A DNA stretch of 64,000 bases from an uncultured Pelagibacteraceae bacterium (GTDB taxonomy: Bacteria > Pseudomonadota > Alphaproteobacteria > Pelagibacterales > Pelagibacteraceae): NCBI GenBank assembly GCA_902530885.1, contig CACABZ010000001.1, positions 41,847 to 105,846 on the forward strand, read 5' to 3'. This document shows positions 1 through 64,000 of this stretch, one piece after another. The notes under the pieces were generated by a model. The model saw nothing but the letters and a program-made list of their open reading frames with translations, had not been told where the DNA came from and did not search any database. Position numbers and translations under genes: made by a program. Positions within the stretch are counted from its first letter, which is position 1, and the number at the start of each line of letters is the position of its first letter.

Positions 1-496
1 AATCTACTGGAGTTGGTCTACCAAATATAGAAACTGAAACCTTAAGTCTAGACTTTTCTTCATCAATTTCTTCAATTAATCCAGTGAACGAAGCAAAGGG
101 ACCGTCGCATACTTTAACTTTTTCTCCAATTTCAAAGTTTAAGCCTGTTTTCTGGTTTGTTGCACTTTCTGATACTTGGCCTAAAATTCTCTTAATTTCG
201 CCGTCAGAAATTGGCGTTGGCTTGTCAGATGATCCTAAAAATCCACTCACTTTTTGCAAGTTTTTTATCAAATGATAAATTTGTTTTGTAAGCTCAATTT
301 TAATTAAAACATACCCTGGAAAATATTTTTTTTCTTTTTTAGTTCTTTTGCCTTTTTTTACTTCTGTAACTTGATGAGTTGGTATTAAAAGTTGATCAAG
401 ATTAGCCTCTAGTTTGTGTCTTTTCAGCTCCTCTTTAATAGACTCCACCACTTTTTTCTCAAATCCAGAGTATGCTTGAACAATATACCAATTCAT
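1..496 (-). CDS. nusG: Transcription termination/antitermination factor NusG (3' end cut by window edge)
   Basis: NusG binds RNA polymerase and Rho and couples transcription to translation or termination. The leftward reading frame starts at 496 with MNWYIVQAYSGFEKKV, the usual start of the NGN domain, followed by the conserved YFPGYVLIK segment. A KOW-type stretch (VKVCDGPFASFTG) appears near residues 130-145. The frame is still open at base 1, so the last residues lie outside the window. The start is three bases downstream of the secE stop, so the two are co-transcribed and probably translationally coupled. The family identification is secure; only the carboxy end is unseen. Confidence 0.96.
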   Translation of the reverse strand, partial: MNWYIVQAYSGFEKKVVESIKEELKRHKLEANLDQLLIPTHQVTEVKKGKRTKKEKKYFPGYVLIKIELTKQIYHLIKNLQKVSGFLGSSDKPTPISDGEIKRILGQVSESATNQKTGLNFEIGEKVKVCDGPFASFTGLIEEIDEEKSRLKVSVSIFGRPTPVD

Positions 497-499
497 AAA

Positions 500-691
500 T
501 TAAAAACTTATAGTTAATATAATATTTAGTAAAAATCTTAGAAGTTGATCTAACAAAAGAAAAAAAATTGCAGCTATAGATGCTAACCCAAACACCATCA
601 AAGCACCTGTAAGAGTGTCTTTTTTTGTAGGCCAAGTTATCCTAAAAGCTTCCTGTTTAACTTCTTGTAAAAATCTTAATGGGTTTTTCAT
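500..691 (-). CDS. secE: Preprotein translocase subunit SecE
   Basis: SecE is the small essential subunit that clamps the SecY channel in the inner membrane. This 63-residue protein has the minimal single-span form: an amphipathic amino end (MKNPLRFLQEVKQEAFRITWPT) with the family-typical E-x-x-x-x-W-P element, then one hydrophobic segment at about residues 30-58. The gene sits between tRNA-Trp and nusG, a near-universal bacterial order. Length and context agree with other bacterial SecE proteins. Confidence 0.95.
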   Translation of the reverse strand: MKNPLRFLQEVKQEAFRITWPTKKDTLTGALMVFGLASIAAIFFLLLDQLLRFLLNIILTISF

Positions 692-701
692 ATTTGTATT
701 T

Positions 702-777
702 TGGCAGGAGCGGAGGGAATCGAACCCACAGCCTCCGGTTTTGGAGACCGGCGCTCTACCAATTGAGCTACGCTCCT
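702..777 (-). tRNA. tRNA-Trp (CCA anticodon)
   Basis: On the minus strand a full cloverleaf can be read from 777 to 702. The 7-bp acceptor stem pairs AGGAGCG with CGCTCCT, the D-arm contains AGCTCAATTGGTAGAGC, the anticodon loop is CTCCAAA (anticodon CCA) and the T-arm contains GGTTCGATTCC. The discriminator base is G and the 3' CCA is encoded. The gene lies one base from the tuf stop codon and ten bases from the secE start, so it must be cut out of the tuf-secE transcript. Confidence 0.97.
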
Positions 778-778
778 A

Positions 779-1969
779 TTATTTTATAATTTTAGTTACT
801 ACGCCAGCTCCTACTGTCTTACCACCTTCTCTAATAGCGAAATTTAAGTTTTCACTCATAGCAATAGGTGTTATTAGTTTTACAGTAAATTTACCGTCAT
901 CACCAGGCATTACCATCTCTGTGCCAGAGGGCAATGTAACTTCACCTGTAACGTCAGTTGTTCTAAAATAAAACTGTGGTCTATATTTTGTAAAAAATGG
1001 TGTGTGCCTTCCACCCTCTTCTTTTTTTAATATATATGCTTGACATTCAAACTCTGTGTGAGGTGTTACAGATCCTGGTTTAGCCAGAACTTGACCTCTC
1101 TCAACATCAGTTCTCTCTACACCTCTTAGTAAAGCGCCGATATTATCACCAGCTTCTCCACTATCTAAAAGTTTTCTAAACATTTCTACACCAGTGCAAA
1201 CTGATTTTTTGGTATCTCTAATTCCAACAATCTCAATCTCCTCACCAACTTTTATAACACCTTGTTCTACTCTTCCTGTAACTACTGTTCCTCTACCAGA
1301 AATGGAGAAAACATCTTCAACAGGCATTAAAAAAGGTTTATCTTTTGGTCTGTCCGGTTGAGGGATAGTTTCATCAACGGCTTTCATCAATTCCATAATT
1401 GCTTTTTTTCCTGTTGTTTCATCTTTACCCTCCACAGCGTTTAAGGCTGAACCTTTGATGATAGGAATTTTGTCTCCAGGAAACTTATAAGACGTTAAAA
1501 GTTCTCTAATTTCTTCTTCAACCAAATCAACAAGTTCTTTATCTTTTACTGTGTCAATCTTGTTTAAGAATACTACAATCGCAGGAACACCTACTTGACG
1601 AGCTAGCAAAATATGTTCTCTTGTTTGTGGCATAGGTCCATCAGCAGCGTTAACTACTAAAATTGCTCCATCCATCTGTGCAGCACCTGTTATCATATTT
1701 TTTACATAGTCGGCATGACCTGGACAATCAACGTGAGCGTAGTGCCTTTTGGCTGTTTCATATTCAACATGGGCAGTAGAAATAGTTATTCCTCTCTCTT
1801 TTTCCTCAGGTGCTTTATCTATTTGGTCGTAAGCAACAAATTTTGCACCACCTGCTTCTGCTAATACTTTTGTAATTGCTGCAGTTAAAGTTGTTTTGCC
1901 ATGATCAACGTGTCCGATTGTACCTATATTACAATGCGGTTTGCTTCTATTAAATTTTTCTTTCGACAT
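779..1969 (-). CDS. tuf: Translation elongation factor EF-Tu
   Basis: EF-Tu delivers aminoacyl-tRNA to the ribosome using GTP. At 396 residues it is full length. The G1 loop GHVDHGKT is at residues 19-26, DCPGH and NKID follow, and the beta-barrel domains 2 and 3 are complete to the carboxy end VVTKIIK. It is flanked by tRNA-Gly upstream and tRNA-Trp downstream within one leftward unit. The 5' flank (TTTTAATAAGAGGAAACAAAATG read leftward) contains a strong GAGGAAA ribosome-binding site, in keeping with very high expression. Confidence 0.99.
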
Positions 1970-2000
1970 TTTGTTTCCTCTTATTTTAATTTTTTTATCT

Positions 2001-2074
2001 TGGAGCGGGTAAAGGGAATCGAACCCTTACATCCAGCTTGGAAGGCTAGCGTTCTACCATTGAACTACACCCGC
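2001..2074 (-). tRNA. tRNA-Gly (TCC anticodon)
   Basis: The minus strand folds as a cloverleaf from 2074 to 2001. The acceptor stem pairs GCGGGTG with TACCCGC (one G-T pair), the anticodon loop is CTTCCAA (anticodon TCC), the T-arm contains GGGTTCGATTCCC, and CCA is encoded. It lies between tRNA-Tyr and tuf and shares their promoter. Confidence 0.96.
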
Positions 2075-2117
2075 TTAAACCAAACTTTTCGCTCAAAGTT
2101 GTAAAAGTTTTAAAGTT

Positions 2118-2203
2118 TGGTGGAGGGGGAAAGATTCGAACTTTCGAAGGCCGAAGCCAACGGGTTTACAGCCCGCCCCATTTGACCGCTTTGGTACCCC
2201 TCC
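2118..2203 (-). tRNA. tRNA-Tyr (GTA anticodon)
   Basis: The minus strand from 2203 to 2118 gives an 86-nt class II tRNA. The acceptor stem pairs GGAGGGG with CCCCTCC, the anticodon loop is CTGTAAA (anticodon GTA), a long variable arm follows, the T-arm contains AAAGTTCGAATCTTT and the 3' CCA is encoded. The long variable arm fits bacterial tRNA-Tyr. It is the first gene of the tRNA-tuf-secE-nusG unit. Confidence 0.96.
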
Positions 2204-2231
2204 AATATGGGTACCAAATAACTTAAAAACC

Positions 2232-2258
2232 ATTATACAACAAGGGTTTTATAGTCGA
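2232..2258 (-). promoter_or_regulatory. Probable sigma-70 promoter for the tRNA-Tyr/tRNA-Gly/tuf unit
   Basis: Read leftward, a perfect -10 hexamer TATAAT (2237-2232) follows a -35-like TCGACT (2258-2253) with a 15-base spacer. This predicts a start near 2225, about 22 bases ahead of the mature tRNA-Tyr. The -10 match is exact, while the -35 match (4 of 6) and the short spacer are weaker. Start-site mapping would test it. Confidence 0.6.
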
Positions 2259-2328
2259 GTGATAAAATAATTGCAATAAATGATTTATTTTTTATTAGAC
2301 GATTTATCTGTTAAAAAGGGCTATTTTT

Positions 2329-3069
2329 ATGGAAAAATCAACATTTTTAATTATTGGAAAACATGCGGTGGTAGAAGCGCTTAAAAATTCGAGAAGAAAA
2401 GTAACCAAAATATACATTAATGAGCATGTTCATAAGGAAATTAATAGATCTAACCAACCTAAAAATATTTTTCAAAAAACTAAGGTAATATTTAAAAGTA
2501 AAAAAGAACTAGATAATCTTTGTGGCAGAGACCAAATAAATCATCAAGGTATCATAGGTGAAGTTTTAGAATTAGATAATAATTCACTTAAAACAGATTT
2601 AGAATTTTTAAATAAAGAAAATATAAATTTTTTAGCACTAGAGAATATATCTGACCCAAGAAATCTTGGATCAATAATAAGATCAGCTGCATCCTTTAAT
2701 ATTGATGGAATAATAGTAAACGAAAGAAAATTTCCTAATAAAAGTAAATTACTTTACAAAGCTGCAAGCGGTGCCATGGAACATATCAATATTTATAGAT
2801 TATCTAATATTAAAGTAGCTTTTAATTTATTAAAAAAAAAAGGTTTTTGGATAAGCGCATTTAGCTCTCATGCAGAAAAGAGTTTTACAACGAACAATTG
2901 GAAAGGTAAGAATATATTATTATTTGGTTCGGAGGGAAAAGGTTTAAAAAAAAATACTAAAGAAAAAGCAGATTTTTATTATAAAATTAATATCAAAAAT
3001 ATTGAAAGCTTAAATGTTTCAAACTCAGTATCAATTGTTTGTCATTTTATTAATGAAAAAATAAGCTAA
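2329..3069 (+). CDS. rlmB: TrmH/SpoU-family rRNA 2'-O-methyltransferase (RlmB-like)
   Basis: This enzyme family methylates a ribose 2'-OH in 23S rRNA (G2251 in E. coli RlmB) with S-adenosylmethionine. The 246-residue protein begins with a substrate-binding domain (GKHAVVEALKN, near residue 10). It then carries the three SPOUT motifs in order: NLGSIIRSA, LLFGSEGKGL and LNVSNSVSIVCH. These form the trefoil-knot cofactor site and include the catalytic arginine. The gene is alone on the plus strand between divergent tRNA genes. RlmB is the likeliest assignment, but other TrmH-type rRNA methyltransferases look alike. Confidence 0.86.
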   Translation: MEKSTFLIIGKHAVVEALKNSRRKVTKIYINEHVHKEINRSNQPKNIFQKTKVIFKSKKELDNLCGRDQINHQGIIGEVLELDNNSLKTDLEFLNKENINFLALENISDPRNLGSIIRSAASFNIDGIIVNERKFPNKSKLLYKAASGAMEHINIYRLSNIKVAFNLLKKKGFWISAFSSHAEKSFTTNNWKGKNILLFGSEGKGLKKNTKEKADFYYKINIKNIESLNVSNSVSIVCHFINEKIS

Positions 3070-3159
3070 AAAAATTTAAATTATGTATATTGGGTCGTAC
3101 TAATTTCATTTATATAAATTTCTTGAATTATAAATAAAATTATCATAAAAGTTTGTCAG

Positions 3160-3235
3160 GCCCTCATAGCTCAATTGGTAGAGCAATTGATTTGTAATCA
3201 ATAGGTTCGCGGTTCGAGTCCGTGTGAGGGCACCA
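3160..3235 (+). tRNA. tRNA-Thr (TGT anticodon)
   Basis: A cloverleaf is read from 3160. The acceptor stem pairs GCCCTCA with TGAGGGC, the D-arm contains AGCTCAATTGGTAGAGC, the anticodon loop is TTTGTAA (anticodon TGT), the T-arm contains CGGTTCGAGTCCG, and A-CCA is encoded at the 3' end. It borders the surface-sugar cluster, but I found no duplicate of its 3' end farther on that would mark an integration site. Confidence 0.96.
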
Positions 3236-3239
3236 ATTA

Positions 3240-4322
3240 CTAGGATTTAACAAATATTTCAAATAATTGTTTTTTAAAGTTTTGTTTTTCTAATAAAGTT
3301 TTTTTTTGATATCTTTTATATGATTTAATTTCTTTCTTATAATTTTTAAAAATCAATTCAATTAACTTTATAATCTTCTTTATATTTTCACTATTTTCAT
3401 TAAATTTAAATTTTTTTGGTATAGGTATATCATGTGAATTTTTAGCACTACCTTTTAGATTCGTAATAACGCAATTATTAAACAAAACGGCTTCTCTGGG
3501 CATTTTATCTTTACCTGGATGATAACCAAAATCTAAATAAATTTTTGTTCTTTTAAATATGTTTATAACTTGATTTGCGCTCATATTTTTAAGTGCAATA
3601 AATTTAAAATTTAAAACTTTTTTTATTTCAAAGATAAATTGGTTGCTTTTGTGAGAATAACATATTTCATTTTTTTTCTTCACTTTTTCTTTACACTTTT
3701 TTAAGACCACATCACTTTGATAATCATATAATTTTTTTATATTTTTAAATTTATCTTTAAAATAATCAAAAGCGTATTGCGACTGCATCAAATGTAAGTG
3801 TGCTTGATCTACCTCTTTTTGTTTATGATATTTTGTAAAACTATAAATATATTTTAAATAATCATGGTAAGTTAGTATCCCAAAGTAAAATTTAGTTATT
3901 TTATTAAATAGAGAGATAAAATTGTAAGGTATTTTAATTATAGATCTTAAGAATTTTGAATTGTCTTCTCTAAATTTAAAACCAAAAAAATTATCAACGC
4001 TTAACCACCAAATGATTTTATTAATATTTTTATACCTTAAGGCATATTTAAGATAATAATATTGCTCTGGTAATATCAGAATATTATTGTTGTTATCTTC
4101 AACAGATTTGGAATAATTGGTCTTATATTTTAAAAAATTTTTGTGAACAGGTTTTTTAGCTTCAATTGGCAAGTAAACCATATAAGCTTTTGCCTTGAAC
4201 ACTTTTTTTAAATGAAATGCTAGCTGATGTAAACATCCAGGCCCTCCTGTAAATGTGTTTGCAGGTGCTAAAATAAAAATTTTGGTTTTATTATTAATAA
4301 TTAATTTTTTGGCTTTAGACAT
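3240..4322 (-). CDS. Putative glycosyltransferase, GT-B type (uncertain)
   Basis: I do not recognise a named family with certainty. The 360-residue protein opens with a Rossmann-like strand and a glycine-rich turn (ANTFTGGPG, residues 21-29), as in the amino half of GT-B glycosyltransferases. Near residues 266-278 it has GYHPGKDKMPREA, followed by VITNLKGSA. This resembles the donor-binding region in which a conserved Glu-Ala is followed by a small hydrophobic strand. No signal peptide or membrane segment is obvious. It is eight bases downstream of a family 2 glycosyltransferase in the same direction, so a role in building a surface sugar is inferred from context. Confidence 0.55.
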   Translation of the reverse strand: MSKAKKLIINNKTKIFILAPANTFTGGPGCLHQLAFHLKKVFKAKAYMVYLPIEAKKPVHKNFLKYKTNYSKSVEDNNNNILILPEQYYYLKYALRYKNINKIIWWLSVDNFFGFKFREDNSKFLRSIIKIPYNFISLFNKITKFYFGILTYHDYLKYIYSFTKYHKQKEVDQAHLHLMQSQYAFDYFKDKFKNIKKLYDYQSDVVLKKCKEKVKKKNEICYSHKSNQFIFEIKKVLNFKFIALKNMSANQVINIFKRTKIYLDFGYHPGKDKMPREAVLFNNCVITNLKGSAKNSHDIPIPKKFKFNENSENIKKIIKLIELIFKNYKKEIKSYKRYQKKTLLEKQNFKKQLFEIFVKS

Positions 4323-4329
4323 TTATAAT

Positions 4330-5085
4330 TTATTTCCAGCCATAATTTTTTAAAGAATTTAAGCTAATTGATAGAACTGATTTTATATTTTGTAAAAAAT
4401 TTAAATTGTTTCCTTTTTTATTAATAATCCATAAATTTAACAAATTCTCTAATTTGCTTGAAGACCTATTCGATTTATTTATTCTATAATAAGTGAAAGT
4501 GTTATTAATTTTAAATGATGTAGTACCTTTTCTTAAAATATCACATTTAAAAAGAAAATCCTCGTGCTTATAATCTTTAAATTTAATTTCATCAATTATT
4601 TTTCTTTTAAGAATAATTGAGGATGTGCTCATAGTAGAATTTTTTAAAAAATTCTTTAAATCATAAAAAATAGGAAGACTGGTAGTTTTTATTTTATTAA
4701 AATTTTCATTAAAAAAAAACTTAAAATCTGTATAAGTAAAATCGTAATCATTTTTTAACATATTGGTAATTTGAATCTGCAATTTATCTTTAGGCCAAAA
4801 GTCATCTGAGTCTAAAAAGGCTATAAGTTCTGATGATGATTTTTTTATACCTAAGTTTCGACAAAAAGCCGGGCCACAATTTGACTCTAAATACGTAATA
4901 CTAATTTTTGGATCATTCTTAAATTTATTTAAAATTTCTTTTGAATTATCGTTAGAAAAATCGTCCACTAAATAAATCTTCCAGTTTTTATAAGTTTGTT
5001 TTAGAACGGAATCTAGACATTCATTTAGATATTTAGCTTTATTATAATTAGGAATTATTATATCTATAGGTGGTGAGTAAATCAT
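4330..5085 (-). CDS. Family 2 glycosyltransferase
   Basis: The protein (251 residues) has a clear GT-A fold start: IDIIIPNYNKAKYL at residues 8-20, then CLDSVLKQTY, VDDFSNDNS with the nucleotide-binding DD at 41-42, and the metal-binding LDSDD at 91-95. These are hallmarks of inverting family 2 transferases that move sugars from nucleotide donors onto surface polysaccharides or lipids. Donor and acceptor cannot be told. It pairs with the downstream putative glycosyltransferase and diverges from the plus-strand sugar genes starting at 5117. Confidence 0.9.
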   Translation of the reverse strand: MIYSPPIDIIIPNYNKAKYLNECLDSVLKQTYKNWKIYLVDDFSNDNSKEILNKFKNDPKISITYLESNCGPAFCRNLGIKKSSSELIAFLDSDDFWPKDKLQIQITNMLKNDYDFTYTDFKFFFNENFNKIKTTSLPIFYDLKNFLKNSTMSTSSIILKRKIIDEIKFKDYKHEDFLFKCDILRKGTTSFKINNTFTYYRINKSNRSSSKLENLLNLWIINKKGNNLNFLQNIKSVLSISLNSLKNYGWK

Positions 5086-5116
5086 TACAATTTGTGACTA
5101 ATTTATTTATTATAAC

Positions 5117-5401
5117 ATGAAATCTGAAGGCAGCTTAAAAATTTTTTTTGTTAAACTAATTTCAATAACATTTGCTATTATAGTAGTACTTAATGTGTTT
5201 TATAACATTTTTTTAGCTGATAAATTGAAGTTTATAAACGATTTGAGCAAAATGGATAAAAGTACTGCTGAGATGATTAAAAACAAAATAAGATCTGAGT
5301 TACGTAGCGGACTAGAGAAAGATAAAATTTTAACTGACGAGGACGCAAAATTAATCAAGCAATTCTTAGACAAGATTTCATCGGAACTAAGAGCAAGATA
5401 G
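5117..5401 (+). CDS. Small membrane-anchored protein of unknown function
   Basis: I do not recognise this 94-residue protein. It has one hydrophobic segment at about residues 10-35 and then a charged, probably helical tail (KSTAEMIKNKIRSELRSGLE, then DEDAKLIKQFLDKI). Its stop codon TAG is followed immediately by the TTG start of the membrane glycosyltransferase, so the two are likely co-translated. A small partner or stabiliser of that enzyme is possible but not shown. Confidence 0.65.
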   Translation: MKSEGSLKIFFVKLISITFAIIVVLNVFYNIFLADKLKFINDLSKMDKSTAEMIKNKIRSELRSGLEKDKILTDEDAKLIKQFLDKISSELRAR

Positions 5402-6961
5402 TTGAGAAATATCTTACAATTATTATATAGATATGAATCAAAACTTAAATATATTTTAGTTTTATTTTCTTTTTATTGTGCAATTATTGTAGGTCAATCA
5501 TGGGATGAAGGATATTACAAAATTATTGGAAAAATTAATTTAGATTATCTTTTATCTTTTGGATTTATTAATGAAGAATTTTACGGTAAGTATAGATATT
5601 CAACTATCTACTGGACTTTCTCAAGTTTATTAAGTCAATTTTTTCCTAGAGAATATAATGTAGAAGCTCATCATATAATTAATACAGTCTTTGGTTTATT
5701 CTCTATACTTGGGTTATACAAAATTGTTAAAAAACTTTTTAATAAAAATATCGGAAAAATTTCATGTGTTTTTTTGTTTCTTACTCCAACTTTTTTCGGA
5801 CATTTAGCTATTAATAGTAAAGATACGATAATGGCTTCAGCACATTTATGGATTTCCTATTATTTAATTAAATACATATTTAAGAATTTAAATTTTAAAA
5901 AAAGATTGTCTTTAATACTAAAAGTCTCTTTATTATCAGCTATTGGTACTGGGATACAGTTGGTTTTTTTAGGATCAATGCTGCCTTTTTTTTTATTTTT
6001 TTTAATTGCTTGTCTTTATCTCGGTAAGTTTAAAAAGGATCTTTATATAGATATTATATTATATCTTATTATTTTTTATCTGATTTTAATTCTTTTCTGG
6101 GTTGATGTGCATAGTAATATATTTGTTCTACCTTATAAATTTTTTTTAAATGCTATAAGTTTAGAGACTGGTTGGCCATTTAATCTGTATAATGGAAAAT
6201 ATTTTTTTTCAAATACCGCGCCGATCAATTATATTTTATTAAATTTATATTATAAACTACCTGAGTTTACCTTATACTTGTACCTTATAGCTATACCAAT
6301 TATGATTATTAAAAGAAATGAGTTAGAAAGCTATTTCAGTTTTTTTAAATTTAAAATATTTTTAGTAATTTCTATTTTAATTTACCCTAATATGATAATG
6401 CTATTTATACCTTATGCTATATATGACGGTCTTAGACTTTTTTTATGGTTTATTCCCTACCTGACAATAATTCCTGCAATATGTTTGTATTTTATTTACC
6501 AAAATCGAAAAAAAATCATTTTTAACATTCATATTTATCTTATTTCAATATTATTTTTGTATCATTTAGCTATATTTTTTTCTATTACACCATATCAATA
6601 TACGTATTTAAATATTTTAAGTGGAAAAAAAAACGAACAGTATAAAAAGTTTGAAAATGATTATTGGTCTACCAGCTTAAAAGAGCTTATATTAAATTCT
6701 GATTTAGATCAAAAAAAGACCATTAAATTTTCCTCTTGTGGGATAAACCACCGAATAGCTATCAAATACATGAGCAAAAAATATCCTAAAGCTCTATATA
6801 CTGAATTAAATAAAGCAGATTATCTTATATTAACTAACAGAACACTATATTCTGATAAAAAAAAAGAAGTTACAAATTGTTTTGATGAATTCACATTTAA
6901 GAATATAAGTGCAGTATCGAGAAACGGAAATATTTTATCAGCGATAAAAAAAATTGAATAA
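5402..6961 (+). CDS. Polytopic GT-C-type glycosyltransferase (dolichyl-phosphate-mannose transferase/ArnT-like)
   Basis: This 519-residue protein has about ten hydrophobic segments and a short soluble tail. After the first membrane span comes SWDEGYY (residues 33-39), an acidic pair in the first outside loop as in GT-C enzymes that use lipid-phosphate sugar donors. LTPTFFGHLAINSKDTIMA, near residue 130, is also reminiscent of the PMT/ArnT superfamily. The start is TTG, directly after the preceding TAG; the next in-frame ATG is far inside the protein. The gene overlaps the glf-like gene by one base (TAATG). Transfer of a sugar to a surface glycan or lipid is inferred. Confidence 0.75.
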   Translation: MRNILQLLYRYESKLKYILVLFSFYCAIIVGQSWDEGYYKIIGKINLDYLLSFGFINEEFYGKYRYSTIYWTFSSLLSQFFPREYNVEAHHIINTVFGLFSILGLYKIVKKLFNKNIGKISCVFLFLTPTFFGHLAINSKDTIMASAHLWISYYLIKYIFKNLNFKKRLSLILKVSLLSAIGTGIQLVFLGSMLPFFLFFLIACLYLGKFKKDLYIDIILYLIIFYLILILFWVDVHSNIFVLPYKFFLNAISLETGWPFNLYNGKYFFSNTAPINYILLNLYYKLPEFTLYLYLIAIPIMIIKRNELESYFSFFKFKIFLVISILIYPNMIMLFIPYAIYDGLRLFLWFIPYLTIIPAICLYFIYQNRKKIIFNIHIYLISILFLYHLAIFFSITPYQYTYLNILSGKKNEQYKKFENDYWSTSLKELILNSDLDQKKTIKFSSCGINHRIAIKYMSKKYPKALYTELNKADYLILTNRTLYSDKKKEVTNCFDEFTFKNISAVSRNGNILSAIKKIE

Positions 6962-8097
6962 TGAATATTAAAAGAATTAAAAATAAAAGACCGGACCTTT
7001 TAATTGTTGGCGCTGGTCCTGTTGGCTGTGTAATTGCAGAAAGAGCAGCAAAAATAAAAAAATGGACTTCATTAGTAATTGATAAAAGAAACCATATAGC
7101 CGGCAATTGTTACGATGAAGAAAATAAATGGGGAATTAGAGTGCATAAATATGGTCCTCATTACATGAGATTTAAAAAAAGAAAAATTTTTAATTACGTA
7201 AGTAAATTTACAAAATGGATTAAAGGCAATTATATAGTTAAGACAAATATCAAGGGCAAATTATATCCCATTCCAATAAATTTAACGACGATTGAAAAAT
7301 TTTTTAAAAAAAAATTTAAAAATCCAAATGAAGCAAAAAAATTTATCAATAATTTAAAAATCAAAAAGAAAAAAATTCAAAACAGTGAGGACTTCATTTT
7401 AGCTAATTTAGGTAAAGAAATTTATGAAAATTTTTACAAAAATTACACTGTTAAACAATGGGGCATACATCCAAAAAATTTAAATAAAAGCGTTGTTGGC
7501 AGATTGCCAATTAGATATAACCGCGATCCATATTATGTAAATCAAAAATTAAAAGTTATGCCCAAAAAAGGTTACACAAATTTATTTAAAAATATGTTAA
7601 GTGATCAAAAAATTGAAATTTGTTTGAACACTTCTTATGAATTTTTAAAAAAAAAAGTCCGTCCAAAAGTTGCAACAATATACACTGGTCCTCCAGATGT
7701 TTTTTTTAATTTTAAATACGGTAAGTTAGATTGGAGATCGCTTGAGTTTAAATTTAATACTTTGAAGAGAAATAAAATTCAGGAATGTGTTCAAATTAAT
7801 TTTCCCAATGACTATAAATATACCAGAAAAGTAGAAATAAAGCATGTTACAAAACAAAAATCAAAATATTCAACGGTCTCTTATGAGTTTCCAAAATCCT
7901 CCGGTGATCCATATTATCCAATCAATAACAAAAAAAACATTAAACTTTTTGCTAAATACAAATCTCTTATTAAAAAATTAGAAAAAAAAAATATCTATTT
8001 TGAAGGAAGACTGGCAAATTATAAATACCTTAATATGGATGAGGTTATTGAATGTGCTCTTAACCTTTTTAAGAAACTTAAACTAAAATATAAATAA
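6961..8097 (+). CDS. glf: UDP-galactopyranose mutase-like flavoenzyme
   Basis: UDP-galactopyranose mutase converts UDP-galactopyranose to UDP-galactofuranose for surface glycans. The 378-residue length is normal. An FAD-binding GAGPVG is at residues 17-22, followed by a basic DKRNHIAGNCYDE, the family-typical HKYGPHYM, the NYTVKQWG region, and TGPPDVFFNFKYGKLDWRSL. These match known Glf proteins in order and spacing. The downstream gene encodes a GalE-like epimerase that could supply UDP-galactose, so the pair plausibly makes UDP-galactofuranose. Confidence 0.88.
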   Translation: MNIKRIKNKRPDLLIVGAGPVGCVIAERAAKIKKWTSLVIDKRNHIAGNCYDEENKWGIRVHKYGPHYMRFKKRKIFNYVSKFTKWIKGNYIVKTNIKGKLYPIPINLTTIEKFFKKKFKNPNEAKKFINNLKIKKKKIQNSEDFILANLGKEIYENFYKNYTVKQWGIHPKNLNKSVVGRLPIRYNRDPYYVNQKLKVMPKKGYTNLFKNMLSDQKIEICLNTSYEFLKKKVRPKVATIYTGPPDVFFNFKYGKLDWRSLEFKFNTLKRNKIQECVQINFPNDYKYTRKVEIKHVTKQKSKYSTVSYEFPKSSGDPYYPINNKKNIKLFAKYKSLIKKLEKKNIYFEGRLANYKYLNMDEVIECALNLFKKLKLKYK

Positions 8098-8099
8098 TT

Positions 8100-9080
8100 A
8101 TGAAAAAAATTTTAGTCACAGGTGGTGCAGGTTATATTGGAAGTCATATTGTCGAACAATTAGTAAAACTGAAAAAAAAAGTATTAATCATAGACAATCT
8201 ATCTACTGGTCACAAAAGACTTATCAACAAAAAAGCTTTATTTTTCAATTGTGATATTAAAAATTTCAAAAAATTAAATAAGATTATAAGTAAATATCAT
8301 TTTGACTCGATCTTTCATCTCGCTGCTTGCTTAAGTGTTGAAGAGGCTGAAAAAAAACCAGCCAAATATTATAACAATAATGTTATAGGTACAAAAAATA
8401 TAATAAATGTTTGTAAAAAAAACCAAATAAAAAATTTAATTTTCTCTTCAAGTTGCGCTGTTTATAAAGATAAAATTCAACAAGTAAATGAGAAGTCCAA
8501 ATTAAAACCTAAGGGTATATATGGTAATTCTAAATTTTTAGCAGAAAAGTTAATTATAAAGGAGCTTTACAAAACCAAAATAAAATACGCGATTTTAAGA
8601 TATTTTAACGTAGCCGGGGCAAGTGAAAGTGGAAAAATTGGTCAAATTACAAGGGGTGACCAACTGTTTAAAAATCTTTCATTGGCCTCCATAAAGAAGA
8701 AACCGAAAATTTATATTTATGGAAATAATTATAAAACGAAAGATAAAACCTGTGTGAGAGATTATATACACGTTTCAGATCTAGCAAAAATACATTTATT
8801 AACGTTATCTAGAATAAAAAAATTAAAAAAATCTATAATATTGAATTGTGGCTATGGAAAAGGGGTTTCTGTTTTAGAGGCTGTAAATGAATTCCAAAAT
8901 CAAACTAAAAAAAACATTCTTGTTAAATACAAAAAAAGAAGAAAAGGCGATATGGAAAAAATTATTTCTAATAATTCAAGAATAAAGAATTTATTAAAAT
9001 GGTCTCCACCTAAAAATCCTCTGAAACTTATAGTTAAAAGTTGTATAAATTGGGAAAAAAAAATCTCTAAACTATACTAA
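8100..9080 (+). CDS. galE: UDP-glucose 4-epimerase (GalE-like)
   Basis: This NAD-dependent short-chain dehydrogenase/epimerase has 326 residues. The nucleotide-binding GGAGYIG is at residues 8-14, the DNLSTGH segment matches GalE, the serine strand SSSCAVY is at 116-122, and the catalytic pair is Y141-x3-K145. The carboxy half has the RYFNVAGA and VRDYIHVSDLA signatures typical of GalE. It lies two bases after the glf-like gene and ends by overlapping trkA, which is read from the other strand, by 14 bases. Related sugar-nucleotide epimerases cannot be excluded. Confidence 0.88.
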   Translation: MKKILVTGGAGYIGSHIVEQLVKLKKKVLIIDNLSTGHKRLINKKALFFNCDIKNFKKLNKIISKYHFDSIFHLAACLSVEEAEKKPAKYYNNNVIGTKNIINVCKKNQIKNLIFSSSCAVYKDKIQQVNEKSKLKPKGIYGNSKFLAEKLIIKELYKTKIKYAILRYFNVAGASESGKIGQITRGDQLFKNLSLASIKKKPKIYIYGNNYKTKDKTCVRDYIHVSDLAKIHLLTLSRIKKLKKSIILNCGYGKGVSVLEAVNEFQNQTKKNILVKYKKRRKGDMEKIISNNSRIKNLLKWSPPKNPLKLIVKSCINWEKKISKLY

Positions 9081-10434
9081 AAATATCTTCAATTTCTTTT
9101 AACTGATCTCTTTTCGCTAATAAAACAACCAAATCATCTTTCTCAAAAATAAAATCAGACCTTGGTATTATGACGGCGTCTTTCCTTACTATAGCCCCTA
9201 TTCTAATATCCTTTGGTAAATTGCTTTCTTGAATTTTCTTATTAAGTAGTTCGGATTTTTCTAATACTTTTGCTTCAATAAATTCATATTCACCATCTAA
9301 CAACGAATAAACAGTGCCTATTGTTCCCTTGTGCACGTGCTCCATAATTCTTGATACTGTAGTCATTCTTGGATCAACCAAATCATCAATATTTAAAGAG
9401 CTTTGCAATAAGCTATAATTTGATTTATTTACAATAGCAATTGTTCTCTTTTTTTGTCCTGATTTTTCGGCCAAAACACAAGCCATAATATTATTTTCAT
9501 CATCATTTGTTAAAGCCAATACTGTCTCGGACTCTTCTAAATTTGCCTCTTTTAAAATCTCTTCGTCCAAAGCATCTCCATTAATTACTATAGATGAAGA
9601 AAGTTCAGTTGCTATCTCCTCTGCTCGTAATTTATTTTTTTCAATAATTTTTATTCTTGCGCCTTCAAAATTTTCCTCTAACATTTTTGCTAAATGAAAT
9701 CCTATGTTACCTCCACCTATAATTAAAATTTTTTTAGATGTCTTTTCCTCATGACCAAAAGCTTTCAAAATTTGAGTTAATTGGTCACTACTTACTACAA
9801 CATAGACATTGTCGCCCTCTAATAATTTGTCGTCCTTTTTTAAAAATTGAAACTTACCTTTTCTTACTAACCCAACTATATTCGCTCTAAAATTTGGATA
9901 TTTTAATGTAAGGTTTTTAAGTGGTGTATTGATTATTGGGCAAGATTTTTCTATTGCAATCTCCAACATCTTCACTTTATTTTCTGCAAAGGGGACATTA
10001 TCTAATGCCCCTGGGGCTTCCAATCTTCTGTATAATGATTTGGCAACTTCTTTTTCAGGAGATATAATTACGTCGATTGGTATATTAGACTTGTTATAAA
10101 GTTTATTCCATTTTCCTTCTAGAAAATCCTTAGTCCTTATTCTAGCTATTTTTTTAGAAATATTAAATAATGAGCTAGCTAATTGACAAACAACCATGTT
10201 TGTTTCATCGTTACGGGTCACTGCGATTATCATATCAGTATTTTCTGCACCAGCATTTTCTAAGACTGATGGCAAAGATGCTCTTCCCACGATTCCCTTG
10301 ACATCTTGCGTGTCATTAATTTTTTTTATATCTTCTGAAGATTGATCAATAACTGTAATTGAGTGGCCTTGAGCAGCTAATTGTTTACTAATAGAGAAGC
10401 CAACTTTTCCAGCTCCACAAATAATAATATTCAT
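9067..10434 (-). CDS. trkA: Trk-type potassium uptake regulatory subunit TrkA
   Basis: TrkA is the cytoplasmic NAD(H)-binding ring that gates TrkH/TrkG potassium channels. The 455-residue protein is the full double form. RCK domain one begins with GAGKVG (residues 7-12), a second Rossmann motif GGGNIG begins the other half near residue 229, and each is followed by a TrkA-C-type ligand domain. It follows ntrX after one base, and ntrY-ntrX-trkA is a common alphaproteobacterial order. No TrkH gene is in the window. Confidence 0.95.
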   Translation of the reverse strand: MNIIICGAGKVGFSISKQLAAQGHSITVIDQSSEDIKKINDTQDVKGIVGRASLPSVLENAGAENTDMIIAVTRNDETNMVVCQLASSLFNISKKIARIRTKDFLEGKWNKLYNKSNIPIDVIISPEKEVAKSLYRRLEAPGALDNVPFAENKVKMLEIAIEKSCPIINTPLKNLTLKYPNFRANIVGLVRKGKFQFLKKDDKLLEGDNVYVVVSSDQLTQILKAFGHEEKTSKKILIIGGGNIGFHLAKMLEENFEGARIKIIEKNKLRAEEIATELSSSIVINGDALDEEILKEANLEESETVLALTNDDENNIMACVLAEKSGQKKRTIAIVNKSNYSLLQSSLNIDDLVDPRMTTVSRIMEHVHKGTIGTVYSLLDGEYEFIEAKVLEKSELLNKKIQESNLPKDIRIGAIVRKDAVIIPRSDFIFEKDDLVVLLAKRDQLKEIEDIFSIV

Positions 10435-10435
10435 T

Positions 10436-11806
10436 CTAATTGATACCTTTTATACCTAGTTCTTTTATTTTACGGTGCAAAGCTGAACGCTCCATACCGA
10501 TAAATTCTGCTGTTTTAGAGATATTGCCCTGATTTTTTTTTAATTGTGTTATTAAATATTCTTTTTCAAATTGCTTTCTAGCTTCCTTAAGTGTTGAAGA
10601 AAATGAACTCTTAATATTTAGATTACTTTCTGTATTACTTTTATTAATCAAAATATCATTAATTAATTTATTTATATTTTCTTTACTCTCGTTCGCGGAG
10701 AGTATTGTAACTCTTTCTATTAAATTTCTTAACTCTCTAACGTTTCCAGGCCAATTATAAGTGTACAATTCATCGTTTTTAGTATCAATATCAATTTCTT
10801 GAACACCATTTATCTCTGATAGTTTTTTTTTAAAATAATTAATTAATTCTGGAATATCTTCAGTTCTAGCAGTTAAATGATTTAGTTCGATCGGAACAAC
10901 ATTTAATCTATGATACAAATCTTCTCTAAAATTACCTTTTGAAATTTCGTCTAACAAATTTTTTGAAGTTGAAGATATAATTCTTATATTTACGTTTACA
11001 TCACGTTTTCCATTAATTCTTCTAAATTTTTGGTCAATTAAAACTCTTAATATATTAGCCTGAGTATCCATCGGCATTTCGCTTACTTCATCAATTAGTA
11101 ATGTTCCTTTATTAGCTCTATCTAACACTCCAAACGAAATAGTTCCATCTTCAAATTCTTGACCGAATAACTCTTTCTCATAAATATTTTCTTTTAAAGC
11201 AGCTGCATTTATAACAACAAAGGCCTCTTTCCGTCTGTGAGAATGTTTATGAATTTTTCTCGCAACCAGTTCTTTGCCAGATCCTGTAGGTCCAGTAATT
11301 AAAACTCTACTCTCAGTTCCCGAAAGTTTTTCTATGGTTTTTTTAATTTTTATAATAGATGGGCTGCTTCCTATAAGATCAAAAGAATGGAATAGTTTAT
11401 TTTCAATTAAGTCCTTTTCTTTTTTTAAATTTGCCGTTTCTAAAGCTCGATTAACATAATTTAAAAGTTTATCTGTTGAGAAAGATGCACCTTTCTCAAT
11501 AAATTCATATGCGCCTAATCTTATAGACTCTAAAGCTATTTTAACAGTTGCATGGCCAGATATCATAATAACTGGTACTGAGCTTTTCTTTTGCATAATT
11601 ATTTTTAATAAATCTATTCCGTCTTTGTCTGCTTTATCAAGTTTTATATCAATAATCGCTAGATCTGGAATTTTTTTTTTTATTTCTAATACTGCCTGAT
11701 CATAATTAGCAGCTGATCTTATATTAAAATTCTTTTCTTTAAGAATATTACAAATCAAATATCTTATATCTGGATTATCATCTATTACTAAAATTTCTTT
11801 ACTCAT
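10436..11806 (-). CDS. ntrX: Nitrogen-assimilation response regulator NtrX (AAA+ type lacking GAFTGA loop)
   Basis: NtrX is the DNA-binding partner of the membrane kinase NtrY. The 456 residues comprise a receiver domain (D9-D10, phospho-acceptor D53, K105), an AAA+ domain (Walker A GPTGSGKE at 172-179; Walker B GTLLIDE at 234-240) and a Fis-type helix-turn-helix at the end (SKTAEFIGMERSALHRK). After ELFGQE (212-217), where sigma-54 activators carry GAFTGA, this protein reads FEDGTISFG. It therefore probably cannot drive sigma-54 open-complex formation and more likely acts with the main sigma factor. It overlaps ntrY by four bases. Confidence 0.94.
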   Translation of the reverse strand: MSKEILVIDDNPDIRYLICNILKEKNFNIRSAANYDQAVLEIKKKIPDLAIIDIKLDKADKDGIDLLKIIMQKKSSVPVIMISGHATVKIALESIRLGAYEFIEKGASFSTDKLLNYVNRALETANLKKEKDLIENKLFHSFDLIGSSPSIIKIKKTIEKLSGTESRVLITGPTGSGKELVARKIHKHSHRRKEAFVVINAAALKENIYEKELFGQEFEDGTISFGVLDRANKGTLLIDEVSEMPMDTQANILRVLIDQKFRRINGKRDVNVNIRIISSTSKNLLDEISKGNFREDLYHRLNVVPIELNHLTARTEDIPELINYFKKKLSEINGVQEIDIDTKNDELYTYNWPGNVRELRNLIERVTILSANESKENINKLINDILINKSNTESNLNIKSSFSSTLKEARKQFEKEYLITQLKKNQGNISKTAEFIGMERSALHRKIKELGIKGIN

Positions 11807-13575
11807 GTTATCGTGCTAGGTAAAATAATTTCAACCCTTGTTCCTTTCTTAAAATTGTTTATAAAAAATTCTCCAGAGTGTTCGTTTATAATTTTATTAA
11901 CTATAGGTAGGCCTAAACCAGTGCCTTTACTTTTAGTTGTAAAATAAGGAGTCATAGCTTTTTTTGTATCCGTAATTCCTTTACCGTTATCAATTATTGT
12001 GACTAATATATAGTCATTATTAGTTACGATTTCTATGTCAATTTTGCCTTTATAATCTGGGTTTTTAAGTATAATTTCATCTATCGACTCATCAGCGTTT
12101 TTAATTAAATTTATAAAAACTCTATAAAGTTGTTCTTCATCTCCATTGATTAAATTTTTGTCAGTTTTGTTAAAATTAATTTTGCTTTTGAGTGAAAGTT
12201 TTAAAAAATTTATTGAACGATCAACAACTTTACTTAAATCAATCTTTTTAAAAACAGGTCTTGGCATTCGCGCAAAATGAGAAAATTCGTTAACTAAATT
12301 CTCAATATCTTTTATCTGTCTATTAATAGTTTGCAAATAATCTTCAAATTGTTTTTTTTCATCTCCAATTTTTTTGGAGTATTTATCTCTAAGTCTTTCA
12401 ATTGATAGCTGAATAGGCGTTAAAGGATTTTTAATCTCATGTGCAAGTTTACGTGCAACTACTTCCCAAGCTTCATATCTTTCTGTTATTAAAAGTTTAT
12501 CCTGTTGTCTTTTAAATCTATTAATCATGTTGTTAAAATTATTATTTAATTTTTTTATTTCTTCATCTGCTTCGATATCTGGCACTTTAGTATTTAACTC
12601 CCCTTTGCTAATATTCTCCGAGGCGGTTATAAGATTAATAATTGGCTTAGTAAGTCTTCGAGCAAAAGTTATAGCTATTGCAGTTGATAAAAATAATAAT
12701 AAAGTTATGACAATTATATAAATTATCGCAAAAGTTATTTTAATTCCTGTTTGGCTGTTCTCTATTGAATAATAGAAATTTACGGCTTTTTCTGTCTCGT
12801 TTAAATACTTTAAAATTTCAGAATCTATATCTCTTGATATATACAAATAAGTATCAATGAAAGAATTTAATTTTATCATGACTGAGGTTTTATTTTCTAA
12901 ATTTCCAGGAATTATTACTGGCACTCCTTTCAAAGCCTCATCAAAAGTTTCTTCTGAAGGAATAGTAAAATCGTTAATCTGATCGTTTGTATCAGAAATT
13001 AATATATTTCCTGCACTGTCAATTAATAATACGTCGTCAATCCTCCTTAATATTTTTTCAGCATTAATGACTCTTAAAAATCTTTTAGGATTATTATAAA
13101 AAAAATTTGATGCCCTATTGAGACCTACACTCATAAGTATAACATCAGATTTTACATTTTTCTTACTTTCTTCTAGATAATTCTTTGCAACATCGTTAGA
13201 GTTATTTACTGCTTTTGATATTTGATCATCAAAATATTTTTGTAAACCAAAATTAAATATGAATAATGAAAATATAGCAACAAGAAGCGATGGTATAAAA
13301 GTGAATAAAGAAAAAAGTGAAACGTATTTTAAATTAGTCTGAGAGCCAGATTTATTTTTTTGGCCTGCGGTATAAAATCTTAAAAAATTAGTAAAAATAA
13401 GATAAAAAAAAGCAAGCAATAGAACTATATCAACAGTTAATAATATAAGTATATTGTTTTCCGTTAATGGTATAAAACCTTCATTAATAAAGGTTAGAAA
13501 AGTTATAATTCCAAGAAATATACAAATAAAAGATGATATTATAATCCAATTAAAGTTTTTAATAATTTTAAACAT
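11803..13575 (-). CDS. ntrY: Membrane sensor histidine kinase NtrY
   Basis: The 590-residue protein has membrane spans at about 10-31, 42-65 and 88-110, an extracytoplasmic sensor loop of about 170 residues, another span at 283-304 and a HAMP linker. The kinase core has the H-box KLAHEIKNP with H379, the N-box NLIKNADES, and the G-boxes DNGKGI and GTGLGLPIV. This architecture and the fused order with ntrX match NtrY. It diverges from ispDF across 40 bases, so promoters for both must be packed into that gap. Confidence 0.94.
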   Translation of the reverse strand: MFKIIKNFNWIIISSFICIFLGIITFLTFINEGFIPLTENNILILLTVDIVLLLAFFYLIFTNFLRFYTAGQKNKSGSQTNLKYVSLFSLFTFIPSLLVAIFSLFIFNFGLQKYFDDQISKAVNNSNDVAKNYLEESKKNVKSDVILMSVGLNRASNFFYNNPKRFLRVINAEKILRRIDDVLLIDSAGNILISDTNDQINDFTIPSEETFDEALKGVPVIIPGNLENKTSVMIKLNSFIDTYLYISRDIDSEILKYLNETEKAVNFYYSIENSQTGIKITFAIIYIIVITLLLFLSTAIAITFARRLTKPIINLITASENISKGELNTKVPDIEADEEIKKLNNNFNNMINRFKRQQDKLLITERYEAWEVVARKLAHEIKNPLTPIQLSIERLRDKYSKKIGDEKKQFEDYLQTINRQIKDIENLVNEFSHFARMPRPVFKKIDLSKVVDRSINFLKLSLKSKINFNKTDKNLINGDEEQLYRVFINLIKNADESIDEIILKNPDYKGKIDIEIVTNNDYILVTIIDNGKGITDTKKAMTPYFTTKSKGTGLGLPIVNKIINEHSGEFFINNFKKGTRVEIILPSTIT

Positions 13576-13579
13576 ATAA

Positions 13580-13607
13580 TTAACTATTTATATAAATATA
13601 CTATAAT
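13580..13607 (+). promoter_or_regulatory. Probable sigma-70 promoter for ispDF
   Basis: The short ntrY-ispDF gap contains TTAACT (13580-13585), a 16-base spacer and a perfect TATAAT (13602-13607). The expected transcription start falls around 13613-13615, directly at the ispDF ATG (13616), so the message would be leaderless or nearly so. No Shine-Dalgarno sequence precedes the ATG, which agrees with that reading. Confidence 0.55.
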
Positions 13608-13615
13608 TTAATACA

Positions 13616-14761
13616 ATGAGTTTTTGCTTTATCATTTTAGCCGGCGGAAAAAGTTTGCGATTTAAATCCAAAGTATCAAAACCATATCAAAAATTAGGAA
13701 GTAAATCATTAGTTGAAATTAGTATAGATAAAGCCCGTAAATTTAAACTTATTAAAAAAATAATTCTTGTACATAGTAAAAAAGATACAAGTCGAGCAAA
13801 ATCGTTGAAATTAAAAAATGTTAAATTAATTCTTGGTGGTAATAATAGGCAGCAATCAGCATATAATGCTTTAAAGAGTATTAAAAAAAATAATAAAATA
13901 TCAAAAGTATTAATTCATGATGCGGCTAGACCAAATTTTTCATTAAAATTATTGCGCAATATAATAACTAACATGAAAAATTATAGAGCAGTTGTCCCCC
14001 AAATAGATATACACGATGCTATTAAGCAAAAATTAGAAAGCAGTCTCAATGAATACATAATTGGAAAAGACAGAGATAAATTATTTTTAACTCAAACTCC
14101 TCAAGCATTTAAATTTAATGAAATATATAGTCTACATAAAACAAAACGAGAAAAATATAGGGATGATGACATTTCATTATATCTTGATCTCAACAAAGTT
14201 AAATTTATTAAAGGAGAAAAAAATAATTTTAAAATTACAGATCAATCAGATTTTAACATTTTAAAAAGATATTTTAAGACTAACATCAATGTAGGTATAG
14301 GTTTTGATGTCCATAGATTAGTTCCAAATAGAAAACTTTTTTTAGGTGGGTTAAAAATTAAATCATCTTTGGGAACATTGGGCCATTCAGATGGTGATCC
14401 CGTGTTACATTCTGTAACCGATGCAATACTTGGAGCTTGTAAAATGGGTGATATAGGTCAAATGTTTTCTGACAAAAGCATTAAATACAAAAATATAAGA
14501 TCAACAATTTTACTTAAAGAAGTAATAAAAAAAATAAAGAACAATGGTTATTGCATTAATAATTTAGATATAAATGTTATAACACAAACTCCAAAGATAA
14601 AAATTTATAAAAATAAAATGTTAAAAAATATTTCAAAGCTATGCGAAATTTCAGAAGATCAAATTAATATCAAGGGTAAGACAACAGAAAAATTAGGTGT
14701 GATTGGCAAAGAAAAAGCTATTGCTTGTGAAGCAATAACTTCTGTCATCAAATATGATTAA
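13616..14761 (+). CDS. ispDF: Bifunctional IspD/IspF enzyme of the MEP isoprenoid pathway
   Basis: The 381-residue fusion catalyses two steps of the non-mevalonate pathway: cytidylyl transfer to 2-C-methyl-D-erythritol 4-phosphate (IspD) and cyclisation to the 2,4-cyclodiphosphate (IspF). IspD spans about residues 1-220, with LAGGKSLRF at 8-16 and HDAARP at 101-106. IspF begins near 225, with GFDVHRL (metal ligands D230, H232), GHSDGD and H265. The fused form is common in Alphaproteobacteria. The gene overlaps pgpA by eight bases; dxr, the preceding pathway step, is at 50353-51528. Confidence 0.97.
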   Translation: MSFCFIILAGGKSLRFKSKVSKPYQKLGSKSLVEISIDKARKFKLIKKIILVHSKKDTSRAKSLKLKNVKLILGGNNRQQSAYNALKSIKKNNKISKVLIHDAARPNFSLKLLRNIITNMKNYRAVVPQIDIHDAIKQKLESSLNEYIIGKDRDKLFLTQTPQAFKFNEIYSLHKTKREKYRDDDISLYLDLNKVKFIKGEKNNFKITDQSDFNILKRYFKTNINVGIGFDVHRLVPNRKLFLGGLKIKSSLGTLGHSDGDPVLHSVTDAILGACKMGDIGQMFSDKSIKYKNIRSTILLKEVIKKIKNNGYCINNLDINVITQTPKIKIYKNKMLKNISKLCEISEDQINIKGKTTEKLGVIGKEKAIACEAITSVIKYD

Positions 14762-15257
14762 AAAATTTAATTATTTATTCGTTACTTTTTTTGGGATAGG
14801 AACATTTAGATTTGCGACAGGAACAATTTCTTCTTTGGTAACTACGATTTTTCTTTTCAGTTTTTTTAATATAATGCATTTCTCTTATTACACAATTTTA
14901 ACTTTCCTTATAATCATATTTCTATACTCATTTTATGCTGTAGCGGATTATATCAAAAATAATGATAATAAAGATCCAAAAGAAGTAGTTATCGATGAAG
15001 TAATAGGTCAAGCAATACCGATTTATCTTTATGAAATTTCACATGGAGCAAATAAAAATTTAGAGGAAACTTTTTTTTATTATATTTGCATTTTCATTCT
15101 TTTTAGGTTTTTCGATATAAAAAAACCCTTTCCTATTAATATGTTGGACAAAAGATTTAAAAATAGTTTTGGTGTTATATTTGATGATGTGTTAGCAGGT
15201 ATTTATGTAGTTTTAACTTTGGTTATTTTTATGATTATTAAAACAAAATTTTTTTAA
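14754..15257 (+). CDS. pgpA: Phosphatidylglycerophosphatase A family protein
   Basis: PgpA dephosphorylates phosphatidylglycerol phosphate in the inner membrane. The 167-residue protein shows the family landmarks: ATGTISSL near residue 22, the acidic VIDEVIGQ segment near residue 80, FRFFDIKKPFPI, and the ending FGVIFDDVLAGIY. Three or four hydrophobic stretches fit a membrane enzyme. It overlaps ispDF by eight bases and the CinA-domain gene by one, so the three genes form a tight operon. Confidence 0.88.
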   Translation: MIKKFNYLFVTFFGIGTFRFATGTISSLVTTIFLFSFFNIMHFSYYTILTFLIIIFLYSFYAVADYIKNNDNKDPKEVVIDEVIGQAIPIYLYEISHGANKNLEETFFYYICIFILFRFFDIKKPFPINMLDKRFKNSFGVIFDDVLAGIYVVLTLVIFMIIKTKFF

Positions 15258-15724
15258 TGAGTTTGGAAAATAAAATATTTTTACTTTTAAGGAAAAGAAA
15301 ATTAAAAATTTCTGTTGCTGAATCTTGCACTGGAGGAATGCTTTCAAGTTCTTTAACCTCAACAAGTGGTTCATCAAAAGTTTTTTCAATGGGACTAGTG
15401 ACTTACTCCAATCAGGCTAAAATAGATATTTTAAAAGTCCCAAAAAAAACCATTAATAATCATGGAGCAGTAAGTGTTCAATGCTGTTTGGCTATGGTAG
15501 AAAATTTAAGTAAAATTAGTAAAGCTAATTTATGTGTTTCAGTAACTGGAATAGCTGGGCCTAAAGGTGGTTCGAAACAAAAACCAGTTGGATTAGTTTA
15601 TATAGGAATAAAAAAAAAGAGAATTATTAAGATAAATAAGTATGTCTTTAAAAACCTTGGTAGAAAATATATTCAAAAGGCCACTGTAAACAGAGCTTTA
15701 AAATTAATTCATAATTTTCTCTAA
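15257..15724 (+). CDS. CinA carboxy-terminal domain protein (nicotinamide mononucleotide amidase type)
   Basis: This 155-residue protein is the stand-alone form of the CinA carboxy domain. Members with demonstrated activity (PncC) deamidate nicotinamide mononucleotide in NAD recycling. The signatures are VAESCTGG (residues 19-26, with the catalytic serine), GSSKVFSMGLVTYSN, and SVTGIAGPKGGS. The molybdopterin-binding half of full CinA is absent, which is normal for this subfamily. Its last 21 bases overlap the convergent gene at 15704. The enzymatic role is inferred from the family. Confidence 0.87.
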   Translation: MSLENKIFLLLRKRKLKISVAESCTGGMLSSSLTSTSGSSKVFSMGLVTYSNQAKIDILKVPKKTINNHGAVSVQCCLAMVENLSKISKANLCVSVTGIAGPKGGSKQKPVGLVYIGIKKKRIIKINKYVFKNLGRKYIQKATVNRALKLIHNFL

Positions 15725-15997
15725 TATTTGAACTGCTAAAATATTTAATAAAAAAAAAATAATTATTACGTCAATGTAAAGCAGAAAAACCAATTTGTTT
15801 CTAAATCTTCTTTTTTTCAAAATATTGGGCTTATCTGGGTTATAATCCTCTTTTTTGTCTGGCCTGAAATCATAAGAAAATTTCCAATAATTGAAATCGG
15901 TCTCATTTGGGTCACCCGTGTTAAAATATTTTATATATTCTACTAAATACCACCAAAAAACTGAAAAAATTAAGATTAAAAATATTGTCCCTGCCAT
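15704..15997 (-). CDS. Conserved-looking small membrane protein of unknown function
   Basis: I do not recognise this 97-residue protein. It has hydrophobic segments at about residues 4-24 and 70-92, separated by a polar loop rich in Asp, Tyr, Pro and Lys (NTGDPNETDFNYWKF, PDKPNILKKRRFRNK). Its start overlaps the stop of ratA by one base, which suggests it belongs to the lipA-ratA operon. The 'PNILKK before a membrane segment' pattern recurs in the DUF1467 protein at 61810-62064, but the rest does not align well. Its intact frame and tight packing support it as a real gene. Confidence 0.7.
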   Translation of the reverse strand: MAGTIFLILIFSVFWWYLVEYIKYFNTGDPNETDFNYWKFSYDFRPDKKEDYNPDKPNILKKRRFRNKLVFLLYIDVIIIFFLLNILAVQILEKIMN

Positions 15998-16440
15998 TAC
16001 TTAAATAATTCTATAGCTCTTTTTTCAAAAGCATCAGCAATTTTTTTTAAACCAAGATTAAAGGATCTTTTCATAATAGCATTTAATAAATTATTTTTTA
16101 ATTCAAAATCAATATAAAAATCCAGTTGAGTTGAATTATTAATTTCCTTAAATGTCCATTCATTTTTTAAATGGCTTAAAGGCCCGCCTAAATTTGATAC
16201 AATAATTTTATCAATTGACTTATGATAATGAACTAAACTTGTATATGTCTCATTTAAAAATCTTTTACCAACTTTGAGATCTGCCTTTATTTCGATTATA
16301 TCACTCGTTTCTTTTTTTTCATGAATTTTTCCACCCAAACACCAAGGTACAAATTCAGGATATTTTTCAATATCAAGAACCATATTTATCAATTGATCTT
16401 TTTTACAAGGTATAATTTTCTTTATTGATGCTGTTGACAT
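15997..16440 (-). CDS. RatA/Coq10-type START-domain protein
   Basis: The 147-residue protein belongs to the polyketide cyclase/START-like group that includes ubiquinone-binding Coq10 and the E. coli RatA protein. Diagnostic stretches are the start [33 protein letters not shown], where the YPEFVPWC core is highly typical, and the carboxy helix [18 protein letters not shown]. In Alphaproteobacteria it usually follows lipA, as here (19-base overlap). A role in lipid or quinone handling is more likely than toxin function, but neither is shown by sequence. Confidence 0.88.
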
Positions 16441-17369
16441 TCAAGCTGTTTGTTTCTGGCATCTTGTAATTTTTTAAAATCCTCATCAGCATGGTATGAA
16501 GATCTTGTTAAAGGGGACGAAGATACTAGTAAAAAGCCTTTAGTCTTTGCAATCGTTTCAAATTCTTTAAACTCGCTAGGATTATAATAACGATCTAATG
16601 GATGATGTTTTGGTGATGGTTGTAAGTATTGACCAATTGTTATGAAATCGACTTCTGCTGATCTTAGATCGTCCATAACTTGAATGACCTCATCTTTATT
16701 TTCACCCAAGCCAATCATAATTCCAGATTTGGTAAAAACTTTTTTATTAATTTTTTTTACATTTTTTAATAACTCTAATGAGGCAAAATATCGAGCTCCA
16801 GGCCTAACTTTTGTATAAAGTCTTGGAACAGTTTCTATGTTATGATTAAATACATCTAAGTCAGCTTGTAAAACTTTTTTGTAAGCATCTCCTTTTCTTA
16901 AAAAATCTGGAGTTAATACCTCTATTGAGGTTTTAGGATTTTTATCACGAGTAGCTTTTACAACTTTATAAAAATGTTCAGAGCCTCCATCTTTTAGATC
17001 GTCTCTATCAACAGAGGTAATTACTACATGTTTAAGATTTAAGTTTTTGACTGCGTTAGCAATTTTTGCTGGTTCAAATAAATCAAGTTTTGAAGGTTTG
17101 CCTGTTTTAACATCACAAAATGCACAAGCTCGTGTGCATGTATCACCCATGATCATAAAGGTAGCGTGTTTTTTACTCCAGCATTCTGTAATGTTTGGAC
17201 AATTTGCTTCCTGACAAACTGTTACTAGATTATTCTGATTTACAATTTTTTTTGTTTGGAAAAATACTTGTGAATTGGTTACTTTTGATCTAATCCAATA
17301 TGGTTTTTTTTTAATTGGATTAAAAGGTTTATTAACTTTTTCAGGGTGTCTTTTATCTCTATCAATCAT
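16422..17369 (-). CDS. lipA: Lipoyl synthase
   Basis: LipA inserts two sulfurs into octanoyl groups on lipoyl domains of pyruvate and 2-oxoglutarate dehydrogenases. This 315-residue radical-SAM enzyme has the auxiliary cluster cysteines C52, C57 and C63 ([13 protein letters not shown]) and the radical-SAM CxxxCxxC at C78, C82 and C85. The carboxy-terminal RSSYHADE supplies the serine ligand of the sacrificial cluster. It lies between ftsB (4-base overlap) and ratA. All expected residues are present. Confidence 0.97.
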
Positions 17370-17662
17370 TTTATTTTAATAATAATCTCATCATTTTTAC
17401 CTAGCTTTAATTTTTCTCTATAAATCATATCTAAAAAATCTTCATTTACGTTCGTTGACAACATGTTGTTTTTCTTTTCAAGTTCAAAAAGTTCTATTGA
17501 AAGTTTTTTTTCACTCAATACAAGATTATCATGTATTTTTTGTTTTTCATAAAAAGATATTAAGCCTCTTTCGCCTCCAATTAAATTTATTCCTATGTAT
17601 AATGTTAGAAAAATATTAAATAAAATAAATTTTTTATTTTTTAAACTTTCAATTAGTCGCAT
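17366..17662 (-). CDS. ftsB: FtsB/DivIC-type septum formation protein
   Basis: The 98-residue protein has a short cytoplasmic start, one membrane span (about residues 12-30), a heptad-rich helix (residues 38-68, [18 protein letters not shown]) and the family ending [19 protein letters not shown]. This matches the FtsB/DivIC family, which joins FtsL and FtsQ at the division site. Its position directly after eno is the classical eno-ftsB order. It overlaps lipA by four bases. Confidence 0.85.
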
Positions 17663-17664
17663 TA

Positions 17665-18921
17665 TTAGATTTTAGCCATTTTAGCTTGATTTCCAAGTTC
17701 TTCTTCGATACGCAATAATCTATTGTATTTAGCCACTCTTTCTGATCTCGCAAGAGAACCTGTTTTAATTTGTGAAGATTTTGTCGCCACTGCCAAATCA
17801 GCTATAAATGTGTCCTCAGTATCACCCGACCTATGTGAAATAATTGTATTAAAATTTGCTTTTTTAGCTAATGAAATAACTTCTAAAGTTTCTGTCAATG
17901 TTCCTATTTGATTTGGTTTTACTAAAATGCTATTTGCAGATTTTTCTAAAATACCTTTCTGCAATCTTTTTGTGTTTGTAACAAACAAATCGTCACCAAC
18001 TATTTGGACACTATTTCCGATTTCGCTAGTAATTTTTTTCCAAGACTTCCAATCTTCCTCTGCAAACGGGTCTTCAATTGATTTTATAGGGTATCTTGAC
18101 GTTAATTTTTTATAATAACCAATGACATCATCAACTGGCGTAAAATTTTTCGATTGAATTGCGTATTCACCTTTTTTATTAGTCAATTCATTAGCTGCAA
18201 TATCTAAACAAATAACGACATCATCTCCAGGCTTTAAATTTGATTTTTCAATTGCATCCACAATTAATTCTAATGCTTGTTCATTTGTATTTATTGATGG
18301 CGCAAAACCACCTTCATCACCTACATTAGTTTGCATTTTTTCAAATTTCAATAATTTTTTTAAATTTTGAATAACTAAAAAACATTTTTCAATGGCATCT
18401 GTGAAATTTTGAGATGAGTCAGGTCTTATCATAAACTCTTGAATATTTAAATCATTGTCAGCATGAGCTCCTCCATTTATAATATTCATTAATGGAATAG
18501 GTAGAGAATAACTATTGCCTAGGTTTTTAAAAAGAAATTTCTTATTAGCTATTGCTGAACATTTTGAATTAGCTAATGATACTGCAAGTGTAGCATTAGC
18601 TCCAAGATTTGTTTTATTATCAGTTCCATCTAAATCTAATAAAACTTTGTCTATTTTTTTTTGATCATCTACATTTAAACCTTTCAATTTAGCTGAGATT
18701 TTATTATTTATATTTTCGACTGCAATGTTTACGCTCTTGCCCAAAAATTCATTATTATTTTGATCTCTTAATTCATGAGCTTCAAATTTTCCAGTTGAAG
18801 CACCTGAGGGTGAAATGGCATTTGCAGAAATGCCATTTTCTAAAAATATTTCCGCTTCAACAGTTGGATTTCCTCTACTGTCAAAGACTTGTCTGCCTTT
18901 TACTGATTTAATTCTTATCAT
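17665..18921 (-). CDS. eno: Enolase
   Basis: Enolase interconverts 2-phosphoglycerate and phosphoenolpyruvate in glycolysis and is part of bacterial RNA degradosomes. The 418-residue protein is full length. It carries SGASTGKFEA (substrate loop), NIINGGAHADN, the metal ligand region VGDDLFVTN, the catalytic lysine in ILVKPNQIGT, and SHRSGDTEDTFIADLAVA. It is two bases upstream of ftsB and two bases after kdsA. Nothing is unusual. Confidence 0.98.
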   Translation of the reverse strand: MIRIKSVKGRQVFDSRGNPTVEAEIFLENGISANAISPSGASTGKFEAHELRDQNNNEFLGKSVNIAVENINNKISAKLKGLNVDDQKKIDKVLLDLDGTDNKTNLGANATLAVSLANSKCSAIANKKFLFKNLGNSYSLPIPLMNIINGGAHADNDLNIQEFMIRPDSSQNFTDAIEKCFLVIQNLKKLLKFEKMQTNVGDEGGFAPSINTNEQALELIVDAIEKSNLKPGDDVVICLDIAANELTNKKGEYAIQSKNFTPVDDVIGYYKKLTSRYPIKSIEDPFAEEDWKSWKKITSEIGNSVQIVGDDLFVTNTKRLQKGILEKSANSILVKPNQIGTLTETLEVISLAKKANFNTIISHRSGDTEDTFIADLAVATKSSQIKTGSLARSERVAKYNRLLRIEEELGNQAKMAKI

Positions 18922-18923
18922 TA

Positions 18924-19745
18924 TTATTTTACTAATTTATCAATTTCAGCTAATTTTTTTAATAAATTTTTTATCTCTTTTAGTGGAATCATATTTGGAC
19001 CATCTGATGGGGCGTTATCTGGATCTTCATGAGTTTCCATAAAAATCGCACCGATACCAACGGCTACCGCTGCTCTTGCCAAATGAGGCACGAATTCTCT
19101 TTGACCACCACTTTTCTCTCCCATGCCTCCAGGTTGTTGGACAGAGTGAGTTGCATCAAAAACTATTGGATAACCAAATTTTGACATTATTGGTAAAGCT
19201 CTCATATCAGAAACCAAAGTATTGTATCCAAAACTAGCTCCTCTCTCTGTGATTAAAATATTTTTATTACCAGAGTCTTCAATTTTTTTAATTACATTAG
19301 ACATGTCCCAAGGAGCTAAGAACTGTCCTTTCTTTACATTAATTATTTTTCCTGTTTTGGCTGCTGAAATTAATAAATCTGTTTGTCTACATAAAAAAGC
19401 TGGAATTTGCAAAACATCAACATGATTAGCTACTAAAGAACATTGTTCAGTAGTATGTACATCAGTTAAAACTGGCACGTCGACTTCCTTTTTAATCTTA
19501 TCGAAAATGGGTAAAGATTTATCTAAACCAATACCTCTTTGTCCTTTTAAGCTAGTTCTATTAGCTTTATCAAAAGATGTCTTATAAATTAAATTAATAT
19601 TAAGCTCATCTGTTATCTTTTTTAACTCAGATGAAATTTTTAAAGCATGAGCTTCACTTTCAAGTTGACATGGACCAGCTATTAAAGTGAAAGATTTATC
19701 ATTAGCAATTTCAAAATTAGCACATTTGACTTTATGATTTGTCAT
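18924..19745 (-). CDS. kdsA: 3-deoxy-8-phosphooctulonate (KDO-8-P) synthase
   Basis: KdsA condenses arabinose 5-phosphate with phosphoenolpyruvate to form KDO-8-phosphate for the lipopolysaccharide inner core. The 273-residue protein shows [10 protein letters not shown] near residue 22, [31 protein letters not shown], the [10 protein letters not shown] motif and MFMETHEDP-like ending ([19 protein letters not shown]). The gene overlaps pyrG by four bases, the standard pyrG-kdsA-eno order. Confidence 0.97.
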
Positions 19746-21364
19746 TGTATCGAATTCTTTTTTGCGGCTTTTATAAATGATGAGAATAAAGGATGGGGTG
19801 CCAAAGGTCTAGATTTAAATTCAGGATGAAATTGTACTCCTATGAACCACGGATGATCCTTTAGCTCAATAATTTCTGGGAGTTTATTATCAGGTGATAG
19901 TCCAGAGAAAATCATACCTTTACCTTCAAAATGATTTTTGTAGTTAATATTAACCTCATATCTATGTCGATGTCTTTCATTAATTTTACTAGAATTATAT
20001 ATTTGACTGATTTTTGTGTCTTTTTTAAGTCGTGCTTCATAACTGCCTAAGCGCATTGTCCCGCCTAGATTTTTATCAGTACCCCTCATTATTTTTCCAT
20101 CTTTGATCCACTCGCTCATCAAACCCACGACTGAAGCCTTGGAATTGCCGAATTCACTTGAAGTAGCATTCTTTATTTTTAATTTGTTTCTAGCAAATTC
20201 TATGACTGCCATTTGCATTCCGAAACAAATTCCTAAAAAGGGAATTTTATTTTTTCTTGCATAGCTTATTGCAGCAATTTTACCCTCTGTTCCTCTTTTA
20301 CCAAACCCTCCAGGTATTAGAATACCTGCAACATTATTTAGTTTTTCTTTAATCTGATTTGGTTTTAAATTATCGGACTCAATCCTTATAAGATTGACTT
20401 TTAAATTATTGGCTATCCCACCGTGAGTTAAAGCCTCGTCTAGAGACTTGTAAGCATCTTTAAGCTCTACATATTTACCAATTACTCCAATATTTACTTT
20501 ATTATTTGTATTTAATACTAAATTAGTTATTCTTTTCCATGGTTTTAAATTTACTTTCTTTTTAGATTTAATTTTAAAATAATTTAGTACCCGCTCATCT
20601 AATTTTTCCTTATTAAAACTGATAGGAGCTTCATATATAGTTTTCACATCAACCGTTTCAATAACATCTTCAATAGATACATTACAAAATAAAGAGATCT
20701 TTTTTCTTTGATTTAGTGGTATAGTTCTCTCTGATCTACATATGATGATATCTGGTTGAATACCTATACTTCTAAGTTCTTTAACAGAGTGTTGTGTGGG
20801 CTTGGTTTTTATTTCATCAGAAGCTTTCATATAAGGCACTAAGGTAAGATGAATAAATAAGGTATTTGTTCGTCCGTATTCATTTGAAAATTGTCTAATT
20901 GCCTCTAAGAAGGGAAGGCTTTCTATATCACCTACGGTTCCACCAATCTCACATATTACGAAATCCTCTTTTGAAACATCATTTTTAATAAATTCTTTTA
21001 TTCTATTGGTTATATGAGGAATTACTTGAACTGTTTTTCCCAAATATTTTCCCTGACGTTCTCTTTTTAAAACATCGTTATAGATTTTTCCAGTTGTTAT
21101 GTTGTCGGTTTTTTTGGCTGAAATACCAGAGAATCTTTCGTAATGGCCTAAGTCAAGATCGGTTTCAGCTCCATCATCGGTAACAAAAACTTCTCCATGC
21201 TGAAACGGGCTCATTGTGCCTGGGTCTACGTTAAGATAAGGATCTAATTTTCTTATTCTAACTTTATAACCTCTTGATTGAAGTAAGTAAGCTAAAGATG
21301 CAGAAGACAATCCTTTACCTAAAGATGAAACCACGCCGCCAGTTACGAATATATATCGCGCCAT
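19742..21364 (-). CDS. pyrG: CTP synthase
   Basis: PyrG makes CTP from UTP with glutamine-derived ammonia. In this 540-residue protein the amidoligase domain starts with [14 protein letters not shown], and has [26 protein letters not shown]. The glutaminase domain has the nucleophile in [10 protein letters not shown] and the catalytic His/Glu in VQFHPEF. Length and order match the family. The start follows a 40-base gap after secG, so pyrG-kdsA-eno-ftsB-lipA probably form one transcription unit. Confidence 0.98.
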
Positions 21365-21404
21365 GGAAGTATGTTATACTTTAAAATTGTGTTAAAAAAA
21401 AGTT

Positions 21405-21707
21405 TTATTTACTTGACTCAGGTATTTGTGGAAGCGTCTCGTCTTTTTCTTCCTCTAATTCTAATACTGATTGGGTTTTTCTAATTTCATCTCTAGAGAT
21501 AGCTACTAAAACAATGCTACAAATTATGAATAAACTAGCAATTATTGTTGTTAATTTTGTAAGAAAAGTTCCAACAGACCTTGAAGACGTGAAATTATCC
21601 TGTGAAACACCAAGTCCAAGTGCTCCTCCCTCAGATCTTTGTAAAAGAACAACTACAACTAATATTATTGCTAAGATGATGTTTGTAATTACAAGTATAT
21701 TTTCCAT
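21405..21707 (-). CDS. secG: Preprotein translocase subunit SecG
   Basis: The 100-residue protein has a first membrane span (VITNIILAIILVVVVLLQ), the signature RSEGGALGLG, and a second span near residues 50-68, followed by an acidic tail. These are diagnostic of SecG, the accessory subunit of SecYEG. It sits between tpiA and pyrG, the usual place in Alphaproteobacteria. Confidence 0.94.
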   Translation of the reverse strand: MENILVITNIILAIILVVVVLLQRSEGGALGLGVSQDNFTSSRSVGTFLTKLTTIIASLFIICSIVLVAISRDEIRKTQSVLELEEEKDETLPQIPESSK

Positions 21708-21712
21708 GAACT

Positions 21713-22459
21713 CTATCTATAGTAATTTTTTATTATATCAATAAATTTCTTTGATGTTTTGGATGCACCGCCTATTAAAAATCCGTCTATTGATGATATA
21801 TTATTAATTTTCTTTATATTTTTACCGTCTACAGAGCCGCCATATAAAACGTACGATTGTTTTTGTTTATTAAATATTTTTTTTGTTATCTCTTTTATTT
21901 TTTTAGTTATTTTCTCAAGTTCAATATTTGAAGGAACATTACCAGTCCCTATCGACCATATTGGTTCATAGGCAATTATTATATTATTTTGAGGCATTTT
22001 TCTTTCTAGGACTGATGATAATTGGTTACTTAAAATTTGATATGTTTTTCTTTTAATTTTATCTTTACTATTTTCACCTATACAAAAGATAACTTTTAGA
22101 TTGTTTTTCAATGCATGATTTAATTTTGCCTTAAGTATTTTGTTATCATCCCCTTCTGCCCTATTGTCTGAATGACCAATTATTACATACTTGGCATTTA
22201 CTTTTTTGATCATATATGAGCTAATTGCCGCTGTATCAGAAGCAAATCCATCTTTGTAAAAACAATTCTGTGCGCCAATTTCAATTGAACTTTTTTTAAA
22301 TTTTTTTGCAAAAGTTTCTATTAATGTAAAAGGAGGAGCAACGATAACTTTATATTTGTTTCTATTAGAATCCTTCTTAATAAATTTATTTATTTTGTTT
22401 AAAATAATAATAGATCGGGGAACGCCAAACATTTTCCAATTTCCTATAAAGAATTTCAT
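21713..22459 (-). CDS. tpiA: Triose-phosphate isomerase
   Basis: TpiA interconverts dihydroxyacetone phosphate and glyceraldehyde 3-phosphate. The 248-residue barrel carries N7 and K9 (GNWKM), H96, the base E165 in AYEPIWSIGTG, and the phosphate-gripper YGGSV near the end. The usual GHSERR motif reads GHSDNR here, so the conserved glutamate after His-Ser is aspartate (D98). The catalytic set is otherwise complete and the enzyme is presumably active. It diverges from the PpiD-like gene. Confidence 0.96.
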   Translation of the reverse strand: MKFFIGNWKMFGVPRSIIILNKINKFIKKDSNRNKYKVIVAPPFTLIETFAKKFKKSSIEIGAQNCFYKDGFASDTAAISSYMIKKVNAKYVIIGHSDNRAEGDDNKILKAKLNHALKNNLKVIFCIGENSKDKIKRKTYQILSNQLSSVLERKMPQNNIIIAYEPIWSIGTGNVPSNIELEKITKKIKEITKKIFNKQKQSYVLYGGSVDGKNIKKINNISSIDGFLIGGASKTSKKFIDIIKNYYR

Positions 22460-22514
22460 ATTTTACCTATAAAGAGTTTGATAAATTTGAATTTATAATT
22501 TAATAATTTATATC

Positions 22515-23969
22515 ATGATAAGTAAAATAAAAGAATACTCAAAATCTTTTTTTGTTAAAGTTCTAGTGGGCATAATAACTCTTCCTTTTATATTTTGGGG
22601 AATGGGAGACATTTTTAGTGGCGGTAGTCAAAATGTTGTTGCTAAAATTGACTCAGAAAAAATTAGTACACAGGAATTTATTAATTATGTGAGAATGTTA
22701 AACATTAATGAAAAAGATAGAGAAAAAATTATTAATAATAACATATTAGAAAAAATTCTATCGAGTTATATTGGAAACAAAGTACTTGAATTAGAATTAA
22801 ATGATTTGAGATTAATTATAAGTAATAAATCATTAAAAAATATTATTATTAATGATAAGACCTTTTTTAAAGATAACGCCTTTTCTAGAACTGAATACGA
22901 AAAATTCCTGATAACTAGTAATTTATCAGCTCCACAGTTTGAAGAAAATATTGCTCAACAAGAAAAAAAAAGACAGTTATTGGAGTATCTTTCAAATGGT
23001 ATAAAAATTCCGAAATTTATTACAGAAAATGAGTTTAATAAAGAAAATCAAATCAAAGAAATTAAATATATTAATTTAAGTAATTTATATAAAAAAAAAG
23101 GAATATCTAAAAATCAATTGGTAGATGCTTATAATAAAAATAAATCATTTTTTAAAGAAACTTTTAAAGAAATTAAATATTTATACCTAGATCCAGAATT
23201 AATTATAGGCAGCGAAAGTCCTAATGAAAAATTTTTCAAGATAATAAATAAAATAGAAAATGATGCTCTTGATGGAAAGCAAATGGATGCGATAAGGAAA
23301 AATTATAATTTGACCCTTAAATCTTTGAATTATGTCAATAGTCAGCAGCAAGACACAAAAGGTGAAGAGATAAGTTTTAATGATAATAAATTATTTGAAA
23401 AAATTTTTTCTTTACAAGAAAAGGGTCAGGTAGAAATAGTCAATCATAAGAACAAATATTATTTAGTTAAAATTTCAAATATTATTGAAAAGGAAAAAAA
23501 TATAGACGATCCCGATGTTATCAAATTATTAGAAGCTCAATTAAATATTGAAAATAAAATCAAAGAAAATATAGAAATTGCAAAATTAATTACCGCAAAC
23601 AATTTTAGCGAACAAGATATGATCACATTTGGGGAAAAAAATAGTTTGGAAATTAAAACAGAGACATTAAACGGTTTAAATACACAAAGTATTTTTACTA
23701 AAGGTATTAAGAAAAGAATATTTGAAACTAGTGATAATGAGGTAAATTTAATTACAGATAATAATTTAGAGAATAATTATATAATATTTTCTAAAAATAC
23801 AAAATATCGCTCAGTTAAACCCAGTACTAAGGAATATCTAACATTTGAAAAAAGAGCTAAGTTGAACCTATCAGATAATATTTTTAATAAATATGATCAG
23901 AATTTAAACAAAAAATATAAAGTAAATATAAATCAAAAAACACTAGATCGCATAAAAGACTCATTTTAA
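22515..23969 (+). CDS. PpiD/SurA-like periplasmic folding chaperone
   Basis: The 484-residue protein has an amino-terminal membrane anchor at about residues 14-36 (FVKVLVGIITLPFIFWGMGD). A SurA_N-type domain follows (VAKIDSEKISTQEFINYVR, then the helical region to about residue 160). A PpiC-like parvulin remnant is visible near residues 270-320 (FSLQEKGQVEIVNHKNKYYLVKI), and the tail is long and polar. This is the layout of PpiD-type chaperones anchored at the translocon. Catalytic residues of parvulins are not obvious, so isomerase activity is doubtful. It overlaps trpE by one base (TAATG). Confidence 0.85.
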   Translation: MISKIKEYSKSFFVKVLVGIITLPFIFWGMGDIFSGGSQNVVAKIDSEKISTQEFINYVRMLNINEKDREKIINNNILEKILSSYIGNKVLELELNDLRLIISNKSLKNIIINDKTFFKDNAFSRTEYEKFLITSNLSAPQFEENIAQQEKKRQLLEYLSNGIKIPKFITENEFNKENQIKEIKYINLSNLYKKKGISKNQLVDAYNKNKSFFKETFKEIKYLYLDPELIIGSESPNEKFFKIINKIENDALDGKQMDAIRKNYNLTLKSLNYVNSQQQDTKGEEISFNDNKLFEKIFSLQEKGQVEIVNHKNKYYLVKISNIIEKEKNIDDPDVIKLLEAQLNIENKIKENIEIAKLITANNFSEQDMITFGEKNSLEIKTETLNGLNTQSIFTKGIKKRIFETSDNEVNLITDNNLENNYIIFSKNTKYRSVKPSTKEYLTFEKRAKLNLSDNIFNKYDQNLNKKYKVNINQKTLDRIKDSF

Positions 23970-25426
23970 TGAAGTTGAACATAAATTTAAAAGATTTTAT
24001 AAAAAATCATAAATTAAATAAAAATCAAGTTCTCTATATAAAAAAGAATTGTAAAAATTATAAGAAGGTTGAAAATATCTTCAAATTTATTTTGTCGAAA
24101 AAAAATAGTTTTATTTTTGAGTCTGTTGAAAAAGGGGTTATTAGGGGAAGATACACAATTATTGGTTACAACTCCGACAAAATTTGGAATTTTAATGGCG
24201 GTAAATTGAGATTATTATCCAATGGCAAATATAAAACTATCAAAGTAAAACCTTTAAATTATTTAAATAATTTAATTAAAAACTTTAATGTTGATGTGCC
24301 TAAAAAAATTCCATCCATGTCGTCGATGTTAGTTGGTTATTTTGGATATGATATAATTAGATACATAGAAAAAATTCCTAATAAATGTGTAGATGATTTA
24401 AAAATACCTGATATTAGAATTCTCAGGCCAAAAAATTTAGTGATCTATGACAATCAAAAGAAAAACATATTTTACATATATAATTCTTTTTATGATGAAA
24501 AAATAAAAAACTTTTCTGGATTTTATGAAAATATAAGGAAGGATTTTGAAACTTTAGATTTCTACGAAAAAATAAATCTCCCTGAAAAATTTACATACAA
24601 ATCTAATCACCATAAAATAAAATCAAATATATCAAAAAAAAATTATAAAAGAATTGTTGTTAAGGCAAAGAAATATATTAAAAAGGGCGATATTTTCCAG
24701 GTTGTATTGAGTCAAAGATTTGAAAGAAAGTTCTTAAAAAAACCAATTGAAATTTATAATCAATTAAGAAAGTCAAATCCATCACCTTTCATGTTCTATT
24801 TTAATTTTGATGATTTTAAAATTCTTGGTAGTAGCCCCGAAATACTTGTAAGACTAAGAAAAAACCAGATTACTATTAGACCAATAGCTGGAACTAGACC
24901 AAGAGGAAAAAACAAAAAGCAAGATAGATATTATGAATTAGATTTACTGAAAGACAAGAAGGAGTTAGCTGAACATCTAATGTTACTAGACTTAGGGAGA
25001 AATGATGTCGGCAAGGTATCTTTAACAAACTCCGTTAAAGTTACTGAAAAATTTAAAATTGAAAAATATTCACACGTTATGCATATTGTTTCTAATGTTA
25101 CCGGTAAGGCTAATAAAAAATTTTCTTTATTCGAAACACTATTATCTGGTTTTCCGGCAGGAACTGTTAGTGGAGCTCCAAAAATCAGAGCAATGGAAAT
25201 AATTGACGAGTTAGAAAAAAATAAAAGAAAATTATATGCTGGTGGTATTGGCTATTTTACACCAAATAACGAATTCGACACTTGTATAACTTTAAGAACG
25301 GCATTAATTAAAAATAATAAATTTTATGTTCAAGCAGGAGCGGGTATTGTTGCAGATAGTACTCCCGAAAAAGAATTTATTGAAACTATTAATAAAGCTA
25401 AAGCATTAATGAGAGCAACAGATTAA
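23969..25426 (+). CDS. trpE: Anthranilate synthase component I
   Basis: TrpE converts chorismate to anthranilate with ammonia from TrpG. The 485-residue protein has an amino-terminal regulatory part and the chorismate-binding domain: KGDIFQVVLSQRF, SPEILVRL, RPIAGTRPRG, LLDLGRNDVG, HVMHIVSNV, GFPAGTVSGAPKIRAME and the final QAGAGIVADS. It starts on the stop codon of the PpiD-like gene and ends one base before trpG. No leader-peptide attenuator is seen. Confidence 0.97.
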   Translation: MKLNINLKDFIKNHKLNKNQVLYIKKNCKNYKKVENIFKFILSKKNSFIFESVEKGVIRGRYTIIGYNSDKIWNFNGGKLRLLSNGKYKTIKVKPLNYLNNLIKNFNVDVPKKIPSMSSMLVGYFGYDIIRYIEKIPNKCVDDLKIPDIRILRPKNLVIYDNQKKNIFYIYNSFYDEKIKNFSGFYENIRKDFETLDFYEKINLPEKFTYKSNHHKIKSNISKKNYKRIVVKAKKYIKKGDIFQVVLSQRFERKFLKKPIEIYNQLRKSNPSPFMFYFNFDDFKILGSSPEILVRLRKNQITIRPIAGTRPRGKNKKQDRYYELDLLKDKKELAEHLMLLDLGRNDVGKVSLTNSVKVTEKFKIEKYSHVMHIVSNVTGKANKKFSLFETLLSGFPAGTVSGAPKIRAMEIIDELEKNKRKLYAGGIGYFTPNNEFDTCITLRTALIKNNKFYVQAGAGIVADSTPEKEFIETINKAKALMRATD

Positions 25427-25993
25427 ATGAAAATTTTATTAATAGATAACTATGATAGCTTTACTTATAATCTTTATCATTGCATATCTAAATTTAAAAA
25501 AAATATTGATGTGGTAAGAAATGATAAAATAGACACTAAAACTATACTAAAAAAAAAATATGACAAAATCGTAATATCACCTGGTCCAGGCAACCCTAAT
25601 CAAGCTGGTAATTGTCTAAAAATTGTAAAAGAGACATATAAAAATATACCTATTCTTGGTGTTTGTTTAGGTCATCAAATTATTGGGCAGGCTTTTGGTG
25701 GAAAAATAGTCAATGCTAATAATTTAATGCATGGAAAAACAAGTAAAATTAAACATACAAAGAAAGGATTATTTAGAAATATTCAAAATAATTTTGAAGC
25801 AACCAGATATCATAGTTTAGTAGTTGATCGTAAAAGACTATCAAAAAACCTAATAATTACAGCAGAGACAAAAAATAAGACTATTATGGGCCTTATGCAT
25901 AAATACTATGATATTCATGGCTTTCAATTTCACCCTGAGAGTATTAGTACTAAAGTAGGAATAAAATTAATTGAAAATTTTATAAAAAATTAA
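25427..25993 (+). CDS. trpG: Anthranilate synthase glutaminase component
   Basis: This class I glutamine amidotransferase of 188 residues starts LLIDNYDSFTYNL. It has SPGPGNP, the nucleophile C80 in GVCLGHQ, and the His-Glu pair in FQFHPES. It supplies ammonia to TrpE and may double as PabA in folate synthesis, as is common where only one copy exists. It lies between trpE and trpD with gaps of zero and one base. Confidence 0.96.
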   Translation: MKILLIDNYDSFTYNLYHCISKFKKNIDVVRNDKIDTKTILKKKYDKIVISPGPGNPNQAGNCLKIVKETYKNIPILGVCLGHQIIGQAFGGKIVNANNLMHGKTSKIKHTKKGLFRNIQNNFEATRYHSLVVDRKRLSKNLIITAETKNKTIMGLMHKYYDIHGFQFHPESISTKVGIKLIENFIKN

Positions 25994-25994
25994 A

Positions 25995-26990
25995 ATGTCA
26001 AATATCAAAGAAAAGTTAAAAAAAGGACAAAACCTTTCTTTTGAAGAAAGTAAAATTCTTTTTTCAGAGCTTATGGAAGGAAAACATAATGAAAGTTCGA
26101 TAATAGATATATTAGAAAATCTTTTAGCAAAAGGCGAAACAAAAGATGAGCTTGCAGGTGGTATCTACGTACTCAGAGAAAAAGCGAGCAAAGTAAATAC
26201 AGATGAAAATACTATAGATACATGCGGTACAGGTGGTGACGGTCAAAACTCGCTTAATATTTCAACCGCCGCAGCTATAGTTTTAGCAAGTATGGATGTA
26301 AGGGTTGCTAAGCACGGCAATAAAGCAGTCTCATCAAATTGTGGTTCTGCAGACGTGCTTGAAGCTCTAAAAATTAATATTAATTTGAACCCCAAAGAAG
26401 CCGAAGAAAGTATTCAAAAATTCAATTTTGCTTTTATGTTTGCTCCAAATTATCATTCTGCAATGAAACATGTTGGGCCCGCTAGAAAAAAAATGGGAAA
26501 AAAAACAATATTTAATTTAATCGGTCCTTTGAGTAGTCCTGCGCAAGTAAAAAGACAGGTGATAGGAGTATTTGATAAAAAATGGATGAAACCATTTGCA
26601 GAAGCTTTAAAAGAAAACGGTGTTGTCCATGCTTATATCGTACATAGCGATGATGGAATGGATGAAATTTCGCCATTTGAAAAAACAAATGTGGTAGAAC
26701 TAAAGGGCAATAATATAACGCAATTTTCAATAGATCCAAAAAATCTTGGCTTAAATTCAACAAACAGAGAAAATTTAAAAGGAAAAAATGCTGAATATAA
26801 TTCTGAAAAAATTATTGAAATTTACAAAGGAAAAAATAACGAATTTTCTCAATCTGTAGCTTTAAATGTTGCAGCGGGTTTGATTGTTTCTGGTAAAGAA
26901 AATGATTTTAAGACAGCTTTTAAAACTGCTACAGAACATCTAAATTCTGGTAAAGTGTTTAAACATTTAAGTAAAATTCAATCTAATTAA
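25995..26990 (+). CDS. trpD: Anthranilate phosphoribosyltransferase
   Basis: TrpD joins anthranilate to phosphoribosyl pyrophosphate. The 331-residue protein shows CGTGGDG (residues 77-83), NISTAAAIV, KHGNKAVSSNCGSADVLEAL and GPARKKMG, all part of the pyrophosphate and anthranilate sites. It overlaps trpC by one base. Confidence 0.97.
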   Translation: MSNIKEKLKKGQNLSFEESKILFSELMEGKHNESSIIDILENLLAKGETKDELAGGIYVLREKASKVNTDENTIDTCGTGGDGQNSLNISTAAAIVLASMDVRVAKHGNKAVSSNCGSADVLEALKININLNPKEAEESIQKFNFAFMFAPNYHSAMKHVGPARKKMGKKTIFNLIGPLSSPAQVKRQVIGVFDKKWMKPFAEALKENGVVHAYIVHSDDGMDEISPFEKTNVVELKGNNITQFSIDPKNLGLNSTNRENLKGKNAEYNSEKIIEIYKGKNNEFSQSVALNVAAGLIVSGKENDFKTAFKTATEHLNSGKVFKHLSKIQSN

Positions 26991-27781
26991 TGAAAAATAT
27001 ATTAGAAAAAATTATAAACGATAAAAAACAATCTTTGGAGTTAATCAAAAAAGATAAGTCTTTAGACGCACTAGAAAAAAATATTAAAAATCAAAATTTT
27101 TATAATTTTAAAAAAGCAATTCAAAAAAATAATGGTGTTTCCGTAATATCTGAAATAAAAAAAGCAAGTCCGTCCGCAGGCGTTATTATTGATAATTTCA
27201 ATCATTTGGAGATAGCAAAAATGTATGTCGAAAACGGTGCTACTTGTCTTTCAGTTTTGACGGAGGAGAAGTATTTTTTGGGTAAATTAGAACATATTCA
27301 AGATATTAAAAAAAAGTTTAAAATTCCTATTTTAGCAAAGGATTTTTTTATAGATCCTTATCAAATACCCTTATCTAAAAGTTTTGGAAGTGATTGTATA
27401 TTAATTATTATTGCTGCTTTAAATGGCAGTCAAGCTGATGAAATATATTCAGAGGCTTTAAAACATGATCTTTCTGTTATAGTAGAGGTGCATGATATTA
27501 AAGAGGCTGAAATGGCATTAAAATATGATCAAGCTTTGATTGGAATTAACAATAGAAATTTAAAAACTTTGGAAGTTTCTATTAATAATACGATTTCAAT
27601 TTTTGAAGTTGTAAAAGCACATAAAGGACCTCTTTTGTCTGAAAGCGGAATAAAGGATGAGAGAGATGCACAATATATTTACGAAAAAACAGGTATTAAA
27701 AATTTTCTAATTGGAGAATCACTTCTAAAATCTGACAAACCTGATGAATTAATGAAAAGATTAATTCAAATAACTCAATAA
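26990..27781 (+). CDS. trpC: Indole-3-glycerol phosphate synthase
   Basis: The 263-residue barrel enzyme closes the indole ring. Motifs include VISEIKKASPSAG near residue 50, ATCLSVLTEEKYF, ILAKDFFIDPYQI, IGINNRNLKTLEV and LLSESGIK, in the family's order. It ends the trpEGDC operon; trpF, trpB and trpA are not in the window. The moaC/moaA genes that often lie between trpC and lexA in Alphaproteobacteria are absent. Confidence 0.97.
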   Translation: MKNILEKIINDKKQSLELIKKDKSLDALEKNIKNQNFYNFKKAIQKNNGVSVISEIKKASPSAGVIIDNFNHLEIAKMYVENGATCLSVLTEEKYFLGKLEHIQDIKKKFKIPILAKDFFIDPYQIPLSKSFGSDCILIIIAALNGSQADEIYSEALKHDLSVIVEVHDIKEAEMALKYDQALIGINNRNLKTLEVSINNTISIFEVVKAHKGPLLSESGIKDERDAQYIYEKTGIKNFLIGESLLKSDKPDELMKRLIQITQ

Positions 27782-27814
27782 AACTAACGCTTATTTGAAG
27801 TTGTAATTTAAAAA

Positions 27815-27829
27815 GAACTTTTATAGAAC
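27815..27829 (+). promoter_or_regulatory. LexA operator (alphaproteobacterial SOS box)
   Basis: GAAC-TTTTATA-GAAC is an exact GAAC-N7-GAAC direct repeat, the complement of GTTC-N7-GTTC, the known LexA site of Alphaproteobacteria. It is 22 bases before the lexA ATG and covers the likely -10 region (TATAGA, 27822-27827), as expected for autorepression. A further inverted half-site (GTTC, 27847-27850) lies next to the start codon. Confidence 0.88.
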
Positions 27830-27851
27830 ATAGATGTACGAGGTTTGTTCT

Positions 27852-28526
27852 ATGCTTACAAAAAAACAAAAAAACTTATTAATATTTATTAATAAAAAAA
27901 TCAGATCTTCAGGTATTTCTCCGTCTTACGAGGAAATGAAAAATTCACTCAACTTGAAGTCGAAATCTGGTATTCACAGATTAATAAGCGCTCTAGAAGA
28001 AAGGGGTTTTGTAAAAAGATTAGCTCACAAAGCTAGAGCTTTGGAGGTGGTTAAGCTCCCAGAAAATGCTAGTGCTAATGATATTTTTAACTCATTCACA
28101 CCAAGCGTGATTAAAGGTGGTTTAGATAAATCTAAAAATAACTCTTCTAAAGTTTCTGTCTTGGGAAGTATTGCAGCTGGTACTCCAATTGAAGCTATAC
28201 AACATGAAGTTGATAAGGTTGCTCTACCAGAAGATTTGCAGAAAAATGGTGAATATTTTGGATTAAAAGTTAAAGGTGACTCAATGATTGAGGCAGGAAT
28301 TAACGACGGTGACACAGTAATTATTAAAAAAACTTCAACGGCTGACTCAGGTCAAATCGCTGTAGTGCTAATTGACGAACAAGAAGCTACTCTTAAGAGA
28401 ATAAGAAAAAAAGGTAACACAATTGCTTTAGAGGCTGCTAACAAAAATTACGATACTAAAATATACGCTTCTAATAGAATAAAAATCCAAGGAAGATTAA
28501 TTTCTTTATATAGAAACTTTCACTAA
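27852..28526 (+). CDS. lexA: SOS repressor LexA
   Basis: LexA represses DNA-damage genes until RecA filaments trigger its self-cleavage. The protein has a winged-helix domain (residues 1-65), the cleavage bond A109-G110 in SIAAGTP, catalytic S144 (GDSM) and K182 (ATLKRI). I chose ATG 27852 rather than the in-frame ATG 27834. Translation from 27852 gives the family start MLTKKQ, has a GAGG site eight bases ahead, and keeps the SOS box outside the coding region. The result is 224 residues. Confidence 0.95.
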   Translation: MLTKKQKNLLIFINKKIRSSGISPSYEEMKNSLNLKSKSGIHRLISALEERGFVKRLAHKARALEVVKLPENASANDIFNSFTPSVIKGGLDKSKNNSSKVSVLGSIAAGTPIEAIQHEVDKVALPEDLQKNGEYFGLKVKGDSMIEAGINDGDTVIIKKTSTADSGQIAVVLIDEQEATLKRIRKKGNTIALEAANKNYDTKIYASNRIKIQGRLISLYRNFH

Positions 28527-28545
28527 AATAGTCTAAAAATACTGA

Positions 28546-29937
28546 ATGTCTTTTAATTGTAGGTTTGCTCCATCCCCTACTGGTCCACTTCATATTGGAG
28601 GGGTCAGAACAGCATTATTTAATTGGCTTCTTGCAAAAAAAAATAAAGGAAATTATTTTTTAAGAATAGAAGATACTGACAAAGAAAGATCTAAAAATGA
28701 GTTTAAAAAACAAATTATTTCATCACTAGCGTGGTTAGGTATTGAGCACGACGGCGAAGAATATATTCAGTCAAAGAATATTAAAAAACATATAGCAATA
28801 GCCGAAGAGCTTCTTAAAAAGGGATTTGCCTATAAATGTTATTGTTCTGAACAGGAAATTAATAAACAAAAAGAAAAATGCAAGAAACAAGGAATGCCTT
28901 ATGTTTACAATAGAAAATGGAGAGACGCAAAAGATCTTCAAATACCAAAAGACATACAACCCGTAATTAGATTTAAAAGTAAAATTTCAGGAAATACAAT
29001 CATTAAAGATTTAGTGCAGGGAGACAGAAATATTTCCAACTCTACTATTGAGGATTTTATAATATTAAGAAAAGATAATACTCCAACATACCAGCTATCA
29101 GCTACAGTGGATGATCATGAAATGAAAATTTCTCATGTGATAAGGGGAGATGATCATATGATTAATTCTTTCAAACAAAAACAAATTTACGAAGCTATGG
29201 GCTGGAGTGTTCCAAACTTTGCACACATTCCATTAATACACAGTGAAAAAGGAAAAAAGTTATCTAAGCGAGATAATGCCTCCACTCTTGAAGATTACAA
29301 AAAAATAGGAGTTATTTCAGATGCTTTAAGAAATTATTTATTAAGATTAGGATGGTCTTATAAAGATAAAGAGATTTTTACTAAGCAAGAAAGTATTGAT
29401 TTATTCGATTTAAGTGGTGTTGGTAAATCTCCCTCAAAATTAGATATGAATAGAATTTATTCAATAAACGAAACATATATAAAAACACTAGAAGAAAAAG
29501 TTCTATTTAATTTCTTCAAAGAGTACGTTTCCAAATACAAAAAGCCAATTGATCAAGCAAAAGAAAAAGTTCTTTTAAAATCAATGGTTTTTTTAAAGAA
29601 TAAAGCAAAAACTCTTGAGAATATTTGGAATAATGCTCAGTACATTATTAACGATAAGATTGAAATTGGCGCAGATGATAAAAAACTAATTGATGATTTA
29701 TCTAAGAAAGTAATTAACGACTTTATTATTGAATATGAAAAACTATCCTCTTTTTCTAGAGAAACTTTAGAGCCTTTAATTAAATCTCTTATTGATAAAC
29801 ATAAAACTAATTTTAAAGGTGTGGGACAGCCTCTAAGAATTGCACTGGTAGGAACAAGAATTGGTCCTGGTTTGTATGATGTTATTCTATCTTTAGATAA
29901 AACAACTGTTATTAATAGATTAAAGAAATTAACCTAA
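28546..29937 (+). CDS. gltX: Glutamyl-tRNA synthetase
   Basis: The 463-residue class I synthetase charges tRNA-Glu, and probably tRNA-Gln in organisms relying on GatCAB. The HIGH-type motif is APSPTGPLHIGG near residue 8, and the KMSKS-type motif is KKLSKRD near residue 240. A zinc-type cluster is suggested by CYCSEQEINKQKEKC. It follows lexA closely; comEC, which often lies between lexA and gltX in Alphaproteobacteria, is absent. Its 3' end overlaps the promoter of the methyltransferase gene. Confidence 0.97.
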   Translation: MSFNCRFAPSPTGPLHIGGVRTALFNWLLAKKNKGNYFLRIEDTDKERSKNEFKKQIISSLAWLGIEHDGEEYIQSKNIKKHIAIAEELLKKGFAYKCYCSEQEINKQKEKCKKQGMPYVYNRKWRDAKDLQIPKDIQPVIRFKSKISGNTIIKDLVQGDRNISNSTIEDFIILRKDNTPTYQLSATVDDHEMKISHVIRGDDHMINSFKQKQIYEAMGWSVPNFAHIPLIHSEKGKKLSKRDNASTLEDYKKIGVISDALRNYLLRLGWSYKDKEIFTKQESIDLFDLSGVGKSPSKLDMNRIYSINETYIKTLEEKVLFNFFKEYVSKYKKPIDQAKEKVLLKSMVFLKNKAKTLENIWNNAQYIINDKIEIGADDKKLIDDLSKKVINDFIIEYEKLSSFSRETLEPLIKSLIDKHKTNFKGVGQPLRIALVGTRIGPGLYDVILSLDKTTVINRLKKLT

Positions 29938-29957
29938 GGCATAATTCATTGTATAAT
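29929..29957 (+). promoter_or_regulatory. Probable sigma-70 promoter for the methyltransferase/HNH pair
   Basis: TTAACC (29929-29934), a 17-base spacer and a perfect TATAAT (29952-29957) form a near-consensus promoter. The -35 element lies inside the last codons and stop of gltX. The expected start, near 29964, leaves only about nine bases before the ATG at 29973, so the message would be nearly leaderless. Confidence 0.6.
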
Positions 29958-29972
29958 AAATAAACTAATTTG

Positions 29973-31022
29973 ATGCACTCCGCTAAAAATCATAACGATA
30001 AACAACTGTCATTAATTGATGGTTCAAAATCCTCTTACACCAACAAAAAATATGACTTTGGAAATCGATTTAGTTTTATAGATTTATTTGCAGGTATTGG
30101 TGGTTTTAGATTAGCCTTAGAGGCTTTAGATATGGATTGTCTTTTTTCGTCTGAATGGGATTTAAATGCTAAAAAAACTTACCAAAAAAATTTTAGTGAG
30201 TTACCTCACGGAGATATTAATGATGTAAAAATAGAAACAATTCCAAAATTTGACATTCTTACAGCCGGTTTCCCTTGCCAACCATTTAGTAAAATAGGCA
30301 TGAGGCAGGGTTTTAAACACAAAACTCAAGGTAATTTATTTTTTAATATTGCAGAAATATTAAGAGAAAAAGAACCTATATCTTTTATATTAGAGAATGT
30401 TAGTGGACTATTAACACACAAATCTAAAGATAAAAAAACTTTAGACATAATGTTTTCAGAGTTAGAAAAAATTGGATATGAAATAAACTACAAACTAATA
30501 GACTCATCAAATTTTGGAGTTCCACAAATTAGAAGACGAATATTTATAGTTGGTTTTTTAAAAAAACATTTTCCAAAACAAACTAATTTTATCTTTCCCA
30601 AAGGAAATAAAATAAAAACTAATATTGGCAAATTTATTGAAACCCATAAAGATGGGTATTGTATTTCAAAAAAATTACAAAAAAGTTATATTTATAAATT
30701 CAAAGATAAATTTCCTGAAATTGTTAATAAAAAATCGAAGATTCAAGTTAAAACTTTAGTGAGCAGTTATCACAAAATTCAGAGAATCACAGGAACTTTT
30801 GTAGAAGATGGAAAAACTGGCTTAAGACTATTAAGTGAAAATGAATGCAAAGCTATAATGGGTTTTCCTAAGAAATTTATTTTTCCAGTTTCAAGAACAC
30901 AGATGTATAGACAATTAGGAAATGCTGTAGTTGTTCCGGTAGTAAAAGAAATTGCTAAAGAAGTTATTAAAATATTAGCAGAAAAAAAAAGTTATGACAA
31001 AAAACTCAAAAAGTCAGCTTGA
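29973..31022 (+). CDS. DNA (cytosine-5-)-methyltransferase
   Basis: This is a single-chain C5 methyltransferase of 349 residues from ATG 29973; an in-frame TTG sits one codon earlier. Counting from that TTG, motif I is FIDLFAGIGGF (36-46), motif IV is GFPCQPFS with catalytic Cys103, motif VI is ENV (142-144), motif VIII is QIRRR (186-190), and motif X includes RQLGNAV (314-320). The target-recognition stretch between VIII and IX is short. The next gene overlaps it by 29 bases and encodes an HNH nuclease, so the two probably form a type II restriction-modification system. The recognition sequence cannot be predicted here. Confidence 0.95.
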   Translation: MHSAKNHNDKQLSLIDGSKSSYTNKKYDFGNRFSFIDLFAGIGGFRLALEALDMDCLFSSEWDLNAKKTYQKNFSELPHGDINDVKIETIPKFDILTAGFPCQPFSKIGMRQGFKHKTQGNLFFNIAEILREKEPISFILENVSGLLTHKSKDKKTLDIMFSELEKIGYEINYKLIDSSNFGVPQIRRRIFIVGFLKKHFPKQTNFIFPKGNKIKTNIGKFIETHKDGYCISKKLQKSYIYKFKDKFPEIVNKKSKIQVKTLVSSYHKIQRITGTFVEDGKTGLRLLSENECKAIMGFPKKFIFPVSRTQMYRQLGNAVVVPVVKEIAKEVIKILAEKKSYDKKLKKSA

Positions 31023-31563
31023 TTATATAAGAGACCATTTTAAAGCTAATCCAAATAAAAATTTAGAGACAACAAAAGTTAAAGGAATAATTGAAAATAA
31101 ATATCTATCTGAGACAGGTAAAAGATTTGAAGATTGTGATAGAGGTATAAGGAGCCTTTACCAAAAAGGTTGGCTAATAAAAGTTAGAAAAGGATGTTAC
31201 AAATATGATCCAAATCATAAGTCAGATGACAAAACCTTACACGATTTTTCCGACAAAATAAAAAAACAAATTCTAAATCGAGATAAATTTAAATGTGTTG
31301 TTTGTAAACTTGGAAAAAAAGAGGGTTTAGACTTACATATTGATCATATCAAACCAAGAGATAGAGGTGGAAAGTCTACATTAGAAAATGGTCAAACTTT
31401 ATGTTCAAGGTGTAATTTTTTAAAGAAAAATATGAGTATGAACTCTCTAGGAAAAAAAATCTTCCAAAATTTATTAAAACAATCTATTAAATCGAAAAAC
31501 AGGGAAATGATTAAAATTGCTAAAGAGTTTCTTAATTTATTTGAAAAATATAAATTAAATTAG
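30994..31563 (+). CDS. HNH endonuclease, probable restriction partner of the C5 methyltransferase
   Basis: In this 189-residue protein the first 75 residues look like a DNA-binding winged helix (GKRFEDCDRGIRSLYQKGWLIKV). The HNH core follows, with zinc-knuckle cysteines C101/C104 and C137/C140, H115 and H118 in HIDHIKPRDRGG, and NGQTLC. It starts inside the methyltransferase gene, the usual coupling of methylase and restriction enzyme. Its stop is one base from the stop of the convergent HerA-like gene. Restriction activity is inferred from pairing and fold. Confidence 0.88.
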   Translation: MTKNSKSQLDYIRDHFKANPNKNLETTKVKGIIENKYLSETGKRFEDCDRGIRSLYQKGWLIKVRKGCYKYDPNHKSDDKTLHDFSDKIKKQILNRDKFKCVVCKLGKKEGLDLHIDHIKPRDRGGKSTLENGQTLCSRCNFLKKNMSMNSLGKKIFQNLLKQSIKSKNREMIKIAKEFLNLFEKYKLN

Positions 31564-31564
31564 A

Positions 31565-33280
31565 TTATTTTTTCAATATTTTTGACACTCTTTCATTGTC
31601 TTTATCAGATTGCTCAGCAGCTTTTTTTCCTCCACCACTCCATTCATCTAGGTTTTGTTGAATAAAATTTTCCCTTCCAATTTCATCCCACTCTAATTCT
31701 TTATGATATTTAATATAAATTTGAAGTGGAAACTTTACTGCAGCACCACTTATAAAACCTTGTCCTTTTCCAAACGCTTTTAACCATTTAGCATCTTGTT
31801 CAGACATTTGCTCCATAACATTTCTAACCCAGTTTTGGTCTCTTGGATTAACTAACTTTAAAACTAAAAAACTATTACATTGTGCTAATGTGGTCTCATC
31901 TAATCTTCCCGGTCTTTGGGAAATTAATATAACTCCTGTTCCAAATTTTCTTCCCTCTGTTAAAAGTCTTCTTATAGTTAGTAATGACGGCGACTCAGAT
32001 TTTTCTTCACCTTTTGATGGAACAAAATTATGAGCTTCTTCTATAACAGCACTGAATGCAGGAACTCTTCCTTTTTGCATACTTGATCTATCGTCAAACA
32101 AGTCTTCCAGAATTATTGAAACAATTGTACTTTGTACTACTCTTTCATACCCACCAAGATATAAAATAGAAATTTGATTTTGTCGTATAAATTTACCTGG
32201 GTTATCCTTTGAGTCTGGCATATCTTCAAATTTTAAACCGTGTTTTTTCATATTATCTTGAAGCCTTCTATTTGTAGTTTCCATAATTTTTAATTTTTGG
32301 ATAATCAATCTTAACTTTCTTTGTATTGGTCCTTTAGAAGCTTCAGCTTTATTCCCTCCACTAGGGGGACTATTAGTCTGGATAAAATGAGCCAAAGTTT
32401 CAATGTGATTTAGTAAATTATTATCAGCTTGATTTAGTTTTGCAACAAAAGCACCATCCCGAATATATGACTCAAAAACTCCTACTTGAGCTTCGGTCAT
32501 TGTTAATCCTAATTTTGTGACTAATTCATAAATCGCATCGGCAACTTTATCAGGTTTAGCAAGAAGTTTCGGAGACATAAGTTTTACTTTTAATTCCTTA
32601 TTTTTTGAAACTTCTTTTAATTTATTAACATGTTTAGATAAACCCAGGTAATCTCCATGAGGATCAAAAATAATCATCGGCTGTCCATAATTTGCTAATC
32701 CTGCAATAATAGTTCTGCACGCAACAGTTTTTCCTCCTCCTGTTTGAGCAAGCACTGCTAGATGTCTCGCGCATAACGATTCTCCTTTGAAAAAAATTTT
32801 AACATCTTTTCTGTTAATGAGCTCTCCTATAGGAATAGGCTTATCTTTTTTTAAATTTCCTGATAAAAGTTTATTGAGTATAGTAACGTCTGGTGTCATT
32901 ACTTTATTTGCTGGTTTAACGGGATAAGTAAGAGGTTCTAAAATAATATCATCAGCGTCTGATTTTTTAGCATCGGTACACCCCATAATTTGTACCTCGG
33001 ATCTTAAATGTTCTGATCCACTCATCCCTATAGTTTCGTTCATATCAAGATTTTCTCTTGCTAATTCTGCAGCAAATTCTGATGGAAATGTCGGATTTGT
33101 TCTTTCCATCCAAACTATTCTTCCCCATACCAAAACATCTTTGGTTAAAGGAGTTGATGATTTTGTAATAACGATATCTCCTACACTAGCACTCAAGTCG
33201 CTTATTACAAACTCATAGGTGTCAGTAGATGTCGTTCCAACGACTACACCTATTTCTTTCCATTTCTTTTCTATGCTCAT
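31565..33280 (-). CDS. HerA-like hexameric DNA translocase/ATPase
   Basis: HerA/FtsK-superfamily ATPases pump or unwind DNA, typically with the NurA nuclease. The 571-residue protein has an amino-terminal HAS-barrel-like region (residues 1-110), Walker A AQTGGGKT (178-185), the FDPHGDY strand, and Walker B VIEEAHNF (412-419). SQRPGRLDETTLAQCNSF serves as the sensor region, and a bacterial HerA-type ending follows. It overlaps the NurA-like gene by four bases as last gene of the operon. In archaea HerA-NurA resects DNA ends; in bacteria HerA proteins with nuclease partners often serve in phage defence. Which applies here is open. Confidence 0.88.
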   Translation of the reverse strand: MSIEKKWKEIGVVVGTTSTDTYEFVISDLSASVGDIVITKSSTPLTKDVLVWGRIVWMERTNPTFPSEFAAELARENLDMNETIGMSGSEHLRSEVQIMGCTDAKKSDADDIILEPLTYPVKPANKVMTPDVTILNKLLSGNLKKDKPIPIGELINRKDVKIFFKGESLCARHLAVLAQTGGGKTVACRTIIAGLANYGQPMIIFDPHGDYLGLSKHVNKLKEVSKNKELKVKLMSPKLLAKPDKVADAIYELVTKLGLTMTEAQVGVFESYIRDGAFVAKLNQADNNLLNHIETLAHFIQTNSPPSGGNKAEASKGPIQRKLRLIIQKLKIMETTNRRLQDNMKKHGLKFEDMPDSKDNPGKFIRQNQISILYLGGYERVVQSTIVSIILEDLFDDRSSMQKGRVPAFSAVIEEAHNFVPSKGEEKSESPSLLTIRRLLTEGRKFGTGVILISQRPGRLDETTLAQCNSFLVLKLVNPRDQNWVRNVMEQMSEQDAKWLKAFGKGQGFISGAAVKFPLQIYIKYHKELEWDEIGRENFIQQNLDEWSGGGKKAAEQSDKDNERVSKILKK

Positions 33281-34716
33281 GGTCTATTCCATCCTTTTCT
33301 ACCGCTAAACAAGGATTTCAATGCCATGCTAACATATTCTTTATTTCCGGTCTCTATAGTTTTTTTCAATATTAATCTCTGATATTCATTTCTCATTGAG
33401 TTTCTCATCCAACTTGGAACTTTAGTCATTTTATCAACAATATTTAATCCAAGAGGAAAACAGTATTCAGGTAAAAGTTTGGTTGAATGATAAGTAAAAT
33501 CAATATCATCGTCATAACTTTTTAAGATATTTAATGTTTCAATCTTAATTGGTCTTTTAAGCTCTGAAACTTTTAAAAAGGTAATGTAGGGCTCAGGCAT
33601 AATCTTATGTAAAGGCATGCATGATCTAGGCCACTTTTGTTCTGGGTTTTTAACAATTTGGATTGGTTGAATATATTCTCCCTCATCTAATATTAAGTCA
33701 AAAAGGACTGCATCTGAAATTGGTCTTTGAGTAAACTCTTTAAATAATTGATCATGGACAGTTCTATCTCCCGCTTTTCTTATTTTCCATGAATTAGTGA
33801 GATGAGCTAATCTTGGATCATCACTATAACCTGGTCTTGCATTAGGCTGGCTTTTAATATGATATAATTCTCCCAACACCGCTCTTGTAACTGGACCAGG
33901 GCTTGAAAGACCACCAGATCTTTCAACTACGCCATAAACTGGAATCTTAGATTTTTTAATTTGATTTGTTATTTCAACATAAAGAGGAATGAAATATCTA
34001 TCCTCCTTTTTTAAAGATTTATTATTTTGATGAGTTAATATTTTCTTACAAAATTCTTCTTTGTAAGGGGGCATTTCATTTTCTACACCTCTGTCTCTAC
34101 TATTTTTTCTTTCCTCTGTTGCAAGATGGTACATGGTAGCTTCATAAACAATAGGACCATGAAGATATATTATGTCATTTGTAGTTGGTTTTGCTTTCCA
34201 CTTACCTTTAGCTGCAATTTGTTTCACCACTTCTGCGGTTTCCATAATCATTCTGGTTCCTGTAAGCATTTTGTTATACTCTAACATAAAGGTATCATCT
34301 TCTTGTTCATAATGACTTGTTGCTTTATCAATTAAGTTAGCAGTTAGAGTTGTGCTTTCATCACTATCTTCTCTTTGGTCACTTTTTTCGCCAGGTCTTA
34401 CTTTATATACACCAACTCTTAGACCCAAAGCAGCTGCCCCTGTTACCGAAAGAGATAGTTGACCACCATCAATATTATAAATATTTTTTTTTCCCTTAAA
34501 ATTCCAAAACTCTTTTGGTCTATACTTGAGTTTTTTTATCAAGTTTCTTTCTTGAAGCTTTTCTCTTATAAAAATTGCTAGCTCTTTAATTTTTTTCTTA
34601 TATTTAAAATGATCAGTTCCGGTTGCAGCTGCCAAAATTAACATATCTGTAAAAAAAGGTTTCTGAAGTCTGTCATCAATTTTTTTTTCCAAATCTTTAG
34701 AATTAATTTTAGTCAT
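33277..34716 (-). CDS. NurA-domain protein, partner of the HerA-like ATPase
   Basis: The 479-residue protein shows NurA features. Motif I is NIDGGQLSL with D83, a later strand-glycine motif reads IIYLHGPI near residue 186, and IPVYGVVERSG matches the region after it. SDAVLFDLIL and KIMPEPYITFLKV fill the carboxy half. In many NurA proteins the second motif has Asp before Gly; here it is His186, so metal binding may be altered or supplied by another residue. It overlaps herA by four bases and the small 82-residue gene by eight. NurA assignment rests on motifs plus HerA linkage. Confidence 0.75.
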   Translation of the reverse strand: MTKINSKDLEKKIDDRLQKPFFTDMLILAAATGTDHFKYKKKIKELAIFIREKLQERNLIKKLKYRPKEFWNFKGKKNIYNIDGGQLSLSVTGAAALGLRVGVYKVRPGEKSDQREDSDESTTLTANLIDKATSHYEQEDDTFMLEYNKMLTGTRMIMETAEVVKQIAAKGKWKAKPTTNDIIYLHGPIVYEATMYHLATEERKNSRDRGVENEMPPYKEEFCKKILTHQNNKSLKKEDRYFIPLYVEITNQIKKSKIPVYGVVERSGGLSSPGPVTRAVLGELYHIKSQPNARPGYSDDPRLAHLTNSWKIRKAGDRTVHDQLFKEFTQRPISDAVLFDLILDEGEYIQPIQIVKNPEQKWPRSCMPLHKIMPEPYITFLKVSELKRPIKIETLNILKSYDDDIDFTYHSTKLLPEYCFPLGLNIVDKMTKVPSWMRNSMRNEYQRLILKKTIETGNKEYVSMALKSLFSGRKGWNRP

Positions 34717-34957
34717 CTATATCAATTTCTTTAAGGTACTGTTCTACTGCAGCAATATTATTATTTAATACAGGGTTTATTGATTTTCCTTTTTGGGATC
34801 GTCTTTGCTGTCTACCTTTCATTTCTACAAATATTTCTTTTAAGATTTTTTTATCTTTCACTTTAAATGCTAATTGTGCTGATTTTAATAGATCATTTGC
34901 TCCATCCTTAAGACTAAAAGAATGGCTAGCATCAATTATGTATCTTCCTTGTGTCAT
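34709..34957 (-). CDS. Small protein of unknown function in the HerA/NurA operon
   Basis: I do not recognise this 82-residue protein. It is soluble, predicted helical and basic in the middle (KGRQQRRSQKGKS near residues 48-60). Its amino end (IIDASHSFSLKDGANDLLKSAQLAFKVKDK) might fold as an alpha/beta unit. It overlaps nurA by eight bases and abuts the TerB-like gene by one base, so it is clearly co-translated. It may be a linker or loading factor, but nothing in the sequence proves that. Confidence 0.7.
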   Translation of the reverse strand: MTQGRYIIDASHSFSLKDGANDLLKSAQLAFKVKDKKILKEIFVEMKGRQQRRSQKGKSINPVLNNNIAAVEQYLKEIDIDD

Positions 34958-35307
34958 TATTTACTATCCTGTTTCCAAATTTGTTTGGTTAATTCGAGAA
35001 ATTTAATTTCTCTATCTTTAACTATTAAATCAGCTGCAGCCAATCTTCTCATTAATTCCATTGAGATTTTTTGTAACTCTATATCTTGAATAGTGTTAAT
35101 GAAATATATACTCGCTGTATCAAAATCATCTCTAAATTTGTTATGAATTTGATCTAATTCTTTATCGATATCAGTTGAAAAATTTTTTTCAGAAATTAAT
35201 TTTTCAATAAACTCTCTCTCTTTTGAATGCAATTCATTATCAGAGATAGATAATAAAATTAAAAGACTAATTACAGCTTCTTCTTGTAGTTTATTGCTCA
35301 TATTCAA
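34957..35307 (-). CDS. TerB-like protein in the HerA/NurA operon
   Basis: The 116-residue all-helical protein resembles the TerB (tellurite resistance) fold. Two acidic helix-loop elements recur: ISDNELHSKEREFIEKL at about residues 18-34 and ADLIVKDREIKFLELTKQIW at about 91-110, like the duplicated metal-binding helices of TerB. TerB-type domains are often linked to phage-defence and stress systems. It overlaps the nuclease gene upstream by 17 bases. The fold call is moderately confident and the function unknown. Likely start codons are M1 or M3. Confidence 0.62.
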   Translation of the reverse strand: MNMSNKLQEEAVISLLILLSISDNELHSKEREFIEKLISEKNFSTDIDKELDQIHNKFRDDFDTASIYFINTIQDIELQKISMELMRRLAAADLIVKDREIKFLELTKQIWKQDSK

Positions 35308-36823
35308 AAAGGTATTTTATCAAATGGAAAATTGCAAGCGTGTCTTTAGAGCAATATTCCAACAAAAGTTTTTTTTGGTTTTCTTTTTCTTCTTTTGTCT
35401 CATTAATATCTGTATTTTTAAACCATGCTAACTGAGCATCGGTACCACCAGAAATATTACCTTCATCCTCATAATTAATTTTACAATTTGGTATTGCTTT
35501 TACAATTGATTTAATTCCCCAATCACCATTCATAATAGGAGAATAAAAATTATGTTTAGCTATAATTGCGCTGTCTTCAATTCTTTTAATAATATTGTCA
35601 ATTTGAGAAGTTAGGCTTTTGCAATTGTCTTTGGTCTTAAGTTTTTCTAAAATTTTAATTTCTGTCCCTTTTGCGTTATGTGCGAATATAGTTCCTTTAT
35701 CACCTACTGCCTGAATAAGAGTTTCAATAAATTGTCTTTCTATATCTTGATCATTAAATTTTAAAAAAAACTTTCCTTTATCTACTGGTTTGTCTTTAGA
35801 TATCCATTTATGAACTGACCACTGGAAGGGTAATGGATAATACGGTGTAGTTCCTTTAATTATTGGAACTACTTGGCCTACAGTTTCAAAATCCATAAAA
35901 TATAAAGGAAATTTAAAGTTTTTTAATACATTTTTTAAGTTTGAATTAAACCAGGGTTTCTTTTTTTTGTGAGCTGATTGTATTATTTGGTGATATCCAG
36001 GAGCATAATCTTTTCGATCTTTAAAAAATCTTGTCGGAACTTTTTGCAAGTCATTTGTTTTTTTTTCAGTCATATAATCAATTAAATCTTGTGATTTTCC
36101 TATATAAGGTAATATTGTGAATGGAGTAATATTCTTTTCGTTAGAGGATGTATCACACCTGTCAAAATAATCACAAGAATAGGGTTTGTTGCAATGAATA
36201 CCGGTAGAAATTTTAGGGCAAATGGAGTCTTTACTTGTAATTGGTAACAGTTCTTTAATATTATTTGGGATTTCGTTCTCATTTAATCTTTCTGTAAGAT
36301 CATTTTCATCATTAATTAATCCTTGATAATCTCCTATTTTTTTTAAAGTAAATTTTGTATTAACATGTACTAATTTTATTTTTTTTAGTTTTTTTCCTAA
36401 TTTGTTTAAGCTTTTTCTAACCACATAAGATTGAATTGAAATGTCTGGTAAATGCTCGGGTTTTAACTTAGTGGATGATTTCGCTTCAAGTAAAATCCAA
36501 CCATCTGGTTCTCTTATTAAAACATCTGTTCTAACCAAAGTATTAGAAAATTCAAAAGCGGCTTCAAAAATGATGTCAATGTTTTCAGAATTAATTGCTT
36601 TAGTGGTTTTTTCAACTGGTTGCCTAAATTCTCCAGTTAAATCTAAAATATTTATTTCTTTTTTAGAGTAGTTTTTAATTACTTGACTTCCAAAACGATT
36701 ACCACCGTAAAAAATTGCCTTTTCTTTTTTTAAAGGTTGATGAACATCAAACCATAATTTTTTGTGACATTGAAGACCGCTTGTAATTTTAGTCTTAGTT
36801 AAAAAATCATATTTTCTAGGCAT
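35291..36823 (-). CDS. Cas4/RecB-like nuclease fused to a DEDD exonuclease-like DUF2779 domain
   Basis: This 510-residue protein joins two nuclease folds. The amino half has a PD-(D/E)xK core (D100, then ILLEAKSS with E113 and K115, and Q131-x-Y). Cysteines at 19 (GLQCHKKLW), 211, 217 and 223 could hold a 4Fe-4S cluster, as in Cas4 and AddB. The carboxy half (from about 300) is DUF2779/RNase-H-like: YFMDFET with D311 and E313, AHNAKGTE near 381-388, and LEYCSKDTLAIFHL with D494. Both active sites look intact. The start codon overlaps the stop of the 58-residue ORF (TAATG). Confidence 0.85.
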   Translation of the reverse strand: MPRKYDFLTKTKITSGLQCHKKLWFDVHQPLKKEKAIFYGGNRFGSQVIKNYSKKEINILDLTGEFRQPVEKTTKAINSENIDIIFEAAFEFSNTLVRTDVLIREPDGWILLEAKSSTKLKPEHLPDISIQSYVVRKSLNKLGKKLKKIKLVHVNTKFTLKKIGDYQGLINDENDLTERLNENEIPNNIKELLPITSKDSICPKISTGIHCNKPYSCDYFDRCDTSSNEKNITPFTILPYIGKSQDLIDYMTEKKTNDLQKVPTRFFKDRKDYAPGYHQIIQSAHKKKKPWFNSNLKNVLKNFKFPLYFMDFETVGQVVPIIKGTTPYYPLPFQWSVHKWISKDKPVDKGKFFLKFNDQDIERQFIETLIQAVGDKGTIFAHNAKGTEIKILEKLKTKDNCKSLTSQIDNIIKRIEDSAIIAKHNFYSPIMNGDWGIKSIVKAIPNCKINYEDEGNISGGTDAQLAWFKNTDINETKEEKENQKKLLLEYCSKDTLAIFHLIKYLFEYEQ

Positions 36824-36999
36824 TAGTATAATTTAGAAACGTATCTTGCTAGGATTGGTTTAATAGAACTTTCACTCATTATCTCAATTCTACCGTCATC
36901 ATAATAAAAGTATACCCTATAAAAATGACGTTTTTCATCATAATCATAAACTTCTTCAACTCTTATTTCTTTAATTTTTTCAAGTTTTCTATTTTTCAT
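36823..36999 (-). CDS. Short ORF (58 residues) opening the nuclease operon
   Basis: Read leftward from ATG 36999, this gives a charged 58-residue protein (MKNRKLEKIKEIRVEEVYDY... ending ARYVSKLY) with a strand-rich centre (RHFYRVYFYYDDGRIEIMSE). The stop TAA shares a base with the ATG of the nuclease gene, and its start overlaps the end of the upstream 72-residue gene by 11 bases. That packing, and a GAAAAAATG-type start region, support it as a real gene. I recognise no family. Confidence 0.65.
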   Translation of the reverse strand: MKNRKLEKIKEIRVEEVYDYDEKRHFYRVYFYYDDGRIEIMSESSIKPILARYVSKLY

Positions 37000-37207
37000 T
37001 TTTTCCTTTAATTAACTTTGTTATTTTGTTTTCTTTATCAAATACTTTATTTTCTACTCTATCAACTCTTTCGGAAAGCATCTCTATTATCATTTTTAAT
37101 TTTCTGATTTCATCTTTTGATTTGATATAATCTGTTATAAAAAGATCTCCCTCAGATAAGCTTTTCTTTCTTAATAAATAAAAGTCTGTTTTATTTTTTT
37201 TTTTCAT
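36989..37207 (-). CDS. Small coiled-coil protein, first gene of the nuclease/HerA operon
   Basis: From ATG 37207 the frame encodes 72 residues (MKKKNKTDFYLLRKKSLSEG...). The carboxy half is a probable coiled coil (KDEIRKLKMIIEMLSERVDR followed by VENKVFDKENKI). A longer version starting at 37237 would begin inside the GC-rich hairpin and is less likely. It overlaps the 58-residue ORF by 11 bases. It could be a helical oligomerisation or sensor subunit; that is speculation. Confidence 0.62.
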   Translation of the reverse strand: MKKKNKTDFYLLRKKSLSEGDLFITDYIKSKDEIRKLKMIIEMLSERVDRVENKVFDKENKITKLIKGKNEK

Positions 37208-37226
37208 AATTTTACTTAAACGCGCG

Positions 37227-37251
37227 CCCCCTAGCACTAGAAACTAGGGGG
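37227..37251 (-). terminator. GC-rich hairpin, probable terminator or leader element
   Basis: CCCCCTAG and CTAGGGGG form a perfect 8-bp stem around a 9-base loop, striking in such AT-rich DNA. It lies after the 66-residue membrane protein gene and 19 bases before the nuclease operon start. On the minus strand it is followed by GCGCGCGTTT rather than a clean T-run, so termination is plausible but not certain. Confidence 0.55.
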
Positions 37252-37279
37252 TTTCTGTCAGAAAGGTTAAGGACAGAAA
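37252..37279 (-). repeat. Second hairpin directly adjoining the GC-rich hairpin
   Basis: TTTCTGTC (37252-37259) and GACAGAAA (37272-37279) are perfect 8-base inverted arms with a 12-base loop. It abuts the GC-rich stem without a gap, so the transcript downstream of the 66-residue gene can fold as two stacked hairpins. A processed 3' end, a terminator pair or a regulatory RNA are all possible. Confidence 0.5.
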
Positions 37280-37291
37280 TGCTTGAATTCA

Positions 37292-37492
37292 TTAATTTTC
37301 ACCTATACCCATTAACGCGTATCCTATTCCACCAAATATAAGTGGTGAAAAAGCTGAAACTGGACCTAAGAAATAAGTTAAGTTATTTCCAGTCCAAGAC
37401 ATTACGAAGTCAATAAATGCAAATCCTACAAATAATGCTCCGATTAAGTATGTAAAAGACATTTTTTCTTCTACTGTATTTATTTTTTTCAT
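37292..37492 (-). CDS. Tiny two-span membrane protein (66 residues), paralogue of the one at 41381
   Basis: Starting at ATG 37492, chosen because AAGGAG lies five bases ahead, the frame gives 66 residues. There is one hydrophobic segment at about 12-30 and another at about 45-62. The stretch FIDFVMSWTGNNLTYFLGP aligns with IADFGLSYMGINLTPFLPP of the 55-residue protein at 41381-41548, and both end SP-x(3)-G-x(2)-G ... IG. The function is unknown. It ends 12 bases before tandem hairpins. Confidence 0.8.
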   Translation of the reverse strand: MKKINTVEEKMSFTYLIGALFVGFAFIDFVMSWTGNNLTYFLGPVSAFSPLIFGGIGYALMGIGEN

Positions 37493-37568
37493 ATTTACTC
37501 CTTTGTTTTCCATGGTTCATATATAGTTAGATTTTAGTTAATCTGCTTGTCTTTTAGTAAAGTCTGAA

Positions 37569-37607
37569 TTGGACAAAGCGGATAAACACTACGTTTTTTT
37601 TGTCCAA
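37569..37607. repeat. 9-bp inverted repeat between the ion channel gene and the 66-residue protein gene
   Basis: TTGGACAAA (37569-37577) and TTTGTCCAA (37599-37607) are perfect inverted arms 21 bases apart. The repeat lies about 30 bases past the stop of the channel gene and about 75 bases before the 66-residue gene. The spacing suits either a weak stem-loop or a two-half-site operator. There is no T-run on the minus strand. Confidence 0.5.
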
Positions 37608-37636
37608 AATAAATTGAAGAAATGGATAATGAGGTT

Positions 37637-39058
37637 TTAAATATTTGAGAAAGATAAAATAACTAAAAGTAAATATGTTATGGATCCGTAAAGTCTAGAT
37701 CTTTTATTGATCTTTACTGCTCTGCTATAATTTTTATTATTTATTCTACTAAAATAGATGGTTAAGAATGTTGGTATACAACAAAAGAGATAAGACAACA
37801 AAATATATCTGTCCATGCTTGTAAGGTAAGATAACTTCGGTAAATCATCATTAAAGACAAAATTATAAGCAATTAATGCTAATAAGGCTACAATTGAAGT
37901 TGTCAATCTAGACTCAACTTGATTTGGAGGTATCCATAAAACTGACCAAGCAATAGATAAAATCAGAAAAACAGGGATTAAAATTTTAAATATAAAATAG
38001 TTAGTATTTCTTTTTATAAAAATATTAATTTCTACAGTATCATTTTTAAAATTTGATATTTTATTTGAGTCAAATGGGTCTAGTGCTGTTTCAGATAAAA
38101 TTTTATTATTAATTGCATAATCTATGATCTTCCATTCTTTTAAAAGATTGTTTAATTTGTAATCTTCAATATTTTTGTAAACTGCTGGTTTTATATCAAA
38201 CAACCCAATATACGGTTTTGGTTGGTTATTATCCTCATTTAATTCTAAACCGATTGGGTGTTCTAAAACAATCTTTAAGTTTTGAACATCAAATGGAAAT
38301 TTTTTAAAATCAAAATTTGCTTTAATAACATGTAAACCCTCAAATGTTGAATTTGTGAAAGTTTTATCAAATTTTTCATAATAAACTTGATCAAAATAAC
38401 TAAAATTTTTATCTATATCGAATTTAATATGATCGATAAAAATAGTTTCATTAGTTACAGGTGAAAAAATTTTAGAGTTTTCTGTGAGTTCAGCGATATT
38501 ACATATCGTTAAATTTCCAATTTCTCTACCAGCCTCAATCCAGTCAGGTCTTTCGTGAGATACTCTAAATGAATAATCGATACCAAATTCACCAGACTTA
38601 GTGTCTATACTTTCAATGCTATTAAGTAAAAAATAATCGAGATCAAACTGATAGTAGTCGTATTTATTCGCATTTATTTTAAAAGACTGTTTATTTTGTT
38701 TAATATTTAAACTATTTTTTTTTAGTAAAGAGCTTATTTCATCATCATTTAAATTCGACAGGTCGTTATTATTGATCGATTGAATATGTTTTCCAGGTAC
38801 TAACCTTTCTTCAAAAAATGAGATTCTTAAAATTGGATATTTATTTTCATCTCTTTCGAGTTCTAATTTATTTGTTTCATAGTTAAATTTTTTAAGAAAA
38901 TAAATACCTGTATCGTATTTTGGTTGTTGACCATCACTTACTATACCATTTGCAGGGGTTGGTATGGACAACACTTTTTCTTCAAAATTCTTACACTCAT
39001 CTGCATAAACTTTAAAAAAAATAAAAAAGAAGTATAATACAAACAATTTTAATTTCAT
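37637..39058 (-). CDS. Pentameric ligand-gated ion channel (Cys-loop superfamily) with PDZ-like amino domain
   Basis: The 473-residue protein has a signal peptide (cleavage near VYA-DE, residue 19). A PDZ-like segment at about 74-115 (ISFFEERLVPGKHIQSINNN, then DLSNLNDDEISSLL) comes first. A beta-rich ligand-binding domain follows, with the prokaryotic Cys-loop equivalent FDFKKFPFDVQ (249-259). Four spans come after: M1 about 354-375 with its proline, M2 about 381-403 (ESRLTTSIVALLALIAYNFV), M3 about 412-437 and M4 about 455-472. M2 closely resembles GLIC-type channels. The ligand is unknown. The PDZ-like call is tentative; the channel call is strong. Confidence 0.88.
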   Translation of the reverse strand: MKLKLFVLYFFFIFFKVYADECKNFEEKVLSIPTPANGIVSDGQQPKYDTGIYFLKKFNYETNKLELERDENKYPILRISFFEERLVPGKHIQSINNNDLSNLNDDEISSLLKKNSLNIKQNKQSFKINANKYDYYQFDLDYFLLNSIESIDTKSGEFGIDYSFRVSHERPDWIEAGREIGNLTICNIAELTENSKIFSPVTNETIFIDHIKFDIDKNFSYFDQVYYEKFDKTFTNSTFEGLHVIKANFDFKKFPFDVQNLKIVLEHPIGLELNEDNNQPKPYIGLFDIKPAVYKNIEDYKLNNLLKEWKIIDYAINNKILSETALDPFDSNKISNFKNDTVEINIFIKRNTNYFIFKILIPVFLILSIAWSVLWIPPNQVESRLTTSIVALLALIAYNFVFNDDLPKLSYLTSMDRYILLSYLFCCIPTFLTIYFSRINNKNYSRAVKINKRSRLYGSITYLLLVILSFSNI

Positions 39059-39134
39059 TTTTGTACTCTAAATATTAAAAACTGTTATGAAAAGTTAAAT
39101 TTTGCATTTTTTTCTTTATAAGATATGATTTGCT

Positions 39135-39599
39135 ATGGCTAAAATAAGAAAACCTGCATCGATAGAGAGCGGTATTTCAGAAGTGCTTAGGATTTTAACT
39201 GATCAAGAAATATTGGATACAATAGGAAAAGGATCGTCTTATTTACGAAAGTGTAGCGACCCAGATCTGCCCCAACAAATTGATCATAATGATAGCCTAA
39301 AGTTAGATATAGCTTGTATTAAAAAGAATAAAGCACCTCCTCTCTTAAATTCACATGAATATACAATTTCTTTAAATGCTGATAATTTTGAATTTAAAGA
39401 TAATTATCAAGATTTGGATGACTTATTGGTAAAATTTTCAATACTACACGGAAAGTTAGTTGAAGTTGTAAAAAAAGCTCAAAATCCTGCAAGTGATAAA
39501 GGTTCAAAAATTAGCCCTATAGAGAAAAAAAACATTTTTGACTCAATTAAACTAGTTGAAGATAAAATTTTAAAATTAAAATTTTCAATTGATAAATAA
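39135..39599 (+). CDS. HTH-like regulatory protein of unknown function
   Basis: The 154-residue protein has an amino region (IESGISEVLRILTDQEILDT, then IGKGSSYLRKCSDPD and HNDSLKLDIAC). This resembles a group of alphaproteobacterial proteins with a phage-CII-like helix-turn-helix in which 'S-x-L-R-K/Q-x-S-D-P-D' is typical. The rest is helical with a possible coiled coil (residues 95-150). It diverges from the ion-channel gene across 76 bases and could regulate it. I cannot name a family securely. Confidence 0.6.
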   Translation: MAKIRKPASIESGISEVLRILTDQEILDTIGKGSSYLRKCSDPDLPQQIDHNDSLKLDIACIKKNKAPPLLNSHEYTISLNADNFEFKDNYQDLDDLLVKFSILHGKLVEVVKKAQNPASDKGSKISPIEKKNIFDSIKLVEDKILKLKFSIDK

Positions 39600-39601
39600 G
39601 A

Positions 39602-40420
39602 TTAAGAAAAAGTATAAACTACAAATGTTAAAAATGAATAGAATAACAAAACAATCATTGCTGCCTTAGAGAATTCTTTAGCAGATATGACATAGTACCT
39701 ATTATTAAACATAGTTTTATTTAATTGACTTTTTTTGAAATTTTTAAATATAATAATTGCTCTAAAAAAAAATACAAAAGCAGTTATATAGGCGATTTGT
39801 TCACTAACTACCTGGCTAGACATACTGTAGTTCCATAGACCATGTATGCCTACCGGAACCGCTAAGGCTAATATAAGATTGTAAAAATTATATTTTTTTT
39901 CAAATAAAGTTTGAGATATTAAAAAACCCATCATAACTCCACACAAAGCATGTAATGGAACGGCAGAAAACGCTCTTACGATCGCTACATAAAGTGAAGG
40001 GTCATAAACTATCTTTCCAGACTCATTAATATAGAACAGAACATAATCTATATTTTCCCAAGCAGCGTAACCTAAAGATGCAGCCACTCCATAAACTAAA
40101 CCATCCATGGGTTCATCGAAAGCGGTTTTTCGAGTGCAATAGAAAACTATTATCATCATTTTAAATATTTCCTCTAGAAATGCAGCTCTAATGAAGCTAT
40201 CAAAAAAAAAGTAAGTTTCACCAGTCAAATTTTTTTCTGAAAATCTATCGAAATCTCCTATAAATAGATCTAGAGCGATGGTTATAGCTGCCCCAAAAAT
40301 AAAAGTTTTTATTACTATTTCTTTAGGCTCGGGAAACACATCTTGTTTAAATACGTATAATAAAATGATTATTGCAGGTAGTATTGCAGCTAGAATATAA
40401 AAAAAATTAGATATTAACAT
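39602..40420 (-). CDS. PrsW-family intramembrane metalloprotease-like protein
   Basis: The 272-residue protein has about eight membrane segments and PrsW/CAAX-protease-superfamily landmarks: AFLEEIFKM with E83-E84, GLVYGVAASLGYAAWEN (E122), AVPLHALCGVMMG (H157) and VGIHGLWN (H193). PrsW proteases cut membrane anti-sigma factors or modify membrane proteins. It starts on the last base of the DUF2167 gene, so the pair is co-translated. The substrate is unknown. Confidence 0.82.
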   Translation of the reverse strand: MLISNFFYILAAILPAIIILLYVFKQDVFPEPKEIVIKTFIFGAAITIALDLFIGDFDRFSEKNLTGETYFFFDSFIRAAFLEEIFKMMIIVFYCTRKTAFDEPMDGLVYGVAASLGYAAWENIDYVLFYINESGKIVYDPSLYVAIVRAFSAVPLHALCGVMMGFLISQTLFEKKYNFYNLILALAVPVGIHGLWNYSMSSQVVSEQIAYITAFVFFFRAIIIFKNFKKSQLNKTMFNNRYYVISAKEFSKAAMIVLLFYSFLTFVVYTFS

Positions 40421-41370
40421 TAATCTTTATCTAATTTTTTTCTTTTATTTTTTGATCTTGAGCTAGAACTCTTATTGTTTCTTTCTCCTCGCATATAGCC
40501 AAAAGCTGCAAGAGGCGCTAACAATATCCACCAAAATTTTGCGAGTAACGGCAAAAATTTAGCAAAAAAACCTGTTTTAGCTATAACTTTTGCGCCTAGT
40601 GATCCAGCAACTAAACTACCTACGCCTACGGCTGCAATTTTATCTCCGGATTTATAATCTGTATGTTTATAACCATCAGAAAAAATTACACCATTTACAA
40701 AATCTTTAGAATATTCAGCTTCCTCTCTAAAATTAATATTTTTATTATTTAGTGTTATAATGTAAGTGGTTTCAATGTAACCTTTTTTACCAAGGATAAA
40801 ATTTTTAGACTCTAAAGTTTTCTTGCCATCATTCCAGAATACCTTGTATGAATAACTTACCGATCTGTTTTTTTGGTTCAATTCAGGATCGAATACCCAC
40901 TCAAAATCCGTAGCATAATTGAGATTATTTTCTTTATAATATGATTCATTTGATTTGGCAATTTGCTTAAGATCATTTAATAAGTCTTTTGATTTAACAT
41001 TTTTCCAATCATCTAATTTTACGTAACCATTTTCGACATAATAAGCATAAATTGAATAATTTTCTCCTTGCAGAAAAAAAATAGTATCGGAGGTTACACC
41101 TTCACCAAATTTCCACCAATAAAATTGATTAATTTCTTCATACCCTTTTAAATAATACTCATTATCATAAACTTGAATTTTTGCGTTAGCTTTTGGAATT
41201 TCAGTACTGTGATTTTTGCTGTTAGTATAATTATACCAGGTAAGTGTTAGTAGTTTTTCTCTTAGTTCATCTTCATTTGTAATCTTTTTTTTTTCTAAAG
41301 CATGAAGGGTGGTTAAAAAAAGAAAAAGATAAATAATTAAAAATGAAAAAATTTTATATAGTTTTTTCAT
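40420..41370 (-). CDS. DUF2167-family membrane protein
   Basis: The 316-residue protein has a signal peptide (residues 1-24) and a long extracytoplasmic domain (to about residue 235). The DUF2167-like carboxy end follows: KSGDKIAAVGVGSLVAGSLGAK, then FFAKFLPLLAKFWWILLAPLAAFGY as a membrane segment, then a basic Ser/Lys-rich tail. I know no biochemical function for the family. It lies between a tiny membrane protein gene (10-base gap) and the PrsW-like gene (1-base overlap), which suggests a three-protein membrane module. Confidence 0.7.
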   Translation of the reverse strand: MKKLYKIFSFLIIYLFLFLTTLHALEKKKITNEDELREKLLTLTWYNYTNSKNHSTEIPKANAKIQVYDNEYYLKGYEEINQFYWWKFGEGVTSDTIFFLQGENYSIYAYYVENGYVKLDDWKNVKSKDLLNDLKQIAKSNESYYKENNLNYATDFEWVFDPELNQKNRSVSYSYKVFWNDGKKTLESKNFILGKKGYIETTYIITLNNKNINFREEAEYSKDFVNGVIFSDGYKHTDYKSGDKIAAVGVGSLVAGSLGAKVIAKTGFFAKFLPLLAKFWWILLAPLAAFGYMRGERNNKSSSSRSKNKRKKLDKD

Positions 41371-41380
41371 TAATCTTTAC

Positions 41381-41548
41381 TTATTTTTTATTGCCAATGT
41401 TTAATAATAAACCACCTAATAGTCCTATAGCAATAGGAGAATATCTTGAAATCTCAGGAGGTAAAAAAGGTGTAAGATTAATACCCATATAAGACAGACC
41501 GAAGTCTGCAATTGCAAACACTATTAAAATGATACCTATAATTTGCAT
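41381..41548 (-). CDS. Tiny membrane protein (55 residues), paralogue of the one at 37292
   Basis: From ATG 41548 to TAA 41381 the frame gives a 55-residue protein, MQIIGIILIVFAIADFGLSY and onward, with two hydrophobic segments (3-20 and 38-50). DFGLSYMGINLTPFLPPEIS aligns with the DFVMSWTGNNLTYFLGPVSA region of the 66-residue protein 4 kb away, sharing D-F, S, G-x-N-L-T-x-F-L and S-P. Conservation between two loci shows this short frame is a real gene. It precedes the DUF2167 gene by 10 bases. Confidence 0.8.
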   Translation of the reverse strand: MQIIGIILIVFAIADFGLSYMGINLTPFLPPEISRYSPIAIGLLGGLLLNIGNKK

Positions 41549-41624
41549 AATTTATCTTAAAAAAATTGTTAAAGATTTTCAACGAATTTATTTTCTTTTA
41601 ATTCAGCTAATTCAAGTAGTAAGT

Positions 41625-42314
41625 CTATCTGAGGTTGTTATTTGAGTCACACTTTAAGCCCTCTTGCTCAAGAATTGTTTTTATCTTGTTATGTTTTAGC
41701 TCTCGATTGAAACCAGTAAGAACTACGTCATTCATAATCATACAAAACACAATACTATTTTTACTTGCTATATTTTTAAAGTCATCAATTGTATTAACAG
41801 GTGTAAATGTTCCAGCGTACCATGCAATTCTATCTCTCACAGAAAAATCAAATCCCTGGCCTCTTGAAATATAACCATTGATGCTTATGAAACCATCGTT
41901 AGTAACAAACTTGATTGATTGATTGCCACCCCACTCTTCATAAATATGACTAAAAGTATTTAATAAATATCTTGGAGTGAACCACGTTTTTTCATTTCCA
42001 CTAACACCAGTTCCTTTTGGCTGTATCGCAACTGTTAAATCTATATTTTCATTTCCCTCAAAAACTTTTTTAAACCATTTATAGCCACCGTATTGTATGA
42101 TTTCAGCATTATTATTATTATCAGAATATCTGTACATAAACATGACCGCGTCAAAATCTTCCTCAATTAAAATAGAGTAACTTACATCGGTATAAGTCTT
42201 ATTATTGTTGTTAGACTGGTTTGAGCTATCTGTACCTTTTTTCTTAGTTCTTTCAGCTGATAGCTGACTTATTGTTAAAAGAAAAAATATGATTAATAAT
42301 ATTATTTTTTTCAT
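41625..42314 (-). CDS. Secreted protein of unknown function
   Basis: I do not recognise this 229-residue protein. It has a signal peptide (MKKIILLIIFFLLTISQLSA, cleavage after residue 20) and a polar Asn/Ser/Lys linker. The compact domain that follows is rich in aromatic residues and glycine (FMYRYSDNNNNAEIIQYGGY, FVTNDGFISINGYISRGQGF). There is no membrane span after the signal and only two late cysteines. It is probably periplasmic. It shares direction with the DUF2167/PrsW genes, but a 76-base gap makes operon membership uncertain. Confidence 0.65.
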   Translation of the reverse strand: MKKIILLIIFFLLTISQLSAERTKKKGTDSSNQSNNNNKTYTDVSYSILIEEDFDAVMFMYRYSDNNNNAEIIQYGGYKWFKKVFEGNENIDLTVAIQPKGTGVSGNEKTWFTPRYLLNTFSHIYEEWGGNQSIKFVTNDGFISINGYISRGQGFDFSVRDRIAWYAGTFTPVNTIDDFKNIASKNSIVFCMIMNDVVLTGFNRELKHNKIKTILEQEGLKCDSNNNLR

Positions 42315-42353
42315 TATAAATCATCTCAAATCTAAATATCATTTGCAACTAAT

Positions 42354-43484
42354 TTATAATTTATTATTTAGTATATCTGAAACTAAATCGGTTGGTAAGT
42401 TCTTTGTTCTAAAGCTTTCTAAAACTTTTTCAGTATTAGATATTTGTTTTTTTATTTTATTTTGATCTTCTAAAAAACTAGAAACCAATTTGTAAATTTC
42501 TTTAGGGTTACACTTTGATTGTAATAATTCAGGAATTATCATCTGTCCAGCAGCAATATTTAATATATTTGCATATTTTACTTTTACTAACATTTTTACA
42601 ATTAAAAAATTTATAAAATTCATCTTATAAATAATTATTGAAGGTATTTTTCTTTTGCTTATTTCAAGAGAAATGGTGCCAGACTTTGAAACGGCAAAAA
42701 TTGATTTTTTTAGTATGTGATCTTTAATTTTATCATCAGAAATAATTTCTGTATTATTAATTTGGCTTTTATTAATTATTTTTTCTAAATTAGATCTTTG
42801 GGCTTTTGTCGAATGAAAAACATATAAAAAATCTTCATACTTTCCATTCATGAGTTTAATAAACTCCAATAATATTGGAGTAAGTTTTTTTACTTCGCTA
42901 TCTCTACTTCCTGGAAAAACAGATATAATTGCTTTATTTTTTTGGATAACTTGATTAAGTTCAATCTTGTCTTCCTTGTTGTTTTCTAAAAGTGGATGAC
43001 CGACAAATTCACAACTTACATTTTCTTTTTCCCAATATTTTTTTTCAAATTTGAATAAAAGCAATATATGATCGATAAATTTTTTAATTTTCTTTACTCT
43101 TCCCTCTCTCCACACCCAAACCTGTGGGGCTACAAAATGTATTGTTTTTATATTAGGTGAATTATTTTTCACCTTTTCGGCAACTCTTAATGTGAAATCT
43201 GGGCTGTCTACTGAAAATAAAATATCTGGATTAAAATCTAATATTTTTTGAGCAGTTTCATTTATTTTTCTCTTAATATTAAATATATTTAATAATACTC
43301 GAGTAAAACCTAAGTACGTTACTTCGCTTAGATTTGAGATTGAATTAATTCCTAGAGATTTAAGCTCTTCTCCACCTAAACAAAGATAGTTGATACTTGG
43401 GTCCTTGATTTTCAGTTTCGAGATGACTTTAGCAGCTAATTTATCTCCTGAAGGTTCACCCGTTAAAATAAAGATTTTCCTCAT
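42354..43484 (-). CDS. lpxB: Lipid-A-disaccharide synthase
   Basis: LpxB joins UDP-2,3-diacylglucosamine and lipid X to form the lipid A disaccharide. The 376-residue GT-B enzyme starts IFILTGEPSGDKLAA. It has FVAPQVWVWREGRV, FEFVGHPL-like CEFVGHPLLE, SVFPGSRDSEVK and KSGTISLEI, all family signatures. It is the last gene of the leftward lipid A cluster and overlaps the sugar dehydrogenase gene by four bases. Confidence 0.96.
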   Translation of the reverse strand: MRKIFILTGEPSGDKLAAKVISKLKIKDPSINYLCLGGEELKSLGINSISNLSEVTYLGFTRVLLNIFNIKRKINETAQKILDFNPDILFSVDSPDFTLRVAEKVKNNSPNIKTIHFVAPQVWVWREGRVKKIKKFIDHILLLFKFEKKYWEKENVSCEFVGHPLLENNKEDKIELNQVIQKNKAIISVFPGSRDSEVKKLTPILLEFIKLMNGKYEDFLYVFHSTKAQRSNLEKIINKSQINNTEIISDDKIKDHILKKSIFAVSKSGTISLEISKRKIPSIIIYKMNFINFLIVKMLVKVKYANILNIAAGQMIIPELLQSKCNPKEIYKLVSSFLEDQNKIKKQISNTEKVLESFRTKNLPTDLVSDILNNKL

Positions 43485-44542
43485 TTAAACATTTTCCAAA
43501 TACTACCGTTATCAGAAATTAAATAAATTTCTCCTGTTTTTTTATGAATTTTAATATCTCTTATTCTTCCAATATTTCCCTTAAATATTATTTGTTCAAT
43601 AACAAAAGAATCTTTAAAACTAATTTTTCTTAATGACTGATCTTTTAATGCTGTAACAAGTGCGTCTCCGTTCCATTCTTTAAATTCTTCCCCTTTGTAA
43701 ATTGCGATCGCGCTTGCTGCTATAGATGGTACCCAATATTTTATAGCCTTTGTAAATCCTGGCTTCCACTTTGGACCAATTTTTGTTCCACTATAATTTG
43801 TTCCTCCCCAACCTAATATTTTCCAACCATAATTTTCACCATAGTTTGCTGTACCAAACCAATCACCTCCTTTCGCACCATGATTACTTAAATAAATTTT
43901 ATTATCAAATGGTGATAAAGCCATTCCTTGAGGATTTCTTACGCCTATCTGATATATTTCAGGTAACCAATCTTTTTTATCTTTAAACTTTGGATTATCT
44001 TTTGGAATAGAACCATCTAAATTTATTCTTATAATACTGCCAGGATGCTTTTGAGGATCTTGAGCAATCATACCTTCACCTCTCTCTCCAGCTGTTATAA
44101 AAAGTTTGTCTTTCTTAATAACTAATCGTGATCCAAAATGGTATCCAGAATTTATAGGGGGTTCAGCTCTAAAAATATTTTTAAAACTTATACTCTTATT
44201 ATTGAATAATCCTCTTGCAACAGAGGTGCTAGATTGCGAATTTCCTCTATTTTCAGAATATGAAACATAAACATATTCATCATGAAACAAAACATCTAAC
44301 AAACCACCTTGTCCATCTTCCAAAACAGATAAGTTATGCTTAATAACCGATTTTTTCTCATTTTCTAAATTTACGATCAAAAGATTTCCAGGTTTTTCTG
44401 TAATCAAAATATTATTTTCATCAACAAAAGATAAACTCCATGGTTTGTTCAACCCGTCGAATATTTTGATGAGTTTTATTTCTGAAGAATATGAGTAGGA
44501 AAAGGTAAAATATATAAAAAGTAATAAAAGCGTTTTTTTCAT
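43481..44542 (-). CDS. PQQ-dependent aldose sugar dehydrogenase-like protein
   Basis: This 353-residue periplasmic beta-propeller has a signal peptide (residues 1-20) and the soluble glucose dehydrogenase/YliI pattern. GLNKPWSLSFVDENNILITE opens the fold, and QGGLLDVLFH, YHFGSRLVI, PGSIIRINLDGS, GVRNPQGMAL and LSNHGAKGGDWF follow in order. Such enzymes oxidise aldoses using PQQ. PQQ synthesis genes are not seen here, so cofactor supply is unknown. It sits between lpxI and lpxB with 4-base overlaps at both ends, an odd place for a catabolic enzyme. Confidence 0.85.
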   Translation of the reverse strand: MKKTLLLLFIYFTFSYSYSSEIKLIKIFDGLNKPWSLSFVDENNILITEKPGNLLIVNLENEKKSVIKHNLSVLEDGQGGLLDVLFHDEYVYVSYSENRGNSQSSTSVARGLFNNKSISFKNIFRAEPPINSGYHFGSRLVIKKDKLFITAGERGEGMIAQDPQKHPGSIIRINLDGSIPKDNPKFKDKKDWLPEIYQIGVRNPQGMALSPFDNKIYLSNHGAKGGDWFGTANYGENYGWKILGWGGTNYSGTKIGPKWKPGFTKAIKYWVPSIAASAIAIYKGEEFKEWNGDALVTALKDQSLRKISFKDSFVIEQIIFKGNIGRIRDIKIHKKTGEIYLISDNGSIWKMFK

Positions 44543-45330
44543 TTTGATAAAATAAACATTTTATTTTTATTTGCGAAATTAATACATTTTATTCTCTCTA
44601 AAAAAATATTTTGCTTATTCTTTACAACAATGCCTTTGAGTCCTGCTAACTTACATTGCTTTAAAGTTTTTAGTCCAACGGTTGGTAAATCTATTCTTAA
44701 ATCTTGTTTTTTTTTTGGAAATTTCACTAATACACCATTATTTTTAAATTTTTTATTTTTTGATTTTTTTAACAACTTGTCAGTACCTCCACTTTTTTCT
44801 ATAGCTATTAATTTTTTATTTCTGACTACTGAGCCTTGGGTAAAATTGTATTTATTTAATTTATGCAAAGTCGAAATTGCTATATTTATATCAGATTTAT
44901 CTAATTTGTTTGGTTTAATTTTTGTATAGATGCCTTTTTTTAAAGTTAGTTCAGGATTAAATGTTAAAGAACTAATTGTTTTAATTTTTTCTTTTTTCAA
45001 AATATTGATTATTTCTTTTAAAATAGCTGCATCTCCTAACTTAGCACTTTTAATAATTCTAGGCATGTAATAAACTCCTTTAAAATCTAGTCGAAGTTTA
45101 GAAAATTTTGGTTTTTTGACTTTTCCTGCAAACAAAACTCTTTTACATTTATTCTCTTTTAAAATTTCAATAATTTTACCAAATTGCCCTAAAGAAACTG
45201 AAAAGGAGTTTTTATCTTTTTTGAAAGTTTTATTTTTAGTCAAATCAATAATTACATATTCTTTTTTATTCTTTAATTTTTTTAAAATTTGTTTTGGAAA
45301 ATCAGTCTCTCCAAATAGTAGGCCTATCAT
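44539..45330 (-). CDS. lpxI: UDP-2,3-diacylglucosamine pyrophosphatase LpxI
   Basis: LpxI is the alphaproteobacterial alternative to LpxH, giving lipid X. I place the start at ATG 45330 (MIGLLFGETDFPKQIL), one base after the lpxA stop, rather than at 45381, which lies inside lpxA. The resulting 263 residues show the family KKRVLFAGKVKKP-like strand, LGDAAIL, ISSLTFNPELTLKKG and the carboxy domain IEKSGGTDKLL, FPKKKQDLRIDLPTVGL. Position between lpxA and lpxB supports it. Confidence 0.92.
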   Translation of the reverse strand: MIGLLFGETDFPKQILKKLKNKKEYVIIDLTKNKTFKKDKNSFSVSLGQFGKIIEILKENKCKRVLFAGKVKKPKFSKLRLDFKGVYYMPRIIKSAKLGDAAILKEIINILKKEKIKTISSLTFNPELTLKKGIYTKIKPNKLDKSDINIAISTLHKLNKYNFTQGSVVRNKKLIAIEKSGGTDKLLKKSKNKKFKNNGVLVKFPKKKQDLRIDLPTVGLKTLKQCKLAGLKGIVVKNKQNIFLERIKCINFANKNKMFILSK

Positions 45331-45331
45331 T

Positions 45332-46168
45332 TTATTCTTTTGAAAATGGCGTGCATATAGATCTTTTTTTATCGTCTCCAATAAAATCTATCACATCTTT
45401 GACTAAAGGATTTTTTTTAAATAAACCGTTCATTTTTTTAATATTATCATTGAGATTTTTAGTAGCAAAAATCTCATGAAATGCTTTAGATAGCTCAAGC
45501 ACATTTTCTCTATGATATTTCATATCGGCTTGTCCTCCATGGTGTGTGCTATTAATTGTAGTTTTTAAAAATGCTCTTTTTAATCCAATTAAGTTGAGTC
45601 CTTTTAAATAATTTCTGTTTCCAATTGACAATCCGTAAGGAATCACATCATTTAAAACACCTGTCATACCACCAACCATTGCTAACTTTCCAATTCTTGT
45701 AAATTGCTGTACTGCAGAATTTCCACCTATTATAGCTTCATCTTCAACTATCACATGTCCGCCAAGCGGTACATTATTTGCAATAAGTACATTATTTCCA
45801 ACAACACAATCATGAGCAACATGTGATGAGATCATAAATAAACAACCGTCTCCAACTTTTGTTATGCCTCCACCATTTTCGGTTCCAAGATTAATAGTAA
45901 CATATTCTCTAATTGTATTATTTTTTCCAATAACTAGTTTGGTATCTTCTCCTTTGTATTTTAAATCTTGTGGCGATGTTCCAATGCTCGCAAATGGAAA
46001 AATTTTTGTACCTTTGCCTATTTTAGTATTTCCTTCAATGTGCACATTAGAGATTAATTCAACGTTTTGTTGAAGCTCCACATTTGGTCCTATGTAGCAA
46101 AAAGGACCGACTTTGACATTGTTTCCTATTTTTGCTTTTTTATCTATTACACTTGAACTATGTATCAT
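45332..46168 (-). CDS. lpxA: UDP-N-acetylglucosamine O-acyltransferase
   Basis: LpxA adds the first 3-O acyl chain to UDP-GlcNAc in lipid A synthesis. The 278-residue protein has hexapeptide repeats of the left-handed helix fold from residue 3 to about 190 (IGNNVKVGPFCYIGPNVEL), the catalytic-His neighbourhood MISSHVAHDCVVGNN, and the helical tail. It lies one base after fabZ. Confidence 0.97.
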   Translation of the reverse strand: MIHSSSVIDKKAKIGNNVKVGPFCYIGPNVELQQNVELISNVHIEGNTKIGKGTKIFPFASIGTSPQDLKYKGEDTKLVIGKNNTIREYVTINLGTENGGGITKVGDGCLFMISSHVAHDCVVGNNVLIANNVPLGGHVIVEDEAIIGGNSAVQQFTRIGKLAMVGGMTGVLNDVIPYGLSIGNRNYLKGLNLIGLKRAFLKTTINSTHHGGQADMKYHRENVLELSKAFHEIFATKNLNDNIKKMNGLFKKNPLVKDVIDFIGDDKKRSICTPFSKE

Positions 46169-46169
46169 T

Positions 46170-46625
46170 TTATTTCCTATCGACTATAGTAGCTGACCAT
46201 TCAGCATCTGCCATTCTTTTTCCATCAACTTTAGCTGTACCTTTATATTTCCAAACTCTTCCGTGAGATCTTATTGCCTCTATTTCTAAGTGAAGTTCAC
46301 AATCAGGGAAAACTGGGTTTCTAAATTTAGCTTTCTCTACACTCATTAAATAAACTAATTTATTATCATATTCTTTTGGATCAATCCCACATGCTGTCAA
46401 CGCCGCTGCCGCTTGACCAAAGGCTTCTACGATTAAAACTCCAGGCATTACTGGTTGACCTGGAAAATGTCCTTGAACATAAAATCCGTCTTTTTTTACA
46501 TTCATTATTGCAGTGGCAGATTTTAAATGAACAATTTTAGTAAGTTTATCTATAAGCAACATAGGGGCTCTATGAGGGAGTAACTGCTCAATTTCTTTTC
46601 TATCTATTGATTCTTTTTTAATCAT
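46170..46625 (-). CDS. fabZ: 3-hydroxyacyl-ACP dehydratase
   Basis: FabZ removes water from 3-hydroxyacyl-ACP in fatty-acid elongation. The 151-residue hot-dog-fold protein has LLPHRAPMLLIDK, the catalytic region GHFPGQPVMPG and the downstream VEAFGQ glutamate. It lies between lpxD and lpxA, so lipid A acylation and fatty-acid synthesis share one message, as in many proteobacteria. Confidence 0.97.
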   Translation of the reverse strand: MIKKESIDRKEIEQLLPHRAPMLLIDKLTKIVHLKSATAIMNVKKDGFYVQGHFPGQPVMPGVLIVEAFGQAAAALTACGIDPKEYDNKLVYLMSVEKAKFRNPVFPDCELHLEIEAIRSHGRVWKYKGTAKVDGKRMADAEWSATIVDRK

Positions 46626-46626
46626 T

Positions 46627-47586
46627 TTATTTTTTTTTTAAAAATTCCTTTAGAGGTACTGCTGGGTAACCCATCACTATAGTATTATCAGGAATATCTT
46701 TTACTACACCACTGCCTCCACCAATTTTAACATTATTTCCAATCCTTAAGTGACCTGAAATTCCAGCCTGACCTCCTATTGAAACACTATTACCTAGCGT
46801 AGTGCTACCAGCAAATCCTACTTGACCAGCTATCATACAATTTTCTCCAATCTTAACATTATGCGCCATGTGAACTTGATTATCCAAGAAAGTATTTTTC
46901 CCTATTACAGTGTCGCCTATTGATCCTCTATCAATTGTACAAGAAGCTCCTATTTCAACATTATCCTGTAAAATCACTTTTCCAATATGTGGAATTCTAA
47001 AATTTTTTTCTTTCAGGGGGACAAATCCAAAACCTTTTAAACCAATTTTTGCTCCATCTTGAATGACAACACTATTTCCTATAAATGAATTCTTAATCAT
47101 AATCTGCGAACCTATCGTACAATTTTTACCTATATTAACATTTTGTTCTATTATTGTATTACTACCTATAAGCGATGATTTACCAATTTTAACATTTTTT
47201 CCAATTAAAACATTGTTACCAAATTTTACTCCAGGAAATTTGGATTTATTTGGTTTTTTTAATGAAATATCTGGATAATCTAAATCAGCAAAAGGATAAA
47301 ATTTTAAAGTTACTCTTGCTAATTCAAATAAGACGCTTTCAACACATATCACTTCACAAGACTTTGGTAGATATTTTTTAAGATTTTCTTTTGTAATACA
47401 ACAACTAGCTTTTGTACTTTCTGCTAAATCTTTATAGTTTAAGGAGTCAAAAAAAGTTAAGTCTAATTTTTCTGCTTTATTTAACGATTTAATATCTTTG
47501 ATGTTAGTTTTTGAATTTGAGTGTTTAGGAAATAGAACATTAAGTCTAAAAGGACCCTTGCTTTTAAAAAAAATGTTTTTAGACAT
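46627..47586 (-). CDS. lpxD: UDP-3-O-(3-hydroxyacyl)glucosamine N-acyltransferase
   Basis: LpxD adds the N-linked acyl chain to the lipid A precursor. The 319-residue protein has an amino-terminal uridine-binding domain (residues 1-105) and hexapeptide repeats from about 115 to 300, including [17 protein letters not shown] with the catalytic histidine and the ending [11 protein letters not shown]. It is one base from fabZ. Confidence 0.96.
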
Positions 47587-47590
47587 TAAT

Positions 47591-48118
47591 TTAATTTAAA
47601 TTAATTGATTTCAACTCTTTATTTAATATTTCTATTATCTGAGTGGTAAGTTCAAATTTTTTATTTCCCATTAAAATATTTTTTTTGTCTAAAACTACAG
47701 AAATTTTATTTTCTTCCATATACTCGCTCAATATTGGGTTTAATTTCTTAAATAATTCATCTTTAGCTTTTTTCCTTTTTGAAGCTATATTCTTTAACGA
47801 GGTTTCTCTCTCTTTGTTTAAATTAAAAACTTTTTTTCTTAATTCGTCAGCTTTTTTTTTGTATTCTTCTTTGCTTAGAACATTTTTTTGACTTATAATT
47901 TTATTTTCTTCATCTTTGATTTTTTTTGCTGTTTCTTTAAATTTCTTATTCGAACTTTTTAAAGAACTTTTTAAATAATCCTGTGCTTTTTTTCCCGCTT
48001 TGCTTTCATTCATTACTTTTGCAAAATCAATAAAGTAGATGTCATTTGCAAATGTGCTGCTAACAGAATAAGTAAAGACTATTATTGCAAATAACAATAT
48101 TTTGATAATATTTTTCAT
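47591..48118 (-). CDS. Periplasmic chaperone OmpH/Skp family
   Basis: Skp-like trimers carry unfolded outer-membrane proteins to the BAM complex. From ATG 48118 (chosen over 48163, which lies inside bamA) the protein has a signal peptide ([19 protein letters not shown]), then [18 protein letters not shown] and a long lysine-rich coiled coil with the carboxy [18 protein letters not shown] typical of OmpH. It is between bamA and lpxD, the normal order. Confidence 0.93.
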
Positions 48119-48119
48119 A

Positions 48120-50348
48120 TTAAAAAGTTGTACCCAATCTAAAGTTAAAAGATTGATCAACATCTGTGCTTGCTTTTGTTATATTCTGAGAAAAAATGAA
48201 CGACAACGGTCCTGCAGGTGACAACCAACTCGTATTTATGCCTATTGTGGATCTTAATTCATTTGAGTCATCCAAAGCATCGCTATAGTCCACACCCCAA
48301 ACATTACCTGCATCTAAAAATAAGCCTATTTCAGCATTACTTTTTTCAGGAAAAAAGTTTGGTAAATTAGCCTCTAGATTCACAGAGTAAGCATAATTAC
48401 CACCAATAAAATCTTTACCGTCTTTTGGACCAATTTTTCCTGGTTCAAAACCTCTTAATTTTCTGCTGCTTAAATTTAATCTTTTACTGATTTTTACATC
48501 ATCATCATTTAAACCGTTTACCGCTGTAGCAGTAAACTTTAATGCAGCAATCAAATCTTCTGTTACTTCCTTATAATGATTAGAAGAAAAACTATTTTTT
48601 ATATAGACATCTTCAGCATACATAGGAAGCTCTTGATAAAAACTTGTTCTATAGCCAGATGTTGGCATGAATGTTCTATCTCTTTTGTCAGTAAATAAAG
48701 AATAATCAAACATTAAGTCTGAAGAACTACCTGATTGTTTTTTTAATAATGACGAAGCCGTTTCATCAGTTTCAAGATCGTCTATTGTAAGTTTTACGCC
48801 AGGAGCAAAATAAATATCTTTGAATTTTTCATAAGAGACTCCTATTCCTGCACCTAAAACGGAGTTTTCATATCCTGAGTCAGGTTTATCATTTTTAATA
48901 TTTTCTAAACTATATGTTAACTCTTTACCTGTGAAATTATAGTTAGTGTCTGTAAATGCTAATGATCCCCGAACAGATTCTGCGCTGACATCAGCGTTGG
49001 CTGAAATTCTTATACCTTTACCTAAGTAATTATTCTCTTTAACCGCAAAAGCAAAAGAGCCACCATTTGTTCCAATACCAGCACCTGCACTTATCTCACC
49101 AGTGGGCATCTCCTCAACTGAAATCTTAATACTTTTAGAGTTAGGATTGTCTCCCTTAATCACTTCCTCTTTAACAGAGGCAAATAATCTACGACTTTTC
49201 AAATTTGCAATTGATTTGTCAACTTTAACTTGACTAAAAGGATCTCCTTCATCCAATAGAAGTTCACTTCTAATTACAGACTCGTTTGTAACAGAATTTC
49301 CAATTATTTGAATACTATCAACTGTAATTTTTTGACCTTCAAAGACATTAATCTTAATTGCTATAGTGTCGCCTTCAATTATCTCATTTACATTATGCTC
49401 TACAAACTGCAGATCAGCATTTGTTATGATTAAATCTAACTCGTCTAATAATTTTTTTACCAGAAAAGGTGAATAATAATTACCAACCACTTTATTGTAG
49501 ATTTTATTTAAAGGTAAAAATAATTCTTTATCCAAAACAGTGTCTACCTCAGTTTGAATTTTACTAATTTTGTATCTTGTGCCTGCATTTATGTTATAAG
49601 TAATTTCAGCCTGGAAATTTTCTTTTAACTCAACTATTTCAGATAATACTTTAACATCATAATAACCTATTGATTTGTAATAATTGGTAAGAAGTCTTTT
49701 GTCTAATTCAATATTTTTGGAATTTACTCTTGTATTTTTTGTTAAAACTTTCCAAAATTTATCTTCTTGAGATGTAATAACATCTCTTAACCGTCTATCT
49801 CTTATTTTTCTATCACCTTTAAAGTTTATTTTAGAGATTTTTGTTAATTCTCCTTTATCTAAATTAAAATAAACATTTACTCTTTTTTTTGGAAAGGTTT
49901 CTATTTTAGATTTTACTTTTAAAAAGTTAAATCCAAGACTTGAATATAATTTTTTTATTTTCTTTTCATCTTCAGCTATGAACGATTTTATAAAAGGTCC
50001 ATTTTTTTTTGATTTAATATTTTCTTTGATGGCATCTTTAAACTTTGAAGCCTTTTCACCTGTTATAATGATTTCGTTTATTGTTGGATACTCGTTTAAT
50101 CTTATTATCAAAGTCTGACCTTTGATCTCAACCTTAACGTCTTCAAAAAAATTTGTAGAATATAAATCTTTTAATATTTGATTTATTTTAAATTCATCGA
50201 CATTATCGTTTTCTTTTATATCACCGTACACTTTGATTGTTTCGTTGCTTATTCGCTCATTACCTTGAATTACAATTTTATTTATAATTTCAGCGGCTAA
50301 ATTTGAGCTGTAAAAAAGTATCGATAAAATAAAGAATATTTTTTTCAT
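48120..50348 (-). CDS. bamA: Outer-membrane protein assembly factor BamA
   Basis: BamA is the outer-membrane insertase. I start it at ATG 50348 (MKKIFFILSILFYSSNLAAE, a good signal peptide) rather than at 50402, inside dxr. Five POTRA repeats follow, the first being INKIVIQGNERISNETI. The 16-strand barrel ends with a terminal phenylalanine (NFRLGTTF), as expected for an outer-membrane protein. The barrel contains the conserved LRGFEPGKIGP element of the VRGF loop, here LRGF. Confidence 0.96.
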   Translation of the reverse strand: MKKIFFILSILFYSSNLAAEIINKIVIQGNERISNETIKVYGDIKENDNVDEFKINQILKDLYSTNFFEDVKVEIKGQTLIIRLNEYPTINEIIITGEKASKFKDAIKENIKSKKNGPFIKSFIAEDEKKIKKLYSSLGFNFLKVKSKIETFPKKRVNVYFNLDKGELTKISKINFKGDRKIRDRRLRDVITSQEDKFWKVLTKNTRVNSKNIELDKRLLTNYYKSIGYYDVKVLSEIVELKENFQAEITYNINAGTRYKISKIQTEVDTVLDKELFLPLNKIYNKVVGNYYSPFLVKKLLDELDLIITNADLQFVEHNVNEIIEGDTIAIKINVFEGQKITVDSIQIIGNSVTNESVIRSELLLDEGDPFSQVKVDKSIANLKSRRLFASVKEEVIKGDNPNSKSIKISVEEMPTGEISAGAGIGTNGGSFAFAVKENNYLGKGIRISANADVSAESVRGSLAFTDTNYNFTGKELTYSLENIKNDKPDSGYENSVLGAGIGVSYEKFKDIYFAPGVKLTIDDLETDETASSLLKKQSGSSSDLMFDYSLFTDKRDRTFMPTSGYRTSFYQELPMYAEDVYIKNSFSSNHYKEVTEDLIAALKFTATAVNGLNDDDVKISKRLNLSSRKLRGFEPGKIGPKDGKDFIGGNYAYSVNLEANLPNFFPEKSNAEIGLFLDAGNVWGVDYSDALDDSNELRSTIGINTSWLSPAGPLSFIFSQNITKASTDVDQSFNFRLGTTF

Positions 50349-50352
50349 CAGT

Positions 50353-51528
50353 TTATTTCTTTTCCAAAATTTTGGTCGCTTGCTCTCTCGCCCACTTGTC
50401 AATACTTATTATTGAATTTAAATTAGTGGACTTTTTTATAGCATATTTTCTGATTTTTGGGTCTTTTAAAAGTTTGAAAAGATTATAAATAATTGAGTAA
50501 AAACTTATCTTTTTTTTCAAAAATTGATCAACAAATATTTCATTTCCCGCATTTACCACGATGGGCAGACTATTAAATTTGCTCAATATAGGTTTAAGCT
50601 TGATTGCTGGAAATTTATTTTTATCAACTTTAAAAAATTCTAATTTTTGTTTAATTATCAAATTGTTTTTCTTAGTCTTAGTATTTAAATAATTTTTAAT
50701 GTCTAAACCTTGATCAGAAATAGCATTACAAATTGGAATAGTCATATCTGGTTCAAAGTATAATAACGTACTTAAACCGTTTTTATATTTTATAATCGCA
50801 TGAACTAAGGATTGCGGGTGTATTAAAATTTCAATTTTATTTAGATTAATTGAAAATAGCTTGCTTGCTTCAACTACTTCGAAAATCTTGTTCATAAGTG
50901 TTGCTGAATCTATTGATATTTTTTTACCCATTTTCCATTTAGGATGCTTTATTGCCTGAGAGGGTGTGGCATGTGCAATCTGTTTTTTATTAAATTTTAA
51001 AAAAGGACCGCCAGATGCTGTTATAAAAATTTTCTCTATATCGTTGTTTTTGATTTTTTTAAGTATTTGCATTATTGAGAAATGCTCAGAGTCAATGGGA
51101 ATTATTTTCACTTTATATTTTCTTGACTCTTTTTTTATGAGATTCCAGCCGCAGATAATTGACTCTTTATTGGCTATCAAAAGTTTTTGGCTTCTCTTTA
51201 CAAAATCTAAAGTAGGTTTTAAACCATCAATTCCTGGTATAGCTGTAATTATGATATTGGAACTTTTGATTTTGTAATTCAAATAATTATGTGCATTCAA
51301 AATAATAACATTAGTAGATTTAAGTTTCTTTTTTACTTTTTCATAGGTATTTAAATCAAAAATTATAAATATTTTCGGTTTATATTTTTTTATTTGATAA
51401 ATAATTTTTTTGTAGTTTTTGTATCCCGATAAAACATAGACTGAGTAATATTTTTTTTTTTTCTCTATAATTTTCAGTGAAACTTCCCCTATTTTGCCAG
51501 TGGAACCTAATATTGAAATTTTTTTCAT
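50353..51528 (-). CDS. dxr: 1-deoxy-D-xylulose 5-phosphate reductoisomerase
   Basis: Dxr performs the first committed step of the MEP isoprenoid pathway. The 391-residue protein starts ISILGSTGKIGEVSLKII (NADPH site) and has LLIANKESIICG, IPIDSEHFSIMQ, TASGGPF, HPKWKMGKKISIDSATLMNK and HPQSLVHAI. It lies between cdsA and bamA. The membrane protease gene rseP, which commonly separates dxr from bamA, is absent. Confidence 0.97.
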   Translation of the reverse strand: MKKISILGSTGKIGEVSLKIIEKKKKYYSVYVLSGYKNYKKIIYQIKKYKPKIFIIFDLNTYEKVKKKLKSTNVIILNAHNYLNYKIKSSNIIITAIPGIDGLKPTLDFVKRSQKLLIANKESIICGWNLIKKESRKYKVKIIPIDSEHFSIMQILKKIKNNDIEKIFITASGGPFLKFNKKQIAHATPSQAIKHPKWKMGKKISIDSATLMNKIFEVVEASKLFSINLNKIEILIHPQSLVHAIIKYKNGLSTLLYFEPDMTIPICNAISDQGLDIKNYLNTKTKKNNLIIKQKLEFFKVDKNKFPAIKLKPILSKFNSLPIVVNAGNEIFVDQFLKKKISFYSIIYNLFKLLKDPKIRKYAIKKSTNLNSIISIDKWAREQATKILEKK

Positions 51529-51532
51529 AATT

Positions 51533-52186
51533 TTATGAAGATAAGATTAGAGTAAAAATTAATCCACAAGGTATTCCTAACAGTATTCCATCAACTCTAT
51601 CAAGTACACCTCCATGTCCTGGTAAAATATTTCCAGTATTTTTTAATGATGATTTTCTTTTTAAAAAAGAGAAAAATAAATCTCCTAATTGGACAGCTAA
51701 TGATACTGTAATTCCTAAGGTTACATTAAATATAATTCCAGTATTCAATGTTAAGTTTAATAAAAGAACACTAATTAATATTGAAAAAATAAAAGAACCT
51801 AAGCTTCCTGAAATAGTTTTGTTTGGGCTTATTTTTGTAAGCTTTGGACCCTTAAACAACTTACCTATTAAAATACCACCAATATCAGATGCTACACAAA
51901 TTAACAAAATTAAAAATAACACTATTTTTAATTGAAAAAAATTAATACCTAAAAAAAAAATAGATAAGAAAAGACTCAAATAGAAAATAAAAATTACATT
52001 TATTATTAATTGAAATGTCTTCTTTTTGGAAAAAATAATTGATATCATTCTAGAAAATTCTACAAATATTAATGCAAATAACGCAAAAGAAACAAAACCA
52101 TAAATTATGTCATTTATAAACATTAAAATTAGAATTAAAATTAGTATGAGTGAAGTTATGATTCTTTTTTTTAATTCCAAGTACAT
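51533..52186 (-). CDS. cdsA: Phosphatidate cytidylyltransferase
   Basis: CdsA makes CDP-diacylglycerol for phospholipid synthesis. The 217-residue protein is shorter than the common 270-280 form, but has six or so membrane segments and the carboxy signature SPNKTISGSLGSF, GDLFFSFLKRKSSLKNTG and LPGHGGVLDRVDG. The short amino part probably lacks one or two spans. It is adjacent to uppS. Confidence 0.93.
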   Translation of the reverse strand: MYLELKKRIITSLILILILILMFINDIIYGFVSFALFALIFVEFSRMISIIFSKKKTFQLIINVIFIFYLSLFLSIFFLGINFFQLKIVLFLILLICVASDIGGILIGKLFKGPKLTKISPNKTISGSLGSFIFSILISVLLLNLTLNTGIIFNVTLGITVSLAVQLGDLFFSFLKRKSSLKNTGNILPGHGGVLDRVDGILLGIPCGLIFTLILSS

Positions 52187-52858
52187 TTAAATTCCTCCAA
52201 AGTTTCTTTTAATTTTATAAAATTCATTTATAATTTTTTTCAAATCTCTTGGCATAAAATCGGGCCAGAGTTTATCTAAAAAAAATATCTCTGCATAGGC
52301 TAATTGCCATAACATAAAATTACTTAATCTCTTTTTTCCTCCAGTTCTTATTAATATATCAGGATCTAGAAGTTTGCCCGTATACAGGTTCTTACTTAAT
52401 TTTTTTTCATTTATTGAGCTATACTTCAACTTTTTAATTGTGCTTATTATTTCTTTTTTTGATCCATAATTTAGTGCTAAATTTACGATTATTTTTTTAT
52501 TATTAATAGTGCTCTTAATTGTCGTATTTAAAATTTTTTTCAAATTTTCTGGTAAATTTTTTAATTCTCCTAATATATTTATTTTTATTCCATTTTTAAC
52601 AACTTCGTCCAACTCATCCTTAAAATACGAAGAGATTAAGTTAAACAAATATTTAATTTCTGATTTTGGTCTTTTCCAGTTTTCAGTCGAAAAAACATAA
52701 AAAGTTACAATTGGAATTTTAAATTTTATGGAAGCCTCAACAATTTTTTTTACTGTTTTTACTCCAGCGTAATGACCAAAGTTTCTTCCCCTGCGTTTTT
52801 TTTTACCCCATCTTCCATTACCATCCATTATGAATGCGACATGGTTTAGCTTATTCAT
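52187..52858 (-). CDS. uppS: Isoprenyl transferase (undecaprenyl diphosphate synthase type)
   Basis: UppS condenses isopentenyl diphosphate units to make the lipid carrier for peptidoglycan and other glycans. The 223-residue protein has HVAFIMDGNGRW at residues 6-17 with the catalytic Asp, GHYAGVKTV, FYVFSTENWKRP, ALNYGSKKEI and DILIRTGGKKRLSNFMLWQ. It overlaps frr by four bases. Confidence 0.97.
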   Translation of the reverse strand: MNKLNHVAFIMDGNGRWGKKKRRGRNFGHYAGVKTVKKIVEASIKFKIPIVTFYVFSTENWKRPKSEIKYLFNLISSYFKDELDEVVKNGIKINILGELKNLPENLKKILNTTIKSTINNKKIIVNLALNYGSKKEIISTIKKLKYSSINEKKLSKNLYTGKLLDPDILIRTGGKKRLSNFMLWQLAYAEIFFLDKLWPDFMPRDLKKIINEFYKIKRNFGGI

Positions 52859-53415
52859 AGTTGAGATATTTCTTTTTCTTTGTCCTGGGTTGTCTTTTCA
52901 ACTAAAGAGATATATTGATCTGTCAAAGTTTGAATATTTTTTTCAAATTTTTTATTGTCATCCTCTGAAATAGTCTTGTCTTTTAGTTTCTTTTTAAGAT
53001 CTTCATTTGCTTCACGTCTTATATTTCTAATAGAAATTTTTCCTTTTTCAGCCATAGTCTTTAAAACTTTAATTAAATCTTTTCTTCTCTCCTCTGTTAA
53101 ATCAGGAATTCTAATTCTTACAGTTTGTCCATCTATTTGCGGGTTCACTCCTAAATCAGATTTTTTGATTGAACTATCAATAAGATTGACATTAGATTTA
53201 TCCCAAACCTGTATTGAGATTAAACGAGCTTCTGGAACTGAAATTGTTGCAAGTTGATTTATCGGCATTAGTTGTCCATAAACATCAACTTTGATTGTAT
53301 CCAACATAGATGCATTTGCTCTACCGGTTCTTAATGTTGATATTTCTTTTTTAAAGGATTGGATAGATTTATCCATTTTTTGTGAAAATATTTTATCGCT
53401 AAATTCTGTGCTCAA
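52855..53415 (-). CDS. frr: Ribosome recycling factor (TTG start)
   Basis: Frr splits ribosomes after termination together with EF-G. I start it at TTG 53415, one base after the tsf stop (TAA-A-TTG), with AAGGA seven bases ahead. This gives 186 residues, the normal family length; the alternative ATG at 53454 lies inside tsf and makes the protein too long. Signatures are ISTLRTGRANASMLDTI, VWDKSNV, and IRIPDLTEERRKDL with the hinge near residue 105. The pyrH gene that usually sits between tsf and frr is missing. Confidence 0.93.
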   Translation of the reverse strand: MSTEFSDKIFSQKMDKSIQSFKKEISTLRTGRANASMLDTIKVDVYGQLMPINQLATISVPEARLISIQVWDKSNVNLIDSSIKKSDLGVNPQIDGQTVRIRIPDLTEERRKDLIKVLKTMAEKGKISIRNIRREANEDLKKKLKDKTISEDDNKKFEKNIQTLTDQYISLVEKTTQDKEKEISQL

Positions 53416-53416
53416 T

Positions 53417-54268
53417 TTATATTCCTTCACCAACTTTGAATCTTGTAAAATCAACTATCTCAATTTGTTTTTTTTCCTCTTTAAGTATATCAGAAACCTT
53501 TTTCTTTGGATCCATAATCCATATCTGATTTAACAAGGTATTTTCGGAAATAAATTTATTAATTTTACCTTTTGAAATTTTTTCAACCATTTCTCCTTTT
53601 TTTCCAGAATTTTCTAGTTCTGCGGTAATAATCTCTAACTCTTTATCAATCAATTTTTTATCTATACCATTTTCATTGATCGCTAAAGGATTTGATGCAG
53701 CTACATGCATGGCCATTTTTAATCCAAATTCTTTATTATCACAGTTCTTTAATGTCACTACTGATACTATTTTACCAATATTTTTTTCCATTGCGGAATG
53801 AACATAAACATAATTATTTCCATTTTCTTTTTTTAAAAATTTACTTCGCCTCAAAGTAATTTTTTCACCTATCTTAGATATTAAATTAATTAAATTATCT
53901 TCAACTTTATTTTTATCTGCCATTTTCAATGATTTTAATTTTTCTAGGTTACCATTTACCGAAAAATTTAGTTTGGATATTTCTTTACAAAATTTTAAAA
54001 AGTTTTCATTTTTTGCGACAAAGTCTGTTTCACTATTGACTTCTATTACAGAAACATCTCCGTTTTTTTCTTCTACTAAAATTAATCCCTCTGAAGCACT
54101 TCTGCTCATTTTTTTTGATGCTTTTGCGATACCTTTTTTTCTTAAAAACTCAACCGATTTTTCTATATCACCATTACTTTCATCTAATGCTAACTTACAA
54201 TCTTTAAAACCCACGCCAGTTAGTTCTCTCAACTTTTTTACATTTTCCATTATGTTTTTATTTGACAT
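53417..54268 (-). CDS. tsf: Translation elongation factor EF-Ts
   Basis: EF-Ts is the nucleotide exchange factor for EF-Tu. The 283-residue protein has the UBA-like start VKKLRELTGVGFKDCKLALDE and the EF-Tu contact VNSETDFVAKNENF. The conserved MAMHVAASNPLA segment follows, then the carboxy end LNQIWIMDPKKKVSDIL. It follows rpsB by 14 bases, the universal order. Confidence 0.97.
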   Translation of the reverse strand: MSNKNIMENVKKLRELTGVGFKDCKLALDESNGDIEKSVEFLRKKGIAKASKKMSRSASEGLILVEEKNGDVSVIEVNSETDFVAKNENFLKFCKEISKLNFSVNGNLEKLKSLKMADKNKVEDNLINLISKIGEKITLRRSKFLKKENGNNYVYVHSAMEKNIGKIVSVVTLKNCDNKEFGLKMAMHVAASNPLAINENGIDKKLIDKELEIITAELENSGKKGEMVEKISKGKINKFISENTLLNQIWIMDPKKKVSDILKEEKKQIEIVDFTRFKVGEGI

Positions 54269-54282
54269 TATAGATGATTAGA

Positions 54283-55071
54283 TTAGTTTTTTTTCTTTAT
54301 ATCTTTTTTTTCTTTAGAAGCTGGCTTTTTTTTATCTTTTTTAGGCTGCTCAATATTTTCTTTAGGTGTTTCATTTACCTCAATATGTTTCTCAGCTTCT
54401 AAAATTGTATTTTTTATCAGATCACAGTATAAATTTATTGATCTTCTTGCATCATCGTTACCAGGTATCGGATAATCTATTCCTGTTGGGTCTGAATTTG
54501 TATCCAAAACAGCTATAATGGGTATGTGTAATTTTTTTGCTTCGTTTACAGCTAGCGACTCAATGTTTGTGTCTATAATAAATATTAAATTCGGTATTTT
54601 TTTCATATCAGCAATACCGCCCAACGACCTCTGTAATTTATCTCTCTCTTTTCCAAATTTTATTATCTCTTTTTTTGTGAAACCCGTATTGTCCTTAGAT
54701 AACTGATCGTCTAAGTTTTTCATTCTTTTTATAGAATTTTGTATTGTGTTCCAATTTGTTAACATTCCACCTAACCACCTATAGTTTACATAAAACTGAT
54801 TTGTTTCTTTTGCTAACAAGCTTACTTGCTCAGAGGCTTGCTTTTTTGTTGAAACTATTAATATTTTTCCTCCACTCGAAATACATTTGTAAACTTCGTT
54901 AAGTGCAGTTTTAATAAAGTTTACGGTCTGAGTAAGATCAATAATGTGAATAGAGTTTTTTTCCCCAAAAATATAATTTCTCATTTTAGGGTTCCAACGT
55001 AAAGTTTTATGGCCTAGATGAACTCCAGCTTCTAATAATTGTTTTATATTTACCTCAGGTATTTTCATCAT
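54283..55071 (-). CDS. rpsB: Ribosomal protein S2
   Basis: S2 binds the 30S head/body junction. The 262-residue protein has EAGVHLGHKTLRWNPKMRNYIFG, HIIDLTQTV, NYRWLGGMLTNWNTI and VLDTNSDPTGIDYPIPGNDDA, then a lysine-rich tail (KKDKKKPASKEKKDIKKKN) longer than in E. coli. Two adjacent ATGs are possible; GGA five bases ahead favours the first, but the family start is usually like the second (MKIPEV). It heads the 13-kb leftward cluster down to lpxB. Confidence 0.98.
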   Translation of the reverse strand: MMKIPEVNIKQLLEAGVHLGHKTLRWNPKMRNYIFGEKNSIHIIDLTQTVNFIKTALNEVYKCISSGGKILIVSTKKQASEQVSLLAKETNQFYVNYRWLGGMLTNWNTIQNSIKRMKNLDDQLSKDNTGFTKKEIIKFGKERDKLQRSLGGIADMKKIPNLIFIIDTNIESLAVNEAKKLHIPIIAVLDTNSDPTGIDYPIPGNDDARRSINLYCDLIKNTILEAEKHIEVNETPKENIEQPKKDKKKPASKEKKDIKKKN

Positions 55072-55076
55072 TTTTT

Positions 55077-55140
55077 CCGGTTAATCCACCACAACTACTC
55101 CATTTAAGGACCGGGGGGGCATTTGCCCAAAAATTGTGTG
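55077..55140 (-). promoter_or_regulatory. Structured leader ahead of rpsB
   Basis: The rpsB 5' region has unusual GC-rich parts for this genome. Read leftward, GGGC-AAAT-GCCC can form a small hairpin (55128-55117), a run of seven C follows, and CCGGT (55114-55110) can pair with ACCGG (55081-55077) just before the start codon, partly hiding the ribosome-binding site. This suggests an autoregulatory S2 leader, as known for rpsB in other bacteria. The fold is by eye only. Confidence 0.5.
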
Positions 55141-55185
55141 CGAAATCAACTTTTGATATATTTAATTTCTAGAAAAATCAAGTGC

Positions 55186-58100
55186 TTAAAATATGATTTT
55201 TTTCACATATTCTCTGCTTTTTACTTTATTAAATAAATTCATATTGAATTTTCTATTATTTAATAATTTAAAAATAATTTTTTCGCCATTTTTTTTTAAA
55301 ATTAGATTGACTTCTGTTTTTCCTTTTTCCTTTAAAAAATTTTTTAATTCCTCTAAATCGCAATTATTGTTTAGCTCAATTGAAATTTTTTTATAATCAC
55401 CATTTACCATTTCATTGACAGATAAAATTTTTTTAACATTAATTCTTTGTTGAGTTTTATTATTATTTATATCTTTGAATAAAGTTAATATAAAAGACTC
55501 TCCTTCTTTTAAGAACTCTCTATTTTTTATCAAAATTTCAGAAAATAAAAATAATTCGAATTCTCCAAATTGATCACTAAACTTAACAATGGCAAATGGG
55601 GTTCCTTTTGAACTTTTTTTTTCTTGAATTGACATTACTGTGCCAGCTACCAAGCCTTCATTCTTATCATTTTGGAAAAAATCTTTGTAACTGATAATAC
55701 TTAATTGATTGAAAATTCCTTTGTACTCATTCAGTGGGTGGTCTGAAATAAAAAAACCTAAAGATTTAAACTCTTCGTTCAATAATTTTTTTTTTGACCA
55801 TTTATTATTTATTCGATTATCAAAAATTTCTTTTTCTTCATTTTTGTCATCACCAAAAAGATCATTTTGTTTGCTTATTTTATTTTCATAATGAAATTTA
55901 TTAAGTTGAATAATTTTAGGTATAGAGTGATATAATAGTTCTCTATTTTTTTCTAACTCATCGAAAACACCAGATTTTACCAAACCTTCTAATTGTAATT
56001 TATTAATATCTTTGGGATTAACTCTCTTTATAAAATCTAATAATGACACATAATTTCCATTTTTTTCTCTTTCTATTATTAAATTAGAAACAGCTTCAAA
56101 ACCAACATTCTTAATAGCTCCCAAGCCATAAAAAATTTTATTTCTTTGAGCTTTAAAATCAGCAAAGCACAAATTTATGTTTGGACTTACTACTTCAACT
56201 TTCAGCCTTTTTAATTCATCTACAAATTCTCTCAATTTAGAAGTATTTGTAAGTTCTGTTGACATTGTTGCGGCTATAAACTCTTCTTTAAAATATGTTT
56301 TTAAAAAAGCAGTTTGAAAAGCTATTAAAGCATAAGCGGCTGCATGACTTTTATTGAAACCATATTCGGCAAATGGCTCGATCTTAGTAAAAATATAATT
56401 TGCTAGATCTTTCTTGATTCCATTTTTAACTGCTCCTGAAATAAATCTTTCCTTTTGTTTTTCTAATTCAGCCCTTTTTTTCTTACCCATGGCTCTTCTT
56501 AAAATATCAGCCTCACCAGCTGAAAAACCAGCTAATGTTTGTGCTATTTGCATAACTTGCTCTTGATAAATAATTATTCCATAAGTTGGTTTTAAAATCT
56601 TTTCAAGTGTTGGGTGAATATAATCTGGTTTGCGATTTCCATTTTTACAATCGTTATAAATTGGAATGTTACTCATAGGGCCTGGTCTGTATAAAGCTAC
56701 TAAAGCTATGATGTCATCAAATTTATTTGGTTTCATTTGTTTAATGGCCTCTCGCATTCCTGTACTTTCTAATTGAAACAGTCCAGTTGTTTCTCCAGTA
56801 GACAACAGCTCAAAAACTTTTTTATCTGACAGATTGATTTTTGTGATGTCTAATTTTACGTTATTTTTATTAATCATTTTTACTGTTTTGTTAATAACTG
56901 TTAGAGTTTTAAGACCAAGCAAGTCAAACTTTACTAAGCCAGCGTTTTCTGATGAATACATATCGTATTGTGTGGATGGCAATACTAAATTTGAAGAATG
57001 ATCAACATAAAAAGGAATTTGGTCAGAGAGTTCTTCTCCAGCTATAACAACGCCTGCAGCATGGGTTGCCATATTTCGATTTAATCCTTCAAGTTTAAGT
57101 GATAACTCAATTAATTTTTCAACTTTTTGACTTTTGTGAATTTCCTCTTTAAACCGTGGTTCCCTATCAATAGATTCTTGAAGTGTTAATGGCCTTGAAG
57201 GATCAAAGGGTATCATTTTACAAATTTTGTCTACATGACCATATGGTAAACCTAACACTCTGCCTACATCTCTAAGAACCATTCTAGCTTTAAATTTACC
57301 AAAAGTTATTATATGTGCTACGCCTTTACCGTATTTACTTTTAAGGTATTCCAAAACTTTGTCTCTTTTTTCCTCGCAAAAATCTATATCAAAATCTGGC
57401 ATAGAAATTCTGTGTGGATTTAAAAATCTTTCAAAAATCAAATCAAATTTAATTGGATCTAGGTCAGTTATATCAAGACAATAAGCTACTAAAGAACCTG
57501 CTCCAGATCCTCTTCCTGGGCCCACAGGGATAAAATTTTTTTTAGCCCACTTTATATAATCGGAAACTATTAAAAAATAACTTGAGTAATTCATTGAATT
57601 TATTATTTCAATCTCGTGGTTTAATCTATCAAGATATAAATTTTTAAGTTTTTTTTCGTCTTTTTCATAATCTTTAAAACTTTTAAATGATTTAAGTCTA
57701 TTATCTAATCCTATTTTTGCTTGTAAAAATAATTCTTCTTCAGAAGTATTTTTGGTCTTCAATTTCAAACTTGGTAGCTTTGGTTTTGATTTTTTAAGTT
57801 TAAAATTAAATCTTTTTGAAAAATTGTAATTATTTTCTAATGCTTCAGGTATATCATGGTACAGATCTTGGATCTCTTTAGTATCTTTTAAATAATGATG
57901 ATTATTATACTTTTTCCTATTATCATCATCAATAAATTTTTTTTCTCCTATGCAAATAAGTGCATCGTGTGCTTCGGCCATATCTTTCTCTATATAAAAA
58001 ACTTCTTGAGATGCAATAATTGGTAAATCCAATTCTTTCGAAATGTTAAGAATAAATTCCTGAAAAATATTTTCATTGTTATTTTTATGTCTTTGTATTT

Positions 58101-58599
58101 CTAAATAAAATCTGTCTTGAAAATTATCTTTTAAATTTTTTAAGATTTCCTTGATTAGTTTTATTTTGTTAGCTTTGTATAATTCGCCAAATAGATCATT
58201 TGCACCGCCTGATAATACTATTAGACCATCATTCATTGATATTAAGTCAGAAATATTACAATGAGGGTGGTTATTTTCTACTTCTAAGTAACTTTTAGAT
58301 GATAGTTTTGTTAGATTTTTATAGCCTTCATCCGTTTTAGCAAATATTGGCAATCTTGCGATGATATTTTCAATTCTAAAGTTAATTTGACTTCCAATAA
58401 TAGGTTGCGTTCCAATTTTACTTATTTTTTCTGAAAACTCTAGAGCACCACACAAATTGAAGCTATCACAGATACCTACAGCTTTTACTTTATTGGTTTT
58501 ACAATAATTAGAAAGTTCATCTATTTTTACCGCTCCTTCGCATATTGAAAATTGAGAATGAATTTTAAAATTTACAAATTGTTTTTCATTGTTGGGCAT
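55186..58599 (-). CDS. dnaE: DNA polymerase III alpha subunit
   Basis: DnaE is the replicative polymerase. The 1137-residue protein has a PHP domain at the start (FKIHSQFSICEGAVK), the polymerase core with GPGRGSGAGSL near residue 360 and PDFDIDF at 401-407 (catalytic D404 and D406), an HhH segment (NPKDINKLQLEGLVKSGVFD) and an OB-fold (VAGTVMSIQEKKSSKGTPFA). It overlaps lolD by one base. Nothing suggests the DnaE2 type. Confidence 0.98.
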   Translation of the reverse strand: MPNNEKQFVNFKIHSQFSICEGAVKIDELSNYCKTNKVKAVGICDSFNLCGALEFSEKISKIGTQPIIGSQINFRIENIIARLPIFAKTDEGYKNLTKLSSKSYLEVENNHPHCNISDLISMNDGLIVLSGGANDLFGELYKANKIKLIKEILKNLKDNFQDRFYLEIQRHKNNNENIFQEFILNISKELDLPIIASQEVFYIEKDMAEAHDALICIGEKKFIDDDNRKKYNNHHYLKDTKEIQDLYHDIPEALENNYNFSKRFNFKLKKSKPKLPSLKLKTKNTSEEELFLQAKIGLDNRLKSFKSFKDYEKDEKKLKNLYLDRLNHEIEIINSMNYSSYFLIVSDYIKWAKKNFIPVGPGRGSGAGSLVAYCLDITDLDPIKFDLIFERFLNPHRISMPDFDIDFCEEKRDKVLEYLKSKYGKGVAHIITFGKFKARMVLRDVGRVLGLPYGHVDKICKMIPFDPSRPLTLQESIDREPRFKEEIHKSQKVEKLIELSLKLEGLNRNMATHAAGVVIAGEELSDQIPFYVDHSSNLVLPSTQYDMYSSENAGLVKFDLLGLKTLTVINKTVKMINKNNVKLDITKINLSDKKVFELLSTGETTGLFQLESTGMREAIKQMKPNKFDDIIALVALYRPGPMSNIPIYNDCKNGNRKPDYIHPTLEKILKPTYGIIIYQEQVMQIAQTLAGFSAGEADILRRAMGKKKRAELEKQKERFISGAVKNGIKKDLANYIFTKIEPFAEYGFNKSHAAAYALIAFQTAFLKTYFKEEFIAATMSTELTNTSKLREFVDELKRLKVEVVSPNINLCFADFKAQRNKIFYGLGAIKNVGFEAVSNLIIEREKNGNYVSLLDFIKRVNPKDINKLQLEGLVKSGVFDELEKNRELLYHSIPKIIQLNKFHYENKISKQNDLFGDDKNEEKEIFDNRINNKWSKKKLLNEEFKSLGFFISDHPLNEYKGIFNQLSIISYKDFFQNDKNEGLVAGTVMSIQEKKSSKGTPFAIVKFSDQFGEFELFLFSEILIKNREFLKEGESFILTLFKDINNNKTQQRINVKKILSVNEMVNGDYKKISIELNNNCDLEELKNFLKEKGKTEVNLILKKNGEKIIFKLLNNRKFNMNLFNKVKSREYVKKIIF

Positions 58600-59276
58600 T
58601 AAGTCTTTAATATATTACCATTTGTAATACTCAACTTATAATCCGCTCTGTTAGCAAATTCTCTATTATGGGTTGCAAATATTATCGCCTTATTAAGTTT
58701 TTTAAAATTTAAGAAGTAATCAAATATTTCCTTGGAGGTTTTATGATCTAAATTTCCAGTCGGCTCATCTGCTAAAATTAGGTCAGTTTCTGATATAAGA
58801 GATCTAGCTATTGCAACCCTTTGTTGCTCTCCGCCAGATAATTCGTAAGGAAAATGATTCAACCTATTATTTAATTTAACTTTTTTTAAAACTTTTTTAG
58901 ATTTTTCGATTGATGCGTTTCGATTTTCACTTTTAATAAGCATTGGAAACATTACGTTTTCAAGTGCTGTAAAATCAGAAAACAAATTATTGTTTTGAAA
59001 AATAATTGAAATAACATTTCTTCTTAGTAAATTTTCTTCAATTTGACTTAAGTTTTTAAGATTTTTTTTTTTTAAAATGATTTTTCCTGATGAGGGTTTA
59101 TCTAAGTGAGCAATCATATGTAACAGAGTAGATTTACCTGAACCTGAAGGTCCAGTCAGCGCAACAAGCTCACCTTTTTTAATTGAGAAATTTATATTTT
59201 TAAATAATTCAATTTTACCATCTTTGTGAGAAAATGATTTGCTTAAATTTTTTATCTCCAGAATTGTTTTATTCAT
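58599..59276 (-). CDS. lolD: Lipoprotein-release ABC transporter ATPase LolD
   Basis: The 225-residue ATPase has Walker A TGPSGSGKST (41-50), the signature LSGGEQQR and Walker B LILADEPTGNLD with the His switch (IFATHN). With the permease encoded just upstream it extracts lipoproteins from the inner membrane. It overlaps lolC by eight bases. Assignment to LolD rather than another MacB-like ATPase rests on the adjacent LolC/E permease. Confidence 0.94.
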   Translation of the reverse strand: MNKTILEIKNLSKSFSHKDGKIELFKNINFSIKKGELVALTGPSGSGKSTLLHMIAHLDKPSSGKIILKKKNLKNLSQIEENLLRRNVISIIFQNNNLFSDFTALENVMFPMLIKSENRNASIEKSKKVLKKVKLNNRLNHFPYELSGGEQQRVAIARSLISETDLILADEPTGNLDHKTSKEIFDYFLNFKKLNKAIIFATHNREFANRADYKLSITNGNILKT

Positions 59277-60495
59277 ATTTTAATGCTTGTGTCGTATTCA
59301 TTTTTGATATGGCAGTAGCTGGAAAATAAGATGCCATCGAGGTTATTAGTAATGATAATAGGAAAATAAAAAAAACAGACAAAAAATCAATTTGACTTGG
59401 CATTTGTTCCAAAAAATATACATCTGAGGGAAAAATATTAATTTTAAACACCATAGATAAAAAATTTCTTATATTTTCAATATAATGAGAGAATACTACT
59501 CCAATGATTGTCCCTGAAATGGTTGCAAATAATCCAATTGTGAAACCAGTTAGAAAAAAAGATTTTTTAATAGAAGTATTTGATAAACCTAAAGTTTTCA
59601 TTATTGCTATTTCCTTTGTTTTGTTTTTAATCAAAATTGTTAAACCCGATATTATATTAAACGTTGCAACGATAACAATTAATGACAAAATTATAAACAT
59701 AACATTTCTTTCAACTTTCAAAGCACTAAAAAAAGATTTATTTATATCTGTCCAAGAATAAATATAAATACTGTCATTTAGTAAGCTGATTTTATTTTTA
59801 TATTTATCTGCATTATAAGGGTCAAAGGTATATATCTCTAATTCCATCTCTTTATCTATGTTATTAAAAATGTAGTTGGCATCATCTAAAGTAATATAGA
59901 TTAAATTTTGATCAAATTCGTAAAAACCACTATTAAAAATTCCAACTATGTTGTAACTGTCCTGTGCTGGTATACTTCCAAATGGAGTACTAACAAAATT
60001 AGAAGAAACTAAATTTATTTTATCTCCAATACTCAAATCTAAATTGAAAGCTAGCTCACCTCCAATAATAACACCGCCTTTATTAAAATCCTGTAGAGAT
60101 CCTTTTATAAGTTGTTTTTCCAAAGGACTATAAACATCATCGGTCCTATCTATACCCTTAACAAAAACACCTTTTGCTTGATTTTGACTTAAAACGACTC
60201 CCTCTCCACTTATAATTTTTGAAAACTTAAAGTTTTCAAAATTATTTTTAATTGTATTCTTAATATCATCTATAGACTGCTCATTTGTTTTAATAACTAT
60301 GTGTGGATTGAGTCCGATGATCTTATTAGTCAATTCTGTCCTAAATCCATTCATTACTGACATTACAATAATTAAAATTGCAACACCTAGCATAATACCC
60401 AAAAAAGAAAATAACGATATTACCTTTAAAAAACCTTGTTTTCTTTTAGGTCTAAGATTTCTAATTGCTATTAATTTTTCAGTGTTAGTGAACAA
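59269..60495 (-). CDS. lolC: Lipoprotein-release permease LolC/LolE
   Basis: The 408-residue permease has an amino-terminal span (residues 25-48, SFLGIMLGVAILIIVMSVMNGFR), a large periplasmic domain and three carboxy spans with the FtsX/MacB-type core. SLIVIVATFNIISGLTILIKNKTKEIAIMKTLG is typical of LolC/E. Only one permease gene is present, implying a homodimer, as in Alphaproteobacteria that carry a single LolF-like protein. It lies one base after proS. Confidence 0.94.
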   Translation of the reverse strand: MFTNTEKLIAIRNLRPKRKQGFLKVISLFSFLGIMLGVAILIIVMSVMNGFRTELTNKIIGLNPHIVIKTNEQSIDDIKNTIKNNFENFKFSKIISGEGVVLSQNQAKGVFVKGIDRTDDVYSPLEKQLIKGSLQDFNKGGVIIGGELAFNLDLSIGDKINLVSSNFVSTPFGSIPAQDSYNIVGIFNSGFYEFDQNLIYITLDDANYIFNNIDKEMELEIYTFDPYNADKYKNKISLLNDSIYIYSWTDINKSFFSALKVERNVMFIILSLIVIVATFNIISGLTILIKNKTKEIAIMKTLGLSNTSIKKSFFLTGFTIGLFATISGTIIGVVFSHYIENIRNFLSMVFKINIFPSDVYFLEQMPSQIDFLSVFFIFLLSLLITSMASYFPATAISKMNTTQALKYE

Positions 60496-60496
60496 T

Positions 60497-61810
60497 TTAA
60501 TTTTTTAATTTCAATTTTATTTCGTCCAAACTCAAAATCGAACTAGCAGAATTTACCTCTTTAAATTCAAATTTTGTATCTGTGGAATTTGATCCAACTA
60601 TAATCTGATAAGGTACTCCTATTAAGTCGTGTTTTTTGAATTTTTGAGACATACTTTCATCAACATCATCTAACAATACGTCAATATTTTGTTTTTTTAA
60701 ATATTGGTAAATTTTTATTGATTTAGTAAGGTTTTCTATATTGTTTTTGCTTAGGCTTGGTATGATCACAACATCGTAAGGTGAGACAGATTTAGGCCAT
60801 TTCATTATTTCATTTTCATACTTTGCCTCTATAATTGCTCCCACAAGTCTCGAAACTCCAATACCGTACGAACCCATTTTAATTGAATTTTTTTTTCCAT
60901 CTTGATTATCAACAAAACAATTTAAAGGATCGGAATATTTATCACCAAAATAAAAAATATGCCCTACCTCAATACCTTTTGTCATTACCTGATTTTTTTT
61001 TGGCACTTCTTTGTCAAAATTCTTTTTTTCAAATTTTTCATCTGTAACAGCATATAAAGATGAATAATCTGTGCGCATTTTTTTCAATGACTCTTTTTCA
61101 AAATCATAGTTTTCAATATTTATGTTAAAAATATTTTTGTCTGCGTAGATCTTACTTTCTCCAGTTTCTGCTAAAATTATAAATTCATGAGAAAGATCTC
61201 CGCCAATTGGGCCGGTATCTGCGGACATTGGGATTGCTTGTAGTCCTAACCTTTTAAATGTTTTAAGATATGAGAAGAACATTTTATTGTATGAAATTTC
61301 TGCATTGGTATCGTTTAAGTCAAACGAGTATGCATCTTTCATAAAGAATTCTCTGCACCGCATTACACCAAATCTTGGCCTTATCTCATCTCTAAACTTC
61401 CATTGAATATGATAAAGCATTTGAGGTAGTGCCTTGTAAGACTTAATAGAGGATCTAAAAATATCAGTAATCAGTTCCTCATTAGTAGGCCCATATAGCA
61501 TTTCTCTTCCCTGTCTGTCTTTTATCCTAAGCATTTCCTCCCCATAATCGTTATACCTACCACTTTCTTTCCACAAGTCAGCTGATTGTATTGTTGGCAT
61601 TAGTAGTTCTTGGGCACCAATTTTATTTTGCTCTTCTCTAACTACTTGTTCAATTTTTTTCATTACTTTTAATCCAAGTGGCAACCAAGAATAAATGCCA
61701 GCTGAAGACTGTTTAATCATACCTGCTCTTAACATCAATTGGTGAGACTTAATCTTTGCATCTGAAGGCAAATTTTTTGTTATTGGCAAAAATAGTTTTG
61801 ATAAAAACAT
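60497..61810 (-). CDS. proS: Prolyl-tRNA synthetase (short alphaproteobacterial form)
   Basis: The class II synthetase charges tRNA-Pro. At 437 residues it lacks the editing insertion of longer bacterial ProRS, a known alphaproteobacterial trait. Motif 2 (FRDEIRPRFGVMRCREFFMKD) and motif 3 (GSYGIGVSRLVGAIIE) are clear, and the anticodon domain ends the protein. Without the insertion, mischarged Ala-tRNA-Pro would need a separate deacylase. Confidence 0.96.
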   Translation of the reverse strand: MFLSKLFLPITKNLPSDAKIKSHQLMLRAGMIKQSSAGIYSWLPLGLKVMKKIEQVVREEQNKIGAQELLMPTIQSADLWKESGRYNDYGEEMLRIKDRQGREMLYGPTNEELITDIFRSSIKSYKALPQMLYHIQWKFRDEIRPRFGVMRCREFFMKDAYSFDLNDTNAEISYNKMFFSYLKTFKRLGLQAIPMSADTGPIGGDLSHEFIILAETGESKIYADKNIFNINIENYDFEKESLKKMRTDYSSLYAVTDEKFEKKNFDKEVPKKNQVMTKGIEVGHIFYFGDKYSDPLNCFVDNQDGKKNSIKMGSYGIGVSRLVGAIIEAKYENEIMKWPKSVSPYDVVIIPSLSKNNIENLTKSIKIYQYLKKQNIDVLLDDVDESMSQKFKKHDLIGVPYQIIVGSNSTDTKFEFKEVNSASSILSLDEIKLKLKN

Positions 61811-62064
61811 TATTTGATAAATTCTCTTAAATTAAAATGATCATTGATCACAATATAATATATTACTATGAAAATTACTGTAGTTATTAAGGTTGTGTAT
61901 AAAAATTTTTTTAAGATATTTGGGTTTTTTGGGGCTCCGGGATCAATGCCCTCTAGGTTATTATTGAAACGTTTATCGTCATGTTTTATTCCAATTGGTA
62001 ATGCAGAAAAAAAAACTATCCACCATATTATGACATAAACTACAATTGATCCTGTTATACTCAT
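61810..62064 (-). CDS. DUF1467-family small membrane protein
   Basis: The 84-residue protein has two membrane spans (about 4-25 and 51-72) and the DUF1467 pattern: IWWIVFFSALPIG, then GIDPGAPKNPNILKKFLYTT. The family is restricted to Alphaproteobacteria and characteristically lies between the ribonuclease J and prolyl-tRNA synthetase genes, as here, with one-base overlaps on both sides. The function is unknown. Confidence 0.88.
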   Translation of the reverse strand: MSITGSIVVYVIIWWIVFFSALPIGIKHDDKRFNNNLEGIDPGAPKNPNILKKFLYTTLITTVIFIVIYYIVINDHFNLREFIK

Positions 62065-63722
62065 TAAACTCTAGCTATGTTAACGTTAGTAAATGGTCTT
62101 TTCCCTGTTTTTTCTCTCACTATTTTTCTGCAGTTTTGTTTAATTGCATCAATTAAATTTTTTTCCTGATTAAAATTGTTTACCGCAAATGACTTACAAG
62201 TTTTCGTAATTTCATCTTCTAAGTCAAATTTAAAAGTTTCACCAATTTCATCCTCGGGAATACCTCTATAAGATATAACGGGTTTTTTTATCTTTCCATT
62301 ACTTGAAATAATTATAGTAATCTCTAAAAAACCGTTGATTGAAATATTTTTTCTTTCTTTAATAGAGTTGGAGTCATAACTTACAGCTATATTACCGTCG
62401 AGATACATTTTACCAGTAGGGGCTTTATCAATAATTTCTGGCTGCTTGTCTTTAGATATTTTAATTATATCACCGTTTTCTACCTTTAAATTAAAAGGTA
62501 TTTGCATTTTTTTGGCAAATGTAATGTGCTCTTTCATGTGTCTATGTTCACCATGAACTGGAATAACGCATTTAGGTTTTACCCAATTATACATATCTTT
62601 GAGATCATCTCTATTTGCATGACCAGATACATGTACAAAGGCATTTTCCTCAGTGATGACGTCAATATCTCTCTTAACAATTAAATTTTGTAATCCATAT
62701 AATTTTTTTTCATTACCAGGAATTATTTTAGAAGAAAAAATTACTGTGTCTCCATTATCTAAATTAACATCTGGATGTGTTTCATTAACTATTCTATTGA
62801 GTGCTCCTAACGGTTCACCTTGGCTGCCAGTACATAAATATAAAATTTTTTCTTTTGGAATTTTATTTGCATCTCTAGGATCTAGAGGTTCTATTAAATC
62901 TTTTAAATATCCACATTGCTTCGCCGCCTTATATATTCTATGCATAGATCTACCGACTAAAGAAATATTTCTCTTTGTTTGTTTTGCAATATAAAAAATA
63001 CTTTCCATTCTAGCAACATTCGATGCAAACGATGTTACTAAAACTCTTTTTTTTTGGTTAGAGATGATTTTTAATAAACTCTGTCTAACATCATTTTCAG
63101 ATCCAGCTCTTCCTGGACTAAATACATTTGTTGAATCGCATATCATAGCTACGACACCTTTATCACCAATAGATTTTAATTTTTGCTCGTCTACTTTATT
63201 GCCTATTAGCGGATTAGGATCTACTTTCCAATCACCTGTATGCAAAACAACACCTAAAGGAGTTGTTATACTTAATCCATTAGGTTCCAAAATTGAATGG
63301 GTCAAAGTTATAAAATCAATCTCAAATGGACCTAACTTGATTTTACTATTGAGCTCTACTATTCTAAGATAGTCAGTAATATCAATTTTTTTTTCTTTAA
63401 ATTTTTCTTTTATCAAAATTGCAGTAAATGGAGTTGCAAAAATTTTACACTTTAATTTAGGCCATATGTGAACAATTGAACCAATATGATCCTCATGAGC
63501 ATGAGTGAAAACTATACCGAGAAGATCTTCTTTTTTATCAATTATGAATCCTGCATCAGGATAGATCAAATCTATTCCAGGAATAGACTCGTCTGCAAAA
63601 GTAACTCCCATATCTACTATTATCCATTTTTGATTATCTTCAGGGCCATAAGCATATAAATTCATGTTCATGCCAATTTCTCCAGATCCTCCAAGCGGAC
63701 AAAAAAATAATTCTTCCTTCAT
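62064..63722 (-). CDS. rnj: Ribonuclease J
   Basis: RNase J is a metallo-beta-lactamase-fold 5' exo/endonuclease that matures and degrades RNA. The 552-residue protein has GGSGEIGMN near residue 11, the metal motif HAHEDHIG (H74, H76, D78, H79), the beta-CASP domain (ICDSTNVFSPGRAGSE, TGSQGEPLGAL), HVSGHANRDDL and PVHGEHRH. The carboxy domain is complete. It follows coaX by three bases. Confidence 0.95.
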   Translation of the reverse strand: MKEELFFCPLGGSGEIGMNMNLYAYGPEDNQKWIIVDMGVTFADESIPGIDLIYPDAGFIIDKKEDLLGIVFTHAHEDHIGSIVHIWPKLKCKIFATPFTAILIKEKFKEKKIDITDYLRIVELNSKIKLGPFEIDFITLTHSILEPNGLSITTPLGVVLHTGDWKVDPNPLIGNKVDEQKLKSIGDKGVVAMICDSTNVFSPGRAGSENDVRQSLLKIISNQKKRVLVTSFASNVARMESIFYIAKQTKRNISLVGRSMHRIYKAAKQCGYLKDLIEPLDPRDANKIPKEKILYLCTGSQGEPLGALNRIVNETHPDVNLDNGDTVIFSSKIIPGNEKKLYGLQNLIVKRDIDVITEENAFVHVSGHANRDDLKDMYNWVKPKCVIPVHGEHRHMKEHITFAKKMQIPFNLKVENGDIIKISKDKQPEIIDKAPTGKMYLDGNIAVSYDSNSIKERKNISINGFLEITIIISSNGKIKKPVISYRGIPEDEIGETFKFDLEDEITKTCKSFAVNNFNQEKNLIDAIKQNCRKIVREKTGKRPFTNVNIARV

Positions 63723-63725
63723 ATT

Positions 63726-64000
63726 TTAATCGATCAATTTTAACAAACCTTGTATAGTCAAATCTTTATTAATTATAACCTTTTTTTTGATTATATTTTT
63801 AAATAAACTTGAAAGACCGCCAGTAAAAATTAAGTAATATTTTTTTTTTGTTTGTCTCTCAATCATATTTATAATGTTTTCAATTAAGCCTTGATAGCCC
63901 CAATAAAAACCAGATCTAACCGCATTTTGTGTACTTTTTCCTATAATGCTTTTCACTTTTAATAACTTAATATTTGGAATCAACTTTGCTCTATTTGAAA
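63726..64000 (-). CDS. coaX: Type III pantothenate kinase (5' part beyond window edge)
   Basis: The frame is open to the right edge and reads ...SNRAKLIPNIKLLKVKSIIGKSTQNAVRSGFYWGYQGLIENII and onward. IGKSTQNAVRSGFYWGYQGLI is the conserved carboxy region of CoaX (type III pantothenate kinase), the first step of coenzyme A synthesis. The ending FTGGLSSLF matches the family's TGG strand. The TTG at 63983 is an internal codon, not a start. coaX-rnj is a standard alphaproteobacterial order. Confidence 0.88.
   Translation of the reverse strand, partial: SNRAKLIPNIKLLKVKSIIGKSTQNAVRSGFYWGYQGLIENIINMIERQTKKKYYLIFTGGLSSLFKNIIKKKVIINKDLTIQGLLKLID

What the first reader, a model, noticed from the sequence alone, without database searches (positions are those of the whole stretch)
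37637..39058. Pentameric ligand-gated ion channel in a streamlined marine alphaproteobacterium, with a PDZ-like front domain
The M1-M4 region and Cys-loop equivalent closely resemble GLIC-type channels, and a segment at about residues 74-115 reads like a PDZ domain ahead of the ligand-binding domain. Extra amino domains exist in a few bacterial channels such as DeCLIC, but a PDZ-like one would be new to me. The ligand in sea water is unknown.
Basis: partly seen in the sequence, partly recalled or inferred. Interest (0 to 1): 0.72.

Follow-up and report, generated by a model that had tools for sequence, protein, structure and literature searches.

The report
PDZ-capped ligand-gated channel in SAR11
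A very abundant ocean bacterium (SAR11) carries a relative of our nerve receptors, a pentameric ligand-gated ion channel, with a peptide-binding-type (PDZ) domain built in ahead of its sensor domain, and in many relatives this gene sits next to a membrane protease gene, which suggests a periplasm-sensing channel of a kind I did not find described.

Summary
The finding holds. The gene is on the minus strand (37637..39058, 473 aa) of a SAR11 (Pelagibacteraceae) genome. It encodes a pentameric ligand-gated ion channel (pLGIC): Neur_chan_memb E=5e-8, best PDB match ELIC (6e-15), invariant FPFD loop, and a full receptor fold in AlphaFold (pLDDT 87.5). This domain is PDZ-derived. A family profile of it matches PDZ proteins in the PDB (E=8e-10, and 4e-13 for the better-preserved clade). 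The window's own clade matches bona fide PDZ domains at hhalign E=1.7e-6, far above shuffled controls. Fold searches return CtpA/CtpB, DegP and DegS. P0001 alone gives no Pfam PDZ hit, so in this clade the domain is diverged. PDZ-pLGICs form one clade through SAR11, with weaker members in SAR86 and other alphaproteobacteria. In 20 loci they lie directly downstream of a PrsW intramembrane protease gene; in the window, PrsW is one gene away. PDZ-less sister channels lie behind a flavin amine oxidase gene in 11 loci. Peptide sensing by the PDZ is inferred, not shown. I rate this a new variant of a known kind.

The parts
37637..39058 (-). Whole gene: PDZ-bearing pentameric ligand-gated ion channel subunit, 473 aa
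38999..39058 (-). Signal peptide, residues about 1-20 (read from sequence; VYA|DEC cleavage site is an inference)
   Evidence: sequence
38993..38995 (-). Cys22, co-occurs with Cys186 in the family (both 62, neither 7, only the LBD one 4, only the N-terminal one 0 of 73): predicted disulphide tying the N-terminal segment to the LBD, with the PDZ lying between the two cysteines in sequence
   Evidence: inference
38660..38929 (-). PDZ-type domain, residues 44-133: strands 45-49, 52-54, 56-59, 64-67, 75-80, helix 105-111, strands 116-121, 124-129
38903..38914 (-). Asp49-Thr50-Gly51-Ile52, equivalent of the PDZ carboxylate-binding loop (X-phi-G-phi); family consensus N-D-[LF]-G-[FI], Gly51 present in at least 90% of A3 rows
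   Evidence: identification with the GLGF loop is an inference from strand order
38009..38659 (-). Ligand-binding domain, residues 134-350
38501..38503 (-). Cys186 in the ligand-binding domain, predicted partner of Cys22
   Evidence: inference
38288..38299 (-). FPFD (residues 254-257), the Cys-loop (Pro-loop) core, invariant in the 73-row alignment
37646..38008 (-). Transmembrane helices M1-M4, residues 351-471
37844..37918 (-). M2 pore helix; E382 at about -2' (present in 90% or more of the family), T at 2', L at 9', F at 16': cation-selective type
   Evidence: numbering and selectivity are inferences
39602..40420 (-). PrsW-family intramembrane protease (Pfam PF13367, E=1.7e-35); directly upstream of PDZ-pLGIC genes in 20 related loci
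39135..39599 (+). 154-aa protein without Pfam match; divergent neighbour of the channel in 35 loci, present in 61 of 80 loci

Best explanation
SHOWN BY COMPUTATION: a pLGIC subunit (signal peptide, ligand-binding sandwich, four membrane helices with a GLIC-like acidic residue at the inner end of M2) into which a bacterial-type PDZ domain is inserted between the N-terminal cysteine segment and the first strand of the ligand-binding domain. INFERRED: five copies form a cation-permeable channel in the inner membrane, with five PDZ domains crowning the periplasmic side. The PDZ groove binds a C-terminal peptide in the periplasm, either a free or protease-made protein end or the end of a partner, and this shifts the gating of the channel, which still has its own small-ligand site. 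The recurring PrsW intramembrane protease gene, and in some loci an exported trypsin-like protease gene, suggest the channel works with periplasmic or membrane proteolysis, in logic (not in homology of the whole) like DegS, whose PDZ senses outer-membrane protein C-termini.
For: Channel. PDZ as a separate confident domain: pLDDT 92-97 in the full model and 94.3 alone. PDZ homology: all 60 listed PDB hits of the family profile are PDZ proteins or PDZ-bearing proteases, as are those of the clade-II profile, E=4e-13. All eight sub-threshold hits of the window-clade profile are PDZ too. The window clade joins clade II at hhalign 5.5e-15 and bona fide DegP/CtpA/RseP PDZ domains at 1.7e-6, score 37.9 against a maximum of 15.6 in 60 column shuffles and 11.8 for LBD/TMD windows. 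An unbiased genome search with the full-length profile also picked out DegP, CtpA and RseP through profile positions that cover the PDZ. Carboxylate-loop equivalent conserved. PDZ presence maps as a single change on the channel-core tree. PrsW linkage: directly upstream, usually overlapping by 4-26 nt, in 20 loci including SAR86; all 17 genomes with both genes have them within about 7 kb in about 1 Mb, and PrsW is found in 17 of 29 pLGIC genomes against 3 of 24 without, Fisher p=7e-4.
Against: No evidence of peptide binding. In the window protein itself the PDZ is diverged: no Pfam hit, no GD before strand 4, Thr at the second loop position, and Foldseek E-values only 0.03-0.2. The PDZ is the fastest-changing of the three main domains (51% identity to the nearest relative, against 78% for LBD and 89% for TMD), which fits either changing partners or weak constraint. 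In the window, PrsW is not directly upstream: a divergent gene lies between. The pentamer was not modelled; ligand and conductance are unknown.
Confidence: 0.45

Rival explanations
1. The PDZ is only a structural cap left over from a once functional domain. The channel is gated in the ordinary way by a small ligand (an amine, protons or calcium) at the subunit interfaces of the ligand-binding domain.
For: The window-clade PDZ is diverged and evolves faster than LBD and TMD. PDZ-less sister channels in the same genomes manage without it, and lie directly behind a flavin amine oxidase gene in 11 loci, pointing to amine ligands as in ELIC (amine gating of ELIC is from general knowledge).
Against: Gly51 and the loop/strand pattern are kept across the family. 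The domain is confidently folded. No loss of the PDZ inside the PDZ clade was seen on the tree.
Confidence: 0.3
2. The PDZ is an assembly or tethering module: it holds the channel to a partner protein such as PrsW, to a sister channel subunit, or to an envelope structure, and has no direct role in sensing.
For: PDZ domains elsewhere act as scaffolds (general knowledge). Overlapping PrsW-channel gene pairs in 20 loci and tandem channel genes suggest physical partners.
Against: No partner with a suitable periplasmic C-terminus was tested. PrsW was not found in 12 of 29 genomes that carry a channel, though the genomes are incomplete.
Confidence: 0.2
3. The front domain is not a PDZ but an unrelated small beta domain that resembles it by chance.
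For: P0001 alone has no PDZ hit in Pfam. Foldseek E-values do not reach 0.001.
Against: Profile searches, profile-profile tests with shuffled controls, an unbiased genome search and nearly all listed fold hits agree on PDZ. One relative passes Pfam's own PDZ cut-off (26.7 against 23.2 bits).
Confidence: 0.04

Closest known systems
ELIC / GLIC (minimal bacterial pLGICs)
   Same: Ligand-binding sandwich plus M1-M4, FPFD loop, acidic residue near -2'/-1' of M2; ELIC is the best PDB sequence match
   Different: ELIC and GLIC have no N-terminal domain; ligand of the SAR11 channel unknown
DeCLIC (bacterial pLGIC with N-terminal domains)
   Same: Periplasmic domain ahead of the ligand-binding domain; high in the fold search
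   Different: DeCLIC's NTD1 and NTD2 are jelly rolls with calcium sites (PMC12664993); here it is a single PDZ domain
Prokaryotic pLGICs with PBP-I, Cache or MCP-N front domains (Tasneem et al., PMC549065)
   Same: Sensor domain fused in front of the channel
   Different: That paper does not mention PDZ (0 occurrences)
DegS / DegP / CtpA / RseP periplasmic and membrane proteases
   Same: Source of the nearest PDZ matches by sequence and fold
   Different: There the PDZ regulates a protease; here it is fused to an ion channel and no protease domain is present
PrsW (Pfam PF13367)
   Same: Window gene 39602..40420 is a clear member (E=1.7e-35)
   Different: The known B. subtilis role (cleaving an anti-sigma factor; general knowledge) has not been shown here; pairing with a pLGIC was not found in the papers searched

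Membership tests
Pentameric ligand-gated ion channel | Channel transmembrane domain (Neur_chan_memb) over the curated cut-off | tested here: met
   33.9 bits against cut-off 28.1
Pentameric ligand-gated ion channel | Ligand-binding beta sandwich followed by four membrane helices | tested here: met
   AlphaFold elements and Foldseek to GABA-A, DeCLIC, sTeLIC, E=4e-18 to 4e-16; the Pfam LBD model itself does not hit P0001
Pentameric ligand-gated ion channel | Cys-loop / Pro-loop core FPFD | tested here: met
   F254-P255-F256-D257 invariant in 73 sequences
Pentameric ligand-gated ion channel | Pentameric assembly and ligand-gated conductance | not testable with these tools
   no multimer model or electrophysiology
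PDZ domain | Pfam PDZ hit over the cut-off on this protein | tested here: not met
   no PDZ hit on P0001; met in one listed relative
PDZ domain | Sequence homology to PDZ by profile methods | tested here: met
PDZ domain | PDZ fold and strand order (b1, carboxylate loop, b2, b3, b4, b5, alphaB, b6) | tested here: met
   Foldseek top hits are nearly all PDZ-bearing, probability up to 1.00, TM 0.62, but E 0.03-0.2
PDZ domain | X-phi-G-phi carboxylate-binding loop | tested here: inconclusive
   Gly51 and Ile52 kept, Thr50 at the first phi position; family consensus DLGF/DFGF/DxGI
PDZ domain | Binds C-terminal peptides | not testable with these tools
   needs a binding assay
DeCLIC-type channels | Two jelly-roll N-terminal lobes | tested here: not met
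   single 90-residue PDZ domain; definition from PMC12664993
PrsW family (neighbour gene) | Pfam PrsW-protease over the curated cut-off | tested here: met
   122.8 bits against 23.5 for window 39602..40420

The most novel reading that the evidence does not exclude
PDZ-pLGICs with PrsW (and in part exported trypsin-like proteases) form a previously undescribed periplasmic sensing system of marine bacteria in which protein C-termini, such as those of misfolded outer-membrane proteins or protease products, gate an ion channel of the neurotransmitter-receptor family, so the membrane potential or ion flux reports envelope state.
Probability: 0.22. Interest if true: 0.87.

Novelty: new variant of a known kind. 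Interest (0 to 1): 0.62.

Why it matters
The only pLGIC front domain studied structurally so far is DeCLIC's (PMC12664993). A PDZ gives a front domain whose ligand class (protein C-termini) is known in general and can be screened, so the open question of what bacterial neurotransmitter-receptor relatives sense becomes testable. The carriers are among the most abundant cells in the sea, and the gene order (PrsW next to the PDZ channel, amine oxidase next to the PDZ-less channel) offers two concrete leads.

Tried and rejected
Phage or mobile origin: no match in 50,697 phage records or in viral contigs. Chance resemblance to PDZ: rejected by shuffles and LBD/TMD decoys and by the absence of the signal in PDZ-less sisters. 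A minimal channel: rejected by the fold. The idea that the channel's own periplasmic C-terminus (FSNI, a class-I-like PDZ ligand) binds the PDZ was considered, but the C-termini of the relatives vary widely, so I do not claim it. The 154-aa neighbour had no Pfam hit and no PHROG hit. Literature searches for a PDZ-pLGIC or a pLGIC-PrsW link found none, but the library holds only open-licence papers and no bioRxiv collection.

Full report
WHAT IS THERE. The open reading frame is on the minus strand, 37637..39058, 473 aa, ATG start, no internal stop. Pfam Neur_chan_memb matches at 5e-8 over its cut-off. The best PDB sequence match is ELIC (6e-15), with DeCLIC at 3e-14, sTeLIC at 2e-12 and GLIC at about 2e-9. 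AlphaFold2 with 73 family sequences gives mean pLDDT 87.5 and pTM 0.82, with sandwich and four membrane helices in order. Foldseek places the model with GABA-A receptors, DeCLIC and sTeLIC at E about 1e-17. FPFD of the Cys-loop is invariant. M2 reads VESRLTTSIVALLALIAYNFVF, with E382 in at least 90% of the family. By alignment with ELIC and my knowledge of GLIC numbering, this glutamate sits near -2', which argues for cation selectivity (inference).

WHOSE GENE. Close contigs are SAR11 single-cell genomes; L033 (AG-904-B07) carries the same protein to within one residue and L031 is 75% identical. A search with the protein finds relatives in 29 of 297 genomes of the order, so the gene is patchy, not core. 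The window's own genome, 64% complete, has one copy.

THE FRONT DOMAIN. Residues about 44-133 form a domain of their own with pLDDT 92-98, both in the whole model and folded alone. Order: strand 45-49, Gly loop 50-51, strands 52-59, 64-67, 75-80, short strands at 91-99, helix 105-111, strands 116-121 and 124-129. That is PDZ order, with Asp49-Thr50-Gly51-Ile52 where PDZ domains have GLGF; family consensus N-D-[LF]-G-[FI]. Folded alone and searched in the PDB, the top hits are CtpB, CtpA, DegP, DegS and other PDZ-bearing proteins, probability up to 1.00, TM 0.62 to CtpB. The E-values (0.03-0.2) are weak; three listed entries (two chains of 9hmf, and 2hga) are not PDZ by title.

IS IT REALLY HOMOLOGOUS TO PDZ? 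On P0001 alone Pfam sees nothing. In relatives it does: PF00595 in 13 of 73, PDZ_6 in 8, PDZ_2 in 6 at E up to 0.1, best 2e-6; one listed relative (L008) passes the cut-off at 26.7 bits. The family profile of the front domain, searched in the PDB, lists only PDZ proteins or PDZ-bearing proteases, best 8e-10. The better-preserved clade alone reaches 4e-13. The window's clade alone reaches only E=0.11, but all eight hits up to E=10 are PDZ. It joins the better clade at hhalign 5.5e-15, and joins six bona fide PDZ domains from DegP, CtpA and RseP at 1.7e-6. Controls: 60 column shuffles reach at most score 15.6 and eight LBD/TMD windows at most 11.8, against 37.9. A search of 385 genomes of the class with the full-length profile picked out six extra places through profile positions 36-180 only; the five that I scanned are DegP, CtpA and three RseP proteins with strong PDZ hits.

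EVOLUTION. On a tree of channel cores without the front domain, PDZ versus no PDZ needs one change (the splitting branch has 70% SH-aLRT, quick method, root unknown; the window protein is represented by its 75% relative L031). Weaker but shuffled-control-positive front domains occur in a SAR86 channel (L098), an alphaproteobacterial single cell (L105) and another small-genome alphaproteobacterial family (L113, L114). PDZ-less channels give no signal. Between the window protein and L031 the PDZ is 51% identical, the LBD 78% and the TMD 89%. Nonsynonymous change stays well below synonymous change everywhere, although synonymous sites are near saturation.

TWO CYSTEINES. Cys22 and Cys186 co-occur: both present 62, neither 7, LBD one only 4, N-terminal one only 0, of 73. 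PDZ-less sisters in the alignment keep both. I infer a disulphide between the N-terminal segment and the LBD, with the PDZ inserted in sequence between them.

NEIGHBOURS. A PrsW intramembrane protease gene (window 39602..40420, E=1.7e-35; SAR86 copy 9e-33) lies directly upstream in the same direction, usually overlapping by 4-26 nt, in 20 loci with varied flanks. In 53 searched genomes PrsW occurs in 17 of 29 with a channel and 3 of 24 without (Fisher p=7e-4). In all 17 with both genes they lie within about 7 kb, by my reading of the coordinates (p-value). Close relatives are counted more than once, so the p-value is optimistic. In the window's clade the channel is divergent from a 154-aa gene of unknown function. 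In many clade-I loci exported caspase-like and trypsin-like protease genes lie just beyond it; in L069 and L079 the trypsin-like gene directly follows the channel.

HOW IT MOST LIKELY WORKS. Established knowledge: pLGICs are pentamers gated from the outside; bacterial PDZ domains bind C-termini (DegS, DegP, CtpA). From this I infer a ring of five PDZ domains on the periplasmic face that bind protein ends and shift gating. This is the least certain step. A structural cap (0.3) or a tether (0.2) remain serious rivals. Confidence that the architecture is as described (pLGIC plus PDZ homology): about 0.93; that the PDZ senses peptides and affects gating: about 0.45.

NOVELTY. Known front domains in prokaryotic pLGICs: PBP-I, Cache, MCP-N (PMC549065) and DeCLIC's jelly rolls (PMC12664993). 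A pLGIC in Pelagibacter was noted before (PMC4795631), without PDZ in the text. I found no account of a PDZ-pLGIC or of PrsW linkage, in a library limited to open-licence papers.

Noticed in passing
L075, L077, L080, L082, L086, L092, L093, L102, L107, L108, L109: PDZ-less sister pLGICs (about 400 aa) lie directly behind a flavin amine oxidase gene (PF01593, E=7e-44 in L092) in these 11 loci (L081 is a PDZ-less channel without it): a lead that their ligands are amines.
   Followed up: partly
L073, L080, L085, L093, L095 (directly adjacent); L075, L077, L082, L086, L092, L109 (a few genes apart): Two pLGIC genes lie next to each other or close together on one strand, raising the possibility of heteropentamers in bacteria.
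   Followed up: partly
L053:4046-5332, L069:6623-7951, L050:2563-4038: Exported trypsin-like proteases with C-terminal Asp-rich repeats that look calcium-binding, and exported caspase-domain proteins, recur near the clade-I PDZ channels.
   Followed up: partly
window 39135..39599 (+): 154-aa protein family with a conserved YLRKCSDP..QID-like motif, no Pfam match, in 61 of 80 pLGIC loci; may be a regulator.
   Followed up: partly
L023 to L029: Distant second subfamily of SAR11-order pLGICs (350-430 aa) without a PDZ signal.
   Followed up: no
L012:250-2328 (692 aa): A SAR11-order pLGIC with a much longer N-terminal region containing a PDZ-like motif plus extra sequence.
   Followed up: no
L121:1243-3483 (746 aa): Alphaproteobacterial pLGIC with what looks like a periplasmic-binding-protein front domain, the architecture already described by Tasneem et al.; read from sequence only.
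   Followed up: no
window 40420..41370 (-): DUF2167 membrane protein directly upstream of PrsW (E=1.9e-30).
   Followed up: no
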